Below, piece after piece: positions 1 through 52,107 of a stretch of DNA of 52,107 nucleotides. The position numbers and the translations under genes are program-made. Below the pieces are notes generated by a model. It had not been told where the DNA came from. It saw only the letters and a list, made by a program, of their open reading frames with translations, and did not search any database. The DNA is taken from the NCBI GenBank assembly GCA_015064415.1, contig SVSG01000014.1, forward strand, positions 1 through 52,107, read 5' to 3'. Numbering within the stretch: position 1 is the first letter of the stretch; each line of letters begins with the position of its first letter. Source of the stretch: Oscillospiraceae bacterium (GTDB taxonomy: Bacteria > Bacillota > Clostridia > Oscillospirales > CAG-272).

Positions 1-284
1 TTCATATGCTTTCCGTGATATACGAGCACACGATCTCCGACGGCTATATTATCAACCGCCGAACCTACCTTTATAACGTGTCCGATCCCGCAATAACCGA
101 GCGTTTTCGGGAAATTATCTCCGCCCGCATTGGGCATCGCCATAATGTTAGCGCGTTCAGTGCCGCCGCTGACGACAGTGTATTCCATATCGGTCAATAC
201 TTCGTTTTCCTTTAATTCGCGGACGTCTACCTCCCAAAGCTCTGCTTTGTGTGTTGCTGTAAAAACTATCTGTTTGCTTTTCAT
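1..284 (-). CDS. zinc-type MDR alcohol/polyol dehydrogenase, N-terminal part (truncated by window edge)
   Basis: The reading frame runs from an ATG at 284-282 to the window edge with no stop, giving about 94 residues that begin MKSKQIVFTATHKAEL. The segment reads as the GroES-like N-terminal domain of medium-chain dehydrogenases: a hydrophobic strand, an acidic turn, VVSGGTERANIM, then GYCGIGHVIKVGSAV and a VGDRVLVYHGKH stretch, which matches the G-Y-x-G-x-G-x-V...GDRV pattern of the family. A good ribosome binding site (AGGAAAG) sits 6 nt before the ATG. It is the last visible gene of the minus-strand operon and presumably oxidises a sugar or polyol with NAD(P). Codon use is more AT-rich than in the upstream genes (ATA, ACA, GCA frequent), so it may have a separate origin. 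The substrate cannot be told. Confidence 0.7.
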   Translation of the reverse strand, partial: MKSKQIVFTATHKAELWEVDVRELKENEVLTDMEYTVVSGGTERANIMAMPNAGGDNFPKTLGYCGIGHVIKVGSAVDNIAVGDRVLVYHGKHM

Positions 285-376
285 TATCGCTTTCCTACCT
301 GTATTTTTAAATTTCTTCTCAGTCAAATATCGTTCATTGTGGGATCATGGCAAGGCCGATGATAGATCTGCGACGT

Positions 377-1519
377 TTACACGGGGGAAAGTGAAACAAA
401 ACGATGTGTTTGTGCAGATTCCCTTGCGCCAAGGCAGATCTCGGCACTGTTTATCCCGTGTGCCAAGGTTGATGCGGAGAACTCCAGCCCCTGCATCACG
501 CGCACAAAGTTTTGTGCAAGCATGGCATCACCGCCGAAGTGTGTGCTTTTTTCATCTTGAAACGTGTAGGTTTCGGTGACCTTTTCCGTATGGTGATGCA
601 GCGTTACAACACCTGTGCGGAAGTCGAATTCCAAGGTGCCAAGATAACCGATCAACCGCGCGCCGCGGCCGCCTGCATTTGCACGCACGATAAAATTCTG
701 CGAATAAACCACGTGCATACCATTCTCGTATTGCACCAGCATACTGCCGCTATCCTCGTTCCCCGTATCCACCGCAAAGCAGCAGTACTCGCCCGGGACG
801 GTGCCGTCCTGCAGCTTTTGCACGTTCTGGGGGCTTTCGGGGCAGCGCTCGCGCTCGTCACAATCCCGGCACTTAAGCCCTGCCGGCTTATTGCCCTTGA
901 AAACCTGCTTGGATTTCATCGCGCAGACACTTGTCGGCTTGATGCCTCCCAGAAGATAGTTAATATAGTCAATGTCGTGCGTGGCCTTTTGCAGAAACAG
1001 CCCACCCGTTTCCCCTTCGTCACGGTACCACTTATGATAATAGCCGCGCGCGTAATGCACATTGTTATACGCCTGCACGTGTGCGATCTCACCGATCTTC
1101 CCACTATCAAGGATCTCCTTGATGTGTGCCACAAGCGGGGTCAGGCGCAACGGAAAGGAAACAACCGTCTTTTCGCTCCAATCCAAAATCCCCTTTAATT
1201 TTTCAAGGTCCTCATAGGTCGTGCAAACCGGCTTTTCCAAATACATGGGGATTTTTTTGCTTGCCGCAAGAAGCGCGTATTTGGTGTGCAATGAGCAACG
1301 TGTGCCAATACAAACGCCGTCAAGCTGCTCTTTTTCCAACATCTCCTCGGCGTTGCTGTAAAAGCGGCAATCCTCAACACCGTTTTTCTGCGCGCTTTTT
1401 CTTGCCCCCTCCTCATTCGGGTCGGCAACGGCAACAATTTGCACTTGTCCGGTACGCAATAGCTCCTTCACCACCGTACGCATGCGGGTTCCGTATCCTA
1501 TAATAGCTACACGTTTCAT
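377..1519 (-). CDS. Gfo/Idh/MocA family NAD(P)-dependent oxidoreductase
   Basis: 380 residues starting MKRVAIIGYGTR. The N-terminal Rossmann fold carries the GYGTRMR nucleotide loop, EKP at 95-97 (the conserved catalytic lysine motif of the family), and the C-terminal alpha/beta domain has KATHDIDYINYL at about 178-189. I prefer the internal ATG at 1519 over an upstream ATG at 1540 because AAAGGA lies 9 nt before it. A small cysteine cluster (Cys217, 220, 226; CRDC..RERCPES) interrupts the C-terminal domain; such a cluster occurs in a subset of this family and may bind zinc. It follows the SDR and AroD-like genes on the same strand and probably reduces or oxidises a sugar or cyclitol intermediate in the same pathway. 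The substrate is unknown. Confidence 0.85.
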   Translation of the reverse strand: MKRVAIIGYGTRMRTVVKELLRTGQVQIVAVADPNEEGARKSAQKNGVEDCRFYSNAEEMLEKEQLDGVCIGTRCSLHTKYALLAASKKIPMYLEKPVCTTYEDLEKLKGILDWSEKTVVSFPLRLTPLVAHIKEILDSGKIGEIAHVQAYNNVHYARGYYHKWYRDEGETGGLFLQKATHDIDYINYLLGGIKPTSVCAMKSKQVFKGNKPAGLKCRDCDERERCPESPQNVQKLQDGTVPGEYCCFAVDTGNEDSGSMLVQYENGMHVVYSQNFIVRANAGGRGARLIGYLGTLEFDFRTGVVTLHHHTEKVTETYTFQDEKSTHFGGDAMLAQNFVRVMQGLEFSASTLAHGINSAEICLGARESAQTHRFVSLSPV

Positions 1520-1632
1520 TCTGTTTTTTCCTTTCATCATAAAACCTGAAGTGTAAAAAGCTTCTTACGGCGAGCATCTTTTTTTGCCGTAATTATACTC
1601 GATTGGGAAGGTGGGGGGCTTTGCTTCATTTT

Positions 1633-2382
1633 TTATCTGTGGCCAGGGCCCAGGGTTCTGCCGCCGTCCACCACGACGTTTTGCCCTGTGATAAAATCCT
1701 GCCCTGCCAAAAACAGCACCGTTTCGGCAATATCCAAGGGTGTACCGGAATGCCCCGTTTGTCCAAGGAAGGTCATATGCTCGCGCTTGACGCCGCCGCG
1801 CTCGATCGCGCCGGGGGAGATACAGTTCACACAGATATTGTACTCGCCCACCTCCATGGCAAGCGCCCGCGTCATACCGATCAGCCCCGCCTTGGCGGCG
1901 GCGTAATCCACGCGGTCATAAAGGCCGCACAGCGCGGCGATCGAGGAAATGTTGATGATCTTGCCGTAGCGCTTTTCCATCATCGCGGGCAATACCGCCT
2001 GCGCGCAGTACATGGCACCCTTGAGGTTGGTATCAATGACGAAATCCCACGTTTCGGGCTCCGCCACGGCAAAGCGCGTCAGCTTTTTGAGCAGTGCCGC
2101 ACTGCCGCCCGCGTTGTTCACCAGAATATCCACGCCACCGAAACGCGCGGTCGCCTCGGCTACGTATGTTTTGATCTTTTCTCTGTCGCGCACGTCGCAA
2201 ACAGCCGTCATTACCGACACACCCAGTGCCTCGATCTCCGCGGCGGTTTGCGTCGCATTTTCCGCGTTATAATCGCACACGATCACGTTTGCGCCCTCAC
2301 GTGCGAAGGAAAGCGCGATCTCCTTGCCGATATTTTTGCCCGCACCCGTGACCATCACGGTGCGCCCTTCAAACCTTTTCAT
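1633..2382 (-). CDS. short-chain dehydrogenase/reductase (SDR, FabG-like)
   Basis: 249 residues. Classical SDR features are all present: the TGAGKNIG cofactor loop at 12-19, an acidic residue after the second strand (CDYNAEN, favouring NAD over NADP), NNAGG at 89-93, catalytic Ser146/147 in INISS, and the YAAAK active site at Tyr160-Lys164. The C-terminus is the usual VDGGRTLG. The ATG at 2382 is chosen; a GTG immediately precedes it, and the upstream gene ends 6 nt away, so the two are translationally close. The length is typical of the family. It sits between an AroD-like enzyme and a Gfo/Idh oxidoreductase, suggesting oxidation of a hydroxyl group on a cyclic or sugar acid substrate. The exact substrate is not deducible. 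Confidence 0.9.
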   Translation of the reverse strand: MKRFEGRTVMVTGAGKNIGKEIALSFAREGANVIVCDYNAENATQTAAEIEALGVSVMTAVCDVRDREKIKTYVAEATARFGGVDILVNNAGGSAALLKKLTRFAVAEPETWDFVIDTNLKGAMYCAQAVLPAMMEKRYGKIINISSIAALCGLYDRVDYAAAKAGLIGMTRALAMEVGEYNICVNCISPGAIERGGVKREHMTFLGQTGHSGTPLDIAETVLFLAGQDFITGQNVVVDGGRTLGPGHR

Positions 2383-2388
2383 CACGTC

Positions 2389-3192
2389 TTACCTGATCTT
2401 TCTCATATTTTCCACGATGGTCGCCGCAGTGCGCAGGTCTAACTGCTCCATCGTACTGTCCGCGTGGAAGCGATCCACGCAAAAAGCGATATGTCCGCCA
2501 AGCAGGGGGTTCAGAATGCGCGAGGGGCCCCCTGCGGCACCGCCCGCGTGATAACTGACGGGTGTTTTCAGCTCCTTTTTGAGCAGTAGCATCCCGCGCA
2601 GGCACTCCGCAAGATCCTCCTCGGTCTTTGCCGTTGTCACGATCTTGATGATGTCGGGCCCGCGCTTTTCCAAAAACAGCGCCAGCTCCACCACCTGCTC
2701 CGCGCTCATCACCGTGCCGGGGTGGCAGGAAAGCAGGACCTCCGCGCCCATCCCGTGCACGCGCTCGATCAGGGCGCATTGCTGTTCGATCACCGCCGCG
2801 TCCGTCACGATCTCGCGCGGATTCCCCTTGGTGAAGGAATAAACGTCCTCTCCGCAAAAGCCGCTTTTGGAGGGCAGATGATAGGTATATCCTTGGATAT
2901 CAATGCCTGCGGCACCCGCCTTTACGGCGCGCAAGAGCGCCTCGGTGCGTGCCTCCTCTGTGGGAACATTGCTGCCCGGATAATACAGCGCCAGCATCGG
3001 CAGCTTGCAGCCGGCAATAATTTGTTGCAGATCCTCGGTTTCGGTCGATTCCAAACGGGACAGATGCAGATCCAGCATCGTGGCGCCGTCATAAAAGCAA
3101 TTCTGTGCCTCGGCGATCGCGGCGCGCACGCTCCTCTCCCTGATTACACCCGCCAACGCGGGGGACGGGAGCTGTGACAATTTTTGTTTCAT
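2389..3192 (-). CDS. type I 3-dehydroquinate dehydratase-like (AroD-family) TIM-barrel protein
   Basis: 267 residues. The order of landmarks matches type I dehydroquinases: a histidine at the end of a strand (VLLSCH, His157), the Schiff-base lysine 26 residues later (DIIKIV, Lys183), and a phosphate/carboxylate-type arginine 42 residues further (PSRILNPLLGG, Arg225), close to the spacing of His143, Lys170 and Arg213 in E. coli AroD. The start at 3192 has an excellent GGAGGTGAT site. It is longer and more divergent than housekeeping AroD (about 220-255 residues) and lies in a catabolic-looking operon beside an AraC regulator, so it may dehydrate or cleave a quinate-like or keto-deoxy sugar substrate rather than serve shikimate synthesis. 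That role is inference; the fold assignment is firm. Confidence 0.75.
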   Translation of the reverse strand: MKQKLSQLPSPALAGVIRERSVRAAIAEAQNCFYDGATMLDLHLSRLESTETEDLQQIIAGCKLPMLALYYPGSNVPTEEARTEALLRAVKAGAAGIDIQGYTYHLPSKSGFCGEDVYSFTKGNPREIVTDAAVIEQQCALIERVHGMGAEVLLSCHPGTVMSAEQVVELALFLEKRGPDIIKIVTTAKTEEDLAECLRGMLLLKKELKTPVSYHAGGAAGGPSRILNPLLGGHIAFCVDRFHADSTMEQLDLRTAATIVENMRKIR

Positions 3193-3210
3193 CAGATCAC
3201 CTCCACGCAC

Positions 3211-3239
3211 AGTATAGCATTTTGCGCAGGGTGTGTAAA
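3211..3239 (-). promoter_or_regulatory. sigma-A-type promoter for the aroD-like operon
   Basis: Read on the minus strand: TTTACA, 17 nt, TATACT, with the ribosome binding site and start of the AroD-like gene about 20 nt downstream. It faces the promoter of the AraC gene across a short divergent region, the usual layout for a local activator. Confidence 0.65.
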
Positions 3240-3278
3240 TGTGCGATATGATATTTTTATATAATCTGATACAATATC

Positions 3279-3307
3279 TTGACAAAATCCGCGTGCTGTA
3301 TTACAAT
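3279..3307 (+). promoter_or_regulatory. sigma-A-type promoter for the araC-like gene at 3338
   Basis: TTGACA at 3279-3284, a 17-nt spacer and TACAAT at 3302-3307. The start codon with an AAGGAGG site lies 30 nt downstream. Confidence 0.75.
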
Positions 3308-3337
3308 AAAAGCAGTAAAAACAAGGAGGCGCATCCC

Positions 3338-4111
3338 ATGTCTTTTTCCGATCTCAGTGTTGTGCAAGTTCTTTCCGCCCATATGATGTTCCACGAAAAG
3401 GATGCATGCGGCGGTTGGGAAAATCGACCCCATAGTGCCATTATCCTGCGCCTTGAGGGGGAAACGGTGTATGACTGTGCCACGGGGCAGATCCGCTCTA
3501 ACGCCACGCATCCCATACTGTTGCCAAAGGGTGCGAGCTACATGTGGCGCTGTCTTGCCGAGGGGCACCGGCTTCATATCGAATTTGATACCGATCTGAC
3601 CGCACCCTGTCCTCTGGCCTTTCAGGTATCGGACACCGAACGCCTGCGCGCGCTGATCGCGCGGGAGATTGAGGTCTGCGCCGCGCGCGCCCCGCATTGG
3701 CAGCTGCAGGCGCGGGCGATCGTCTACGAATGCCTCCACCTGCTTTTTTCTGCGCAGAGCGCGGAAGGGGCCTATCTCCCGCCTCAAAAGCTGCAAAAGC
3801 TCCGCCCCGCCGTGGACTATCTGCACGCGCATTACGCCAAGGCGCTCTCCAACGACGCACTGGCGGCCCGCTGCGGCGTCAGCACCGTGTATTTTCGCAA
3901 GCTTTTCACCGCCGCCATGGGCACCTCGCCCATTCAATACCTGCACCGCTTGCGCGTGGAAAAAGCCAAGGAGATGCTAAAAAGTGACTACGGCACGCTT
4001 TCGGACGTGGCCGTCAGCGTGGGGTACCCCAACGTGTTCCACTTTTCCAAAATGTTCAAAGCCATTGTGGGCGTCGCCCCCGGCGCATACGCAAAGGGGC
4101 ACCGCGCCTGA
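3338..4111 (+). CDS. AraC family transcriptional regulator
   Basis: 257 residues from the ATG preceded by CAAGGAGGCGCATCCC. The N-terminal part (about 1-150) is a cupin-like sensing domain (LRLEGETVYD, then a LLPKGASYMWRCL loop). The C-terminal 95 residues hold two helix-turn-helix motifs: LSNDALAARCGVSTVYFRKLF and LSDVAVSVGYPNVFHFSKMF, ending with the usual G-x-x-P-x-x-Y. It is divergent from the AroD-like/SDR/Gfo operon, with facing promoters in 145 bp, so it most likely senses the substrate of that operon and activates it. No ligand can be deduced. Confidence 0.92.
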   Translation: MSFSDLSVVQVLSAHMMFHEKDACGGWENRPHSAIILRLEGETVYDCATGQIRSNATHPILLPKGASYMWRCLAEGHRLHIEFDTDLTAPCPLAFQVSDTERLRALIAREIEVCAARAPHWQLQARAIVYECLHLLFSAQSAEGAYLPPQKLQKLRPAVDYLHAHYAKALSNDALAARCGVSTVYFRKLFTAAMGTSPIQYLHRLRVEKAKEMLKSDYGTLSDVAVSVGYPNVFHFSKMFKAIVGVAPGAYAKGHRA

Positions 4112-4195
4112 TCTCCGCTTGTGAAAAAAATGACGGAATTTTCGCATTTATGAAAAAACGCCAATTTTTTGTCTCACTTTTATCTATAATCACGA

Positions 4196-4224
4196 TTGAC
4201 AGATTTGCGCACATGTAGTATAAT
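4196..4224 (+). promoter_or_regulatory. promoter of the pflB-pflA transcript
   Basis: TTGACA at 4196-4201, a 17-nt spacer and TATAAT at 4219-4224. Transcription would begin about 20 nt before the riboswitch aptamer. Confidence 0.8.
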
Positions 4225-4250
4225 AAATGTACATTCGCACAATATATAGC

Positions 4251-4350
4251 GTACTGCTGACGGATCGGGTGAGTTATACACCGTGTAGTGCGCGGGCGGC
4301 ATGCCGCCTTTTTGCCGACCGTCTGGGCAGTCCACGTGGGCTGTCTTTTT
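4251..4350 (+). ncRNA. ZTP riboswitch (pfl RNA motif) in the pflB leader
   Basis: The leader between promoter and pflB has the parts of the ZTP (pfl) class: a 5' portion CTGACGGA followed by a small stem-loop GGGTG...CACC and GTAGTGCG (4256-4292), a variable stem GGCGGCATGCCGCC (4295-4308), and the 3' signature CCGACCGTCTGGGCAG (4317-4330), close to the consensus CCGCCTGGGCA. This signature runs straight into a hairpin ending in TTTTT (about 4325-4350), which would be the ligand-controlled terminator. ZTP riboswitches sense purine-precursor accumulation when 10-formyl-tetrahydrofolate is short, and turn on formate-supplying genes such as pfl; the motif was named for this context. The match is by eye, not by covariance model. 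Confidence 0.8.
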
Positions 4351-4388
4351 GTTTTCTTGATACCACCGCCAAAAAGGAGGATATAAAA

Positions 4389-6623
4389 ATGATGGAATAT
4401 GCACAATGGGAAGGATTTGCGGGCAAGGAATGGAAGGAATCCATCAACGTCCGTGATTTTATTCAGAATAACTACACCCCCTACGAGGGAGACAGCAGCT
4501 TCCTCGCAGGCCCCACCGCGCGCACGAATGAATTGATGGAAAAGTTCCGCGCGCTGCTGGCCGAGGAGGTCAAGAACGGCGGCCTTCTGGACATCGACAC
4601 CGAGACCGTCTCCTCGCTTGCCAACTATGCCCCCGGCTATCTGGACAAGGAAAAGGAGCTGATCGTGGGTCTGCAGACCGACGCGCCCCTGAAGCGCGGC
4701 GTGCACCCCTTCGGCGGCATCCGCATGGCACGCTCTGCCTGCGCCGCCTACGGCTATCAGCTCTCGGATAAAATCGAGGAGGCGTTCCACTACCGCACCA
4801 CGCACAACGACGGCGTGTTCCGCGCCTACACCGATGAGATGCGTGCCGCACGCCACATCGGCATCATGACGGGTCTGCCCGACGCTTACGGCCGCGGCCG
4901 TATCATCGGTGACTACCGCCGCGTGGCACTGTACGGCGTGGATGCGCTGATCGAGCAGAAGAAGGCGGACAAGCAGCAGTACGGCACGTTGCTGATGAAC
5001 CAGGAGAACATTCAACTGCTGGAGGAGATCGCCCGCCAGATCGACTTTCTTGGCAAGCTCAAGAAAATGGCGGAAAGCTATGGCTTTGACATCAGCCAGC
5101 CCGCTACGAACGCCCGCGAGGCGATCCAGTGGACCTACTTCGGGTATCTGGCCGCCATCAAGGAGCAAAACGGCGCCGCCATGTCGATGGGCCGCGTCAG
5201 CACCTTCTTTGATATTTACATCCAGCGCGACATCGAGCGCGGCATCCTTACCGAGGAGAGCGCCCAGGAGCTGATCGACGATTTCGTAATGAAGCTTCGC
5301 ATGGCGCGCCTCCTGCGCACGCCTGAGTACAACGAGCTGTTCGGCGGCGACCCCATGTGGATCACCGAAAGCGTGGGCGGTATGGCCATTTCCGGCAAGA
5401 CGCTGGTCACCAAATCCTCGTTCCGTGTTCTGCATACGCTTTACAACCTCGGCTCCGCGCCCGAGCCCAACCTCACGGTCCTGTGGTCCGAGCATCTGCC
5501 CGAGGGCTTTAAGAAATTCTGCGCGCAGGTCTCGATCGACACCGACTCCATCCAGTACGAGAGCGATGATCTGATGCGCCCCGAGTACGGCGACGATTAC
5601 GGCATTGCCTGCTGCGTGTCCGCGATGCGCATCGGCAAGCAGATGCAGTTCTTCGGCGCGCGTTGCAACCTGCCCAAGCTCCTTTTGCTTGCCCTCAACG
5701 GCGGCTATGACAACATGACCGGAGTGAAGATCGGCCCGCAGTTCGAGCCGTACGTGGGCGACGTGCTGGATTACGAGGCCGTGACCTCCCGCTTCAAGGT
5801 ATATCTGGAGTGGCTGTGCCGCCTGTACGTGAACACGATGAACGTCATTCACTTCATGCACGATAAGTATGCGTATGAGAAGATCCAGATGGCGTTGCAC
5901 GATACCAAGGTGGAAAGACTGATGGCCTTTGGCGTTGCGGGACTTTCCGTGATCACCGACTCGCTTTCCGCCATCAAGTTCGCAAAAGTCCACCCCGTTC
6001 GCGACGAAAACGGTTATATTGTGGATTTTGAAACCGAGGGCGACTTCCCCAAATACGGCAACGATATCGACGACGTGGACGATATTGCGCGCGGCATGCT
6101 CTCCGACGTGATCACCGAGCTGCGCAAGACCCCGACCTACCGCAACGCGGTGCATACGCTCTCCGCGCTCACCATCACCTCGAACGTGGTGTACGGCAAG
6201 AAGACCGGCTCCACCCCCGACGGGCGCAAAAAGGGTGAACCCTTTGCCCCCGGCGCCAACCCGATGCACAACCGCGAGCAGAACGGCGCACTCGCCTCGC
6301 TCAACTCGCTGGCTAAGATGCCCTATGATTGCTGCCGCGACGGCATTTCCAACACCTTCTCGATCGTGCCCGAGGCACTTGGTCGTGACAAGGCGGATCG
6401 CGTGAACAATCTGGTCAACATTCTGGACGGCTATTTCATCCAGCACGCGCATCACATCAACGTCAACGTCCTCAACAAGGAGACGCTGATGAAGGCATAC
6501 GAGCATCCCGAGGAATACCCGAATCTGACCATCCGCGTGTCCGGCTACGCCGTACACTTCAACAAGCTCTCGCGCGAGCAACAGCGCGAGGTCATCAGCC
6601 GCACCTTCCACGAGGTTCTTTGA
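4389..6623 (+). CDS. pflB: pyruvate formate-lyase (formate C-acetyltransferase)
   Basis: 744 residues, the normal length. This glycyl-radical enzyme converts pyruvate and CoA to acetyl-CoA and formate in anaerobic fermentation. The thiyl-radical pair is visible as Cys408-Cys409 in [12 protein letters not shown], and the glycyl radical site is Gly719 in [11 protein letters not shown] near the C-terminus. DYRRVALYG and PNLTVLWS are also typical of true PFL rather than of diol or glycerol dehydratases. The start has an AAGGAGG site 9 nt upstream. It is followed with a 1-nt overlap by its activase and preceded by a ZTP riboswitch, so its formate is probably tied to one-carbon and purine demand as well as to energy metabolism. 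Confidence 0.96.
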
Positions 6624-7324
6624 TGGAGGGGCGCGTCCATTCGATACAAACGCTGGGGACGGTTGACGGCCCCGGCGTTCGTTTCGTTCTGTTTATGCAG
6701 GGTTGTCCCTTGCGATGCGGCTTTTGCCACAATCCCGACACGTGGGATGCGGGCGGCGGCAAGACGGTCACGCCCGAGGAGATCCTGAAAAACGCGACCC
6801 GTTACAGGGCTTATTTCGGAAAAGAGGGTGGCATTACCGTTTCGGGCGGCGAGCCGCTCATGCAAGCGGAGTTTGTGCGCGAGCTGTTCACGCTTTGCAA
6901 AAAGGCGGGTCTGCACACGGCGCTTGACACCTCCGGTTGCCTTTGGAACGAGAAGGTGGAGGCGCTTTTAGAGGTGACCGACCTGGTGCTTCTTGACCAC
7001 AAGATGCCGGACGAGGCGCGTTACCGCGCGCACATCGGCTGCGGCATCGACGCTCCCGAGCGTTTTCTTGCCGAGCTGGACGCGCGCCATATCCCCACCT
7101 GGCTGCGCCGCGTCATCGTGACGGGAATCAACGATACGATAGAGGACAATCGCGCACTTTTTGCGCTGAAAAACACCTACCCGTGTGTGAAAAAGATCGA
7201 GCTTTTGCCCTTTCACAAGTTCTGCTACACCAAGTACGAAAAAATGGGGCTCCCCTTCCCCTTCGGCGACAAGCCCGCCACCTCGGCGGCGCAAATTGAA
7301 ACCATCACGAAAGAATTTGAGTAA
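6623..7324 (+). CDS. pflA: pyruvate formate-lyase activating enzyme (radical SAM)
   Basis: 233 residues. The radical-SAM cluster motif CPLRCGFC (Cys28, Cys32, Cys35) binds the 4Fe-4S cluster that cleaves SAM and abstracts hydrogen from PflB Gly719. VSGGEPLMQ at about 74-82 is the SAM-binding GGE motif, and LDTSGC and LLDHK are further family signatures. There is no extra ferredoxin-like insert, as expected for a PFL activase rather than a glycerol-dehydratase activase. The ATG overlaps the pflB stop codon (TGATG), so the two are translationally coupled. Confidence 0.95.
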   Translation: MEGRVHSIQTLGTVDGPGVRFVLFMQGCPLRCGFCHNPDTWDAGGGKTVTPEEILKNATRYRAYFGKEGGITVSGGEPLMQAEFVRELFTLCKKAGLHTALDTSGCLWNEKVEALLEVTDLVLLDHKMPDEARYRAHIGCGIDAPERFLAELDARHIPTWLRRVIVTGINDTIEDNRALFALKNTYPCVKKIELLPFHKFCYTKYEKMGLPFPFGDKPATSAAQIETITKEFE

Positions 7325-7326
7325 AG

Positions 7327-7360
7327 AAAACACCCCGACGGAGCACCGTCGGGGTGTTTT
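7327..7360 (+). terminator. intrinsic terminator after pflA
   Basis: A 15-bp stem with a 4-nt loop (AAAACACCCCGACGG / CCGTCGGGGTGTTTT). It lies between convergent genes and can serve both strands. Confidence 0.9.
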
Positions 7361-7366
7361 CTTATG

Positions 7367-7696
7367 CTAAAAAATCCCTTTATTATACTTTATCATTGCA
7401 TAAAAGCTGACAGCCATTCCCGCAATGATACCGACGATCAATTCAATCACGCCAATGATAACAAGAAATTCAAGCTGCGTTCGTTCAAAGGCGAAAAAAA
7501 GCGCGCCAAACACGGTGATCGCCACACCGATAAGCAGCGTCCCCAGCCCCACAAGCTTGCCAAACGGCTTCCTGTTTTCCTCGGTCACACGCCTTCTGTG
7601 ATAGGCGTGGAGAGAGGATATATTCCCCATCATATTGATGATACCGAGCACGGCAATCAGCACACCTAAGCTTAGCATTGTGATAAATACGGCCAT
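7367..7696 (-). CDS. small integral membrane protein, function unknown
   Basis: 109 residues, start MAVFITMLSLGV preceded by AAGGAGATTGTT. Three hydrophobic segments are visible at about 2-24, 47-69 and 76-99, separated by a basic loop HAYHRRRVTEENRK after the first. It follows the tyrosine phosphatase gene by 10 nt on the same strand, so they are probably cotranscribed. I do not recognise a family; the basic cytoplasmic loop and the operon partner give only a weak hint of an envelope role. Confidence 0.75.
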   Translation of the reverse strand: MAVFITMLSLGVLIAVLGIINMMGNISSLHAYHRRRVTEENRKPFGKLVGLGTLLIGVAITVFGALFFAFERTQLEFLVIIGVIELIVGIIAGMAVSFYAMIKYNKGIF

Positions 7697-7706
7697 AACA
7701 ATCTCC

Positions 7707-8171
7707 TTATTTGATATCAAGCGTGTCCAGAAGAGCGGTGCAGCCCTCCAGCACGTCGGCATAGGTGCGGTCAAACTCGCCCGTGTACCACGGGTCGGCA
7801 ACGTCATCCTCGCGCCCCGCATACGACAACAGCTTGTGAATTTTTCCCGCAGGATCGCCGCCAAGCATACGGTGCATATTGCGGATGTTCGCGCTGTCCA
7901 TCCCGATAAACAGATCGTATTTTTCGTAATCGTCACGGCGCAGCTGCACGGCGCGCTTGCCTTCAGAGGATAGCCCGTGGCGCGCAAGCTCGCGGCGCGC
8001 GGGCGGATAGACGGGATTGCCCACGCCGTTCCAGATCTCTTCCGTGCTGGTCGCACAGGACGCGACCGTGACCTTATCGGCAAGGCCGCGCTTTTGCAAC
8101 AGATCGCGCATGACGATCTCCGCCATCGGCGAGCGGCAAATGTTGCCGTGGCAAACAAACATGATCTTCAA
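7707..8171 (-). CDS. low-molecular-weight protein tyrosine phosphatase
   Basis: 154 residues if started at TTG (MKIMFVCHGNICRSP), which gives the normal N-terminus and spacing to an AGGAG site; an ATG three codons later is the alternative. The phosphate-binding loop C-x5-R-S is Cys7-His-Gly-Asn-Ile-Cys-Arg13-Ser14, and the general-acid aspartate lies in the VADPWYTGEFD motif near the C-terminus. Such cytoplasmic phosphatases dephosphorylate tyrosine- or arginine-phosphorylated proteins and often accompany envelope or capsule genes. Here the partner is only a small membrane protein. Confidence 0.92.
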   Translation of the reverse strand: MKIMFVCHGNICRSPMAEIVMRDLLQKRGLADKVTVASCATSTEEIWNGVGNPVYPPARRELARHGLSSEGKRAVQLRRDDYEKYDLFIGMDSANIRNMHRMLGGDPAGKIHKLLSYAGREDDVADPWYTGEFDRTYADVLEGCTALLDTLDIK

Positions 8172-8233
8172 AACCTCACGCTCCTTTTCCCCTCTCACCG
8201 CGTTGCGGCAAAGGGCAAGATCTTTCCAACTAA

Positions 8234-8262
8234 AGTATAGCATAACTTCTTCCAAAAAGCAA
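8234..8262 (-). promoter_or_regulatory. promoter for the phosphatase/membrane-protein operon
   Basis: On the minus strand: TTGCTT, 17 nt, TATACT. It is back-to-back with the glycerate kinase promoter, and a CCCCC-GTTTC-GGGGG inverted repeat lies between them at about 8279-8293. Confidence 0.7.
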
Positions 8263-8310
8263 GTCCCCGCGAAAATTCCCCCCGTTTCGGGGGTAAAATG
8301 CGACAATCTC

Positions 8311-8339
8311 TTGACAAAAAGGCGGGATTTTATTACAAT
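8311..8339 (+). promoter_or_regulatory. promoter for glycerate kinase
   Basis: TTGACA at 8311-8316, a 17-nt spacer, TACAAT at 8334-8339. The start codon follows 46 nt downstream with a GGAGGGG site. Confidence 0.8.
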
Positions 8340-8385
8340 AAGGGTAGAAGATCCGTCGGAGTGACGACGGGACGGAGGGGTTTTT

Positions 8386-9522
8386 ATGAACGTTGTAACA
8401 GTCATTGATTCCTTTAAGGGGAGCATCTCCTCCATCGAGGCGGGGGAGGCCGTTGCGCGCGGTGTGCGCGCAGTCTATCCCGATGCCACGGTGACGGTGC
8501 GCCCGCTTGCCGACGGCGGCGAGGGCACGGTAGATGCGCTGGTAGAGGGCTGCCAAGGCGAATTTGTTTTTGCTGAGGTAGAGGGTCCGCTTGGTCAAAA
8601 AGTCCGCGCCAAATACGGCATTTTGTTCGGCAACACCGCCGTCATTGAGATGTCTGCCGCGGCGGGCATCACGCTCATCACCCCCGAGGAGCGCGATCCG
8701 CGTTACACCTCCACCTATGGAGTGGGCGAGCTGATCGCGCACGCGATCGCGCGCGGCGTGCGCCGCTTTATCATCGGCATTGGCGGCAGCGCCACCAACG
8801 ACGGCGGCGCGGGCATGCTGCAGGCACTTGGCTTTTCTTTGTTGGATGAGAGTGGCGATTCCATCGAAAAAGGAGCGCGTGGGCTTGCAAAACTGCAGCA
8901 CGTATCCGCCGAAAACGTACATCCTTCCCTTTCCGAGTGCGATTTCCGCATCGCCTGCGACGTGACCAATCCCTTATGCGGGGCGCTTGGGTGCAGTGCC
9001 GTTTACGGCCCGCAAAAGGGCGCAACACCCGAAATGATCAAGGATATGGACGCGTGGCTTTCACGCTACGCGACACTCGCCAAAGCCGTCAATCCGCAGG
9101 CCGACCCCGACCTCCCCGGTGCGGGTGCCGCAGGCGGACTTGGCTTCGCCTTCGCCGCTTTTCTTGGCGGCAAGCTGCAATCCGGCATCTCGCTTGTGCT
9201 GGAGGCAACCGGTGCAGAGTCCTATATCAAGGATGCCGACGTAGTGGTGACGGGCGAGGGACGCTTGGACGGGCAAAGCGCCATGGGCAAGGCGCCCGTT
9301 GGCGTCGCGAAGCTTGCCAAAAAGCACGGCAAGCCCGTGATCGCCTTTGCGGGCTGTGTAACCGAGGAGGCAAGCGCGTGCAACGGCGCGGGGATCGATG
9401 CCTTCTTCCCCATCTTGCGCGGCGTGGTGACCTTAGAGGACGCTATGCACACGGAAAACGCCAAGCACAATCTGGAAAAGACCGCCGAGCAGGCATTCCG
9501 CCTGATCCGCGCGTTTCGCTGA
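8386..9522 (+). CDS. glycerate kinase (GlxK/GarK type)
   Basis: 378 residues, the usual size of the type I glycerate kinase family. Signature stretches are DSFKGSISS near the N-terminus, PLADGGEGT at 45-53, IGIGGSATNDGGAGM around 130-145, and TGEGRLDGQSAMGKAPVGVA near 290. The enzyme phosphorylates D-glycerate, usually at the 2-position in this family, feeding lower glycolysis from glycerate made in glucarate, glyoxylate or serine catabolism. It is a single-gene transcript here, with its own promoter and terminator, so the glycerate source is not shown by its neighbours. Confidence 0.93.
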   Translation: MNVVTVIDSFKGSISSIEAGEAVARGVRAVYPDATVTVRPLADGGEGTVDALVEGCQGEFVFAEVEGPLGQKVRAKYGILFGNTAVIEMSAAAGITLITPEERDPRYTSTYGVGELIAHAIARGVRRFIIGIGGSATNDGGAGMLQALGFSLLDESGDSIEKGARGLAKLQHVSAENVHPSLSECDFRIACDVTNPLCGALGCSAVYGPQKGATPEMIKDMDAWLSRYATLAKAVNPQADPDLPGAGAAGGLGFAFAAFLGGKLQSGISLVLEATGAESYIKDADVVVTGEGRLDGQSAMGKAPVGVAKLAKKHGKPVIAFAGCVTEEASACNGAGIDAFFPILRGVVTLEDAMHTENAKHNLEKTAEQAFRLIRAFR

Positions 9523-9556
9523 AAAATATGCTGACGAGCGATCGTCGGCATATTTT
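9523..9556 (+). terminator. intrinsic terminator after glycerate kinase
   Basis: A 15-bp stem (AAAATATGCTGACGA / TCGTCGGCATATTTT, one T-G wobble) with a GCGA loop, immediately after the stop codon. Confidence 0.85.
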
Positions 9557-9575
9557 ATACAAACAAAGCAAAATT

Positions 9576-9609
9576 TTGTACGCGAAGTACAAGAAAATGT
9601 TGTATAATG
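9576..9609 (+). promoter_or_regulatory. promoter region with a TTGTAC-GTACAA inverted repeat
   Basis: A TATAAT box at 9604-9609 lacks a good -35 at standard spacing. Instead an inverted repeat TTGTAC-5 nt-GTACAA spans 9576-9592, where a -35 would be. This suggests an activator or repressor site controlling the AraC-Gfo/Idh pair, perhaps autoregulation. Confidence 0.45.
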
Positions 9610-9625
9610 AAAGCAAGGTGATGCT

Positions 9626-10516
9626 ATGGAAACAAAAACGTTAACGATGGGCCGCACCACGGTGGAAAAAGAGCTGTGCCTCGGCGCCATTGATACCTTA
9701 CTTTATTTTGAATTCAACGACAAGTTCAAGGACCACGTGGAAAGCCACCCCGCCTGGGAAATGATCTACGCCGACCGCGGCAGATGCGAGATCGTGGCTG
9801 ATGACCGCACCTTCACGCTGGAGCAGGGCGAGTTATATTTCCACAAGCCCTTCGAGCGTCACATGCTGCAAATCCCCAAAGGCGAATTTCCCAACATTCT
9901 GGTCTGCAGCTTTCATTGTGACTCCCCCGCGCTCTTCCACTTGAAGGAGCGCAAGCTGCGCGCCTCGCTTGCCATCAAAGCGCACATCTCCAGCATCATT
10001 CACGAGGCGACCGAGATCTTCGACTTTTCAAACAAGGGCATCTCGATCCAGGGGATCCTGTTTCGCAACGAAAAAAACCTTTTCGGTGGCGAGCAAAGCA
10101 TCTTCCTGCGCCTCACGCTGATGCTGATCGAGCTGCTGCGCGAGCACGTGTTCGCCCTTTCCAAGGAGAGCCGCTTTTTGAACAAGGAGCTGACCGCAGA
10201 TCCGCTTTGCCGCAAAATCATTGAGTTTTTAGAGCAAAATCTTTACGACAACCCCGACATGGATGCCCTTTGCCGCGAGGTGAATTTCAGCCGCTCCTAC
10301 ATTTCCAAGCATTTTTCCCGCGTGTGCGGCATGCCCCCCTCGCGCTACTTCAATAAGATGAGGATGGAGGAGGCCAAGCGCCTCATCCGCGAGACCAAGT
10401 ACAGCTTTTTTGAAATTTCCGAAAAGCTGATGCTAGCAAACTCGCATTACTTCTCTACCCTATTCAAAAAATATGTGGGGATGACCCCCACGGAATATAA
10501 ACAATCCTGTAAATAA
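9626..10516 (+). CDS. AraC family transcriptional regulator
   Basis: 296 residues. The N-terminal cupin region contains HPAWEMIYADRGRCEIVAD and a FTLEQGELYFHKPFERH stretch, the common sugar-sensing layout. The C-terminal double helix-turn-helix is MDALCREVNFSRSYISKHF and FFEISEKLMLANSHYFSTLFKKYVGMTPTEY. The downstream Gfo/Idh oxidoreductase starts only 18 nt after its stop codon, so the pair is one operon. That is less common than divergent arrangement and implies control of its own operon. The inducer is unknown. Confidence 0.92.
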   Translation: METKTLTMGRTTVEKELCLGAIDTLLYFEFNDKFKDHVESHPAWEMIYADRGRCEIVADDRTFTLEQGELYFHKPFERHMLQIPKGEFPNILVCSFHCDSPALFHLKERKLRASLAIKAHISSIIHEATEIFDFSNKGISIQGILFRNEKNLFGGEQSIFLRLTLMLIELLREHVFALSKESRFLNKELTADPLCRKIIEFLEQNLYDNPDMDALCREVNFSRSYISKHFSRVCGMPPSRYFNKMRMEEAKRLIRETKYSFFEISEKLMLANSHYFSTLFKKYVGMTPTEYKQSCK

Positions 10517-10534
10517 GATTTGGAGGTATTTCAA

Positions 10535-11575
10535 ATGGAAAAGGTACGTTTTGCCGTAGTTGGCGTTTACAGCATTGCGAAGCGCCACATCGAAGGTATC
10601 CACAACAACAAGCAGGCCGAGCTGATCGCCGTGTGCGACATCGTCGAGGAGTACGCTAAGAAGTGCGCCGAGGACAACGGTCTTGACAAGTACTATCTGG
10701 ACTACGATCAGATGCTTGCCGACGGCGGCTTTGACTGCGTGGTCATCTGCACCCCCGACCAGGTACACGCCGAGCAGGCCGTGAAGGCCCTGAACGCGGG
10801 CTACCACGTGCTGTGCGAGAAGCCCCTTGCCATGAAGGTGGAGGACGTTGCCGCCATCGTAGAGGCCGCAAAGAAGTCCAACAAGAAGTTCATGGTCGGT
10901 CAGGTCTGCCGCAAGACCCCGTCCTTCATCGCCGCAAAGCAGCTGGTGGACGCAGGCGAGATCGGAGACCTATTCTTCGTGGAATCCGAGTACGCCCACA
11001 ACTATGACATCATCAATGACATCGGCGGCTGGCGCCGTGACCCCGTGAACCTTCGTTACCCCATCGTGGGCGGCGGCTGTCACGCTATGGACCTGCTTCG
11101 CTGGATCGCAGGCGATCCCACCGAGGTGTTCTGCTACGCCAACCACGTGGCGCTCCCTCACTGGCCCGTGGATGACTGCTACATCGCCGTGATGAAGTAC
11201 CCCAACAATGTCATCGGTAAGGTGATGACCTCGATCGGTTGCCACCGTCCCTACACGATGCGCACCGTGCTTTACGGCACCAAGGGCACCATCATTGTGG
11301 ACAACACCTCCCCCTCGATGAAGCTTTACCGTCAGATCAGCTATTCCAGAACGGGCGGCGATCCCTCCCCCAGATACGTGGAGACCGATCTGCCCGTCAG
11401 CACCAACAACCACAATATGACCGCTGAGATCAAGGATATGTGCGACGTGATCCTGAACGACGCTCCCATCGAATGCGACGTCATTCAGGGTGCAAACACC
11501 GTGGCCGTTTGCCAGGCCGCTGTCAAGTCCGCCGCCACCGGTCAGCCCTGCGTTCCCGAGTATTTCTCTTGGTAA
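10535..11575 (+). CDS. Gfo/Idh/MocA family oxidoreductase
   Basis: 346 residues from the ATG preceded by TTGGAGGTATTTCAA. The NAD-binding N-terminus is VRFAVVGVYSIAKRHIEGI, with VYSIAK in place of the more usual GxGxxG loop, then CEKPLAMKVEDV (catalytic EKP) and GGGCHAMDLLRWI, the conserved histidine/aspartate region of the C-terminal domain. It is cotranscribed with the preceding AraC regulator. Likely a sugar or inositol-type dehydrogenase; the unusual cofactor loop deserves note. The substrate is not deducible. Confidence 0.88.
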   Translation: MEKVRFAVVGVYSIAKRHIEGIHNNKQAELIAVCDIVEEYAKKCAEDNGLDKYYLDYDQMLADGGFDCVVICTPDQVHAEQAVKALNAGYHVLCEKPLAMKVEDVAAIVEAAKKSNKKFMVGQVCRKTPSFIAAKQLVDAGEIGDLFFVESEYAHNYDIINDIGGWRRDPVNLRYPIVGGGCHAMDLLRWIAGDPTEVFCYANHVALPHWPVDDCYIAVMKYPNNVIGKVMTSIGCHRPYTMRTVLYGTKGTIIVDNTSPSMKLYRQISYSRTGGDPSPRYVETDLPVSTNNHNMTAEIKDMCDVILNDAPIECDVIQGANTVAVCQAAVKSAATGQPCVPEYFSW

Positions 11576-11580
11576 CATAC

Positions 11581-11608
11581 AAAAAAGCCCCCGAACGGGG
11601 GCTTTTTT
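11581..11608 (+). terminator. intrinsic terminator after the AraC-Gfo/Idh operon
   Basis: Perfect stem AAAAAAGCCCCC / GGGGGCTTTTTT with a GAAC loop. Confidence 0.9.
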
Positions 11609-11610
11609 GC

Positions 11611-11638
11611 TTGCATTTCCGGTTTTGTATGGTATAAT
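11611..11638 (+). promoter_or_regulatory. promoter for the sialidase-fold gene
   Basis: TTGCAT at 11611-11616, a 16-nt spacer, TATAAT at 11633-11638; GGAGG precedes the ATG at 11674. Confidence 0.65.
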
Positions 11639-11673
11639 AAAAGGGAACACAGACAAAATCAATGGAGGACGGT

Positions 11674-12786
11674 ATGAAAAAAGAAATCGATCTTTCCCGT
11701 TCGGTACAGATCAACGACGGGCTCACGCAGACCAGCGCGGACGGTGTCAATATGGCGTTTGACACAAAATACGGCATTATGTTCTGCGCATATATGACGG
11801 GCGGGCACGGATGCTACGGTGAATCGCGCGGGCGCATCTCGCTCTCCTATTTTCCCGCAGGACAACCCACCAATATGCGCGCGATCGATGTGGCAGTGGG
11901 ACACGACGTATACTGCCAGAATATCCTTTCTCTCGGGGAAGGATGCGTGCGCGTGATCTATGAGATCGACAGCCGCGCCGAAGCCACACATTATACCTAT
12001 TACCGCGATTTCAACTATCTCACGGGGGAGCTGTCTGAGCCCGCTCGTATGAATCTGCGCCGCGAGGACGGTAGCGTGGTGCCGCTGACGACCGCCGAGC
12101 AGTTCGCGTATCTGGAGGCGCATGGCTATCACAATCACACCTTCTGCCGCACCGAGCAGATCAGCTTCGGCGGTCACACCATCTTCGACGGCGGCGACGG
12201 TTACCATTACGGCACGATCACCAGCTTTTTGGCAGAGCCGATCCTCTATCGCTCCTCAGATCACCTTGCCACGTTGGAATTTTTCGCCATCTGTCCGCAC
12301 GTGGCACAGTATGAAATGGATTTCAAATTCCTTGACGGCAAGATCTACGCCATTTTCCGCACCGACAAGGGTGAGCACGGCAGTATCTGCTGCACGACCT
12401 CTCCCGACGGCGGCAAAACCTGGACGGATGCCATCGAGCTGAAAAACAGCATCGGTGTGCGCCCCCGCCTCATTCTGCACAACGGACGCGTGCTAATTGG
12501 TTACAATATAGAAAACTTCAACACGAAGAATTTCCCGCCCATCCTCGCCCCCCGTACGCAAATTCAATTGCGTTTATGGGATACGGACACCCCCAATGAA
12601 GGCGAGATCGCGGTCGATCTCCACAGCAAGTATGGCATTGTCAACATCTGTCTTGTTGACATCAAGGGCGATTGTTATATGGCGTACAGCTGCAGCGAGA
12701 TCCCCTTGGAATGCTACAACGGCATGCGCCGCTTGCGCGGAAAGAGCGCAGTGAAATATATAAAGCTTGGCGACCTGACGGAATAA
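11674..12786 (+). CDS. sialidase-fold (BNR/Asp-box) protein, intracellular
   Basis: 370 residues without a signal peptide. One clear Asp-box is present (SPDGGKTWTD at about 249-258), and the repeated YGIMFCAYM, IYAIFRTDKG and RVLIGYNIENF strands resemble beta-propeller blades of exo-sialidase-like proteins. The start at 11674 is set by GGAGG 8 nt upstream. It follows an AraC/Gfo-Idh operon but has its own promoter. Lack of a secretion signal argues for action on imported oligosaccharides or a non-sialidase role. Catalytic Arg triad and Tyr/Glu pair cannot be assigned by eye, so the activity is uncertain. Confidence 0.7.
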   Translation: MKKEIDLSRSVQINDGLTQTSADGVNMAFDTKYGIMFCAYMTGGHGCYGESRGRISLSYFPAGQPTNMRAIDVAVGHDVYCQNILSLGEGCVRVIYEIDSRAEATHYTYYRDFNYLTGELSEPARMNLRREDGSVVPLTTAEQFAYLEAHGYHNHTFCRTEQISFGGHTIFDGGDGYHYGTITSFLAEPILYRSSDHLATLEFFAICPHVAQYEMDFKFLDGKIYAIFRTDKGEHGSICCTTSPDGGKTWTDAIELKNSIGVRPRLILHNGRVLIGYNIENFNTKNFPPILAPRTQIQLRLWDTDTPNEGEIAVDLHSKYGIVNICLVDIKGDCYMAYSCSEIPLECYNGMRRLRGKSAVKYIKLGDLTE

Positions 12787-12792
12787 AAAAGC

Positions 12793-12821
12793 AAAAAAGC
12801 CCCCCAACGGGGGGCTTTTTT
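12793..12821. terminator. bidirectional terminator between convergent genes
   Basis: Stem AAAAAAGCCCCCC / GGGGGGCTTTTTT with an AAC loop. It overlaps the stop codon region of the minus-strand membrane protein gene. Confidence 0.9.
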
Positions 12822-14151
12822 ATTTGTCGCGTTCGATGCAATCCCGCTTCAGGGCGTTGAGAAAGCCCGTGGAGCTGAAGATGCGGTACTCGCCCACCTT
12901 GGTGCCCGTATCGATGGGGCGGTGCCATCTGTCATTGCCCGCCGAGATCGTCTTTGGCACAGGTGCCACGATGCAGATCTTGGTGTGCTCGCTCTCAAAG
13001 CCGAAATCATACTCGCTGGTAAAGGTGAAAAACTCCACCCGACGGAAGCGGAAGGCGCGGCGGATCTGCAACGTGCCGTTTTCGTGAAAATACATTTCCC
13101 AATGGCGGCGCGTGGCGCCGAACAGCTTGCAATCATACGTCTTGCCATTGGCGCAAAGCGTGAGGTTTGCCCCGTCGCGGTAGCGCAGAAGCGAGGCGTA
13201 TGGACGCTTCTTTTTCAGGATGGTAAAACCGTATTCGCGGCATACGGTATGCAGATTTTTGAACAATCTGCGCCGAATGCGGAAGGCGCGAAGGTAAGCG
13301 AACAACCAAAATCCACCGATCACCGCAAGCAAAAGTGCCGCCGGCAACCACCAGCGCAGGGTGCCGATCTTCACAAGAATGGCACCGAAAGAGATCAACA
13401 CGGGCACGAACAAATACAGCCCGAAGCCGCCGAAGGCGTAGATGCCGAACACCCACAAAAGCTGCAGGAAAAAACTCTTTTTTCGGTTCTCTCGGCGCAA
13501 CCACGCGCGCCCCTCGGCGCTGATGGTCTCCACGCTGTCATTGGCAACGACCATCGACGCGCCCATGGAATGTGCCGCCCACTGCCCGCGCGCCATCGTA
13601 TCCATCACCATATCGGGGCCACTCTTTTCGGGAGCTGTGGGCTGCGCGAACACGGGAGCATCGTCCATATATTTTTGCCACGCGGACAGCCGCGCCCACA
13701 AAAGAAGGCAAAGGAAAAGCGGCAGGGCGACGGCGCAAAGCAGTAAGCTACGCAAAATACGCGGGAGCGCAAGCCCCGAAAAAAGCATCGCGTTCACGTG
13801 ATACAACCCCGCCTCGAAGGGCAGAAGCGCCGCCAGCGCCAACACAACGCCCGCGTCGATCCAGAACACGCGTGTGCAAAGCACCGCGCGCACGCGCGCC
13901 CACAATCCTTGCGCGCCGGTAGCGGCAAGCATGGCGTTGCCCTCGTCATCCTGTTCCGCAAACACACGCGACACGCTGAAAAAGATAAAGGGCATGAAAA
14001 TCGCCGCCGTCACCGTCACGAAAAGCTCCTTTACGTGAAAAGCGGCCATCGTCAGCATGCAGATCGCCCAGATCAGCAAAAAAACGGGATAAAGCGCAAA
14101 GGCGCGGAAGTAGCGCATAAACACGGGGAGATATTTTTTCCAATCCTCCAT
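12820..14151 (-). CDS. polytopic membrane protein with cytoplasmic C-terminal domain, function unknown
   Basis: 443 residues, start after GGAGGGTGACGG. Hydrophobic segments at about 13-34, 40-62, 96-118, 129-151, 228-250 and 262-285 give roughly six membrane spans. Between spans 4 and 5 is a hydrophilic stretch (about 160-225). After a basic patch (RAFRIRRRLFKNL) the last 140 residues form a soluble, strand-rich domain with many aromatic residues. No enzyme motif is visible and I recognise no family. It has its own promoter and stands alone between convergent and co-directional envelope genes. Confidence 0.75.
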   Translation of the reverse strand: MEDWKKYLPVFMRYFRAFALYPVFLLIWAICMLTMAAFHVKELFVTVTAAIFMPFIFFSVSRVFAEQDDEGNAMLAATGAQGLWARVRAVLCTRVFWIDAGVVLALAALLPFEAGLYHVNAMLFSGLALPRILRSLLLCAVALPLFLCLLLWARLSAWQKYMDDAPVFAQPTAPEKSGPDMVMDTMARGQWAAHSMGASMVVANDSVETISAEGRAWLRRENRKKSFFLQLLWVFGIYAFGGFGLYLFVPVLISFGAILVKIGTLRWWLPAALLLAVIGGFWLFAYLRAFRIRRRLFKNLHTVCREYGFTILKKKRPYASLLRYRDGANLTLCANGKTYDCKLFGATRRHWEMYFHENGTLQIRRAFRFRRVEFFTFTSEYDFGFESEHTKICIVAPVPKTISAGNDRWHRPIDTGTKVGEYRIFSSTGFLNALKRDCIERDK

Positions 14152-14201
14152 CCGTCACCCTCCTTTTCCGATTTGTGTCGCAAGCACCGCTTGCTGGTTT
14201 T

Positions 14202-14230
14202 ATTATAGCATTTTTTGACCGATGTGTCAA
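14202..14230 (-). promoter_or_regulatory. promoter for the membrane protein gene at 14151
   Basis: On the minus strand: TTGACA, exactly 17 nt, TATAAT. Between this promoter and the terminator at 14377 (14231-14376) I see no gene. Confidence 0.8.
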
Positions 14231-14376
14231 ACGCCAAGGTAAGTAACGTGAGCCGACAGCGTCCAAGTATGCGCGATGAGAGGAGATTATCTCTCACCAT
14301 GTCACGTTTTCACACCAACGCGAGCCCGCAAGGCATATTTGGGGCGATTTTCATCTTTCATTTTTTTAAAAAGTGT

Positions 14377-14405
14377 GGGGAGGACTTTGGGCAAAAGTCC
14401 TCCCC
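14377..14405. terminator. terminator-like G-rich hairpin, member of a repeated family
   Basis: Stem GGGGAGGACTTT / AAAGTCCTCCCC flanked by A/T-runs on both sides, placed to end the minus-strand CpXC/foldase operon. Closely similar G-rich hairpins occur at about 39675-39713 and 46398-46430. Confidence 0.75.
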
Positions 14406-14419
14406 CGCATTTTTTATTC

Positions 14420-15064
14420 TCACTTCAAATACAGCGCATCGCAGTGCAAGAACTCATGCGCCTCGGTCATGGACGCCGTGGGCACCACGTGGGAGGCACC
14501 GCACTTTTTACAGCGGACGCGCACACCCTCGGGCAGAATTTCGGCATCGTACTCATGCGCCTCGTCGGGGGCGCACCGGCAAAAGATCTTCCCCTCCTCA
14601 TCCAGATCGCGGATGACGAACAGCACGATCTCCAGCACCTGCGGATCGCTGACAGTCTCCTCGGCCTCGCGGTGCAACGCCTCAAAGCTCTGAATCCCGT
14701 TTTTCTCCATCAGATCCATCAGCTCAAGCTCGGTGCGGGAAAGCTCCGCCTTGACGTGATTGACCTCGCCGATTACGCAAATGTTCAGATCGGTATAAGG
14801 ACACGGCAACACGAACAGCTCCTGCCCGTAAAACAAGCTCTCGGTCACGGTGAAATAGTGCGGTGTGGGGCAGACCATGCAGGGCACGCTGAGCCGTAGC
14901 TTGCGGTCCGAGGTCGGCTGGATCTCCAAAAAGCTCTTGCCGCAATCGCATTTCAGTCGCAGCATCGAGCCCTTCAGCACAAAGGGGTTGACCGCGCTCA
15001 TAACACCGCCGCCGCAATGCGGGCAACGGTACGCCAGCGTGGTTTGTTTCGTTTCAAGCACCAT
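14420..15064 (-). CDS. CpXC-domain zinc-ribbon protein
   Basis: 214 residues from an ATG preceded by GAAGGAGCTTTGAT. It contains several cysteine pairs: CPHC at the N-terminus, CDCGKSF, CMVC, and near the C-terminus CRC and CKKC, which would fold as zinc ribbons. The layout with a leading CPxC ribbon and a central strand-rich part resembles the CpXC family of uncharacterised clostridial proteins. The last part (from about 175) adds a second ribbon. It lies 17 nt downstream of a foldase lipoprotein gene, probably in the same operon. Function unknown. Confidence 0.7.
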   Translation of the reverse strand: MVLETKQTTLAYRCPHCGGGVMSAVNPFVLKGSMLRLKCDCGKSFLEIQPTSDRKLRLSVPCMVCPTPHYFTVTESLFYGQELFVLPCPYTDLNICVIGEVNHVKAELSRTELELMDLMEKNGIQSFEALHREAEETVSDPQVLEIVLFVIRDLDEEGKIFCRCAPDEAHEYDAEILPEGVRVRCKKCGASHVVPTASMTEAHEFLHCDALYLK

Positions 15065-15081
15065 ATCAAAGCTCCTTCCCG

Positions 15082-16155
15082 TCAGTCCACGTCGTAACTG
15101 TCCAGACAATCGTAATTATACCCAAACGTGAGGGCCTCTACCCACCCGTTATACCAATTGGAAAAGGCGTGATCGTAAAGGTCGCGGCGCGCCTGCACCT
15201 CGCCATAACTCATACCGTTTCCCGTGTAAATCAACATATAGGTCGCGCCCTCGGTATCCAGTCGCGTCCAATCCCCCACGGCGCGCCCGTTGGCAAACAG
15301 CCACTCGCCAATGACGGCGATGCCGCTGTTTGAGGGGGTCAGATTTTCCTCCTCGCCGTACGTGCCGACCGTTTGCGATTGCAACGTGGCGGCATCGGGC
15401 GTTGCCGTCATGGCGGCGCTGACGTCCGCGATCTTATCCTCGGCGGGCTTGCCGCCCTCAAAGGGGAGGAACAAAAAGGCAATATTGCGCGAGGGCGTTT
15501 CATCGGAAATGCCCTTCTCTCGCATATACTCTGCTACCTGCCCGTCTGTGATCCCGCTTTCCAAGCGCTTGCTTACGGTGGTGGAAAAGCTGTTTGCCAG
15601 CGTTTCCAGCTCCAGCACGGCGCGCAGATCCGCCTCGGTCATGCGGGGGCCATACAGCCCTTGCAGATACGCCTCGATCGTGATGCCGTAGCTTGCGGCC
15701 GCCTCCATGCGGTACCCCGTGATACGGTTTTCCAGCGCGGTGCGCTGTGCCTCGCTCAGCGTCACACCCTCGGCGCGCGCGGCCTCACAGCAGATCAGCA
15801 TATAGCTGATATGCGAGATCGTTTCGCTCATGATCGCGTCGTAAAAGCTTTGTGTTTCGCTATACATCTGATCGTGCAAGCGCCTATTTTCATCAAAGGG
15901 CTTTTGCGTTTCCAGCCCCGCCAGCACCGTGGCACCGTAGGTGTAGAAAAAGTAGCCCATCATCCCCGGCGTAACGGTCACGTGATCGGTTTTCATTGCC
16001 ACGTCATCCTCGTACACCGGCACCCCCTCGATCAGGGAAAGCCCCGGCGTCAGCGGCACGTCGCTCCCCCGACAGGAAAAAAGGCACCCCGCAAGCACGG
16101 TCAGGCAAAAAAAGAGTGCAAGCACGCGGCACGTATGATTTGTGCGATCCTTCAT
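15082..16155 (-). CDS. SurA/PrsA-like foldase lipoprotein
   Basis: 357 residues. A basic N-terminus, hydrophobic segment and lipobox LAGC (Cys22-24 region) indicate a lipoprotein on the outer face of the membrane. The body resembles the N-terminal chaperone domain of SurA/PrsA-type peptidyl-prolyl isomerases: helix-rich, with VTPGMMGYFFYTYGATVLAG, CEAARAEGVTLSEAQ and ITDGQVAEYMREKGI. It is a shorter paralogue of the adjacent gene at 18233, sharing the MM-x-Y-x-x-YT-x-Y and CEAAR-x-x-GV motifs, and has no evident parvulin domain. It probably assists folding of exported proteins. The ATG at 16155 fits the signal peptide and has GGGGA upstream. Confidence 0.72.
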   Translation of the reverse strand: MKDRTNHTCRVLALFFCLTVLAGCLFSCRGSDVPLTPGLSLIEGVPVYEDDVAMKTDHVTVTPGMMGYFFYTYGATVLAGLETQKPFDENRRLHDQMYSETQSFYDAIMSETISHISYMLICCEAARAEGVTLSEAQRTALENRITGYRMEAAASYGITIEAYLQGLYGPRMTEADLRAVLELETLANSFSTTVSKRLESGITDGQVAEYMREKGISDETPSRNIAFLFLPFEGGKPAEDKIADVSAAMTATPDAATLQSQTVGTYGEEENLTPSNSGIAVIGEWLFANGRAVGDWTRLDTEGATYMLIYTGNGMSYGEVQARRDLYDHAFSNWYNGWVEALTFGYNYDCLDSYDVD

Positions 16156-16174
16156 TTCAAATCCCCTTGGCAAG

Positions 16175-16206
16175 TATGGCCCAGAGGGGAAACCCTCCGG
16201 GCCATA
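16175..16206. repeat. hairpin between the two foldase genes
   Basis: TATGGCCC...GGGCCATA with an inner AGAGGG/CCCTCC stem and GAAA loop. On the minus strand it lacks a U-tract, so it looks more like an RNA-stability or attenuating structure than a full terminator. Confidence 0.5.
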
Positions 16207-16223
16207 ACGTTTTTCGGCTATGA

Positions 16224-18233
16224 TCAGCCGATCATATCGGTGTAGCTGCTGTTGGCGGTGTTGTCCGTGAAGGTGGTGTTCTTCACAGAGTCCTCCAGCC
16301 ATGCCTCGTAGGTGCCCTCAGCCAGCTCCACGCGGATGGTGTGGCTCCAGGCGGGCTTCTCGTCGCCACGGTACAGCATGATGTGATAACCGTAGTCGGT
16401 GTCAACGGCGGGGTTAGAAACCTCGTTCAGCACGCGCTTCTCGTCGAACAGCCAGTCCTCAAAGTTCTTGACCATCTGACCCTCGGTCACGTCGTCATAA
16501 AAGACGTTGCTGTCCTCGTTGTACTGCAGGCCGTATGCCTCGAACACGCTCTCCTCCATCGAGTAGTAGGTCACGCCGTTCTCGGTCTTCTCGACAAGCT
16601 TGCCCTCTTCCTTCATCAGGGTGATCAGCTCCTTGGCCATCTCCTCGGCGGAAAGCTTGCCCACGCGCTTCAGCACGCGCTCAGCCAGCACCTTGATGGG
16701 ACCGGAGAAGCTGTCGGTGTTGGTCTTGTTCTTGTATGTGTCGGTCTTGAAGAGAATGTGGCCCACGGAGCGCACGAAGCCCTCGTCGCGGTGCAGCTTG
16801 CTCTTCAGAAGGTAAACGGTGTAAGAGGAGCTTGCGGTCTTGTACTCGGTGCTCTTGGTATCGTCATCTGCCTGCGTGCTGGGCTCACCCTCGGTGTTCT
16901 CCTCACCCTCGGTGGTATCTTCACCCTCAGTGGTGTCGTCCTCGGTCTCCTCCTCGTTATCGATGAGGTTGCCGAATGCATCGTAGATGCTGACGTCAGA
17001 GAATACGTCATGGATATCGCGGGGGTTGGAGTCGTCCTTGACCCAATCCTTGAACTCGGTGTCCACGCCGGAGGAGGTCACGTCCTTGTTGTTCACGATG
17101 GCATCCACCACGGCCTCAGCGGCGCGGGTGTCTGCCTTGGTGCGGCAGGCCTGAATCTCCTCTTCGGTAAGGGTGGCATTCTCCTCGGTCTTCTTGGAAA
17201 GTGCAGTCTCCTTCTCCTCCTCGAAGAAAAGCTCCTGCAGAACGGAAAGCAGCTTCTTGTCGAAGTTGTCGGGGTCGTTCTTGGCGGCCTCCTCCAGCTC
17301 CTTGTTCAGCGCCTCGTACTTGGCCTTCAGCTCCTCGTACTTAGCGGCGTTCTTCTCGTTCTCTTCCTTAGCGGCGTCCTTATCGGTCTTGGTGGAGGGC
17401 TTGAAGTCAGCGATGAAGGAGTAAGCGATGTAATCGACGAACACGTCGTACTTGTTTTCCTTGTCACCGGTGTTGTTGTCCTCGTACTCCTTGTTGACCA
17501 TATCGTCGGTCACACCGTTGAGGATCTCCTCGGAGCGGATCTCGTTGTACTTGCTGGCAAGACGGGAGATCTCCATCATGGCGCGCACGTCATCCTCTAC
17601 CACGCCCTCACCGTACATAGCGCCGATGTAGCCGTCGGTGGTGTAGCCGTAATAAGCGGCGTACAGAGCCATGCTCTGGATCGCCATGTCGATGTTCTCC
17701 ATATCGCTGTCATCCAGCTTGACGCCCTTCACGCGAGCGGCCTCGCAAACGGCAAGCATCTGCTTGACGTCCTTGGTGGCAAGCTCAAGGAAGTGCTCCA
17801 GCCAGGTCACGCTCTGGGGCAGAGCGTTACCCTTATCGTCCTGCGTGGCGTAGATCTGGTCGCGCAGGCTCTTGTTCTTGTCCAGCGAGGTACCGCCCTT
17901 GCCGGAGGGCACGGAAACGGTAATGCCGAACTGCTCGGAGTACTGATCGTAGGTTGCGACAAGGTTCTGGTACTCGGTATAGACCATGTAGGACATCATG
18001 GGCACCGTCACCTCATAGTTCTCGGTTGCAAGGATCACGCGCATACGCTTGAAGGTACCACGGCCATCCAGCACGAAGAACACGGTCGTCAGCAGAAGAG
18101 CTGCCAGCACGGCGATCACGATCGTGGTGCCAAGCCAAGTGGGCATGCCCTTACTTGCATTCTTTCTTTTGTTTGCGGGGGCGGAAAGCGTTTCATTCGC
18201 TTTATCCGTCTTGATTCTGTTAGATTTTCCCAT
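16224..18233 (-). CDS. membrane-anchored peptidyl-prolyl isomerase (PPIC/SurA-like)
   Basis: 669 residues. A basic cytoplasmic tail (1-31) precedes one transmembrane helix (about 32-54); the rest is extracytoplasmic. The N-terminal foldase region parallels the smaller paralogue. FVRSVGHILFKTDT near residue 465 is a parvulin-type HILF signature, and TDYGYHIMLYRGDEKPAWS near 615 the closing parvulin strand, separated by a large insert. A strongly acidic Glu/Thr-rich tract (roughly 405-445, EEETEDDTTEGE repeated) precedes the parvulin part, and a lysine/glutamate coiled coil lies at about 265-320. Likely folds secreted proteins at the membrane. Length is about twice that of PrsA because of the inserts. 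Confidence 0.8.
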   Translation of the reverse strand: MGKSNRIKTDKANETLSAPANKRKNASKGMPTWLGTTIVIAVLAALLLTTVFFVLDGRGTFKRMRVILATENYEVTVPMMSYMVYTEYQNLVATYDQYSEQFGITVSVPSGKGGTSLDKNKSLRDQIYATQDDKGNALPQSVTWLEHFLELATKDVKQMLAVCEAARVKGVKLDDSDMENIDMAIQSMALYAAYYGYTTDGYIGAMYGEGVVEDDVRAMMEISRLASKYNEIRSEEILNGVTDDMVNKEYEDNNTGDKENKYDVFVDYIAYSFIADFKPSTKTDKDAAKEENEKNAAKYEELKAKYEALNKELEEAAKNDPDNFDKKLLSVLQELFFEEEKETALSKKTEENATLTEEEIQACRTKADTRAAEAVVDAIVNNKDVTSSGVDTEFKDWVKDDSNPRDIHDVFSDVSIYDAFGNLIDNEEETEDDTTEGEDTTEGEENTEGEPSTQADDDTKSTEYKTASSSYTVYLLKSKLHRDEGFVRSVGHILFKTDTYKNKTNTDSFSGPIKVLAERVLKRVGKLSAEEMAKELITLMKEEGKLVEKTENGVTYYSMEESVFEAYGLQYNEDSNVFYDDVTEGQMVKNFEDWLFDEKRVLNEVSNPAVDTDYGYHIMLYRGDEKPAWSHTIRVELAEGTYEAWLEDSVKNTTFTDNTANSSYTDMIG

Positions 18234-18322
18234 TGTTTAAACCACCTTACTATAATAAATTTTTTAAAGTGTCTTTGTTATTATACACAGCCCGCGTGAC
18301 GGCTGTGTGAGGAACAGTGAAA

Positions 18323-20137
18323 TTATACGTCCATGATGACGGGCAGGATCATCGGCTTGCGTCCCGTTTTGCGGAACAGGAAGCGATACAGCTCGTCACG
18401 TACGCGCGTTTTCAGCTGCATGCGGTCACCGATCTTGCCGGAGGAAAGGGTCGAGATCAGCAGGCGTTGCACAACGCGACGCGCCTCCTCCATCAAGGGC
18501 TCGTTATCGCGCACGTACACAAAGCCGCGCGAGATCAGCTCGGGGCCGGAAAGCAGCAGTCGGCTTTCCTCATCCACGGTGGCGACCACCACGATGAGAC
18601 CGTCCTGCGAGAGCAATCTGCGGTCGCGAAGCACGGCGCTGCCCACGTCACCGACGCCATAGCCGTCGATCAGCACCTGACCTGCAGGCACCACACCGGA
18701 AAAACGTGCGCCCTTCGCATCGATCTCCAAGACCTTACCGATCTCGGAAATGAAGATATTGGCATCCGGTACGCCCATTTCCTGCGCCAGCTCACGGTGT
18801 GCCGCCAGATGGCGGGATTCGCCGTGGATCGGCATAAAGTAGCGGGGCTTGGTCAGCGCCAGCATCAGCTTCAGCTCCTCGCGGCAGGCGTGACCGGAAA
18901 CGTGCACGTCCATATCGTTGTCATGCAATACGCTGACACCGTTGCGGGACAGCTCGTTGATGACGCGGCCCACCAGCTTCTCGTTGCCGGGAATGGCACT
19001 GGAGGACAGCACCACCAGATCGTTTTGACCAAGCGTCACCTGATTGTGATCCGAATAGGCCATGCGGTAAAGCGCGGACATCGGCTCACCCTGGCTGCCC
19101 GTTGTGATCAACGTGAGCTGCTCGGGCTTGAAGCGCTTGGCCTCGCTGATATCGACCAACACGTCCTTCGGCACCTTCATATAGCCAAGCTCGACGGCGG
19201 CGCCCACGATATTCAACATGCTGCGCCCCGTGATGGCCACCTTGCGGCCATGCTGTGCGCTGATGTCGATGATCTGCTGTACGCGATGCACGTTCGAGGA
19301 GAATGTGGCGATCACGATGCGCTTTTTGGGGTTGGAGGTGAAGATATACTCCAGCGATCTTCCCACCAGCTTTTCGGAGGGGGTATAGCCCGGACGCTCT
19401 GCGTTGGTGGACTCACCAAGCAGCATCAGCACGCCCTCCTGGCCAAGCTCTCCCAAGCGGGTGATGTTCATCATCTCCCCTTGAATGGGGGTGAGGTCCA
19501 ATTTATAGTCACCCGTGTGGATCACGGTGCCAAGCGGCGTATGGATCGCAAGGCAGCAGGCATCCGCGATCGAGTGATTGACGCGGATGAACTCCACGCT
19601 GATCTCGCCCGCAGACACGGTGTCGCCTGCGTTGACGGTGCGGAAGTCGGGGGCGAAGGGCAAGGAATGCTCCTCCAGCTTGTTTTTTATGATGCCAAGC
19701 GTCAGCTTGGTGCCAAAGATCGGCGGTTGGATGCTGCGCAACACGTAAGGCAGGGCACCGATGTGGTCCTCATGCCCGTGCGTGAGAAAGATACCGCGCA
19801 AGCGGTCGGCGTTCTGCTCCAGATAGGTAATATCCGGAATGACCAGATCCACGCCCAGCATATCCTCCTCGGGAAATGCCAGTCCGCAATCCACCACGAT
19901 CATGTCCTTTTCATATTCGATCACCGTCAGGTTTTTGCCGATCTCCTGCAAGCCGCCAAGCGGAATGACACGGATCTTGCCCTTTGGCTTCAGCAGCTTG
20001 GCCGAGGTCGCCGACTGGGACTTTCGCACGTGCTTGGGCGCACGTGGCTTTTCTGCCTTGGGGGCACGCGGGGGCTTTTCCTGCTTCGGTGCACGTACTG
20101 CTCGTTGTTTGGTTGTTTTTTGCGTTGTTTGAGGCAT
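18323..20137 (-). CDS. rnj: ribonuclease J
   Basis: 604 residues. The metallo-beta-lactamase/beta-CASP RNase J has 5'-3' exonuclease and endonuclease activity in mRNA decay and rRNA maturation. The metal site HGHEDHIG lies at 120-127 within IFLTHGHEDHIGALPYVL; HTGDYKLD, STNAERPGYTPSE and HVSGHACREEL are further signatures, and the C-terminal domain ends in KPMILPVIMDV. The first 48 residues are a basic, Pro/Ala/Lys-rich disordered tail absent from Bacillus RNase J, perhaps for RNA or ribosome contact. The ATG at 20137 follows GAAAGGAGAATTT. Confidence 0.95.
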   Translation of the reverse strand: MPQTTQKTTKQRAVRAPKQEKPPRAPKAEKPRAPKHVRKSQSATSAKLLKPKGKIRVIPLGGLQEIGKNLTVIEYEKDMIVVDCGLAFPEEDMLGVDLVIPDITYLEQNADRLRGIFLTHGHEDHIGALPYVLRSIQPPIFGTKLTLGIIKNKLEEHSLPFAPDFRTVNAGDTVSAGEISVEFIRVNHSIADACCLAIHTPLGTVIHTGDYKLDLTPIQGEMMNITRLGELGQEGVLMLLGESTNAERPGYTPSEKLVGRSLEYIFTSNPKKRIVIATFSSNVHRVQQIIDISAQHGRKVAITGRSMLNIVGAAVELGYMKVPKDVLVDISEAKRFKPEQLTLITTGSQGEPMSALYRMAYSDHNQVTLGQNDLVVLSSSAIPGNEKLVGRVINELSRNGVSVLHDNDMDVHVSGHACREELKLMLALTKPRYFMPIHGESRHLAAHRELAQEMGVPDANIFISEIGKVLEIDAKGARFSGVVPAGQVLIDGYGVGDVGSAVLRDRRLLSQDGLIVVVATVDEESRLLLSGPELISRGFVYVRDNEPLMEEARRVVQRLLISTLSSGKIGDRMQLKTRVRDELYRFLFRKTGRKPMILPVIMDV

Positions 20138-20276
20138 AAATTCTCCTTTCTTCTGAATTGAAAAGCGGCAAAGCGACAGGGCGCGTACCACGCTCCCGCG
20201 CGCTGTCTGTGTTCACCGTTCAAACGGGATCGCCGCAAAGGGATCACCGTTAAAAAATCAAATCACTATTCATATT

Positions 20277-20305
20277 ATTATACACAATATTTGCGCGATT
20301 GTCAA
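20277..20305 (-). promoter_or_regulatory. promoter for ribonuclease J
   Basis: On the minus strand: TTGACA, 17 nt, TATAAT, leaving a leader of about 130 nt before the start codon. Confidence 0.8.
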
Positions 20306-20309
20306 GACT

Positions 20310-20570
20310 TTATACAAGGATTATCAGCATAACTACCCCCAAAAGCAAAGATCCCAGCAAAAAACCCGCCAAAAACGGTAAAAAACCGCTTTTTTTGCGC
20401 CTTCGCAAAAAATATCCTCGCCCCTCCTCCACGATGCGGTTGCCCTCCGCCAGCATATCCCCGCGCGCTGTGGGGGCGCGCCCTGCCCGCAGCACGAAAT
20501 AGGCGCTTTCAAAAAGCGGGCTTTCCTTGGTTTGCAGCACGATCATTTCTCTTTGGCATCCTTTGATCAT
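20310..20570 (-). CDS. small single-pass membrane protein, function unknown
   Basis: 86 residues from an ATG with GGAGGACGCAT upstream. The N-terminal 60 residues are hydrophilic, with an RRRKK patch, and the C-terminal 24 residues (GFLPFLAGFLLGSLLLGVVMLI) form one membrane helix, so it is tail-anchored. It is immediately upstream of the RNase J gene on the same strand, with the RNase J promoter starting beyond its 3' end. No family recognised. The clean ribosome binding site supports a real gene. Confidence 0.6.
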   Translation of the reverse strand: MIKGCQREMIVLQTKESPLFESAYFVLRAGRAPTARGDMLAEGNRIVEEGRGYFLRRRKKSGFLPFLAGFLLGSLLLGVVMLIILV

Positions 20571-20737
20571 ATGCGTCCTCCTTTTTGCCAATTCTCACCA
20601 TTATCTTAACCCGTTCTTACACTTTTCAATCACGCAAAGCAAGAAAACGGCGTTTTGACAGCTTTCGACACGCTTTGCCGCTAACGCGGCGTTTTTACCA
20701 TAAAATGTTAATATTCCATAAATTACCAAAAAATTGC

Positions 20738-20766
20738 TTGACAAACAAGCTTCGACAGATTATACT
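20738..20766 (+). promoter_or_regulatory. promoter for the AbrB-type regulator
   Basis: TTGACA at 20738-20743, 17 nt, TATACT at 20761-20766. Confidence 0.8.
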
Positions 20767-20817
20767 ATAAGTGCGAGTCGAAAAACCGCTATAAAAAAAC
20801 AAAAAGGAGGAAACACT

Positions 20818-21060
20818 GTGAAATCTACCGGAGTGACACGTCAAATCGATGAGTTGGGGCGCTTTGTGCTTCCTGTTGAGATCAGACGCGCCTTGCACAT
20901 CAACCTGAAGGATTATATCGAAATTTATACCGAAAACGACCGGATCATTTTGAAAAAGTACCAGCCCGCATGCCTGTTTTGCGGCAACACCGAGGACAAC
21001 GAGACCTTCGAGGGCAAGCGCATTTGCCGCGCGTGCCTTGATAAGCTGAAAAATATCTGA
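20818..21060 (+). CDS. AbrB/SpoVT-type transition-state regulator with C-terminal zinc finger
   Basis: 80 residues with a GTG start after AAGGAGGAAACACT. The N-terminal swapped-hairpin domain is clear: KSTGVTRQIDELGRFVLPVEIRRALHI, as in AbrB and SpoVT. After residue 50 follows a CLFC...CRAC module (Cys52, 55, 70, 73), a four-cysteine zinc knuckle common in clostridial AbrB homologues but absent from Bacillus AbrB. It likely binds AT-rich promoters as a tetramer and controls growth-phase or sporulation genes. It forms a single-gene transcript with its own promoter and terminator. Confidence 0.93.
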   Translation: MKSTGVTRQIDELGRFVLPVEIRRALHINLKDYIEIYTENDRIILKKYQPACLFCGNTEDNETFEGKRICRACLDKLKNI

Positions 21061-21103
21061 AAGTGCCCAAACGGTACGAGAAAACGCGATCCCCCGAACA
21101 GCG

Positions 21104-21144
21104 AAAAAAGCACCCGAAAGCAAAATGCTTTCGGGTGCTTTTTT
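21104..21144 (+). terminator. intrinsic terminator after the AbrB-type gene
   Basis: An 18-bp stem (AAAAAAGCACCCGAAAGC / GCTTTCGGGTGCTTTTTT) with a 5-nt loop. Confidence 0.92.
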
Positions 21145-21379
21145 GCGCGAAATGTGGCTTCTGAGAACAGCAGACAGCTTCGCATTTTTAAAAATGCTCG
21201 TTACACCATTATAGCAAGCGGACGCCATAGTGCTTTCCCGCAAAGCAAGTGCCGACATCCTCATCCACCGCTATCGCGGTCCCCCTTCCCCCGCTTGGGG
21301 AAGGCCTTTGCGTTACCCGCTTGCATGACAGGCGGTTATCTGCTTTGTACTTCATGCGAAGAATATCTAAAGGAAGGAG

Positions 21380-21662
21380 CAAAATGTGGCGACCGCTCGC
21401 TTTGTCGAACCGCCTCATTTTGATGCAGATGGTGTGGTCTTGCGCGAAGGTGTACGAGGGTACTCCAAATGTCCTCGCTACGCGAGCATGACGATATGCC
21501 GCTTGCGGCAATCGCGGCGGAAGACCGCGACTTATGCGCGAAATGTGGCGACCGCTCACTTCCCCGGGCAGCCTCATTTTGATGCAGATGGTGTGGTCTT
21601 GCGCGAAGGTGTACGAGGGTACTCCGAGCGGAAGACCGCACCTTATGCGCAAAATGTGGCGG
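21380..21662. repeat. intergenic direct repeats of about 87 bp
   Basis: Two copies of a unit starting AAATGTGGCGACCGCTC and ending GTGTACGAGGGTACTCC lie at 21380-21466 and about 21539-21625, nearly identical over the CCTCATTTTGATGCAG... portion. A third partial copy (ATGCGCAAAATGTGGCGG) sits at 21644-21662, and GGAAGACCGC-CTTATGCGC is also doubled. The 520-bp gap 21147-21666 holds no convincing gene. Confidence 0.8.
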
Positions 21663-21666
21663 TTCC

Positions 21667-22635
21667 TTACGCCCAGGACATGGTGCCGGGCTTGTTATCC
21701 TCTATGATGATGTTTTGAAGGAAACGGACCGCCTTACACAATCCCTCGTCAATGCTCATAAAGCTATCCTCGTGCTCGATAGAAAGCACACGGTCATAGC
21801 CGCAAAGCTGCAGATTGCTGATCAGATCGCGCCAGTAGCTCTCGCCGTTGCCATATCCCACAGTGCGGAATACCCACGCGCGGTGCAGCTCGTCACTGTA
21901 ATGCTTGGTATCCAGCACGCCGTTGACGGCAGTATTATAGGCATCCACCTTGGTATCCTTGGCGTGCACGTGATAGATCGCGCCCTTCAGCGCGCGGATG
22001 GCGGCCACGGGATCGATGCCCTGCCAGATGAGGTGCGAGGGGTCAAAGTTGGCGCCGATCACGTCGCCCACGGCCTCGCGCAAGCGCAACAGCGTCTCGG
22101 GGTTATACACGCAAAATCCGGGGTGCATCTCAAACGCGATGCGCGTGACGCCGTGCTTTTTGGCAAAGGCACCCGCCTCACGCCAATACGGGATCAGCTT
22201 TTCATTCCACTGCCACTCCAGGATCTTCAAAAAGTCCTCCGGCCAGGGACAGGTGACCCAGTTGGGGTACTTGGAGCCCTCACTGTCGCCGGGGCAACCG
22301 GAAAAGGTGATGACGGTATCCACGCCCATCTTCTCGGCAAGCAGTACCGCTTCGCGGAAATCCTTATCGAATGCGGCCGCGATCTTGGCATCGGGATGCA
22401 ACGCGTTGCCGTGTACTGCCAGCGCGCAAACGGTAGTCTTGTGCTTTTTCAAGGTTTTTTGAAAGGCCTTATATTTTCCCTCGTCGGCCAAAAGCTCCGC
22501 GGGGTCGCAATGCGCCTTACCGGGATAGCCGCCCGCGCCAAGCTCCACGGTGTTCACACCAAGCGAGGAGAGGATATCCAAGGTCTCGTCCAGGGTCTTA
22601 CTGCCGTACAGGTTTGCCAATACACTCAGTTTCAT
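21667..22635 (-). CDS. sugar phosphate isomerase/epimerase family TIM-barrel protein
   Basis: 322 residues. It has the xylose-isomerase-like/AP-endonuclease-2 fold: LSVLANLYGSKTLDETLDILSSLGVNTVELG at the N-terminus, AFEMHPGFCVYNPETLL (metal-binding Glu), NFDPSHLIWQGIDP, YHVHAKDTK, and SIEHEDSF near the C-terminus, giving the expected Glu-Asp-His-Glu metal site. Such enzymes isomerise or dehydrate sugars and inosose. AAAGGAAGATCGAT precedes the start. Its 3' end abuts the repeat region. The substrate is unknown; the neighbouring lamin-tail protein is separated by a terminator. Confidence 0.9.
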   Translation of the reverse strand: MKLSVLANLYGSKTLDETLDILSSLGVNTVELGAGGYPGKAHCDPAELLADEGKYKAFQKTLKKHKTTVCALAVHGNALHPDAKIAAAFDKDFREAVLLAEKMGVDTVITFSGCPGDSEGSKYPNWVTCPWPEDFLKILEWQWNEKLIPYWREAGAFAKKHGVTRIAFEMHPGFCVYNPETLLRLREAVGDVIGANFDPSHLIWQGIDPVAAIRALKGAIYHVHAKDTKVDAYNTAVNGVLDTKHYSDELHRAWVFRTVGYGNGESYWRDLISNLQLCGYDRVLSIEHEDSFMSIDEGLCKAVRFLQNIIIEDNKPGTMSWA

Positions 22636-22654
22636 ATCGATCTTCCTTTCTTTG

Positions 22655-22688
22655 AAAAAAAGAGCCGCCGCAGATCGCGGCGGCTCTT
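22655..22688 (-). terminator. intrinsic terminator after the lamin-tail surface protein gene
   Basis: AGAGCCGCCGC / GCGGCGGCTCT with a 5-nt loop, followed on the minus strand by a run of seven T. Confidence 0.9.
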
Positions 22689-22718
22689 CGTGATGGGCAA
22701 ATGCCCAAAGCCAATTGA

Positions 22719-24221
22719 TTACTCGTTAGCGTTATTGTCGTTATCCTCGACGATCTGAACGTCATCGGTAGCAACGTCGTCTGCGGCAACGGGCTTGTTC
22801 TTCTTCTTCAGAACAATGATGACAACCACAACACCGCCGCCTACTACTACAACACCTGCAACGATGATGAGGATCAGTGCCCAAAGGGTAAGACCACCGT
22901 CATTGTTGTTCACGGTATTGCCGGTGTTGTCAGCATTCTGGCCCTTGTTACCAAGGTTGTCACGGTCGACGTGAACGCCACCGGGGAGACGCTCCTCCTC
23001 AGGGTTCTCAACGTCCTCTTCACCTGCCTGCACGTTTGCGGCAAGGTAGTTCTCAACAGCAACCTCTTCCCAGGTCTTGCCGTTAGCAGCAAGGCCCTTC
23101 ACGCTGTCGGGAGCGCGGTTGGGATCTACGTATACCCACTGGTAAGCGTCCATCGTACCGATGGTGGGCTTCTCCTCGAAGGCAACCAGGCCAACTTCCT
23201 TGAAGCCGTCAACGTAGCCGGATTCGTAGAAGTTGTTCTTTGCTTCGTACTCATCGCCCTCGATAGCCGTCTGGCTGGCGTTGTAGTAAGTAGGAACGTT
23301 GTTTGCGGGAACGTAGATGGTGGAAACACCCTCAGGGGTGATGGAGGGGATGGACAGGTTGGTCAGAACGCCCCACTGCCACAGGCAAACGATCTTCTCG
23401 TTGTACTGGTACAGGGTGCCGTCAGAGCCCTTGTTTGCGGTGAAAGCGGGCTCGGTCTTGTTGTCGAAGTTGGCACCGCCTGCCTCGTCCTTAACCAGAG
23501 CGTACATATAGCTGGAGCTGGTGTTCAGAGCGAAACGGGGGTTGTTGGTGGTATCGGTGGTGGTACCGGCGTAAACAGCGATGATCAACAGATCGTCGGA
23601 GATGGTCACGCCGCTGTTCTCAGTCTTGTAGTGGTCGCGGAATGCCTTGTGGTAGATGGTCTTGGTGCCACCCTCGGGAAGATTCACAACGGTGGTCTCG
23701 CCAAGGGACTTGCCGGCCTTATCGGACACGAAAGTGGTGTCGTCATTCCAGAACCAGATCACAGCGAACTGGCCGGGCTTCAGGATAGCAGTACCGGGGT
23801 TCACGCAAGCGTGCTTGGAGTAGGAGCTGGTCATACCGGGAACGCTGTCGTAGATGTTACCGGGGTTCAGGGACATCTTAGCGTCGAAGTTGTGACCGGC
23901 GTTCCAGGGGTCGTTGGACAGCGAGTTCTTGCTGCGAACGATAGCCAGGTCGTACAGGTTGATCTCCTTGGTCTCGCTGCGGTTATACAGCTCGATGTAC
24001 TGGAATGCGTTTCTGCTGCTTACGTCAGTACCGCCCACGGTAACGGAGCAGGTGGTATTGGACATAAACTCGGTAACGACAAGATCCAGTGCCTCAGCGT
24101 CCGCAACGGTGGTTCCGTCGAATTCGGACTTGGTTACTGCAGTGGTTTCTGCAGCCAGGGGGAGGACAGCAACAGCTGCCAGCATAAATACGGCAAGAAG
24201 AGCCGTGAGGAATTTACGCAT
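22719..24221 (-). CDS. exported lamin-tail-domain surface protein with C-terminal membrane anchor
   Basis: 500 residues. Signal peptide MRKFLTALLAVFMLAAVAVLPLAA, cleaved near residue 25. The next region (about 45-230) resembles an LTD (lamin tail) domain: DLVVTEFMSNT, YIELYNRSETKEINLYDLAIV, then LNPG and LKPGQFAVIWF. The C-terminus has an Asn/Gly/Asp-rich linker, one membrane helix (about 447-475) and a short charged tail, so it is displayed on the surface and anchored in the membrane rather than by sortase. The start at 24221 is set by GGAAGGTGCTAACT. Function is probably adhesion or scaffold; no enzyme motif is seen. Confidence 0.75.
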   Translation of the reverse strand: MRKFLTALLAVFMLAAVAVLPLAAETTAVTKSEFDGTTVADAEALDLVVTEFMSNTTCSVTVGGTDVSSRNAFQYIELYNRSETKEINLYDLAIVRSKNSLSNDPWNAGHNFDAKMSLNPGNIYDSVPGMTSSYSKHACVNPGTAILKPGQFAVIWFWNDDTTFVSDKAGKSLGETTVVNLPEGGTKTIYHKAFRDHYKTENSGVTISDDLLIIAVYAGTTTDTTNNPRFALNTSSSYMYALVKDEAGGANFDNKTEPAFTANKGSDGTLYQYNEKIVCLWQWGVLTNLSIPSITPEGVSTIYVPANNVPTYYNASQTAIEGDEYEAKNNFYESGYVDGFKEVGLVAFEEKPTIGTMDAYQWVYVDPNRAPDSVKGLAANGKTWEEVAVENYLAANVQAGEEDVENPEEERLPGGVHVDRDNLGNKGQNADNTGNTVNNNDGGLTLWALILIIVAGVVVVGGGVVVVIIVLKKKNKPVAADDVATDDVQIVEDNDNNANE

Positions 24222-24255
24222 AGTTAGCACCTTCCTTATTAATTTTGGTACACCC

Positions 24256-24284
24256 ATTATAATACAGATTTGGTTTTTTGTCAA
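24256..24284 (-). promoter_or_regulatory. promoter for the lamin-tail surface protein
   Basis: On the minus strand: TTGACA, 17 nt, TATAAT. Confidence 0.8.
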
Positions 24285-24464
24285 TAACTTTTTCAGAAAT
24301 CTTCTTGCGCTTTTGTTTATTTTTGTGAAAAGTCACGCTTTTGCCGCTTTTTTTCATTTTTTGTTTACTTTTGCGAAAAGATTTTTTCATTTCTCACCGC
24401 GCGCCACGCCCCCCCTCCTTTCACGTGCGCGCATATTAAATAAGGAAAATTTTTCACGAGGGGC

Positions 24465-24516
24465 TTGCAATACCGCCGTTTTTGTGTTACAATACAAGAG
24501 CACGGGCAATTGCCCG
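24465..24516 (+). promoter_or_regulatory. promoter and palindromic operator of the Ldh_2 dehydrogenase gene
   Basis: TTGCAA at 24465-24470, 17 nt, TACAAT at 24488-24493. A perfect 14-bp palindrome CGGGCAATTGCCCG (24503-24516) covers the expected transcription start, a typical repressor position. Confidence 0.65.
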
Positions 24517-24545
24517 AATAACTTTTAACACGAAAGGTAACAACC

Positions 24546-25658
24546 ATGGTCAAAACGAACATTGTGGATTGGAAGACAATCACCAACTTTGTGATCGACT
24601 CCTTTGTCGGTTACGGCATTCCCCGCGAGGACGCCATCATCTGCGCAGACGTGCTGCTGGAAAGCGACAAGCGCGGCATCGAGTCTCACGGCGTTAACCG
24701 CTTCAAGCCCGTTTACCTGGACCGCATCAAGGCCGGCATCCAGAACGCCATCACCAATTTCGAGATCATCAAGGACACCGAGACCACCGCTGTGGTCGAC
24801 GGCCATGACGGCATGGGTCAGGTCATCGGCTACAAGGCCATGAAGATGGCCATCGAAAAGGCAAAGAAATACGGCATGGGCATGGTCGTTGTGCGCAATT
24901 CCTGCCACTACGGCATCGCCGGCTACTACACCTCCATGGCCACCAAGGCAGGCTGCATCGGTCTTACCGGTACCAACGCCCGTCCCACCGTGGCTCCCAC
25001 CTTTGGCGTCGAGGGCATGTTCGGCACCAACCCCCTCACGCTCGGCGTTCCCACCGACGAGGATTTTGATTTCAACTTTGACGGCGCCACCTCTACTTAC
25101 CAGAACGGCAAGCTGGAGTACTACGCACGTATCGGCAAGGACGCTCCCAAGGGCGCACTGGTAAACCTTGAGGGCAACGCCTACGAGGGCTTCGCAGGCG
25201 ACGCGCTGAAGGCAATGGCACGCGGCGAGGCGGCTCTTTGCACCCTCGGCGGCCCCGGCGAGGAGGGCTGCGGCTACAAGGGCTACGGCTACGCCATGTT
25301 CGTTGAGCTGCTTTCCGCCGTGCTGCAGGACGGCAACTACGGCAAGGCCCTCACGGGTCTTGGCAAGAACGGTGAGAAGGTTCCCTTCCACCTCGGTCAC
25401 TTCTTCATCGCTATCGACACCGACCACTTCATGGGTGAGGACGTTTGCCGCAAGAAGGCCGGCGACATCATCCGCGAGGTCCGCGGCGCCAAGAAGGCCC
25501 CCGGTGCCGAGCGCATCTACACCGCAGGCGAGAAGGAGCATCTGATCCGTCTGTCCCGCGAATCCGGCGTGCCGATCAACGAATCCGTACAAAAAGAGAT
25601 CATCGCCGTACGCGACGAGCTGGGTCTGACGCAGTACAAGTTCCCCTGGGAGGAATAA
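24546..25658 (+). CDS. Ldh_2 (malate/L-lactate/ureidoglycolate) family dehydrogenase
   Basis: 370 residues. This NAD(P)-dependent family, with its own fold distinct from Rossmann dehydrogenases, is recognised from ESDKRGIESHGVNRF (catalytic His near 55), DGHDGMGQVIGYKAM, VVVRNSCHYGIAGYY, and GLTGTNARPTVAPTFG...MFGTNPL. It oxidises or reduces a 2-keto/2-hydroxy acid such as malate, lactate or diketogulonate. It is monocistronic, with a palindrome at its transcription start and a terminator after it. Which acid it uses cannot be told; given the uronate locus elsewhere, a keto-sugar-acid role is possible. Confidence 0.92.
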   Translation: MVKTNIVDWKTITNFVIDSFVGYGIPREDAIICADVLLESDKRGIESHGVNRFKPVYLDRIKAGIQNAITNFEIIKDTETTAVVDGHDGMGQVIGYKAMKMAIEKAKKYGMGMVVVRNSCHYGIAGYYTSMATKAGCIGLTGTNARPTVAPTFGVEGMFGTNPLTLGVPTDEDFDFNFDGATSTYQNGKLEYYARIGKDAPKGALVNLEGNAYEGFAGDALKAMARGEAALCTLGGPGEEGCGYKGYGYAMFVELLSAVLQDGNYGKALTGLGKNGEKVPFHLGHFFIAIDTDHFMGEDVCRKKAGDIIREVRGAKKAPGAERIYTAGEKEHLIRLSRESGVPINESVQKEIIAVRDELGLTQYKFPWEE

Positions 25659-25663
25659 TTCCC

Positions 25664-25698
25664 AAAAAGAAAGACGGCACCGCCGTCTTTCTTTTTTT
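25664..25698 (+). terminator. intrinsic terminator after the Ldh_2 gene
   Basis: AAAAAGAAAGACGGC / GCCGTCTTTCTTTTT with an ACC loop. Confidence 0.9.
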
Positions 25699-25756
25699 CA
25701 TAATTCGGCGCGGTGCGGCATATGGTTTACCATCTATTATAAAAGGAGAAGTGGCT

Positions 25757-27271
25757 ATGGAACAAAACAAGGGAAAAGCAAGCCGCATCCAGGTGGAAAC
25801 GATGGATAAGACCTTTCCGCTGGAGGTCACGGCCGAGTTCGTATTGCCCGATTATTACAGCGAGATCAGCCGACTTTTGTGGGTACGCCCCACCTTTTTG
25901 CCGCCCGAACGCTTTATGGGGGGAGGCAAGGCAGAGTTTTCCGGGCGCGTGATCTACGAGGTGCTTTACACCGGCCCCGACGGAGCGCTTTACGGCACGT
26001 CGCCCGAGGAAGGTTACGCTTTCTCGATACCGTTGGAGGGTTTTGCCGACATGGAGGGCGCGCAGGTCTTTGCCGCGCCCGTGATCGACGCGGTCATCAG
26101 CCGCGTGACGGGGCCGCGCAAGCTGTCCGTCCGTTGCCGCTTGCACGCGCGCGGATACGGCTATGCGGAAAAGGAAACCGAGCCCCGTTTTACGGGTATT
26201 GACGAGCAGGCACAGCTCTGCCGCCTTGGCGACACAGTGTGCGCGGGGCGCGTGATCGGCGAGGGACGGGAGGAGGCGGAGCTTTCCGACTGCATCAAAA
26301 CAGCCGAGAACGTACGGCTCATTTGCGCGCGCGGCAGCGTTTTCTTGCCGGAGGCGGTTGCGGCAAGCGACGAGGTGCGCTGTCGCGGCGAGCTGCTGCT
26401 GACGCTTCTGCTTTGCCGTGAGGGAGAGGAGGATGCCGTTCCCTTCACCCTTACCCAGCGCATCCCCTTTGAAAAAGCCATCCCGTTGGAGGGCGTTTGC
26501 CCGCATCATCACGTCTGTGCCACGGGAACGGTGGGCAAAATTGACGCCACGGTGCAGGAGGGTGAGATCGCCGTTTGCGCACAGCTCGCACTTTGCGCCA
26601 TGGCACAATGCGAGGAGGAGACGGTCATTTGCCGCGACGTCTTTTTGCCGGGCGCGGATGCCGAGTGCCGCTTCACAAGGCAAGCCGTGTGGCAGGACGG
26701 CGGATGCTGTAACCGCAACTTCTCGATCAGCGCGCAATCCCCCCTCGGCGATCTTGGGTTTGGAGAGGATTGCGAGATCCTGGACTGTGTGGCAGAGGCA
26801 GAAATTGCAGAAAAGTGCCAAGACGGTGCGAGATTTTCGCTTTCCGGCAAGCTGCAATGCCATCTGCTTTGCCACCGCGCGGGCGAGCTTTGCGCGCAGG
26901 ATGCGGCCCTCCCCTTCCGCCTGTTTTTGGAGAGCGGCGGTGAGAAAATGGACGTGGATTGCCGCGTGGCTTCCTGCCGCGCCACCATTTCGGCGGGCAA
27001 GCTGCGCGCCGATGCCGAGCTCCAGCTTGCCTTACGCGACGAGCGCCACACCGCGGTCGAGATGCTGCGCGAGGCAAGCTTCACGCCGCGCGAGAGCACA
27101 CCGCGTGCCGCCATTGAGCTTTACTACCCTGCGCCGGGTGAGCGCTTATGGGACGTGGCCAAGCGCTACGGCATCCCCCCGCAGGTGCTGGGAGACGCCA
27201 ACGCGCTGGATGCGGACGCCCCCGCCGCCGACGATTCCCTTGGCGGCAAAAAATTTCTGATCATTCCGTAA
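25757..27271 (+). CDS. SipL-like SPOCS (DUF3794) spore-coat protein with C-terminal LysM-like motif
   Basis: 504 residues, no signal peptide, start after AAAAGGAGAAGTGGCT. The N-terminal two thirds are strand-rich repeats of the SPOCS type: a first domain around 10-125 (ending VISRVTGPRKLSVRCRLHARGYGYAE), and further copies near 165-310 and 325-445. The C-terminus (about 455-504) is LysM-like: YYPAPGERLWDVAKRYGIPPQVLGDANALD...KKFLIIP. SipL of Clostridioides difficile has this layout and tethers SpoIVA to the forespore membrane during coat assembly. Its presence suggests the organism sporulates or descends from spore formers. Family is confident; identity with SipL is inferred. Confidence 0.8.
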   Translation: MEQNKGKASRIQVETMDKTFPLEVTAEFVLPDYYSEISRLLWVRPTFLPPERFMGGGKAEFSGRVIYEVLYTGPDGALYGTSPEEGYAFSIPLEGFADMEGAQVFAAPVIDAVISRVTGPRKLSVRCRLHARGYGYAEKETEPRFTGIDEQAQLCRLGDTVCAGRVIGEGREEAELSDCIKTAENVRLICARGSVFLPEAVAASDEVRCRGELLLTLLLCREGEEDAVPFTLTQRIPFEKAIPLEGVCPHHHVCATGTVGKIDATVQEGEIAVCAQLALCAMAQCEEETVICRDVFLPGADAECRFTRQAVWQDGGCCNRNFSISAQSPLGDLGFGEDCEILDCVAEAEIAEKCQDGARFSLSGKLQCHLLCHRAGELCAQDAALPFRLFLESGGEKMDVDCRVASCRATISAGKLRADAELQLALRDERHTAVEMLREASFTPRESTPRAAIELYYPAPGERLWDVAKRYGIPPQVLGDANALDADAPAADDSLGGKKFLIIP

Positions 27272-27319
27272 AAAAAAAGGCGATTACCCACCCCGTTTGG
27301 TGGGTAATCGCCTTTTTTT
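27272..27319. terminator. bidirectional terminator between convergent genes
   Basis: A stem of about 20 bp (AAAAAAGGCGATTACCCACC and its complement) with a CCGTTT-type loop, flanked by A- and T-runs. Confidence 0.93.
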
Positions 27320-27320
27320 A

Positions 27321-28160
27321 TCAGTCGGGGACCTCGGTATATTTGACCTTGTCCACCCACTCGCGCAGCCAATACTCAGAGGGGAGTCTTGCACCCATCA
27401 CGGAGTTCGCCTCAAAGATCATGCCGTCGATGCGGCCTTCCTTCAAAAGCTCCAGCGCGTAGTTGCATTGCAGCTCCATGAGTTCATTCGGCACGGGCTT
27501 GCGGTTGTAAAAGTCGTACATATAGATGCCAAGCAGCACCTTTTTGCCCTTGTACTTTTCCTCAACGCTTTCAAACCGTTCCTTCAGCTTGGGCAGATCG
27601 TCGGAATTCCAGGTCCAGAAGGAGAAGCCGTCCACGTATTTTAAGAGATCGGGGTGCGGATCCTCGTGCCAGTACCACGTGATGTAAATATCCATCGGAC
27701 GGGGTGCCGCCTTCAGATTTTCCTTGACCTCAGCCACCATCTGCGCACAGCGAAGCTTTCGCTCCTCCTCGTCCTCGATATGGTGGAAGGGGGAGGTGAT
27801 GTCATCCATAAACACACCGACAAGGTTGGGGTATTCTTCTGCCAACCGGCAGACAAACTTTTCCTCGTTTCCGGCACGGAAGCCGCCCGAGCCACAGCTG
27901 CCCCACAGCACGCGATCCATCGCGCAGAAGCTTTCCATATAGCCGTACGCATCCTTAGAAAAGGGAGCGGGCACGCCGTCGCATTGGATCATCAGAATAT
28001 TGGGGGTGTCCAGTATAAACGCGCCCTCCGCAGGGGTGATGCGAGAACGGCAGCCGTACGGTGCCGGCCCTGTTGTACCGCGCATATCGGGCAACAGCCA
28101 ACAGTCATCCTGGTGCGCTTTCACACCAAACATCCAAAATTTGTCTCTTGCAAATGCCAT
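27321..28160 (-). CDS. unrecognised cytoplasmic protein, tandem paralogue A
   Basis: 279 residues with no signal peptide. It is closely similar over its full length to the next gene upstream (28174-29007). Shared features: DKFW-x-FGV-x-AHQDD at the N-terminus, SRITPAE near 40, VGVFMDDITSPFHH around 115, ITWYWHEDPHPDLLKYVDGFSFWTWNS near 165-190, and LLGIYMYDFYNR near 215. Alternating hydrophobic strands ending in acidic or aromatic residues suggest a TIM-barrel hydrolase-like fold, with Asp/His residues in DD-x-TS-x-FH as candidate catalytic or metal ligands. I do not recognise the family. The gene has a GAAAGGAGAAGGATC site and follows its paralogue by 13 nt. Confidence 0.7.
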   Translation of the reverse strand: MAFARDKFWMFGVKAHQDDCWLLPDMRGTTGPAPYGCRSRITPAEGAFILDTPNILMIQCDGVPAPFSKDAYGYMESFCAMDRVLWGSCGSGGFRAGNEEKFVCRLAEEYPNLVGVFMDDITSPFHHIEDEEERKLRCAQMVAEVKENLKAAPRPMDIYITWYWHEDPHPDLLKYVDGFSFWTWNSDDLPKLKERFESVEEKYKGKKVLLGIYMYDFYNRKPVPNELMELQCNYALELLKEGRIDGMIFEANSVMGARLPSEYWLREWVDKVKYTEVPD

Positions 28161-28173
28161 GATCCTTCTCCTT

Positions 28174-29007
28174 TCAATCGGGAACTTCGGTGTACTTGAC
28201 CTGCTTGATCCAATCGCGCAGCCAAAGCTCGGAGGGCAGGCGCACGCCCATCGTGGAGTTTGCCTCGAAGATCATACCGTCGATGCGGCCCTCTTTGAGC
28301 AGCTCCAGCGCATAGTTGCATTGCAGCTCCATCATCTCAATGGAAACGGGTCTGCGGTTATAAAAATCGTACAGATAGATGCCCAGCAGGATCTTTTTGT
28401 CCTTATATTTTTCCTCGATCGCCTCAAAGCGCTCCTTCAAAAGCGGCAGCTCCTCGGAGTTCCACGTCCAGAATGAAATGCCGTCCACGTAATCCATCAT
28501 ACCCGGGTAGGGATCCTGATGCCAGTACCACGTGATGTAGGTGTCCAGCGGACGGGGGGCTTTTTTCAGATTTTCCTTGACCGTTTTCAGCATTTCCACG
28601 CGCAGGCGGTGACGCTCTTCCTGATCCGGCACCTTGTGGAACGCGCTGGTGACGTCATCCAAAAAGACACCCGTGATATTGGGGTACTTCTCCGCCAGCT
28701 CGCAGACGAAATCCTCCTCGTTGCCCACACGAAATCCTCCCGATCCGGCACTGCCCCACAGCACCTTCTTCATACGGTAAAAGCTTTCCATATATCCCTT
28801 CGCATCCGAGCTGAAGGGCGCGGGCTCGCCGTCACACTGGATAAACAGCACGTTCGGCACGTCCAACATAAACGCCGCCTCTGCGGGGGTGATGCGGGAA
28901 TGGAAAAAATAGGTGGGATTGGTGCCATGCACGACGGGCTTGAGCAGCACGTCATCCTGGTGCGCGCGCACACCGAAGATCCAGAACTTATCTCTTGCTT
29001 GTGCCAT
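28174..29007 (-). CDS. unrecognised cytoplasmic protein, tandem paralogue B
   Basis: 277 residues from the ATG at 29007; upstream in-frame codons lack a ribosome binding site, whereas GAAAGGAAGTTACT precedes this ATG. It shares nearly all motifs of the adjacent paralogue: AHQDD, SRITPAEAAFMLD, GSAGSGGFRVGNEE, FLDDVTSAFH, TWYWHQDPYPG, SFWTWNS and the identical C-terminal KVKYTEVPD. The two diverge most near residues 22-40 (VVHGTNPTYFFH here), a likely specificity loop. A duplication retained with high identity suggests two related substrates. The fold is probably TIM-barrel-like; the function is unknown. Confidence 0.72.
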   Translation of the reverse strand: MAQARDKFWIFGVRAHQDDVLLKPVVHGTNPTYFFHSRITPAEAAFMLDVPNVLFIQCDGEPAPFSSDAKGYMESFYRMKKVLWGSAGSGGFRVGNEEDFVCELAEKYPNITGVFLDDVTSAFHKVPDQEERHRLRVEMLKTVKENLKKAPRPLDTYITWYWHQDPYPGMMDYVDGISFWTWNSEELPLLKERFEAIEEKYKDKKILLGIYLYDFYNRRPVSIEMMELQCNYALELLKEGRIDGMIFEANSTMGVRLPSELWLRDWIKQVKYTEVPD

Positions 29008-29068
29008 AGTAACTTCCTTTCTGCCCTTGGGGCTCAAAAAGATGGGGAAAATCTTACCCCTTGCTCGT

Positions 29069-29097
29069 ATTTTAACACGAACAAGAGCGTGTGTCGA
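29069..29097 (-). promoter_or_regulatory. probable promoter for the tandem paralogue pair
   Basis: On the minus strand: TCGACA, 17 nt, TAAAAT, one mismatch from consensus in each box. Confidence 0.5.
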
Positions 29098-29140
29098 TAT
29101 GAAATCTTCCGTAAAATTATCAAAATTTTCCGTACTTGTG

Positions 29141-29182
29141 AAAAAACTTGCGCGTGTCACATAGCAACACGCGCAAGTTTTT
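29141..29182 (-). terminator. intrinsic terminator after the lipoprotein pair
   Basis: AACTTGCGCGTGT / ACACGCGCAAGTT with flanking A- and T-runs and a 9-nt loop. Confidence 0.88.
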
Positions 29183-29195
29183 CAAATAGATCGTA

Positions 29196-29753
29196 TTATT
29201 CTGTGGGTGCCACGACAGTGAAGTAGGCAACGGCCTCCAACTGCTCTTCGGGAATATAGGCGTTTTCGTCATCGGTAAAGATCCAATACGTGACGCGGAG
29301 ACGATAGGAACCGGCTTTTAAATAGGCATAATGCTTCACAACACTATCCCACACCTCGGGATCATAAAATTTCATACAGATATGACGATCCTTGCGCTCC
29401 AGCGGATCGCCGATCACTCGCTGATACAAGGGTTCTCTTTGTCCCTCGCCACGCACCTCCACCTTGTGCCACGCTCCATCCTGATAAATCTCCAATACGT
29501 CCCTTGCCTCTATACCCACCTTTACATTACTCATAGAATCCACGAAATAGTCAGAATTGTCATGCAATATATATTCCAATTCTTTCACGGGAGCGACCAG
29601 ATTTTGGCTTGTAATGCTAAGCGTTATTGCCGTATTTTGAAAGATACCATCTTCGGCAAAAAATGTGCCGTACTCGGGCTCTTGCTTACTGCAAGAAGCA
29701 AGCGAGGTCAAAAGCATAACGGCGAGCAACAATGTAAAAATCCGTTTTTTCAT
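29196..29753 (-). CDS. Ig-like-fold lipoprotein, tandem paralogue 1
   Basis: 185 residues. Signal peptide MKKRIFTLLLAVMLLTSLASC with lipobox LASC at Cys21. The mature part reads as a small beta-sandwich: YGTFF..DGIFQNTAITLSITSQNLVAPVKELEYILHD, then LEIYQDGAWHKV and AGSYRLRVTYWIF, ending FTVVAPTE. This is the pattern of bacterial Ig-like domains in exported Firmicutes proteins. It is paralogous to the gene upstream, which shares its first 12 residues, the LVAPV core and the FTVVAPTE end. Function unknown; probably a surface or envelope-stress protein. Codon use is more AT-rich than in flanking genes. Confidence 0.75.
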   Translation of the reverse strand: MKKRIFTLLLAVMLLTSLASCSKQEPEYGTFFAEDGIFQNTAITLSITSQNLVAPVKELEYILHDNSDYFVDSMSNVKVGIEARDVLEIYQDGAWHKVEVRGEGQREPLYQRVIGDPLERKDRHICMKFYDPEVWDSVVKHYAYLKAGSYRLRVTYWIFTDDENAYIPEEQLEAVAYFTVVAPTE

Positions 29754-29793
29754 AGCAAGCTCCTTTCATGGTTGTTGGGGGGCAGAACTGGGT

Positions 29794-30339
29794 TTACTCC
29801 GTGGGGGCCACGACGGTGAACTCTACGGTAGGATATATCTGAATTTCCGTCGGCATCAAGATGGGGTAGGTAACGATCAAACGATACTCTCCCGGCTCCA
29901 ATGGAAAATATTCCGCATCGGTTCCAAGCTCAAAAAACACATCTCCCTTACGGACTTTTTGGGGTCTAAAAAAGCTCCATGTATCACGATGAACACGTTG
30001 GATAACTCCCGCCGGTGCTTGCACCCACTCGCCATTTATCTTCATTTCCAAATCTTCATACACATTTTCCATGCTTTGATAACACGCTGATTCATTGTAA
30101 ATATTGTACGATAACTTCGTCACCGGCGCCACCAAGCTTTCGTTGGTAATTTCAACCGTGATAAGATCGTTTTGCAGACGTCCGTTTTCATCCGTGTAAA
30201 GCGTGCCATAATTTTTCGGTTCGGGGGGCGTTTCGTTATCGGACGGCTCAACGTTTGGCACTTCTTCGTGACACGAGAGAAAGGCACACGGGATCAAAAG
30301 TATGACGGCGAGCAACAATGTAAAAATCCGTTTTTTCAT
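29794..30339 (-). CDS. Ig-like-fold lipoprotein, tandem paralogue 2
   Basis: 181 residues. Signal peptide MKKRIFTLLLAVILLIPCAFLSC, with lipid attachment most likely at Cys23. A short acidic Pro-rich linker (EEVPNVEPSDNETPPEPK) precedes one Ig-like domain with YGTLYTDENGRLQNDLITVEITNESLVAPVTKLSYNIY, MKINGEWVQAP, and GEYRLIVTYPIL, ending FTVVAPTE as in its neighbour. The ribosome binding site and the first 36 bases of coding sequence are almost identical to those of paralogue 1, a sign of recent duplication or gene conversion. No binding partner can be deduced. Confidence 0.75.
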   Translation of the reverse strand: MKKRIFTLLLAVILLIPCAFLSCHEEVPNVEPSDNETPPEPKNYGTLYTDENGRLQNDLITVEITNESLVAPVTKLSYNIYNESACYQSMENVYEDLEMKINGEWVQAPAGVIQRVHRDTWSFFRPQKVRKGDVFFELGTDAEYFPLEPGEYRLIVTYPILMPTEIQIYPTVEFTVVAPTE

Positions 30340-30439
30340 AGCAAGCTCCTTTCGTGGTTATCGGGTGCCTCCCACGGCAAAGCCGTGGTAAAATGCCACA
30401 ATAAATAGAGTCGTCTGGGCTTTCGCTTTGTGCAATTTC

Positions 30440-30468
30440 ATTATATCATTCACAAAATCCAAAATCAA
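30440..30468 (-). promoter_or_regulatory. promoter for the lipoprotein pair
   Basis: On the minus strand: TTGATT, 17 nt, TATAAT. The rest of the 30340-30608 gap is AT-rich and holds no gene that I can see. Confidence 0.65.
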
Positions 30469-30607
30469 TATATGAATTGTAAATAATTTCCGTCACATCT
30501 TCACGTGTTCGTCACATTTCGTCTGTCTCTCGTTTACATAATCTCCCCGATCATGAAAAGGCACGCCTTATTCCTCACCCAATGTTTATGGCTCCCTTGG
30601 CAAAAAA

Positions 30608-30634
30608 GAAGGGGCAGAGCGTTTGCTCTGCCTC
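30608..30634 (-). terminator. intrinsic terminator after the GH4 gene
   Basis: GGCAGAGC / GCTCTGCC with a GTTT loop, followed on the minus strand by a T-rich run. Confidence 0.85.
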
Positions 30635-30642
30635 TCTGTGTA

Positions 30643-32016
30643 TTATTTGTAATCGGCAAGATACTTCTTGGTGCCCGCGATCATCGTGTCGAAGAGCTCG
30701 CGCTTTTCGGCGTCGGTGAGTGCCTTGATCATATTGAGGTTCTTGAACTTCTCAAAGCAGTAAGCAAGGTCACCCGAGAAGCCCGCATCCAGAATATCGT
30801 CGTTCTCGCGTGCGGCGCGGGAGATCAGCGGATAGATGCTGTCCGGCACCTTGCCCGCAAACACGGGCTGCAGCGTGCCGTCGCGGAAGGCGGCGTTGGT
30901 CTCCACGATGGTGCCGTGGGGGAGGTTGGCGATCTGCCCCTCGTTGGGTACGTTGATGTTGGTGACCATCGTGCCGAGCCCCAGCAGTGCACGGATCTGG
31001 GCAACGCCCTCCTCACCCGTGTCCTTCAGCTCCCAGGTCTCCTCACCCGAAAGCAGACGCGCGGAGCGTGCCAGACGCTCGACCAGATGGTTCTTGCGCC
31101 AGTCCACGGTGGTAAGGCCGAACATCCACTCCTTCACGCACTCCGGGGAGGCAAGGTAATCGGAATTATCCATAAACTCGGCAAGGTGGCGATCGCCTGC
31201 GGCGGCCACGTAGCCGAAGCGGCGGTACAGATCCATGCGCACGCGGGCGTTGGAGGTAAAGGAATCGTTCATCCAGTTGCCGATGCCCTTTCTGTTGTAG
31301 CCGCACTCGTAGAACTTTTCAATAAATTTATCATAGACCTTGAACAGGTCGCGGTTCTGCCAGGTGGCGCTTGTGAACCAGGTGAAGTGGTTGACGCCCA
31401 CCACGTTGACGCACACGTCCTCGCGGGGGATCTCGATGCCCTCCATCTCCTTGAGCGCGGACATCAGCAGCTTCTGCGTGCCGAACACCTCGTGGCAGCA
31501 GCCGTAGGCCTTGATCTGCGGGAACTCGCGATACAGCGCGCCCACGCAAACCGCCATCGGGTTGGTGTAGTTGATGACGTATGCCTCGGGGCAGTACTTA
31601 CGCACGTTGGCGGCGATCTCGCGCATCATGGGGATGGTGCGCAGGGCGCGGATAAAGCCGCCGGGGCCTGCGGTGTCGCCCACCGACTGCCACACGCCGT
31701 ATTTTTCGGGCGCGTGCACGTCCACCTGCATCTCGTCAAAGGTGCCGGGCAGGATGGAAACGATCACGAAATCCGCACCCGTCATGGCCTCCTTTGCCGT
31801 TTCCACGGCCTTGTAGGTCCAGCCCTTGCCGTCGATCTTATTGCCGATCACCTCGTTATGCTGTGCGGCCTCGAAATCAATATCGTAAAGGTAGACCGTG
31901 CCCGAAAGGTCGGTCGCCTTTTTCAGGTCGTTCATCAGCGTCCACGCCCAACCGCGCGAGCCGCCGCCGATGTATGCCAGCTTCAATTCTTTCACACAAC
32001 CGTTTTCAAAAAGCAT
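30643..32016 (-). CDS. glycoside hydrolase family 4 (NAD- and metal-dependent), possible alpha-galacturonidase
   Basis: 457 residues. GH4 enzymes cleave glycosides by an NAD-assisted redox mechanism with a divalent metal. The NAD loop IGGGSRGW is at 16-23, followed by LYDID (residues 43-47), YTNPMAV at 150-156, and metal ligands in GCCHE (Cys174) and VNHF (His210). The start has ACGGAGGCAATTT. It is divergent from uxaB-uxaA-uxaC, so an alpha-galacturonidase role (as in Bacillus LplD) releasing galacturonate for that pathway is likely; an alpha-glucuronidase or alpha-glucosidase is the alternative. Cytoplasmic, acting on imported oligosaccharides. Confidence 0.87.
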   Translation of the reverse strand: MLFENGCVKELKLAYIGGGSRGWAWTLMNDLKKATDLSGTVYLYDIDFEAAQHNEVIGNKIDGKGWTYKAVETAKEAMTGADFVIVSILPGTFDEMQVDVHAPEKYGVWQSVGDTAGPGGFIRALRTIPMMREIAANVRKYCPEAYVINYTNPMAVCVGALYREFPQIKAYGCCHEVFGTQKLLMSALKEMEGIEIPREDVCVNVVGVNHFTWFTSATWQNRDLFKVYDKFIEKFYECGYNRKGIGNWMNDSFTSNARVRMDLYRRFGYVAAAGDRHLAEFMDNSDYLASPECVKEWMFGLTTVDWRKNHLVERLARSARLLSGEETWELKDTGEEGVAQIRALLGLGTMVTNINVPNEGQIANLPHGTIVETNAAFRDGTLQPVFAGKVPDSIYPLISRAARENDDILDAGFSGDLAYCFEKFKNLNMIKALTDAEKRELFDTMIAGTKKYLADYK

Positions 32017-32103
32017 AAATTGCCTCCGTAATTTTAAGTTGCCTTCATTTTATCACACTTGCCGCACACTTGATATAAGAATATTGCCCTTTTGTATGCG
32101 TTA

Positions 32104-32182
32104 TTGTAAAATATTGCGATTTCTTTGCTTTTTTCAAAAGAAAAGAAGTGACATTTTGCATTTTGGCGGCAATATTTTACAA
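32104..32182. promoter_or_regulatory. inverted-repeat operator pair between GH4 and uxaB
   Basis: A perfect 14-bp inverted repeat, TTGTAAAATATTGC at 32104-32117 and GCAATATTTTACAA at 32169-32182, lies in the divergent region. The core GCAATATT recurs at 32198-32205 and, in reverse, around 32080-32090. Neither flanking gene has a good -35 box, so an activator binding these sites is likely. Confidence 0.6.
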
Positions 32183-32280
32183 AAGAGCCGCAGATAGGCA
32201 ATATTGTACTATCTTTTGGGGGCGTTTTGTATTACAATAAAAATGGAAATTTGTTCCCCTATCAATTTACAAGGAAAACG

Positions 32281-33576
32281 GTGAAGGAAATGAAAGAAAA
32301 AGTATTGCATACCGAACGCTTTATCCAGTTTGGCGAGGGCGGCTTTTTGCGCGGCTTTGCGGATTGGATGATCCAGAAAATGAACGAGCAGGCAAATTTT
32401 GATGCCTCTGTCGTGGTGGTACAGCCCATCGAAAAGGGCATGTGCGATATGCTCACGGCACAGAACTGCCAGTACACGCATATCATCCGCGGCGAGGAGG
32501 GCGTGGAGATCTCGCAGATCGACGCGATCTCGCGCTGCGTGAAGCCCTACGAGGATTTTGAGGCGTATCTTGCGCTTGCCGCACAAAAGGAGCTGCGCTA
32601 CGTGATCTCGAACACCACCGAGGCGGGCATCACCTTCGTGGACACCGACAAGCTGTGCGACGCGCCCCCCTCCTCCTTCCCCGCAAAGGTCACGCTGCTC
32701 TTAAAGCGCCGCTTTGAGCTGGGTCTTGACGGGTTTGTGTTCCTGCCCTGCGAGCTGATCGACCGCAACGGCGACAACCTCAAAAAGTGCATCCTGCAAT
32801 ATGCAAAGCTCTGGAACCTTGGCGCGGAGTTTGCCGCGTGGGTGAGCGAGAAAAACGTATTCTGCAACACGCTGGTCGACCGCATCAACACGGGCTACCC
32901 CAAGGACGAGAAGATCGAGCTTGGCTACGCGGATCAGATGGTCAACACCTCCGAGTATTTCCACCTGTGGGTGATCGAGACCGACATCGACCTTGGCGCC
33001 GAGATCCCCTTCGAGAAGGCGGGGCTCAACGTGATCGTCACGCGCGACGCGCTGGAAAAATACCGCACGCGCAAGGTGCGCATCCTCAACGGCGCGCACA
33101 CCTCGATGGTGCCCTTTGCCCTGCTTAGCGGCTTTGACACCGTCAAGTCCTGCATGGATGACGAAAAGATGCGTGCGTACGTGCGCAAATGTGTATTTGA
33201 AGAGATCATTCCCACGCTGGATCTGCCCAAGGCCGAGCTTGAGGATTACGCCGAAAACGTGCTGACGCGCTTCGCCAATCCCTACATCAAGCACTATCTG
33301 TCCTCCATCGCGCTCAACTCGGTAAGCAAGTTCAAGGTGCGCGTCCTGCCCTCCATTCTGGAGTACAAAAAGCGCTACGGCACCTACCCGCAAACGCTGA
33401 TCTTCGCGTTTGCCAAGCTCCTTGCCTTCTACAAGACGGATATGACCAACGACGATCCCGCCGTGACCGAGTTTATGAAGACGCGCTCCACCGCCGACAT
33501 CCTTGCCAACGTCGCCTTCTGGGGTGAGGATCTTACCGCACTTCTGCCCGAGGTGGAAAAGTATGCGGATCAATAA
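32281..33576 (+). CDS. uxaB: tagaturonate reductase (altronate oxidoreductase)
   Basis: About 431 residues from GTG 32281, which has AAGGA 6 nt upstream; ATG 32290 is an alternative. A member of the mannitol/altronate dehydrogenase family: an N-terminal Rossmann-type region with QFGEGGFLRGFADW, then NTTEAGI, LPCELIDRNGDNLK, FCNTLVDRINTGYP, and the catalytic KVRILNGAHT (lysine and asparagine-histidine). It reduces D-tagaturonate to D-altronate with NADH, step two of galacturonate breakdown. A -10 TACAAT lies at 32233-32238 without a clear -35. The gene overlaps uxaA by 14 nt, so the two are translationally coupled. Confidence 0.93.
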   Translation: MKEMKEKVLHTERFIQFGEGGFLRGFADWMIQKMNEQANFDASVVVVQPIEKGMCDMLTAQNCQYTHIIRGEEGVEISQIDAISRCVKPYEDFEAYLALAAQKELRYVISNTTEAGITFVDTDKLCDAPPSSFPAKVTLLLKRRFELGLDGFVFLPCELIDRNGDNLKKCILQYAKLWNLGAEFAAWVSEKNVFCNTLVDRINTGYPKDEKIELGYADQMVNTSEYFHLWVIETDIDLGAEIPFEKAGLNVIVTRDALEKYRTRKVRILNGAHTSMVPFALLSGFDTVKSCMDDEKMRAYVRKCVFEEIIPTLDLPKAELEDYAENVLTRFANPYIKHYLSSIALNSVSKFKVRVLPSILEYKKRYGTYPQTLIFAFAKLLAFYKTDMTNDDPAVTEFMKTRSTADILANVAFWGEDLTALLPEVEKYADQ

Positions 33577-34933
33577 GCTGGATAACGTCGAGGTCAACCT
33601 CGAGGACGGTCACAAATACGCCCTTCGCGACATTAAAAAGGGCGAAAACATCATCAAATACGGCAACCCCATCGGGCACGCGACCGCCGACATCAAGGAG
33701 GGCGAGCACGTGCACACGCACAACGTGGCAACCAATCTTTCCGACAATCTCACCTACACGTATACCGAAAAAAGTGTCGATTTCTCCACCCGTCAGGGCA
33801 CTAAAACCTTTATGGGCTATTTAAGAGAGAACGGCGAGGTCGGTGTGCGCAACGAGGTGTGGATCGTCAACACCGTGGGCTGTGTCAACAAAATTTCCGA
33901 GCGTCTGGCGGCGCTCACGGGCGCGTTCGCGTTCCCGCACCCCTTCGGCTGCTCGCAAATGGGCGGCGACCAGGAGCTGACGCAAAAGATCCTGCGCGGA
34001 CTGGTGAACCACCCCAACGCCGCAGGCGTTCTGGTGCTCGGCCTTGGCTGTGAGAACAACAATATCGAGGTCTTCAAGGGCGTTTTGGGCGAATATGACC
34101 CCAAACGGGTCAAGTTTTTGAACTGTCAGGACGTGGAGGACGAGATCGAGGCAGGTATCACGCTCATCCGTGAGCTGCAAGCTTACGCCGCCACGTTCCG
34201 GCGCGTGGAGCTTCCGCTTTCCCGCTTGCGCGTGGGGCTCAAGTGCGGCGGCAGTGACGGGTACAGCGGCATCACCGCCAATCCCCTTGTCGGGCGCTTT
34301 TGCGATGCCCTGATCGCCGAGGGCGGCAGCTGTGTGCTCACGGAGGTCCCCGAAATGTTCGGTGCCGAGCACCTTCTGATGGAGCGTTGCATCAATCGCG
34401 AGGTCTTTGAAAAGACCGTATCCCTTGTCAACGATTTCAAGGATTATTACAAGCGCCACGGTCAGGTGGTGTACGAAAACCCCTCCCCCGGAAACAAAAA
34501 GGGCGGCATCACCACGCTGGAGGAAAAATCGCTCGGCTGTGTGCAAAAGGGCGGCTCCGCCCCCGTGGTCGATGTGCTGAAATACGGCCAGACGGTATCG
34601 AAAAACGGGCTTTCCCTTCTGGACGGCCCCGGTAACGACATCGTGGCCATCACCAACCTCACCGCCGCAGGGGCACACCTGATTTTGTTCACCACGGGGC
34701 GCGGCACACCGCTCGGGGCCCCCGTCCCCACCGTGAAGGTCGCCACGAACGCCAATTTGGCGAAAAACAAGCATACGTGGATCGATTTTGACGCCTCTCC
34801 CGTCCTTTCGGGCGAGGATATCGACGAGGATTTCTTCCAATTTGTCACCGAGGTCGCCTCGGGCAAGGAAACCAAAAACGAGACCTTTGGCTACCGCGAA
34901 ATTTCGATTTTCAAGGACGGCGTCACGCTGTAA
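33563..34933 (+). CDS. uxaA: altronate dehydratase
   Basis: 456 residues, UxaA/GarD family, which dehydrates D-altronate to 2-keto-3-deoxygluconate. An N-terminal SAF domain (about 1-75: YALRDIKKGENIIKYGNPIGHATADIKEGEHVHTHN) is followed by the catalytic region with GYLRENGEVGVRNEVWIVNTVGCVN, HPFGCSQMGGD, LGLGCENNN and LKCGGSDGYSGITANP, whose cysteines and histidines bind the iron cofactor. The start at 33563 lies inside the end of uxaB. Length and motif order match complete UxaA, both halves fused. Confidence 0.95.
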   Translation: MRINKLDNVEVNLEDGHKYALRDIKKGENIIKYGNPIGHATADIKEGEHVHTHNVATNLSDNLTYTYTEKSVDFSTRQGTKTFMGYLRENGEVGVRNEVWIVNTVGCVNKISERLAALTGAFAFPHPFGCSQMGGDQELTQKILRGLVNHPNAAGVLVLGLGCENNNIEVFKGVLGEYDPKRVKFLNCQDVEDEIEAGITLIRELQAYAATFRRVELPLSRLRVGLKCGGSDGYSGITANPLVGRFCDALIAEGGSCVLTEVPEMFGAEHLLMERCINREVFEKTVSLVNDFKDYYKRHGQVVYENPSPGNKKGGITTLEEKSLGCVQKGGSAPVVDVLKYGQTVSKNGLSLLDGPGNDIVAITNLTAAGAHLILFTTGRGTPLGAPVPTVKVATNANLAKNKHTWIDFDASPVLSGEDIDEDFFQFVTEVASGKETKNETFGYREISIFKDGVTL

Positions 34934-34948
34934 AAAAGGAGCAGAATT

Positions 34949-36319
34949 ATGAAAACCATCATTCATGACGATTTTTTGTTGCAAAACCAGACGGCAAAGC
35001 ATCTGTATCACACCTACGCCAAGGATCTGCCGATCATCGACTATCATTGCCACCTCAATCCCGCTTGGATCGCAGAGGATCACCGCTTTTGTGACCTTGG
35101 CGAGCTGCTGCTTGCGGGCGACCACTACAAGTGGCGCGCCATGCGCTCCTTTGGCATTGAGGAGGAGTGTGTTACGGGCAACGCCTCCTGGCGCGAAAAA
35201 TTCCGCGCGTTTGCCAAAACGCTGACCTATTGCATCGGCAATCCCCTTTACCATTGGACGCATCTGGAGCTGAAGCGCTACTTCGACATTGATGAGGCGC
35301 TGACCGAAAAGAACGCGGACGAGATTTTTGACAAGTGCTCCGCGCTCCTTGCCACCGAGGGGTACTCCGCCAAGGGCCTCATTGCACGCTCAGGCGTGGA
35401 GGTCGTTTGCACCACCGACGATCCGATCGACACGCTGGAGCATCACAAAGCGATCCGCGAAAGCGGCTTTGCCACCAAGGTGCTGCCCACCTATCGTCCC
35501 GACAAGGCGGTGAACATCCACAAGGACACCTTCCTTCCTTATATCAAGCAGACCGGCGTGAAGTCCTATGCTGAGCTCAAGAGCTGGCTTGCCGCGGCGA
35601 TCGACCGCTTCCACGAGAACGGCTGTCGCCTTTCCGACCACGGCCTTGACTTCATCCCCTTTGGCGTGGGCGATGCCACCGCCGTTTTTGACAAGGTGAT
35701 GGCAGGCGGTGTGGCCACGATGGAGGAAACGCAAATCTATATGACCGACCTGCTTTGCTTCTTCGCGCGTGAGTATCACAAGCGCGACTGGTGCATGCAG
35801 ATCCACGTGGGCGCCATCCGCAACAACAGCACGCGTATGTATCGCGCTCTTGGCCCCGACACGGGCTTTGACAGCATTGTGGAGACCAATCTGGCGGAAA
35901 ATCTTGCCCGCTTGATGGACGCGTGGGATATTGATGATACGATGCCCAAGACCATTCTTTATTCGCTTAACCCCAAGGACAACTACGTGCTGGCCACGCT
36001 GATGGGCTGCTTCCAGAAAGCCCCCCACCGCTCCAAGATCCAGCTCGGCTCCGGCTGGTGGTTCAACGATCAGAAGGACGGCATGGAGGCACAGCTTTGC
36101 GCCCTTGGCAACCTCGGCGTGCTGGGCGCCTTCGTGGGGATGCTGACCGACTCGCGCAGCTTTGTGTCCTATCCCCGTCACGAGTATTTCCGCCGCATCC
36201 TTTGCAACCTGATCGGCACGTGGGTCGAGGAGGGGCAGTACCCGAATGACGAGGAGGCCCTCTCGGCCATCATCCGCGGCATCTGCTACTACAACGCGAA
36301 GGACTATTTCAAATTCTGA
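34949..36319 (+). CDS. uxaC: glucuronate/galacturonate isomerase
   Basis: 456 residues, start after AAAAAGGAGCAGAATT. Amidohydrolase-superfamily uronate isomerase converts D-galacturonate to D-tagaturonate and D-glucuronate to D-fructuronate. The signature YHCHLNP (metal-binding HxH) lies at 33-39, followed by WRAMRSFG, LIARSGVEVVCTTDDP around 148-163, MQIHVGAIRNN near 286, and FVSYPRHEYFRR near the C-terminus. Last gene of the uxaB-uxaA-uxaC operon, with a terminator after it. The kinase and aldolase for 2-keto-3-deoxygluconate, and fructuronate reductase, are not in the window. Confidence 0.96.
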   Translation: MKTIIHDDFLLQNQTAKHLYHTYAKDLPIIDYHCHLNPAWIAEDHRFCDLGELLLAGDHYKWRAMRSFGIEEECVTGNASWREKFRAFAKTLTYCIGNPLYHWTHLELKRYFDIDEALTEKNADEIFDKCSALLATEGYSAKGLIARSGVEVVCTTDDPIDTLEHHKAIRESGFATKVLPTYRPDKAVNIHKDTFLPYIKQTGVKSYAELKSWLAAAIDRFHENGCRLSDHGLDFIPFGVGDATAVFDKVMAGGVATMEETQIYMTDLLCFFAREYHKRDWCMQIHVGAIRNNSTRMYRALGPDTGFDSIVETNLAENLARLMDAWDIDDTMPKTILYSLNPKDNYVLATLMGCFQKAPHRSKIQLGSGWWFNDQKDGMEAQLCALGNLGVLGAFVGMLTDSRSFVSYPRHEYFRRILCNLIGTWVEEGQYPNDEEALSAIIRGICYYNAKDYFKF

Positions 36320-36327
36320 TAAGCTTT

Positions 36328-36367
36328 GCCGCGCAAGCGTAAGTTTTCCTTGCGCTTGCGCGGCTTT
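36328..36367 (+). terminator. intrinsic terminator after uxaC
   Basis: A 16-nt arm GCCGCGCAAGCGTAAG pairs with CTTGCGCTTGCGCGGC, followed by TTTT. Confidence 0.9.
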
Positions 36368-36391
36368 TGTCAGCAAAAAAGGAGAACGTAT

Positions 36392-38374
36392 ATGCGAATT
36401 TTAGCAAAAAACAGTTCCGCATGTCGCCAATACGCCGCCGAGGAGCTGCAAAAATATATAAGAAAAATTTCAAACTGTGACCTCCTGCCCGAGATCGAAT
36501 ACGTGGAGGAATTGCCGACCGAGATCCCCGAGGACGCCATCGTGCTGGGGCTTTTGTCCGAGCTCACCTTGGATGAAAGCGACTTGTTTGATCCGTTTAT
36601 GGAGGATATTCTGGACGTGCGCGTGGAGAACGCCCGCGGCATCATCGCGGGCAGTAACGAGCGCAGCATTCTTGCCGCCGTGTATCAGTACTGCAAGTCG
36701 GCGGGCTGTCGCTTCCTGCGCCCCGGCACGGACGGCGAGTATATCCCCTATTGCGATCTGACGTCGCACAAGTGCCACTACCGCAAGAAGGCGGATCACC
36801 CCTTCCGCGGTGAGTGCTGTGAGGGCGCGATCAGCTATGAGCATATGCGCGACACCGTGTACTGGATGCCCAAGGTCGGGATGAATATGTATATGATCGA
36901 GGGGCTTGTTCCCTACTCCTATATGAACCGCTGGTACGCACACAAGGCCAACCGCGCGCTGACGGGCAAGGACATCGAATACGATGCGCTGGAGCCGCTG
37001 ATCGATCAGCTGGAAGAGGACATCGTCAAGACGGGCATTCAGCTCCACACCATCGGACACGGGTGGATGTTTGAAAACCTCGGCATCCATCACGAGCTTT
37101 ACGCGCGCGAGCAGGAGATCTTTGACGCGCTGCCCGAGGAGAAGAAGAATTATATCGCCATGGTGAACGGCAAGCGCGACATTTTTGCCAAATCCACCTT
37201 TTTCACACATTTTTGCTACTCCAACCCGGATGCGCGAAAGTCGCTTGTCGATTTTTGCGTGGATTACGTCACGAAAAAACCGTGGGTGGACTATCTGCAC
37301 GTGTGGCTGGCGGATTACATTAACAACAACTGCGAGTGCGAGAACTGCGTGAAGATGCACCCCTCCGACTGGTACGTGACACTGCTCAACGAGATCGACG
37401 CGGCGCTGGAGGCGATAAACGCCAAGACCCGCCTTGTCTTCATTATGTATAATGACACCGTCCGCCCGCCCGAAAAGTGCAAGCTGAACAATCCCGAACG
37501 CTTCGTACTGCTTGCCGCCATCGGTCAGCACTACGAGACTGGCTACCTCAACGAAGCATACACGGGCGAGATCCCGCCCTATGTGCGCAACCAAAATGTC
37601 ACACCGCAAAACGCGTTGCGCCTGCACTGGCACCGCGAGTGGAAAAAGCTTTGCGGCGGCGTCCCCTCCATCATTTTCGAGTACCGCTTCTACACCGATC
37701 AGTATTGCGACCCCGGTCATATGCGCATCGCGCGCGAAACGCACCGCGATATGAAGGGGCTGGAGAACGTCAGCTTTCAGGGGTGTATGAGCGACCAGAC
37801 ACACCGTATGTACCTGCCGACCTCCCTGCCGATGCTTTTGATGGGGGAGACGTTGTTTGACAAAAATCTCGATTTCGAGGCATACGTATGCGATTATTTC
37901 ACCGCCGCCTTTGGCGAGGACGGCGCTCGCGTGCGCGAATATCTGGAAAAGGTATCGCAGTATTTCTGCCCCGCCAACCTGCGCGGCTCCGCCAAGAACG
38001 CGGTGGAGGACACGGGCATCAACAGCCGCGAGAACAAGGCCCCCATCCACAACAACCCCTACGTGGCAGAACAGCTTGCAAAGCTCCCCGCGCTTCTGGA
38101 GGAGTTTGCCCCCGTGATCCGTCACGGCATGAGCGACACGGATCCCGCAAGACGCCAATCCTTTGTCTATCTGCACTATCACGCCGAGATCTGCCGCCAT
38201 CTGGCGAAGATCTATCACCTTGCTGCCCTTGGACAGCTGGAAGAGGCGCAGGCGGCGCTGGATCCCCTGGAGCGCTATCTTTCAGGGATCGAGCCGCAGG
38301 TGCACGAGGCCTTTGATCTGTTCTTGTTCGACCGCTTTGTGCGCGGCACACTGCGCCTGAAATCCATCAAATAA
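36392..38374 (+). CDS. DUF4838 / GH67-like carbohydrate-active protein, cytoplasmic
   Basis: 660 residues, start after AAAAAGGAGAACGTAT, no signal peptide. The N-terminal 130 residues match the small alpha/beta domain that precedes the barrel in GH67/GH20-type enzymes: YAAEELQKYIRKIS, AIVLGL, and ARGIIAGSNERSILAAVYQYCKSAGCRFLRPG. The following barrel contains YVTKKPWVDYLHVWLADYINNNCECENCVKMHPSDWYV, with a CxC-x2-C cluster typical of DUF4838 proteins. Next to the uronate operon and without export, it likely cleaves uronic-acid-containing oligosaccharides such as alpha-glucuronides. Catalytic acids cannot be assigned by eye; activity is inferred. Confidence 0.75.
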   Translation: MRILAKNSSACRQYAAEELQKYIRKISNCDLLPEIEYVEELPTEIPEDAIVLGLLSELTLDESDLFDPFMEDILDVRVENARGIIAGSNERSILAAVYQYCKSAGCRFLRPGTDGEYIPYCDLTSHKCHYRKKADHPFRGECCEGAISYEHMRDTVYWMPKVGMNMYMIEGLVPYSYMNRWYAHKANRALTGKDIEYDALEPLIDQLEEDIVKTGIQLHTIGHGWMFENLGIHHELYAREQEIFDALPEEKKNYIAMVNGKRDIFAKSTFFTHFCYSNPDARKSLVDFCVDYVTKKPWVDYLHVWLADYINNNCECENCVKMHPSDWYVTLLNEIDAALEAINAKTRLVFIMYNDTVRPPEKCKLNNPERFVLLAAIGQHYETGYLNEAYTGEIPPYVRNQNVTPQNALRLHWHREWKKLCGGVPSIIFEYRFYTDQYCDPGHMRIARETHRDMKGLENVSFQGCMSDQTHRMYLPTSLPMLLMGETLFDKNLDFEAYVCDYFTAAFGEDGARVREYLEKVSQYFCPANLRGSAKNAVEDTGINSRENKAPIHNNPYVAEQLAKLPALLEEFAPVIRHGMSDTDPARRQSFVYLHYHAEICRHLAKIYHLAALGQLEEAQAALDPLERYLSGIEPQVHEAFDLFLFDRFVRGTLRLKSIK

Positions 38375-38383
38375 GGAGTCCTT

Positions 38384-39475
38384 ATGAGAGCACTGTTTTT
38401 GGGGGATCTTTGCCCCACCGCAGATAACGCGCATTTGTTTGTGCAGGGTGATATTGACACGCTTTTTTGTGATACGTCCACGCTTTTTGCGCGCAATGAC
38501 ATGGCGATGGTCAACCTGGAATGCGCCCTTACCGAAAGCGAAGCACCCATCGAAAAGATCGGCCCCGCCCTCAAGGCCCCGCCCGCCGCGGCCAAGGTGA
38601 TGCGCCGCGTGGGCATCACGCATTGCTCGCTTGCCAACAACCATTTCTTTGATTTCGGTAAGAAGGGTGCCGCCGACACAAGGGCGGCATTGGATGCCGC
38701 AGGCATCGGCTATACGGGCTTTGGTGAGAACGTGGAGGACAGCCGCCGCAACCTTGTGATCGAGCAGAACGGCACGCGCCTTTGCGTGATCGCCGTGTGC
38801 GAGCACGAGTATTCCTACGCCCTTGCGGATCGCGCGGGGTGTCGCCCCTTCGACCCCTTCCGCACGCCGCTTGACGTGCGCGCCGCCAAGGAGAAATATG
38901 ACCGCGTGGTGGTGCTGTACCACGGCGGCAAGGAGCAATGTGAGTACCCCTCTCCCCGCCTGTATGACGCCTGCCACGCGATGGCGGAAAGCGGTGCAGA
39001 CCTCATTTTGTGCCAGCACAGCCATTGCATCGGCTGTTACGAGCAGTATGCGGGCTGTCACATCCTTTACGGGCAGGGTAACTTCCATTTTGCCAAATTT
39101 GCCTATGCCGAAACGCCCGGCTGGAACGATTGCCTTGCCGTGGAGTACGACACCGCAACGAACAACGTGTACTTCACCCCCATCACCGCCGTGGGCGACG
39201 GCGGCATGCGCCTTTGCACAAAGGAGGAGGCCAACGCTCTGCTTGCCGCGTTTGCCGCGCGCAACGCCAAGCTGGCTGACGGCACGTGGAAAGAGGGCTG
39301 GCGTGACTTTTGCGAGAGCATGCGCGACGTTTACACCCGCGCGGTGGCGCTTGCCTGCACGCCCGATTGCGAGCAAAAGCGCATTGAAAAGTTCGCGCAC
39401 TATCTGGACTGTGAGGCGCACACCGACGTGTGGCGCGAGCTGTTCCAAACAAACAACCACCGCAATGAAAAGTAA
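38384..39475 (+). CDS. CapA-family metallophosphoesterase-like protein
   Basis: 363 residues, 9 nt after the preceding gene with AAGGAGTCCTT. The PgsA/CapA fold shows as LFLGDLCPTADN at the start, MAMVNLECALTES (N-x-E motif), CSLANNHFFDFG near 85-96, VVVLYHGGKE, LILCQHSHCIGC, and ILYGQGNFHF near 225. These are the metal-binding motifs of calcineurin-like CapA proteins. Classical CapA is tied to poly-gamma-glutamate capsule, but there is no signal peptide and no capBC here, so it more likely acts in the cytoplasm with its operon partner. The substrate is unknown. Confidence 0.88.
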   Translation: MRALFLGDLCPTADNAHLFVQGDIDTLFCDTSTLFARNDMAMVNLECALTESEAPIEKIGPALKAPPAAAKVMRRVGITHCSLANNHFFDFGKKGAADTRAALDAAGIGYTGFGENVEDSRRNLVIEQNGTRLCVIAVCEHEYSYALADRAGCRPFDPFRTPLDVRAAKEKYDRVVVLYHGGKEQCEYPSPRLYDACHAMAESGADLILCQHSHCIGCYEQYAGCHILYGQGNFHFAKFAYAETPGWNDCLAVEYDTATNNVYFTPITAVGDGGMRLCTKEEANALLAAFAARNAKLADGTWKEGWRDFCESMRDVYTRAVALACTPDCEQKRIEKFAHYLDCEAHTDVWRELFQTNNHRNEK

Positions 39476-39577
39476 GGAAAAGCGACGTAGGGAAACTTTT
39501 GCGCGGTTGCCGAAGGCATACCGACGTGCTCGCCTCAAGGCGAGGACAACAAAAGTCCCCCTTCAAAAACCTTAGGT

Positions 39578-39615
39578 CATAAAAAGGATGCGCAACATCG
39601 CGCATCCTTTTTATG
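39578..39615 (+). terminator. intrinsic terminator after the CapA-like gene
   Basis: CATAAAAAGGATGCG pairs with CGCATCCTTTTTATG around a short loop. Confidence 0.85.
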
Positions 39616-39674
39616 ATTTTCTCACGGCTCGCGCACTTTGCCCGCACCGTTTTTTGATCAAAAGGTTTTGGGAG

Positions 39675-39713
39675 GGGGTGCGGGGGAGGCCTTTTGCTAA
39701 AAGGGCTCCCCCG
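39675..39713. repeat. G-rich hairpin, repeated terminator-like element
   Basis: TGCGGGGGAGGCCTTTTGCTAAAAGGGCTCCCCCGCA forms a long imperfect hairpin. It resembles the elements at 14377-14405 and 46398-46430. No gene is seen in 39476-39785. Confidence 0.7.
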
Positions 39714-39730
39714 CATATCTTTCAGACTCA

Positions 39731-39777
39731 AAACAGCCGTACGTGTCTGCAAAACGCAGATACGTACGGCTGTTTTT
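39731..39777. terminator. bidirectional terminator before the CNNM gene pair 3' end
   Basis: AAACAGCCGTACGTGTCTGC pairs with GCAGATACGTACGGCTGTTT around AAAAC, with A- and T-runs on both sides. Confidence 0.9.
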
Positions 39778-39785
39778 ATGTAAGA

Positions 39786-41093
39786 TCAGTCCTCGATCTC
39801 GTCCTCGTCCTTTTCCACGGGGGTGACCAGCACCGTCAATTTGGTGATGCTTTCCTCCTCCATTTCGGAAACGACGATAAAGAGATTTTCATAATGGAAG
39901 CTGTCGCCCACGTGGGGGTTTGCCTCCAGCATCTGGACGGCCCAGCCGCCCATGGTGGTATACTCACAGCTGAAGTCCTCGGGGCACTCGAACTCGATCT
40001 CATCGAAGCAATCCTCAATGTTCATCTTGCCCGTGACCTCGTAGGTGTTCTCGCCCGTGGGCACACACTCGTATACGATCACGTCGGTGTCATCCCAGAT
40101 CTCACCGACCAGCTGCTCCAGAATATCCTCCATCGATACCACGCCAAGCGTGCCGCCGAACTCGTCAATGACGATGGCAAGATGCACCTTTTGCTCACGC
40201 ATACGCGCCATGGCGGCGGGGAGCTTCATGGTCTTGTGCAGCTTGCAGGGCTTGATCAGCAGCGAGCGGATGTCGGGCGCGGGATCATCGATCGCGGTCT
40301 TGTAGTAGCGGTTCAGCGACAGAATGCCGATGATGTTGTCAATGCTTTCCTCGTACACGGGCAAGCGCGAATACTGCGCCTTGTCCGAGATCAGCGCGCG
40401 CAGCTCGCTCTCCTCGGCGTCGATGTCCAAGGCAGTCACGTTCACACGCGGCGTCATGATCTTTTCAATGGTAGTGGCGTCAAATTCCAGGGCGGATTGC
40501 AAAAGCTCGCTTTGCTCCTCGTCGATGACGCCCTCCTCCTCAACCGTTTCGATGATGGAGGAAAGCTCCTCCTCGGTCACGGTGGGCTCGCCCTCGACGC
40601 GGTCCTTACCCCAAAGCTTGCGCAAAAGGAACAAAAGGATCATCACGATCGCCACGATCGGCGAGAGCAAAAGGGTCAGGATGCGGGTGGGCACGGCGAT
40701 CCAACGCACCACGCTGTCTGCGTGCTGCTTAGAGAGATTCTTGGGCACGATCTCGCCGCAAATAAGGATCACGATGGTCACCACAATGGTTGCCACGGTG
40801 GATGCCACACCCACGTTGCCCGGGAACAGATCCATCACAATGAGGGTCGTACAGGTGGAAACGGCGATATTGGCCAGGTTGTTACCGATCAGAATGGCGG
40901 AAAGCGCTGTGGTGAAGCTTTCGCTGATGCGGTACGCAAGCTTCGCGGTCTTGGAGCCCTCGTCCGCGGCGCGGCGCAGTCGCATCTTGTTCGAGGTGTT
41001 GAACGCGATCTCAGAAGCGGAAAAATAAGCGGAAAGGCAGACCATGACGAAAATAACGGCATACGCCCACCACATTTTTATAAAGTGTTCCAT
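39786..41093 (-). CDS. CNNM/CorC-HlyC family membrane protein with CBS pair (paralogue 2)
   Basis: 435 residues. An N-terminal DUF21/CNNM membrane domain (about 1-190) contains CLSAYFSASEIAFNTSNKMRLRR and GEIVPKNLSKQ, hallmarks of the family. It is followed by an acidic linker EEEGVIDEEQSELLQSALEF, a CBS pair (about 210-335, with VIDEFGGTLGVVSMEDILEQLVGEIWDD) and a C-terminal CorC_HlyC domain. Such proteins mediate Mg or Co efflux or related ion transport in response to nucleotide binding by the CBS domains. The start codon overlaps the stop of its paralogue (TAATG), so they are coexpressed and may form a heterodimer. Confidence 0.93.
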   Translation of the reverse strand: MEHFIKMWWAYAVIFVMVCLSAYFSASEIAFNTSNKMRLRRAADEGSKTAKLAYRISESFTTALSAILIGNNLANIAVSTCTTLIVMDLFPGNVGVASTVATIVVTIVILICGEIVPKNLSKQHADSVVRWIAVPTRILTLLLSPIVAIVMILLFLLRKLWGKDRVEGEPTVTEEELSSIIETVEEEGVIDEEQSELLQSALEFDATTIEKIMTPRVNVTALDIDAEESELRALISDKAQYSRLPVYEESIDNIIGILSLNRYYKTAIDDPAPDIRSLLIKPCKLHKTMKLPAAMARMREQKVHLAIVIDEFGGTLGVVSMEDILEQLVGEIWDDTDVIVYECVPTGENTYEVTGKMNIEDCFDEIEFECPEDFSCEYTTMGGWAVQMLEANPHVGDSFHYENLFIVVSEMEEESITKLTVLVTPVEKDEDEIED

Positions 41094-42418
41094 TATGCGT
41101 CCACCTCCGTTTCCGACTTTTGCGCAAGGCGCTCGGCCAGCGCCTCATCATCCAGGAAGTGGATGATCACAAAGGTGGGGCGACCGTCCTCCACCGTGTC
41201 CACGGTGAACTCCAGATGGTCATAAAGGAAGCACTCATCCTGCTCGGGCATGTGTCCCAGCGTTTCCAGCATCAAGGTGATCACGGGCTTTGCCGCAATG
41301 TGGCGCGGTGCCTGATACAGCCCCGCCCGCTCGTAAACGCTGCCCAGCAGCATATGAGTGTTGACGCGATAGCGATCGCCTCCCAGCGTCTGGAAGTTCT
41401 GGTCCACCACGTCCTCCTCGTCAAAGATCTCGCCCACCAGCTCCTCAAGAATATCCTCGATGGTGACAAGACCCAAGATCTTTTTATGTTCGTCCCGCAC
41501 AAGCGCAATGTGATGCTTGTGCTGGCGCATATCGGTCAGTATATCGTCGATCTTTGCGTCCTCGCGCACAAATTGCGGCGCGGAAAGCATCGAACGGACC
41601 TTAACCCTTGGATTACGGCGATACTCCATCAAGAACGTGCGCGTGCGCAACGTGCCGATGATGTGGTCGGGATCCCCTGCGTATACGGGAATGCGCGAAT
41701 GGTTGGCGTTGCGGATCACCTCCAACACCTCGGGGGTGGAGGCAGCCACGTTCAGCATCTCCATATCGCGTGCCATCGTCATGATGTCACCGACAACGGT
41801 ATCTCCGAATTCGAGTGCGGATTTGAGCATATCGCCTCGCTCCTCGTCCACGACGCCCTCCTCCTCGACCGTATCCAGAATTTCCTTAAGCTCCTCCTCG
41901 GTAAAGGACGGGTCTGCCTCCTTTTTGGAGAACAGACGCATCACCGCATTGGAGATCATCGTGAAAAATGCAGATATGGGGGTCAGCACGCGCATCAGCA
42001 CACGCAGCGAGCGCTGAAAGAACAGCGACACGCTTTGTGCACGGTCATTGGCAAAGCTTTTCGGGATCATTTCGCTGAGCAAAAAGATCACCGCGGTGGT
42101 TGCCGCCGAGCACAGAATGGAAAAGGTGAAGGAATTGATGAAGGCCTCGCCCTTGTAGGCGAAGATCTCCGAGGCGATCACAGTTGCCACAGAGGCGCCT
42201 GCGATCTTGGTGACGTTGTTGCCGACCAAAAGCGTGGATAGTGCTTTTTCAAAGTGGTTCAGCACGTAAAGCACGCCCTTAGCGCGCTTGTTGCCGTCAT
42301 CCGCAAGTGTCTTGATTTTGATTTTGTTGACCGCCGAGAACGAGCTTTCGGTTGCCGCAAAGTACGCACCGCCGATCACGCAAAGAGCAAATACAATCCA
42401 TAAGGGTATACTGCCCAT
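41093..42418 (-). CDS. CNNM/CorC-HlyC family membrane protein with CBS pair (paralogue 1)
   Basis: 441 residues, same architecture as its downstream neighbour: AYFAATESSFSAVNKIKIK and SEMIPKSFANDR in the membrane domain, EEEGVVDEERGDMLKSALEF linker, CBS pair with VRDEHKKILGLVTIEDILEELVGEIFDEED, and a CorC_HlyC C-terminus. It retains the E-x-x-P-K of the membrane core. The two paralogues have diverged considerably, so the duplication is old. It is the first gene of the pair, with a consensus promoter just upstream. Probable divalent-cation exporter or sensor. Confidence 0.93.
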   Translation of the reverse strand: MGSIPLWIVFALCVIGGAYFAATESSFSAVNKIKIKTLADDGNKRAKGVLYVLNHFEKALSTLLVGNNVTKIAGASVATVIASEIFAYKGEAFINSFTFSILCSAATTAVIFLLSEMIPKSFANDRAQSVSLFFQRSLRVLMRVLTPISAFFTMISNAVMRLFSKKEADPSFTEEELKEILDTVEEEGVVDEERGDMLKSALEFGDTVVGDIMTMARDMEMLNVAASTPEVLEVIRNANHSRIPVYAGDPDHIIGTLRTRTFLMEYRRNPRVKVRSMLSAPQFVREDAKIDDILTDMRQHKHHIALVRDEHKKILGLVTIEDILEELVGEIFDEEDVVDQNFQTLGGDRYRVNTHMLLGSVYERAGLYQAPRHIAAKPVITLMLETLGHMPEQDECFLYDHLEFTVDTVEDGRPTFVIIHFLDDEALAERLAQKSETEVDA

Positions 42419-42458
42419 GAGAAAAAAACCATCTCCTTTTTATATAGTATCGTTTCTC

Positions 42459-42487
42459 ATTATATCATATATAGAAATATTTGTCAA
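42459..42487 (-). promoter_or_regulatory. promoter for the CNNM gene pair
   Basis: On the minus strand: TTGACA, 17 nt, TATAAT. Confidence 0.82.
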
Positions 42488-42577
42488 GGCAAACCGCGAG
42501 AATGATGAAGAACCGCGTCGTTTGTTTGCGGGTGTGCACCACCGATCCTCCGTCGCGGATGGCGGGCGACGGGCTTG

Positions 42578-42776
42578 TGCGCCAAACAAAAAAAGGGACG
42601 GCAGATTTCGATGCAAAAGGCGTGAATCGGCGTGCAGGCGTACAACACGTACGTCAAGCGTCGAATCGCGGCTCCCCTACCGCTTGTGCCCAAACAAAAA
42701 GGGGCGGCAGATTTCGATGCAAAAGGCGTGAATCGGCGTGCAGGCGTACAACACGTACGTCAAGCGTCGAATCGCG
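42578..42776. repeat. intergenic direct repeats of about 90 bp
   Basis: Two nearly identical copies at about 42578-42670 and 42686-42776, each with CAAACAAAAA, GGGCGGCAGATTTCGATGC (GGGACGG in copy 1), AAAAGGCGTGAATCGGCGTG and CAAGCGTCGAATCGCG. Each unit contains ACACGTACGT. In-frame translations exist on both strands but have no ribosome binding site, so I read this as a non-coding repeat in the 42419-42800 gap. Confidence 0.8.
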
Positions 42777-42800
42777 ACTTTGGCGCGAAATATACCGTCC

Positions 42801-43616
42801 CTACCTTTGGCGTTTTTTGTATTCGGTGGGCGAGATGCCCTTTTCGCTTTTAAAGACCTTGCAAAAGTAAGAGGAGGAGTTAAATCCGCAGCGCATGGCG
42901 ATCTCGGTAAGGTTTCCCTCCTTGCGCTTGATCATCTCACACGCCTCGCGGATCTTGATGGTGTTGAGATAGGTGACAAGCGAGATGCCGAGGTTCTTGT
43001 TGAAGATGCGGCACAGGTGATATTTGGAGATGAAAAAGTGATCTGCGATCTCCTCAATATCCGTGATCTGGCTGTAATTTTCGTTGATGTGCTTGACCAC
43101 CTGCGCCACGCGCGCATCCGCATAATCGTGGGGGACGTAGGTGTTATTTGCGTACACCATCGTGAAAAGCAAGCGATACAGATACCCCGCCAGCATCGGC
43201 TCGTTTTGCGGCGTGCCCTCACGCTCGGCACGCGTGTATTCGGAAAGCAGGGTGTGCAACACGGCAGAAAGCTGCTCACGCTCGCGCTCATCCCCACGGA
43301 ACACGAAGGGGCGGCGCTCTATGATCGGCGCCAGCGCCTCACGCGTAAAATATTTTGCAAGAAATTCCTTGGAAAAATGGATCAGAAAGCGGGACGCGCC
43401 CTTGCCCGCGGTGCGGTGCAGCATCCCGCGCGGGATCAGCACCATATCCCCCTCGGTCAGCTTGAAAAAGCGGTCCTCGATAAAATATTCGCGCTCACCC
43501 TTGATCAAAAAATACAGCTCGAAGGTACGGTGATGATGCATCGCATACATCGCCCCGCGATATTCTTCCTTCTCAATGAAAAAATCGGCGGATTCCACAA
43601 GCTCGATCTGCGGCAT
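42801..43616 (-). CDS. AraC family transcriptional regulator
   Basis: 271 residues from the ATG preceded by GGGAGGGAATGAT. The N-terminal cupin has AMHHHRTFELYFLIKGEREYFIEDRFFKLTEGDMVLIPRGMLHRT, the typical metal-less sugar-binding beta-barrel of AraC proteins. The C-terminal 100 residues carry ITDIEEIADHFFISKYHLCRIF and LTEIAMRCGFNSSSYFCKVFKSEKGISPTEY. It is divergent from a serine hydrolase gene. The shared upstream region contains GGCAATATTTT, also found repeatedly in the uronate divergent region, so this protein is a candidate activator of both loci. Confidence 0.93.
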   Translation of the reverse strand: MPQIELVESADFFIEKEEYRGAMYAMHHHRTFELYFLIKGEREYFIEDRFFKLTEGDMVLIPRGMLHRTAGKGASRFLIHFSKEFLAKYFTREALAPIIERRPFVFRGDEREREQLSAVLHTLLSEYTRAEREGTPQNEPMLAGYLYRLLFTMVYANNTYVPHDYADARVAQVVKHINENYSQITDIEEIADHFFISKYHLCRIFNKNLGISLVTYLNTIKIREACEMIKRKEGNLTEIAMRCGFNSSSYFCKVFKSEKGISPTEYKKRQR

Positions 43617-43641
43617 ATCATTCCCTCCCTTCTCTTTTTTC

Positions 43642-43670
43642 ATTATACACGATACGATGAAAAAAAGCAA
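43642..43670 (-). promoter_or_regulatory. promoter for the AraC gene at 43616
   Basis: On the minus strand: TTGCTT, 17 nt, TATAAT. Confidence 0.72.
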
Positions 43671-43708
43671 GCGAATTTGCGCAAGAAAATACAATTTTCA
43701 AAAAAGAT

Positions 43709-43750
43709 GGCAATATTTTGATATTATTTTGACAAGGCATGCTTTATAAT
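43709..43750 (+). promoter_or_regulatory. putative operator and promoter region of the serine hydrolase gene
   Basis: GGCAATATTTTG at 43709-43720 repeats the motif of the uronate divergent region. A TATAAT at 43745-43750 has no properly spaced -35 (TTGACA lies only 10 nt upstream), which points to activator dependence. Confidence 0.4.
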
Positions 43751-43787
43751 TAAGAATGAAAAAATTTACCCCAAGGAGGGCTTTTTT

Positions 43788-45251
43788 ATGGATTTTCGCA
43801 CCCCTGAGCAAATGGGCATTTCCTCCCGCCACGTTCTGAATTTTTACAAGGAGCTGGACTACTGGCATCTTTCCACCCACGCGGTGATCCTCTCGCGCGG
43901 TAACCACTTCTTCTCGGAGTGCTACTATGCGCCCTTCCACAAGGACTTTCAGCACCGCATGTACTCCACGTCCAAATCCTTTGTGTCGATCGCCATCGGC
44001 TTCGCCGAGGAGGAGGGGCTGCTCTCCCTTGACGATCCGCTTTGCAAGTTTTTCCCCGAATACAAACACCTCAATCAGCACAAGACCACCATCCGCGAGA
44101 TGCTGCAGATGCGCACCTCGATGGATGCCAGCGGCACGGGCTGGTTCAAGGCGCGCACCGAGGACCGCGCCGCCTACTATTTTGCAAAAAATCCGCAAAA
44201 GCACGCGGGTACGGCCTTCTATTACGACAGCACGGGCAGCTTTATGCTGGGCAGCGTGGTCGAGCAGGTCACGGGCATGCCTTTCCTTGACTATTTGAAG
44301 AAAAAGGTACTGAACGGTATCGGTTTTTCCAAGGATTCCACCTGCCTCAAGTGCCCCGGCGGGCACTCCTGGGGGGATAGCGGCGTGCTTTGCACCGCGC
44401 GCGATCTGTGGCTGTTTGCCCGCTTTGTCCTCAACGGCGGCACGTGGGAGGGCAAGCGCTACCTCAATGAAAAATACGTGAAGGACGCCACCACCCCCTC
44501 CACGCCCACCAACCCTTACGGCTTTGGGGATATGCACGATCTGCAGGGCTACGGCTACCAGTTCTGGGGCGCGCCGCGCGGCTGCTTTGCCACGCTCGGT
44601 ATGGGCAATCAGGTCTCCTTCTGCGATCCCGCGCACGATTTCATTTTCGTCATCAACTCGGATAACCAGGGCAACAGCAACGCCTACGAGCAGATCTTCC
44701 GCGCACTTTACCACAACATCATCGACCACCTGGGCGACCCGCTCCCCGAGTATCCCGAGGCGCTCGCGGAGCTGAACGAGTATCTTGCCACGCGAAAGCT
44801 GTTCACGCTTTACGAAAGCCCCACAAGCCCGATGTCCGCAAAGATCAGCGGCAAGACCTTCCTTTGTGACGAAAGCGAAAGCGGCATCAAGTGGTTCCGT
44901 CTGGATTTCGAAGGCGACGAGGGCAAGCTCACCTATGAGAACGCGCAGGGCGAAAAGTGCATGACCTTCGGCTTTGGGCACAACGTATTTGAAAAGTTCC
45001 CCGAGGAGGGCTACTCCGACCTCGTCGGCAGCGTGCGCTGCCCCGGTAACTACTACAACGCGGCATTTTCCGCCGACTGGCCCGCCGAGGACACGCTCCG
45101 CGTGCGCGTGCAGATCATCGACAAATACTTTGCCAACCTTTCGATGCTCTTCTGCTTCCGCGACGAGAACACCGTCACCCTGCGTATGGAGAAAAAGGCG
45201 GAGGACTTTCTTGACGAATACAAGGGTCTTGTCAACGCAAAAGCAAAATAA
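43788..45251 (+). CDS. beta-lactamase-fold serine hydrolase
   Basis: 487 residues, start after CCAAGGAGGGCTTTTTT, no signal peptide. Class C beta-lactamase/esterase motifs are visible: S60-T-S-K63 (nucleophile and base), Y146-D-S148 (Y-x-S/N), and a later loop PGGHSWGDSGVLCTARDLWLFARFVL. The catalytic domain covers about 1-350, and a further strand-rich domain of 130 residues follows, as in several esterase-type relatives. Lack of a signal argues against a periplasmic or extracellular beta-lactamase; a cytoplasmic ester or amide hydrolase, for instance removing acyl groups from imported sugars, is likelier. It is divergent from an AraC regulator. Confidence 0.88.
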   Translation: MDFRTPEQMGISSRHVLNFYKELDYWHLSTHAVILSRGNHFFSECYYAPFHKDFQHRMYSTSKSFVSIAIGFAEEEGLLSLDDPLCKFFPEYKHLNQHKTTIREMLQMRTSMDASGTGWFKARTEDRAAYYFAKNPQKHAGTAFYYDSTGSFMLGSVVEQVTGMPFLDYLKKKVLNGIGFSKDSTCLKCPGGHSWGDSGVLCTARDLWLFARFVLNGGTWEGKRYLNEKYVKDATTPSTPTNPYGFGDMHDLQGYGYQFWGAPRGCFATLGMGNQVSFCDPAHDFIFVINSDNQGNSNAYEQIFRALYHNIIDHLGDPLPEYPEALAELNEYLATRKLFTLYESPTSPMSAKISGKTFLCDESESGIKWFRLDFEGDEGKLTYENAQGEKCMTFGFGHNVFEKFPEEGYSDLVGSVRCPGNYYNAAFSADWPAEDTLRVRVQIIDKYFANLSMLFCFRDENTVTLRMEKKAEDFLDEYKGLVNAKAK

Positions 45252-45277
45252 ACTCGTACCGTTTGGGTACTAATTGC

Positions 45278-45310
45278 AAAAATCTCCCCGCCGATGGCGG
45301 GGAGATTTTT
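45278..45310 (+). terminator. intrinsic terminator after the serine hydrolase gene
   Basis: AAAAATCTCCCCGCC / GGCGGGGAGATTTTT with a GAT loop. Confidence 0.92.
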
Positions 45311-45372
45311 CTTCTTCAAAGCAAGCACCTTTGCGCCTGTTTTGAGGGGAAATGTTCGATTTCGGCACATAC

Positions 45373-45415
45373 GTGTCAAGATTTTCTTGACACGCGCGCT
45401 CTTGTGCGGTATAAT
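45373..45415 (+). promoter_or_regulatory. promoter with overlapping inverted-repeat operator
   Basis: TTGACA at 45387-45392, 17 nt, TATAAT at 45410-45415. The -35 lies inside the right arm of a perfect inverted repeat GTGTCAAG-ATTTT-CTTGACAC (45373-45393), which suggests a repressor site. Confidence 0.7.
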
Positions 45416-45445
45416 GAAGGCAACAAAACAACGGGAGGACACCGT

Positions 45446-46393
45446 ATGAAAATCGTTGTAGGGGATGCCGCCACGCTCGGCACCGATCTGGACCTTTCGC
45501 ACCTTTGTGCGCTTGGCGAGGTGGAGATCTATCCCACCACCGCGCCGCACGAGATCGCCACGCGCTTTGCGGGCGCGGACGTGGCCGTCATCAACAAGCT
45601 GCGCATCAACCGCGACACGTTGGGCGATCACCCCACCCTCAAGCTTGTGGCGGAGTGCGCCACGGGCTTTGACAACGTCGATCTTGGCTACTGCCGCGCG
45701 CACGGCATTGCCGTTGCCAACGTGAAGGGCTACTCCACGCACAGCGTGGCACAGCTTACGCTTGCGATAGCCCTCTCACTCGCCACAAATCTGCCCGATT
45801 TCCGCGCTTGTGTGGCAAGTGGCTCTTACACCGACGCGGGGATCGCAAACCGCTTGGAGCCCGTTTTTCACGAGTTGTACGGCAAAACCTGGGGCGTTGT
45901 CGGCGCGGGCAACATCGGTGCACAGGTCGCGGCCGTGGCGCGCGCGATGGGATGCCGCGTAATCGGCTTTTCCCGCACGCCAAAGCCCGGTATTGAGCAG
46001 GTTTCACTGGACGAGCTTTGCCGTATTTCCGACGTGATCTCGGTGCATCTGCCCCTTTGCGCCGAAACGCGCGGCATCATTGGCAAAAAGCAGATCGCGC
46101 TGATGAAAAAGAACGCGATCTTTATTAACGTCGCGCGCGGCGCCGTCACCGACGAGCAGGCGCTTGCCGACGCGATCACAGAGGGGCGCATCGGCGCCCT
46201 CGGCGTGGACGTGTACTCCGTCGAGCCCTTCCCCACAACTCACCCCTTCTATCCCATTCGCAATCATCCGCGCGTCTGCTTTACGCCGCACATGGCGTGG
46301 GGCGCGGTGGAGGCGCGCGAGCGGTGTCTGTTTGAGGTGGCGGAGAACATTCGCGCCTTCATCTGCGGCGAGCGCCGCAACCGCCTTGACTGA
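45446..46393 (+). CDS. D-isomer-specific 2-hydroxyacid dehydrogenase
   Basis: 315 residues, start after ACGGGAGGACACCGT. The NAD loop GAGNIG is at 153-158 in VVGAGNIGAQVA, the catalytic Arg is in VARGAVTDEQAL (Arg231), a Glu follows in the EPFP region near residue 263, and the catalytic His is in FTPHMAWG. N-terminal AECATGFDNVDLGYC is the substrate-binding segment typical of this family. It reduces a 2-keto acid to the D-hydroxy acid, such as D-lactate, hydroxypyruvate/glycerate or a longer acid. Single gene with its own promoter and terminator; the substrate is uncertain. Confidence 0.93.
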   Translation: MKIVVGDAATLGTDLDLSHLCALGEVEIYPTTAPHEIATRFAGADVAVINKLRINRDTLGDHPTLKLVAECATGFDNVDLGYCRAHGIAVANVKGYSTHSVAQLTLAIALSLATNLPDFRACVASGSYTDAGIANRLEPVFHELYGKTWGVVGAGNIGAQVAAVARAMGCRVIGFSRTPKPGIEQVSLDELCRISDVISVHLPLCAETRGIIGKKQIALMKKNAIFINVARGAVTDEQALADAITEGRIGALGVDVYSVEPFPTTHPFYPIRNHPRVCFTPHMAWGAVEARERCLFEVAENIRAFICGERRNRLD

Positions 46394-46397
46394 AAAA

Positions 46398-46430
46398 GGG
46401 GAGGCGTTTTTTAAGGAAAAACGCCTCCCC
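46398..46430 (+). terminator. intrinsic terminator after the hydroxyacid dehydrogenase gene
   Basis: GGGGAGGCGTTTTT / AAAAACGCCTCCCC, then CTCTTTTTCTCGCCC. A second stretch CCCTCTTTTTCTCGCCC recurs at about 46554-46570. Confidence 0.88.
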
Positions 46431-46586
46431 CTCTTTTTCTCGCCCACGCGAGAAAATTCACCCCCACCCAAAACCTTTTTACACAATAAAAGCAGCACTT
46501 ACTTCCTTTGAAAGTAAAAAATCCAAGCAAGGAAAAAGCATTTTCAAGGTTCCCCCTCTTTTTCTCGCCCGTGCGAAAATTTTTTA

Positions 46587-46612
46587 CCCGCCGTCCCGAA
46601 TGACGGCGGGTA
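46587..46612 (-). terminator. intrinsic terminator after the XRE regulator gene
   Basis: CCCGCCGTC / GACGGCGGG with a short loop; on the minus strand it is followed by TAAAAAATTTT. Confidence 0.8.
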
Positions 46613-46617
46613 TTCTT

Positions 46618-46842
46618 TCATCTTAATTTGCGCGGCGTATCGATCATTCCCGCAATATAATCCAGAGAAACATTGTAAAATGAAGCCATTTTTTTCGCAA
46701 ACTCCAGCGGTATATCACAAACGCCCTGCTCATAGCGCGTATAGGTTGTCTTGTTCATATTCAGAATGGCCACCAGCGCATCTTGTGTCAAATCCCTATC
46801 CTCCCGCAGGTCCTTCAATCGATTCTTCAATCTGTCTTGCAT
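46618..46842 (-). CDS. XRE (Cro/C1-type) transcriptional regulator
   Basis: 74 residues, essentially one HTH_3 domain: RLKDLREDRDLTQDALVAILNMNKTTYTRYEQGVCDIPLEFAKKMASFYNVSLDYIAG. The recognition helix is around NKTTYTRYEQG. A GGAGC-type site precedes the ATG. It is divergent from a small gene and the intervening region carries palindromic sites, one of them inside the partner's promoter, so it most likely represses that promoter and perhaps its own. The gene pair is more AT-rich than its surroundings, consistent with an acquired module. Confidence 0.9.
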   Translation of the reverse strand: MQDRLKNRLKDLREDRDLTQDALVAILNMNKTTYTRYEQGVCDIPLEFAKKMASFYNVSLDYIAGMIDTPRKLR

Positions 46843-46865
46843 ACCAAGCTCCTCATTTTTTGATA

Positions 46866-46949
46866 CTCAAATTATAATATATTTTTTTGAAAAAGCCTTG
46901 ACAATGCTCAAATTTGAGTATACAATAAAAGAAACTACCCATATTTGAG
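46866..46949 (+). promoter_or_regulatory. XRE operator cluster and promoter of the small gene at 46967
   Basis: TTGACA at 46898-46903, 17 nt, TACAAT at 46921-46926. A perfect palindrome CTCAAATTTGAG (46907-46918) occupies the spacer. Half-sites CTCAAAT (46866) and ATTTGAG (46943-46949) flank it, giving an array with spacing of about 35-41 bp. Confidence 0.75.
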
Positions 46950-46966
46950 AATTCGGAGGTTTTAGT

Positions 46967-47221
46967 ATGACAGAAGATCAAATCAAGGAAAAGCTTTTGA
47001 AAGCAAGAGACAACATCAATACTTCCATACGAAATTTGCGCATCGACAGAATTGTGTTCTTTATGCTTGAATATTTGATGCAAGATGCAGATATGCCTTT
47101 TCAAATAAATGATAGTGATAAATATGCTTTCTTTTTACAGGCAAATGCGAATTTTGCCAATGATCTAAAAACGCTTTACACCGCTTGGAAGGAATTAGAG
47201 GAGCTTCAAGATATATCTTGA
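46967..47221 (+). CDS. small protein of unknown function, partner of the XRE regulator
   Basis: 84 residues with a strong site (CGGAGGTTTTAGT). It is mostly helical with no signal peptide or membrane helix: KEKLLKARDNINTSIRNLRIDRIVFFMLEYLMQDADMPFQINDSDKYAFFLQANANFANDLKTLYTAWKELEELQDIS. An amphipathic helix containing IDRIVFFMLEYLM is central. I do not recognise a family. The divergent, operator-controlled arrangement resembles toxin-antitoxin or small phage-type switch pairs, but nothing in the sequence proves toxicity. Confidence 0.65.
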   Translation: MTEDQIKEKLLKARDNINTSIRNLRIDRIVFFMLEYLMQDADMPFQINDSDKYAFFLQANANFANDLKTLYTAWKELEELQDIS

Positions 47222-47228
47222 GCTCCTC
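47198..47228 (+). terminator. hairpin at the end of the small gene
   Basis: GAGGAGC-T-TCAAGAT / ATCTTGA-GCTCCTC spans the stop codon. The T-run after it is weak, so termination is only probable. Confidence 0.5.
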
Positions 47229-47470
47229 TTCCAATGTGTATTATCTCTCCATACAGCGTGATATGCTTGACACAGACACGTCGCGGTCCCCCTCGCTTTG
47301 CAAGCACGCCGAACGTCCTCGCACGGCGAGAACGTCACCCCTTCGGGATGCGTGTGCCACTTCGCGGCAATCGCGGGATGCCATTCCCTACGGGTTTGTG
47401 TTTTTTGCCAAATCAAGCGGCCCAAGCACTCAAAAAGTCCAAAATCAAAGGTTTTCTCCTCATTCTCACC

Positions 47471-47499
47471 TTGCATTTTGTGCGAACAAGTGTTATAAT
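47471..47499 (+). promoter_or_regulatory. promoter for the GH109-like gene
   Basis: TTGCAT at 47471-47476, 17 nt, TATAAT at 47494-47499. The gap before it (47229-47470) has no convincing gene and loosely resembles the repeat-rich gap near 21.3-21.6 kb. Confidence 0.7.
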
Positions 47500-47530
47500 G
47501 AAGTCAAATCACCCCCGGGAGGAACAGAAA

Positions 47531-48808
47531 ATGAAGCAAACGATCAAGGTCGGTTACATCGGCTGCGGCCGTCGCGGGCGCAGTATCCTCAAGGAATGTC
47601 TTGCCAAAATGCGTGACGTGGAGGTCAAATATATCTGCGACGCCTCGCAACAGCGTATGGAGCGCGCCACCGCGCATCTGCTTGCCGGCGGTGCCGCACG
47701 CCCGCAATTCGTTACCGATTATCACGAAATTCTGCGCGACCCCGAGATCGACGCGGTGTTCGTGATGACGGGCTGGAGTGGGCGCCCGCAAATCGCCATG
47801 GAAGTGATGCGTGCGGGCAAATACGTTGCCATCGAGGTCGGCTGTGCCGACACGCTGGAGGAGTGCTTTGCGCTGGTCGACACTTACGAAGAGACGGGCA
47901 CGCCCCTGATGATGCTGGAAAACTGCTGCTACGGCAGACGCGAGCTGGCCGCCCTCAACATCATCAAAAAGGGTCTTTTCGGCGAGGTCGTACACGCCTC
48001 GGGCGGCTATCTGCATTATCTGAACGAGGGCGAGCTCTTCCGCGACATTGATACCGCGGAGATCCCGCACTATCGCATCGGCCACTACCGCGACCGCAAC
48101 CGCGAAAGCTATCCCACGCACGAGCTGGGCCCGCTTGCCAAGGCGCTTGACATCAACCGCGGCAACCGTATGGTGCGCCTCTCCTCTTTCGCCTCCAAGT
48201 CCTGCGGTCTCAAGCAATACGCCGCCGACCATCTCGGCGCGGACAGCGTATGGGCAAAGACCGAATACAAGCAGGGTGACATTGTGAACACGATCATCAC
48301 CTGTGCGGACGGTGCCACCATTCTTCTGACGCTGGACACCACCCTTCCCCGCCCCTATTACAGCCGTGGCTTCTCGATCCGCGGCACCAAGGGTATGTGC
48401 TATGAGGACGGCAACGTCTTTTACTTTGCCGGTATGCCCGAAACACGCCAGAACAAGGGCAACGAGGGCGACATGATGGAGCAGTACGAGCATCCGTTGC
48501 AAAAGGAATATCGCGCCGCCACCCAAGAGGGCGGTGCACACGCGGACGGCATTGACTGGCTGGTCTGTCGCGCCTTTGTGGAAAGCGTTAAGGCGGGCAC
48601 TCTCCCCCCGATTGACGTATACGATGCCGCCGCCTGGATGGCGGTGGGACCGCTTTCCGAGCAATCCATCGCGCAAAACGGTGCGCCCGTGGACTTCCCC
48701 GACTTTACGCGCGGCAAGTGGCAGAACCGCGAGCCCGCCGCCGAGAACAAGTACGCGCTTCACACCGTCATCGAGGATGACAGCATGCCCATCTTCCCCA
48801 AGATATAA
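47531..48808 (+). CDS. Gfo/Idh/MocA-fold protein resembling GH109 glycosidases
   Basis: 425 residues, start after GGGAGGAACAGAAA. The N-terminal NAD domain is VGYIGCGRRGRSI. The C-terminal part follows the GH109 pattern: SYPTHELGPLAKALDINRGNRM (the T-H-x-L-G-P...INRG-R block), HADGIDWLVCRAF, and DVYDAAAWMAVGPLSEQSI near the end. GH109 enzymes use tightly bound NAD in a redox mechanism to cleave alpha-N-acetylgalactosaminides. The usual EKP is replaced by EVG (VAIEVGCADT), as expected for glycosidase-type rather than dehydrogenase members. No secretion signal is visible, so the substrate would be imported. Substrate is inferred only from family resemblance. Confidence 0.75.
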   Translation: MKQTIKVGYIGCGRRGRSILKECLAKMRDVEVKYICDASQQRMERATAHLLAGGAARPQFVTDYHEILRDPEIDAVFVMTGWSGRPQIAMEVMRAGKYVAIEVGCADTLEECFALVDTYEETGTPLMMLENCCYGRRELAALNIIKKGLFGEVVHASGGYLHYLNEGELFRDIDTAEIPHYRIGHYRDRNRESYPTHELGPLAKALDINRGNRMVRLSSFASKSCGLKQYAADHLGADSVWAKTEYKQGDIVNTIITCADGATILLTLDTTLPRPYYSRGFSIRGTKGMCYEDGNVFYFAGMPETRQNKGNEGDMMEQYEHPLQKEYRAATQEGGAHADGIDWLVCRAFVESVKAGTLPPIDVYDAAAWMAVGPLSEQSIAQNGAPVDFPDFTRGKWQNREPAAENKYALHTVIEDDSMPIFPKI

Positions 48809-48810
48809 GC

Positions 48811-48846
48811 AAAACAGCAGGACGCCCGCGGGCGTCCTGCTGTTTT
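48811..48846 (+). terminator. intrinsic terminator after the GH109-like gene
   Basis: A perfect 18-bp palindromic stem, AAAACAGCAGGACGCCCG and its complement. Confidence 0.9.
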
Positions 48847-48874
48847 GATGATATATGGCGCAGGATAATCATCG

Positions 48875-48909
48875 AAAAAGCTCCGATGCGTAAGCATCGG
48901 AGCTTTTTC
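48875..48909 (-). terminator. intrinsic terminator after tRNA-Lys
   Basis: AAAAAGCTCCGATGC / GCATCGGAGCTTTTT with a GTAA loop, 5 nt beyond the tRNA 3' end. Confidence 0.88.
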
Positions 48910-48913
48910 TTTG

Positions 48914-48989
48914 TGGTGCACCTTCAGGGATTCGAACCCGGGACCCACTGATTAAGAGTCAGTTGCTCTACCAACTGAGCTAAAGGTGC
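48914..48989 (-). tRNA. tRNA-Lys (anticodon CUU)
   Basis: A 76-nt cloverleaf with encoded CCA. Acceptor GCACCTT pairs with AAGGTGC; the D-arm is GCTCAGTTGGTAGAGC; the anticodon loop CTCTTAA is closed by CTGA/TCAG, giving anticodon CTT; the T-arm contains GGTTCGAATCC. Confidence 0.97.
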
Positions 48990-49012
48990 ATATGCTTTTT
49001 CCGAACGTAAAG

Positions 49013-49041
49013 ATTATACCACTTTTCCCCTTACTTGTCAA
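49013..49041 (-). promoter_or_regulatory. promoter for tRNA-Lys
   Basis: On the minus strand: TTGACA, 17 nt, TATAAT, 23 nt before the tRNA. It marks the last host sequence before the putative integrated element. Confidence 0.85.
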
Positions 49042-49085
49042 TAGTTTTTTTGAAAAAAGTTCTCTTTTGTGAAGTTTATAATGTT

Positions 49086-49131
49086 GAGTGAATAGAAAAT
49101 CCGTTCCTGTGTGCGGAGGTTCTGTTCACTC
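49086..49131 (+). other. long hairpin with symmetrical internal loops
   Basis: GAGTGAA/TTCACTC (7 bp), a 2x2 loop, GAA/TTC (3 bp), a 2x2 loop, TCCG/CGGA (4 bp) and a 10-nt apical loop, followed by TTCCTTTTTT. A TATAAT lies just upstream at 49077-49082. A second hairpin CAGCTTC/GAAGCTG spans 49142-49163. It could be a small RNA or terminator, or a single-strand replication or packaging signal of the element. The gap 49042-49304 otherwise has no clear gene. Confidence 0.5.
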
Positions 49132-49246
49132 TTCCTTTTTTCAGCTTCTGTGCCCCGAAGCTGGGACGTGTGCGTTGGCAGAACGCTCGCGTTTTATCTC
49201 CGGCCGCGAGTGAGGGCATTGTACTCATTCCCCCCCTTATAAATAC

Positions 49247-49287
49247 AATGCCGTATAGGTTTGTAGATAAATTTAATGCCGCATAGG
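49247..49287 (+). repeat. 13-bp direct repeats before the first element gene
   Basis: AATGCCGTATAGG (49247-49259) and AATGCCGCATAGG (49275-49287) are spaced 28 bp start to start, just upstream of the ribosome binding site at about 49290. They are candidate regulator sites. Confidence 0.5.
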
Positions 49288-49304
49288 CGAAAGGAGAAAA
49301 AACA

Positions 49305-49535
49305 ATGACGGTAAAATTTTTCAAAAAGACCGGTACCTACAATGACAAGGAGACCGGCAAGGAAAAGCGATTCACGAATTTTTACGTGGAATGCGGAGAC
49401 AAGCTGATTCCGGTGGAACCGGTGTATTTTCCGAATCCTCAGTTTGAAAATCGCGATCCCCAGTACCAGGGTCGCAAGGCAGTTCTGGAAGCTTTTGCAG
49501 AGGAGTTGCCCGCCAAAGAAGGTGCCTCCGCTTGA
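49305..49535 (+). CDS. small protein of the integrated replicon, unknown (possible ssDNA-binding)
   Basis: 76 residues, start after GAAAGGAGAAAAAACA. Charged, strand-rich: VKFFKKTGTYNDKETGKEKRFTNFYVECGDKLIPVEPVYFPN. The small size, basic N-terminal half with alternating aromatic residues, and position before the replication origin would suit a small OB-fold single-strand DNA-binding protein, but I recognise no family and this is a guess. Its stop codon overlaps the next start (TTGA), implying coupled translation. Composition matches the Rep gene more than the host. Confidence 0.65.
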   Translation: MTVKFFKKTGTYNDKETGKEKRFTNFYVECGDKLIPVEPVYFPNPQFENRDPQYQGRKAVLEAFAEELPAKEGASA

Positions 49536-49726
49536 CGCGTTTTGTTTCTTTTTCAACGTCAACCGGGGATTTTGTTGGTTTCAACATTACTGAGTTGGCA
49601 ATGTTTTGTACAACGAAAAAAGGTGTCCGGCTCCTTATGAAAGACGGATCCTATTACGATGTGCAAGAAGACTTTTCCACCGTCCTGAATGCCTTACTTT
49701 CCGCTTCTTCTAACCAAGAAAAATAA
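49532..49726 (+). CDS. small protein of the integrated replicon, unknown
   Basis: 64 residues with a TTG start that overlaps the previous stop by 4 nt. The sequence FVSFSTSTGDFVGFNITELAMFCTTKKGVRLLMKDGSYYDVQEDFSTVLNALL looks like a compact beta-beta-beta-alpha unit, loosely reminiscent of LytTR or FlbD-type small domains. No motif is decisive. It ends just before the iteron region and is probably cotranscribed with its upstream partner. There is no ATG start option that would keep most of the sequence. Confidence 0.55.
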   Translation: MTRFVSFSTSTGDFVGFNITELAMFCTTKKGVRLLMKDGSYYDVQEDFSTVLNALLSASSNQEK

Positions 49727-49739
49727 AATCCTGAAAAAA

Positions 49740-49936
49740 GGTGGAAAAGGTGGAAAACACAGTTCCAAAAACAAGGAAAAGCGGTCAAGTGAAAAACCGC
49801 TGAAAACCTTGGGAAATCTGACAAAAAGGTGCGAAGCACCACGCGGCGCTGGGGGCTTGTCCCAGCGCCGCGGCAAAAGGTGGAAAAACAAGGGAAAAAG
49901 GTGGAAAAATTCCACCTTCGACCGTAGGTTTCCACC
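49740..49936 (+). other. putative rolling-circle replication origin: iterons plus tandem hairpins
   Basis: GGTGGAAAA occurs at 49740-49748, 49749-49757 (head to tail), 49879-49887 and 49900-49908. Inverted TTCCACC copies lie at 49910-49916, forming a palindrome with the fourth copy, and at 49930-49936. Between them are two hairpins: GGTGC-GAA-GCACC (49828-49840) and a perfect 12-bp stem CGCGGCGCTGGG/CCCAGCGCCGCG with loop GGCTTGT (49842-49872). Iterons beside a strong stem-loop immediately upstream of a rep gene are the standard arrangement for HUH Rep origins; the nick site is presumably in the 7-nt loop. Confidence 0.72.
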
Positions 49937-49991
49937 GTTTGACGTGAGCGAGTAACAAAATACATATTGTTTTGAGTTCAGGGGGGTAAAA

Positions 49992-51077
49992 ATGAAGTTA
50001 AAACAGTATGAGGTTGTTTCAAATGTAGAATTTTTTAAAGAACCTATCCGTGACACGTTGAAGCGTTATCGTACGATTAAAAAATGGGCTTTTGTTTTGC
50101 ACGATAAAGATCCGGATGAGACACCTCATTATCACATTTATCTGAATTTTGGAAATTCCGGTGTGGATTCCAAAGTAGTTGCCGGTTGGTTTGGGCTTCA
50201 AGAATCACAAGTTAGTAAGATCTTGGGGCGCAATACGGATATGTTTCAATATCTGACCCATAGTCAACCATCACAAAAACACAAGTATCAATATTCTCCC
50301 TCTGAAGTTGTTGCCAATTTTGATATTGAAAGCGAGATTGAGCAATCCAAAATTTTGGGAGATTTCAAAAAATATTCCTATGCACAACAGCTGGAATACA
50401 TCGATTCATTGCCGGTGTCAGAAAAAACGGTTGCTTTTACCAAGCTTCAAAATCTCTGGAAATTGCATTGTCAATGTATGATGCTGGATCCGGAACGCAA
50501 CGTGGAAGTGGTATTCATCCAAGGCAAGGGTGGAGCCGGCAAAACATATTATGCCAAAAAGTTTTTAAAATCTCTGGGGTACGATTATTGTATTTCCTCT
50601 TCCTCCAATGATCCTTTTCAGGATTATCTTGGACAAAAGGCAATGATCCTTGATGATTTGCGTGATCGCACCTTTGAGTTTGAGGATTTGTTGAAAATTC
50701 TTGATAACAATACGGCAAGCTCGGTACGATCAAGATTTTCAAACAAAGTATTTAACGGGAAAATGATCGTGATCACCTCAACCGTGCCGCTTTCTTACTG
50801 GTATATGCAGTATCGATACAGTGATTTTGATACGTTGAATCAGTTGTATCGCCGCATATCTTGTTATGTGGTGGTGGAGCCGGAAACGGTGAAGGTGTAC
50901 GAAAAGATAGATGATCGCGGCCGCCCGGTCGGGGTGCCGTGGTTGTATAAAAACGAGCTTTCGAAAGCGAAAAAGGAAGAGCGCACCAAAACGGACTTTG
51001 GAGCAGCGTTTGGAAAAATATGCGAGGACGCCGTTCCGGAGTTTCTCGATCAGATGTCTGCAAAAAAGAATACTTGA
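49992..51077 (+). CDS. replication initiator: HUH endonuclease fused to SF3-like helicase (pCRESS/Rep_2 type)
   Basis: 361 residues. The N-terminal nickase has motif 1 FVLHDKD (33-40), the HUH motif HYHIYL (His46, His48) and a catalytic tyrosine in DMFQYLTH (Tyr87), followed by NFDIES, as in pMV158 RepB and related Rep_2 plasmid proteins. The C-terminal part is a P-loop helicase: Walker A GKGGAGKT (178-185), Walker B MILDD (218-222) and sensor-like motif C ITST (261-264). This fusion is the architecture of bacterial pCRESS plasmids and, by descent, of eukaryotic CRESS-DNA viruses. It would nick the upstream origin and unwind it for rolling-circle replication. AT-rich coding contrasts with the host. 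Confidence 0.9.
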   Translation: MKLKQYEVVSNVEFFKEPIRDTLKRYRTIKKWAFVLHDKDPDETPHYHIYLNFGNSGVDSKVVAGWFGLQESQVSKILGRNTDMFQYLTHSQPSQKHKYQYSPSEVVANFDIESEIEQSKILGDFKKYSYAQQLEYIDSLPVSEKTVAFTKLQNLWKLHCQCMMLDPERNVEVVFIQGKGGAGKTYYAKKFLKSLGYDYCISSSSNDPFQDYLGQKAMILDDLRDRTFEFEDLLKILDNNTASSVRSRFSNKVFNGKMIVITSTVPLSYWYMQYRYSDFDTLNQLYRRISCYVVVEPETVKVYEKIDDRGRPVGVPWLYKNELSKAKKEERTKTDFGAAFGKICEDAVPEFLDQMSAKKNT

Positions 51078-51094
51078 TCAAAGGAGAACCGATT

Positions 51095-51130
51095 ATGAGA
51101 TGGCGTTCGCGTGGTCATCCCTGGAGGTGA
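51095..51130 (+). CDS. 11-codon ORF after rep (leader or micro-peptide)
   Basis: ATG after AAAGGAGAACCGATT encodes MRWRSRGHPWR and stops at 51130. The ribosome binding site is as good as those of the flanking genes. Its role is unknown; it may be a real basic micropeptide or a translational leader for the next gene, which starts 49 nt downstream. Confidence 0.4.
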   Translation: MRWRSRGHPWR

Positions 51131-51179
51131 CCGAAAAAATCTGATCCAAAAAACAACATAAAGAAAAGGAGTATTTCAC

Positions 51180-51746
51180 ATGGCAAGAAAATTTCGTTTG
51201 CGCGGGCGCACGCGCACTATTCTGATGGCAATTGCCATCATCCTCGTAACCGTTACGATCGTAGGCGGCATTTCGGTTCTTTCCGGTGCCAACAAAAATT
51301 TCTTCAAGCCGAGCGAATGGGAGCTTCGCACGGTCAATGAAGATAACCTGTATCAGCTCGCCAATTTCAAGGACACCGATGGCGTCATCGAAAGCGGTAA
51401 AGAAGGTATTTCGGTAAAGGTTGTTGATGACAACGTGATCAAGGTAAGCGGTACCGCTGAGACCGCCAAAACCATTGCAATTGGTACAGTTGTTCTTGAG
51501 GCCGGAAAGTCTTATGTGTTCGATAGCTCTTTCGAGGGTACCGGCAAGACGATGTATATGCAGCTGATCAAGGACAGTACCGCGCATAACTGCTACGGTG
51601 AACCGGTTGTATTCTCTGTGACCGAGACCACTACGTTCACCATCAATTTGATCATCGCCGATGAATATGAGATCGGCAACGTATCTCTGAAGCCCGTCAT
51701 TTGCGTTGGCGAAAGCGCAGATGATCTCGTCAGCTTCTACGAATAA
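51180..51746 (+). CDS. membrane-anchored exported protein of the integrated replicon
   Basis: 188 residues, start after AAAAGGAGTATTTCAC. A very basic N-terminus (MARKFRLRGRTRT) precedes one hydrophobic segment (about 14-34), so the rest is probably outside the cell as a type II membrane protein or after cleavage. The exterior part (from about 45) is a strand-rich domain with ISVKVVDDNVIKVSGTAETAKTIAIGTVVLEAGKSYVF and TTTFTINLIIADEYEIGNVSLKPVICVGES, like a small beta-sandwich (carbohydrate- or surface-binding type). In a filamentous-phage-like element it could be a virion or receptor-binding protein; on a plasmid, a surface protein. Undetermined. Confidence 0.72.
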   Translation: MARKFRLRGRTRTILMAIAIILVTVTIVGGISVLSGANKNFFKPSEWELRTVNEDNLYQLANFKDTDGVIESGKEGISVKVVDDNVIKVSGTAETAKTIAIGTVVLEAGKSYVFDSSFEGTGKTMYMQLIKDSTAHNCYGEPVVFSVTETTTFTINLIIADEYEIGNVSLKPVICVGESADDLVSFYE

Positions 51747-51758
51747 AGTAGGCACTTT

Positions 51759-51792
51759 AAGGCCTGTGACCTATCAGGTCACAGGCCTTTTT
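51759..51792 (+). terminator. intrinsic terminator inside the integrated replicon
   Basis: AAGGCCTGTGACCT / AGGTCACAGGCCTT with an ATC loop and TTT. Confidence 0.9.
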
Positions 51793-51809
51793 CTGATAGG
51801 AGTGAATGT

Positions 51810-52107
51810 ATGAAAAAAATATTATTTATTATGCTCGTGATCATGCTCTTGGCGGCGGCTTTGGGTGCTCTCGGTGAGTTTCCCTCGTGGCTGGATGGTT
51901 TGTGGGATATAAATATCAGCGGTGGCGGTAGTTTCCCGGAGCCGCCTGTAGATAATACGTGTAAAGTGTGCGGCAAAGACCCTTGCATCTGCAATTCCGA
52001 GCCGCCTGTAGATAATACGTGTAAAGTGTGCGGCAAAGACCCTTGCATCTGCGATCCCGAGCCGCCTGTAGATAATACGTGTAAAGTGTGCGGCAAAGAC
52101 CCTTGCA
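51810..52107 (+). CDS. secreted Cys-rich repeat protein (truncated by window end)
   Basis: Open from ATG 51810, preceded by TAGGAGTGAATGT, to the window edge with no stop. A signal peptide MKKILFIMLVIMLLAAALGALG is followed by FPSWLDGLWDINISGGGSFP and then 20-residue repeats EPPVDNTCKVCGKDPCICNS, each with four cysteines (C-x2-C-x4-C-x-C). Two full units and most of a third are visible (51939-51998, 51999-52058, 52059 on), nearly identical at the DNA level. The Cys pattern suggests a metal-binding or disulphide-knotted bead separated by Pro-rich linkers. Function unknown; possibly a surface fibre, adsorption or colicin-like protein of the element. Confidence 0.75.
   Translation, partial: MKKILFIMLVIMLLAAALGALGEFPSWLDGLWDINISGGGSFPEPPVDNTCKVCGKDPCICNSEPPVDNTCKVCGKDPCICDPEPPVDNTCKVCGKDPC
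51939..52107 (+). repeat. 60-bp tandem repeats within the Cys-rich gene
   Basis: Units begin GAGCCGCCTGTAGATAATACG and differ only at the end (AATTCC versus GATCCC). The array continues past the window. Confidence 0.95.

What the first reader, a model, noticed from the sequence alone, without database searches (positions are those of the whole stretch)
49042..52107. Integrated replicon with a CRESS-type Rep next to tRNA-Lys
Immediately upstream of tRNA-Lys, composition and gene style change abruptly. The region has two tiny overlapping ORFs, an iteron/hairpin origin, an HUH-SF3 fusion Rep, a micropeptide ORF, a membrane-anchored strand-rich protein and a secreted Cys-repeat protein. pCRESS plasmids are known with such Reps (Kazlauskas and co-workers described their link to CRESS-DNA viruses), but the secreted and membrane accessory genes beside it suggest a virion-producing or surface-interacting element rather than a bare plasmid. 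No integrase or Zot-type ATPase is seen in the visible part.
Basis: partly seen in the sequence, partly recalled or inferred. Interest (0 to 1): 0.85.

Follow-up and report, generated by a model that had tools for sequence, protein, structure and literature searches.

The report
Promoter-targeting CRESS-Rep provirus with IS30 transposase
The end of this gut-bacterium contig holds the first 3 kb of a mobile element, likely about 17 kb long and likely phage-like, that pairs a CRESS-virus-type replication protein with what is likely its own insertion-sequence transposase; most relatives examined sit just upstream of near-consensus bacterial promoters, and circle formation is predicted to assemble the promoter that would switch on its replication.

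Summary
The window is a whole contig (C9) that stops inside a 60-bp repeat; the same repeat opens contig C30 of the same MAG. C30 carries the rest: Cys-repeat gene, a signal-plus-TM protein, a 30-aa TM peptide, a 777-aa membrane-anchored ATPase, a Zn-ribbon endonuclease-like gene, ArdC and an IS30 transposase. A 17-bp direct repeat and imperfect inverted repeats bracket the two halves (window 49052-49093; C30 14088-14129). The site is 10 bp upstream of the tRNA-Lys -35 box, so this is not tRNA 3'-end integration.

Relatives generalise this. Fifteen of 18 loci examined have 14-20-bp direct repeats, different each time. In 14 of those 15 a near-consensus promoter starts 9-21 bp outside. All 15 right ends carry an outward TTGAC(A/T), all 15 left ends an inward -10-like hexamer. 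One relative is a closed 13,013-bp circle whose joined ends read TTGACA-N17-TAAAAT, upstream of the replication genes. An origin hairpin loop precedes Rep in 41 of 45 loci.

The parts
49013..49041 (-). Host tRNA-Lys promoter (TTGACA at 49041-49036, 17-bp spacer, TATAAT at 49018-49013), reading away from the element
   Evidence: 0 of 12 mismatches, -35 starts 10 bp outside the direct repeat
49052..49068 (.). 17-bp direct repeat GAAAAAAGTTCTCTTTT (predicted target duplication); second copy at contig C30 14113-14129
49069..49093 (+). Left terminal inverted repeat; 18 of 25 matches to the right end (C30 14088-14112)
   Evidence: 11 bp exact; 25-bp register counted by hand
49077..49082 (+). Inward TATAAT near the left end; predicted -10 of the circle-junction promoter
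   Evidence: comparable hexamer in 15 of 15 left ends; junction read in circle L085
49305..49535 (+). 76-aa ORF (A76), conserved first gene of the replication operon; role unknown
49532..49726 (+). 64-aa ORF (B64), overlaps A76 by 4 bp; conserved in a subset of relatives
49733..49909 (+). Iteron-like GGTGGAA repeats around the origin
   Evidence: D2, D4; AAGGTGGAA/TTCCACCTT hairpin also in L019, L023, L049
49842..49872 (+). Predicted double-strand origin hairpin, 12-bp stem, loop GGCTTGT
   Evidence: loop in 41 of 45 loci, stem pairing 281 of 328 cells against shuffle maximum 248
49992..51077 (+). CRESS-type Rep: HUH endonuclease (PHYHIYLNF, YLTH) plus SF3 helicase
51095..51130 (+).
   Evidence: in frame with ORF 51020-51130
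51180..51746 (+). 188-aa protein, basic N-terminus, one TM, ectodomain; homolog at same place in L062
51759..51789 (+). Terminator-like perfect hairpin
   Evidence: I6
51810..52107 (+). Start of signal-bearing Cys-repeat protein; likely continues at C30 1-2729 (908 aa) through the shared 60-bp repeat

Best explanation
The right end of the window is the first 3,039 bp of an integrated mobile element that likely continues on contig C30 for at least 17.1 kb in all, and that is predicted to move with its IS30-family transposase, to replicate by rolling circle from its CRESS-type Rep, and likely to leave the cell as an inovirus-like particle. Integrated state: the element sits between a 17-bp direct repeat, read as a target duplication, just upstream of a near-consensus host promoter. 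Its own replication operon (A76, B64, origin, Rep) has a -10 box at the left end, but the matching -35 box lies about 17 kb away at the right end, so it would be poorly expressed (inferred). Excision: the IS30 transposase would join the two ends in a circle, bringing -35 and -10 to a 17-bp spacing; this junction is read directly in relative L085. Replication: Rep would nick the GGCTTGT loop of the origin hairpin and unwind with its SF3 domain (inferred from family). Export: the membrane-anchored ATPase, the 30-aa TM peptide and the signal-plus-C-terminal-TM protein would form the extrusion and adsorption module (inferred). Re-integration would target the region upstream of another sigmaA-type promoter.
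Confidence: 0.62

Rival explanations
1. It is a transposase-mobilised rolling-circle plasmid or conjugative-type element: the ATPase is a coupling-protein-like DNA pump and the surface proteins are adhesins that would bring cells together, with no virion.
Against: No VirB4-like or relaxase gene seen in the element proteins scanned. The module slot is filled by a recognisable inovirus module in L046. Zot ranks 1.5 Z units above the best coupling protein.
Confidence: 0.25
2. It is a membrane-vesicle virus in the manner of plasmaviruses or pleolipoviruses: the C-terminally anchored beta-rich protein is the spike and the ATPase assists budding.
For: S649 has spike-like layout; the top viral-library match is ORF1 of Acholeplasma phage L2 (E 0.016, TM 0.15, not significant). 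Element size and circularity are similar.
Against: Profiles of Rep, ATPase and S649 find no convincing relative among 12 of 14 L2 ORFs (best 5.4 bits), and none of these 12 has a Walker A motif. L046 points to filamentous phages instead.
Confidence: 0.08
3. C9 and C30 hold parts of two different elements that share a repeat, and the window's own element is a short plasmid-like unit as in L019.
For: The two contigs are separate in the assembly; the closest Rep relative in the genome scan (L019, 79%) is a 5.6-kb element.
Against: Matching 17-bp direct repeat and inverted ends on the two contigs, only one Rep and one ATPase found in the genome, syntenic empty site.
Confidence: 0.04

Closest known systems
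Inoviridae / Tubulavirales, including the HUH-SF3 Rep family iPF_00203 (Roux 2019, PMC6813254; passages seen) and Enterocloster inoviruses (PMC10061712; passages seen)
   Same: Rolling-circle Rep, order replication genes - membrane proteins - anchored adsorption-like protein - ATPase, circle and provirus. Relative L046 carries a recognisable inovirus Zot. Roux notes one inovirus Rep family with an SF3 domain; the Enterocloster paper reports gut Clostridia inoviruses of 6.5-8.5 kb and one of 16 kb.
   Different: This element's ATPase is 777 aa with N-terminal TMs and is not detectable as Zot by sequence; no identified major coat protein. Whether iPF_00203 is this Rep family could not be checked.
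pCRESS elements, YLxH supergroup pCRESS4-8 (Kazlauskas 2019, PMC6668415; passages seen)
   Same: HUH-SF3 Rep with YLxH motif; integrated in bacterial chromosomes. Closest named Reps are phytoplasma plasmids, 32-37% identical.
   Different: That paper reports that none of the elements encoded homologs of known viral structural proteins; L046 carries a Zot homolog, and this element has an export-type module.
TnGBS / ISLre2 / ISKra4 elements (Guerillot 2014, PMC3942029; passages seen)
   Same: DDE transposase, insertion 15-17 bp upstream of the -35 of sigmaA promoters, circular replicating form.
   Different: Those are Mutator-superfamily transposases, and in p-MULT 3 the right end lies by the promoter. 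Here the transposase is IS30 family, the left end lies by the promoter (9-12 or 17-21 bp), and Rep is CRESS-type.
IS2 / IS30-family minicircles with junction promoter Pjunc (Lewis 2012, PMC3299598; passages seen)
   Same: Abutted ends build a promoter with a 17-bp spacer in IS2; IS30 family uses the circle pathway.
   Different: In IS2 Pjunc drives the transposase reactions; here the junction reads into the A76-B64-Rep operon. Repeats of 14-20 bp are far longer than the 2-3 bp usual in IS30 (recalled).
Spiroplasma Vespertiliovirus inoviruses (PMC6668415; passages seen)
   Same: Filamentous phages tied to IS30 or IS3 transposases.
   Different: They lack Rep and replicate by transposition; here both Rep and transposase are present.

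Membership tests
Inoviridae / Tubulavirales | pI/Zot ATPase recognisable by sequence profile | tested here: not met
   (met in relative L046 by tblastn, but not in this element)
Inoviridae / Tubulavirales | ATPase with Zot fold | tested here: inconclusive
Inoviridae / Tubulavirales | Small alpha-helical major coat protein | tested here: inconclusive
   30-aa TM peptide before the ATPase; search for such peptides gave a candidate in 10 of 20 loci, two of them unlike the rest; none shown to be a coat
Inoviridae / Tubulavirales | Circular ssDNA in extruded filaments | not testable with these tools
   needs culture; only an assembled circular contig seen
pCRESS YLxH supergroup | HUH endonuclease with YLxH motif III fused to SF3 helicase | tested here: met
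pCRESS YLxH supergroup | Place inside pCRESS4-8 in a Rep tree | not tested
   no tree was built; labelled reference sequences not at hand
IS30 family | IS30 transposase and terminal inverted repeats | tested here: met
   NF033563 above cut-off; Pfam HTH_38 and rve below their cut-offs for this copy; ends
IS30 family | 2-3 bp target duplication (recalled) | tested here: not met
   14-20 bp in 15 of 18 loci
IS30 family | Circular intermediate with abutted ends | tested here: met
   relative L085; not seen for the window's own copy
TnGBS-type ICE | Insertion at fixed distance upstream of sigmaA promoters | tested here: met
   14 of 15; controls
TnGBS-type ICE | Mutator-superfamily transposase | tested here: not met
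   IS30 family by NF033563
TnGBS-type ICE | Type IV secretion genes | tested here: inconclusive
   none in the proteins scanned; not every ORF of C30 was scanned
Plasmaviridae | Homology to phage L2 proteins | tested here: not met
   12 of 14 ORFs

The most novel reading that the evidence does not exclude
A family of ssDNA-phage-like elements of gut Clostridia runs its life cycle on a split promoter. The -35 box is at one end of the provirus and the -10 box at the other, so that only the transposase-made circle can express the CRESS-type Rep. The same IS30 transposase, a DDE family for which my search found no report of it, seeks out the upstream region of strong host promoters. Interchangeable export modules (inovirus Zot module, a new large-ATPase module, or none) ride on this chassis.
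Probability: 0.5. Interest if true: 0.88.

Novelty: new variant of a known kind. Interest (0 to 1): 0.8.

Why it matters
It ties CRESS-type replication to a phage-like export module in bacteria, a link that the main survey of pCRESS elements reported as missing, and so bears on where CRESS-DNA viruses came from. It gives a simple DNA-level switch between dormancy and replication that can be tested with one PCR product and one reporter fusion. It shows promoter-associated insertion in a second DDE transposase family. The family is widespread but sparse (1,065 Rep and at least 1,569 ATPase homologs in the protein database; 7 of 196 genomes of the host family), and the viral catalogue searched held next to none of it (no Rep confirmed, one ATPase contig), so virus catalogues seem to miss it.

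Tried and rejected

Rows dropped: L041 and L026 had no clean direct-repeat pair and were left out (15 of 17 kept); L029, tried last, had none of 10 bp or more, but its contig ends 135 b past the transposase. Five more transposase stretches (L087-L091) lie on other contigs than the Rep loci and were not analysed. The first promoter control (21 of 2,000 with 2 or fewer mismatches) used shorter windows than the flanks; the same-length control gives 83 of 2,000. The shuffle control ignores relatedness, and a few of its 45 loci are near copies of each other. The sums -35 to repeat, repeat, repeat to -10 (29-31 bp in 15 elements) were counted by hand. Some genomes appear under two handles.

Full report
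What is in the window. The window is the complete contig C9 (52,107 b) of a 2.25-Mb, 43-contig MAG. From about 49,070 to its end the composition, gene style and skew change. Two small overlapping ORFs, a GC-rich hairpin with iteron-like repeats, an HUH-SF3 Rep, a 188-aa membrane protein and the start of a secreted Cys-repeat protein are all there. The contig stops inside a 60-bp tandem repeat.

The missing part. That repeat occurs in the MAG only at C9's end and in the first 240 b of contig C30. On C30 (L010) a Cys-repeat frame runs to 2,729; then come a 181-aa TM protein and a 649-aa protein (S649). Next are a 30-aa single-TM peptide (5349-5441), a 777-aa ATPase and small basic proteins. On the other strand lie a Zn-ribbon protein matching phage Holliday-junction resolvases (phrog_9019, 5e-11) and an ArdC-type anti-restriction protein. 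The last gene is an IS30 transposase ending at 14,082.

Ends. GAAAAAAGTTCTCTTTT stands at window 49052-49068 and at C30 14113-14129. Directly inside are inverted repeats that share GTTGAGTGAAT exactly and 18 of 25 positions overall (register counted by hand). This is the signature of transposase insertion, and it supports, independently of the Cys repeat, that the two contigs hold two ends of one element (3,039 + 14,112 = at least 17,151 b). A genome of the same genus (G637) has tRNA-Lys and a 42% homolog of the right-flank gene about 1.1 kb apart, with one ORF between and no element.

The family. Rep has 1,065 homologs at E 1e-3 or better. A scan of GTDB genomes gave 46 loci, most titled Clostridia MAGs, with two Pumilibacter strains among them. 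Within the host family 7 of 196 genomes (own included) matched Rep; across the class 4 of 391 (own included) matched the ATPase. The IS30 transposase is found in 21 of 24 and 13 of 24 genomes searched, some under two handles. Of 18 loci with both ends on hand, 15 show a 14-20-bp direct repeat, each with a different sequence, so these read as target duplications and not as a shared att core. Complete elements range from 5.6 to 18.9 kb.

Target. In 14 of 15 elements a sigmaA-type promoter with at most 2 of 12 mismatches and a 17- or 18-bp spacer reads away from the left end. Its -35 starts 9-12 bp outside the repeat in six elements (window, L062, L023, L046, L025, L019) and 17-21 bp in eight. 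L044 is the exception (3 mismatches). Random windows of the same length reach that quality in 83 of 2,000, and the opposite strand of the same 15 flanks in 1. Genes next to the left end include tRNA-Lys (window), tRNA-Leu (L046), tRNA-Gly (L053), tmRNA (L038), rpoB (L050), L33 then nusG (L037), hrcA (L062), an aminotransferase (L023) and a Na/H exchanger (L025); L056 lies near an L3 gene, with about 0.7 kb between. The rest were not annotated. The same taste is known for TnGBS and some ISs of the Mutator superfamily (passages of PMC3942029), but this transposase is IS30 family.

Split promoter. All 15 right ends carry an outward TTGACA (11) or TTGACT (4) within 1-6 bp of the repeat. All 15 left ends carry an inward TATAAT (6), TATACT (5), TAATAT (3) or TATTCT (1) 6-10 bp inside. 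Joined with a few bases between, these halves would make a promoter with a spacer near 17 bp that reads into A76-B64-Rep. Relative L085 shows it: a 13,154-b contig with an exact 141-b terminal overlap (a 13,013-b circle), the IS30 gene running across the contig ends, and the junction TTGACA-N17-TAAAAT. A tandem chromosomal copy could give the same contig, but a free circle is simpler. IS2 has such a junction promoter with an obligate 17-bp spacer, and the IS30 family uses the circle pathway (passages of PMC3299598). What differs here is the gene that would be switched: the replication initiator.

Origin and Rep. A GGCT(T/C)GT loop lies within 499 b upstream of Rep in 41 of 45 loci; the eight stem positions nearest the loop pair in 281 of 328 cells against a shuffle mean of 225 and maximum of 248. 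In the window it is 49842-49872. Rep carries PHYHIYLNF and YLTH, the latter fitting the YLxH supergroup of pCRESS4-8 (passages of PMC6668415), and the SF3 motifs. Its nearest named relatives are phytoplasma plasmid Reps at 32-37%; inovirus Reps match only over the endonuclease half.

The telling relative. L046 has a Rep of this family (64%), the same kind of ends, target and transposase. In the same slot it has an 82-aa coat-like protein (amphipathic N-terminus, TM, RRR end; judged by eye), a 630-aa signal-plus-TM protein, small TM proteins and a 302-aa ATPase 35.7% identical to the Zot of bajarodino virus 71 (E 4e-35), though Pfam and PHROGs did not recognise that ATPase. So the chassis is used by an inovirus-type element. 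The window's element carries a larger, unrecognised module there, and L019 carries neither. L046 is the main support for reading the module as virion export, and L019 is the main reason for caution.

Verdict. Integrated, transposase-mobilised rolling-circle replicon: strong. Promoter targeting and split junction promoter: well supported by sequence, untested in the cell. Virion production: likely, not shown. By the membership rules it is not filed as an inovirus.

Noticed in passing
L019 9182-14760: 5.6-kb element with a close Rep (79%) and an IS30 transposase but no ATPase or S649: a possible satellite or stripped form of the family.
   Followed up: partly
L046 8915-20085: Recognisable inovirus Zot module on the same CRESS-Rep/IS30 chassis, in a sheep-colon Clostridia MAG.
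   Followed up: yes
L092 4964-13149: IMG/VR contig with the same export module (ATPase, S649-like) but no CRESS Rep in the stretch held: module exchange.
   Followed up: partly
L062 15344-17665: ATPase gene lies on the opposite strand in this element, though the other parts keep their order.
   Followed up: no
L053 17883-20041: ATPase is split into two overlapping ORFs in the Pumilibacter muris strain.
   Followed up: no
L064 1-3456: 3,456-b contig with a 141-b terminal repeat (a circle) in a Treponemataceae MAG, with a distant Rep (34% over part).
   Followed up: no
window 46500-47500: Second low-GC patch (0.42) with a Cro/C1-type HTH gene (46618-46842, minus) and a divergent 84-aa ORF (46967-47221).
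   Followed up: no
window 29000-30500 and 20000-21500: Further GC dips (0.44-0.48) in the otherwise mostly 0.50-0.63 contig.
   Followed up: no
G000 C20 7689-10841: 30% paralog of the large secreted right-flank protein (C30 14194-17394).
   Followed up: no
L010 1-240 and window 51936-52107: 60-bp repeat units of the Cys-repeat gene are near-identical, which probably broke the assembly and may hide further copies.
   Followed up: partly
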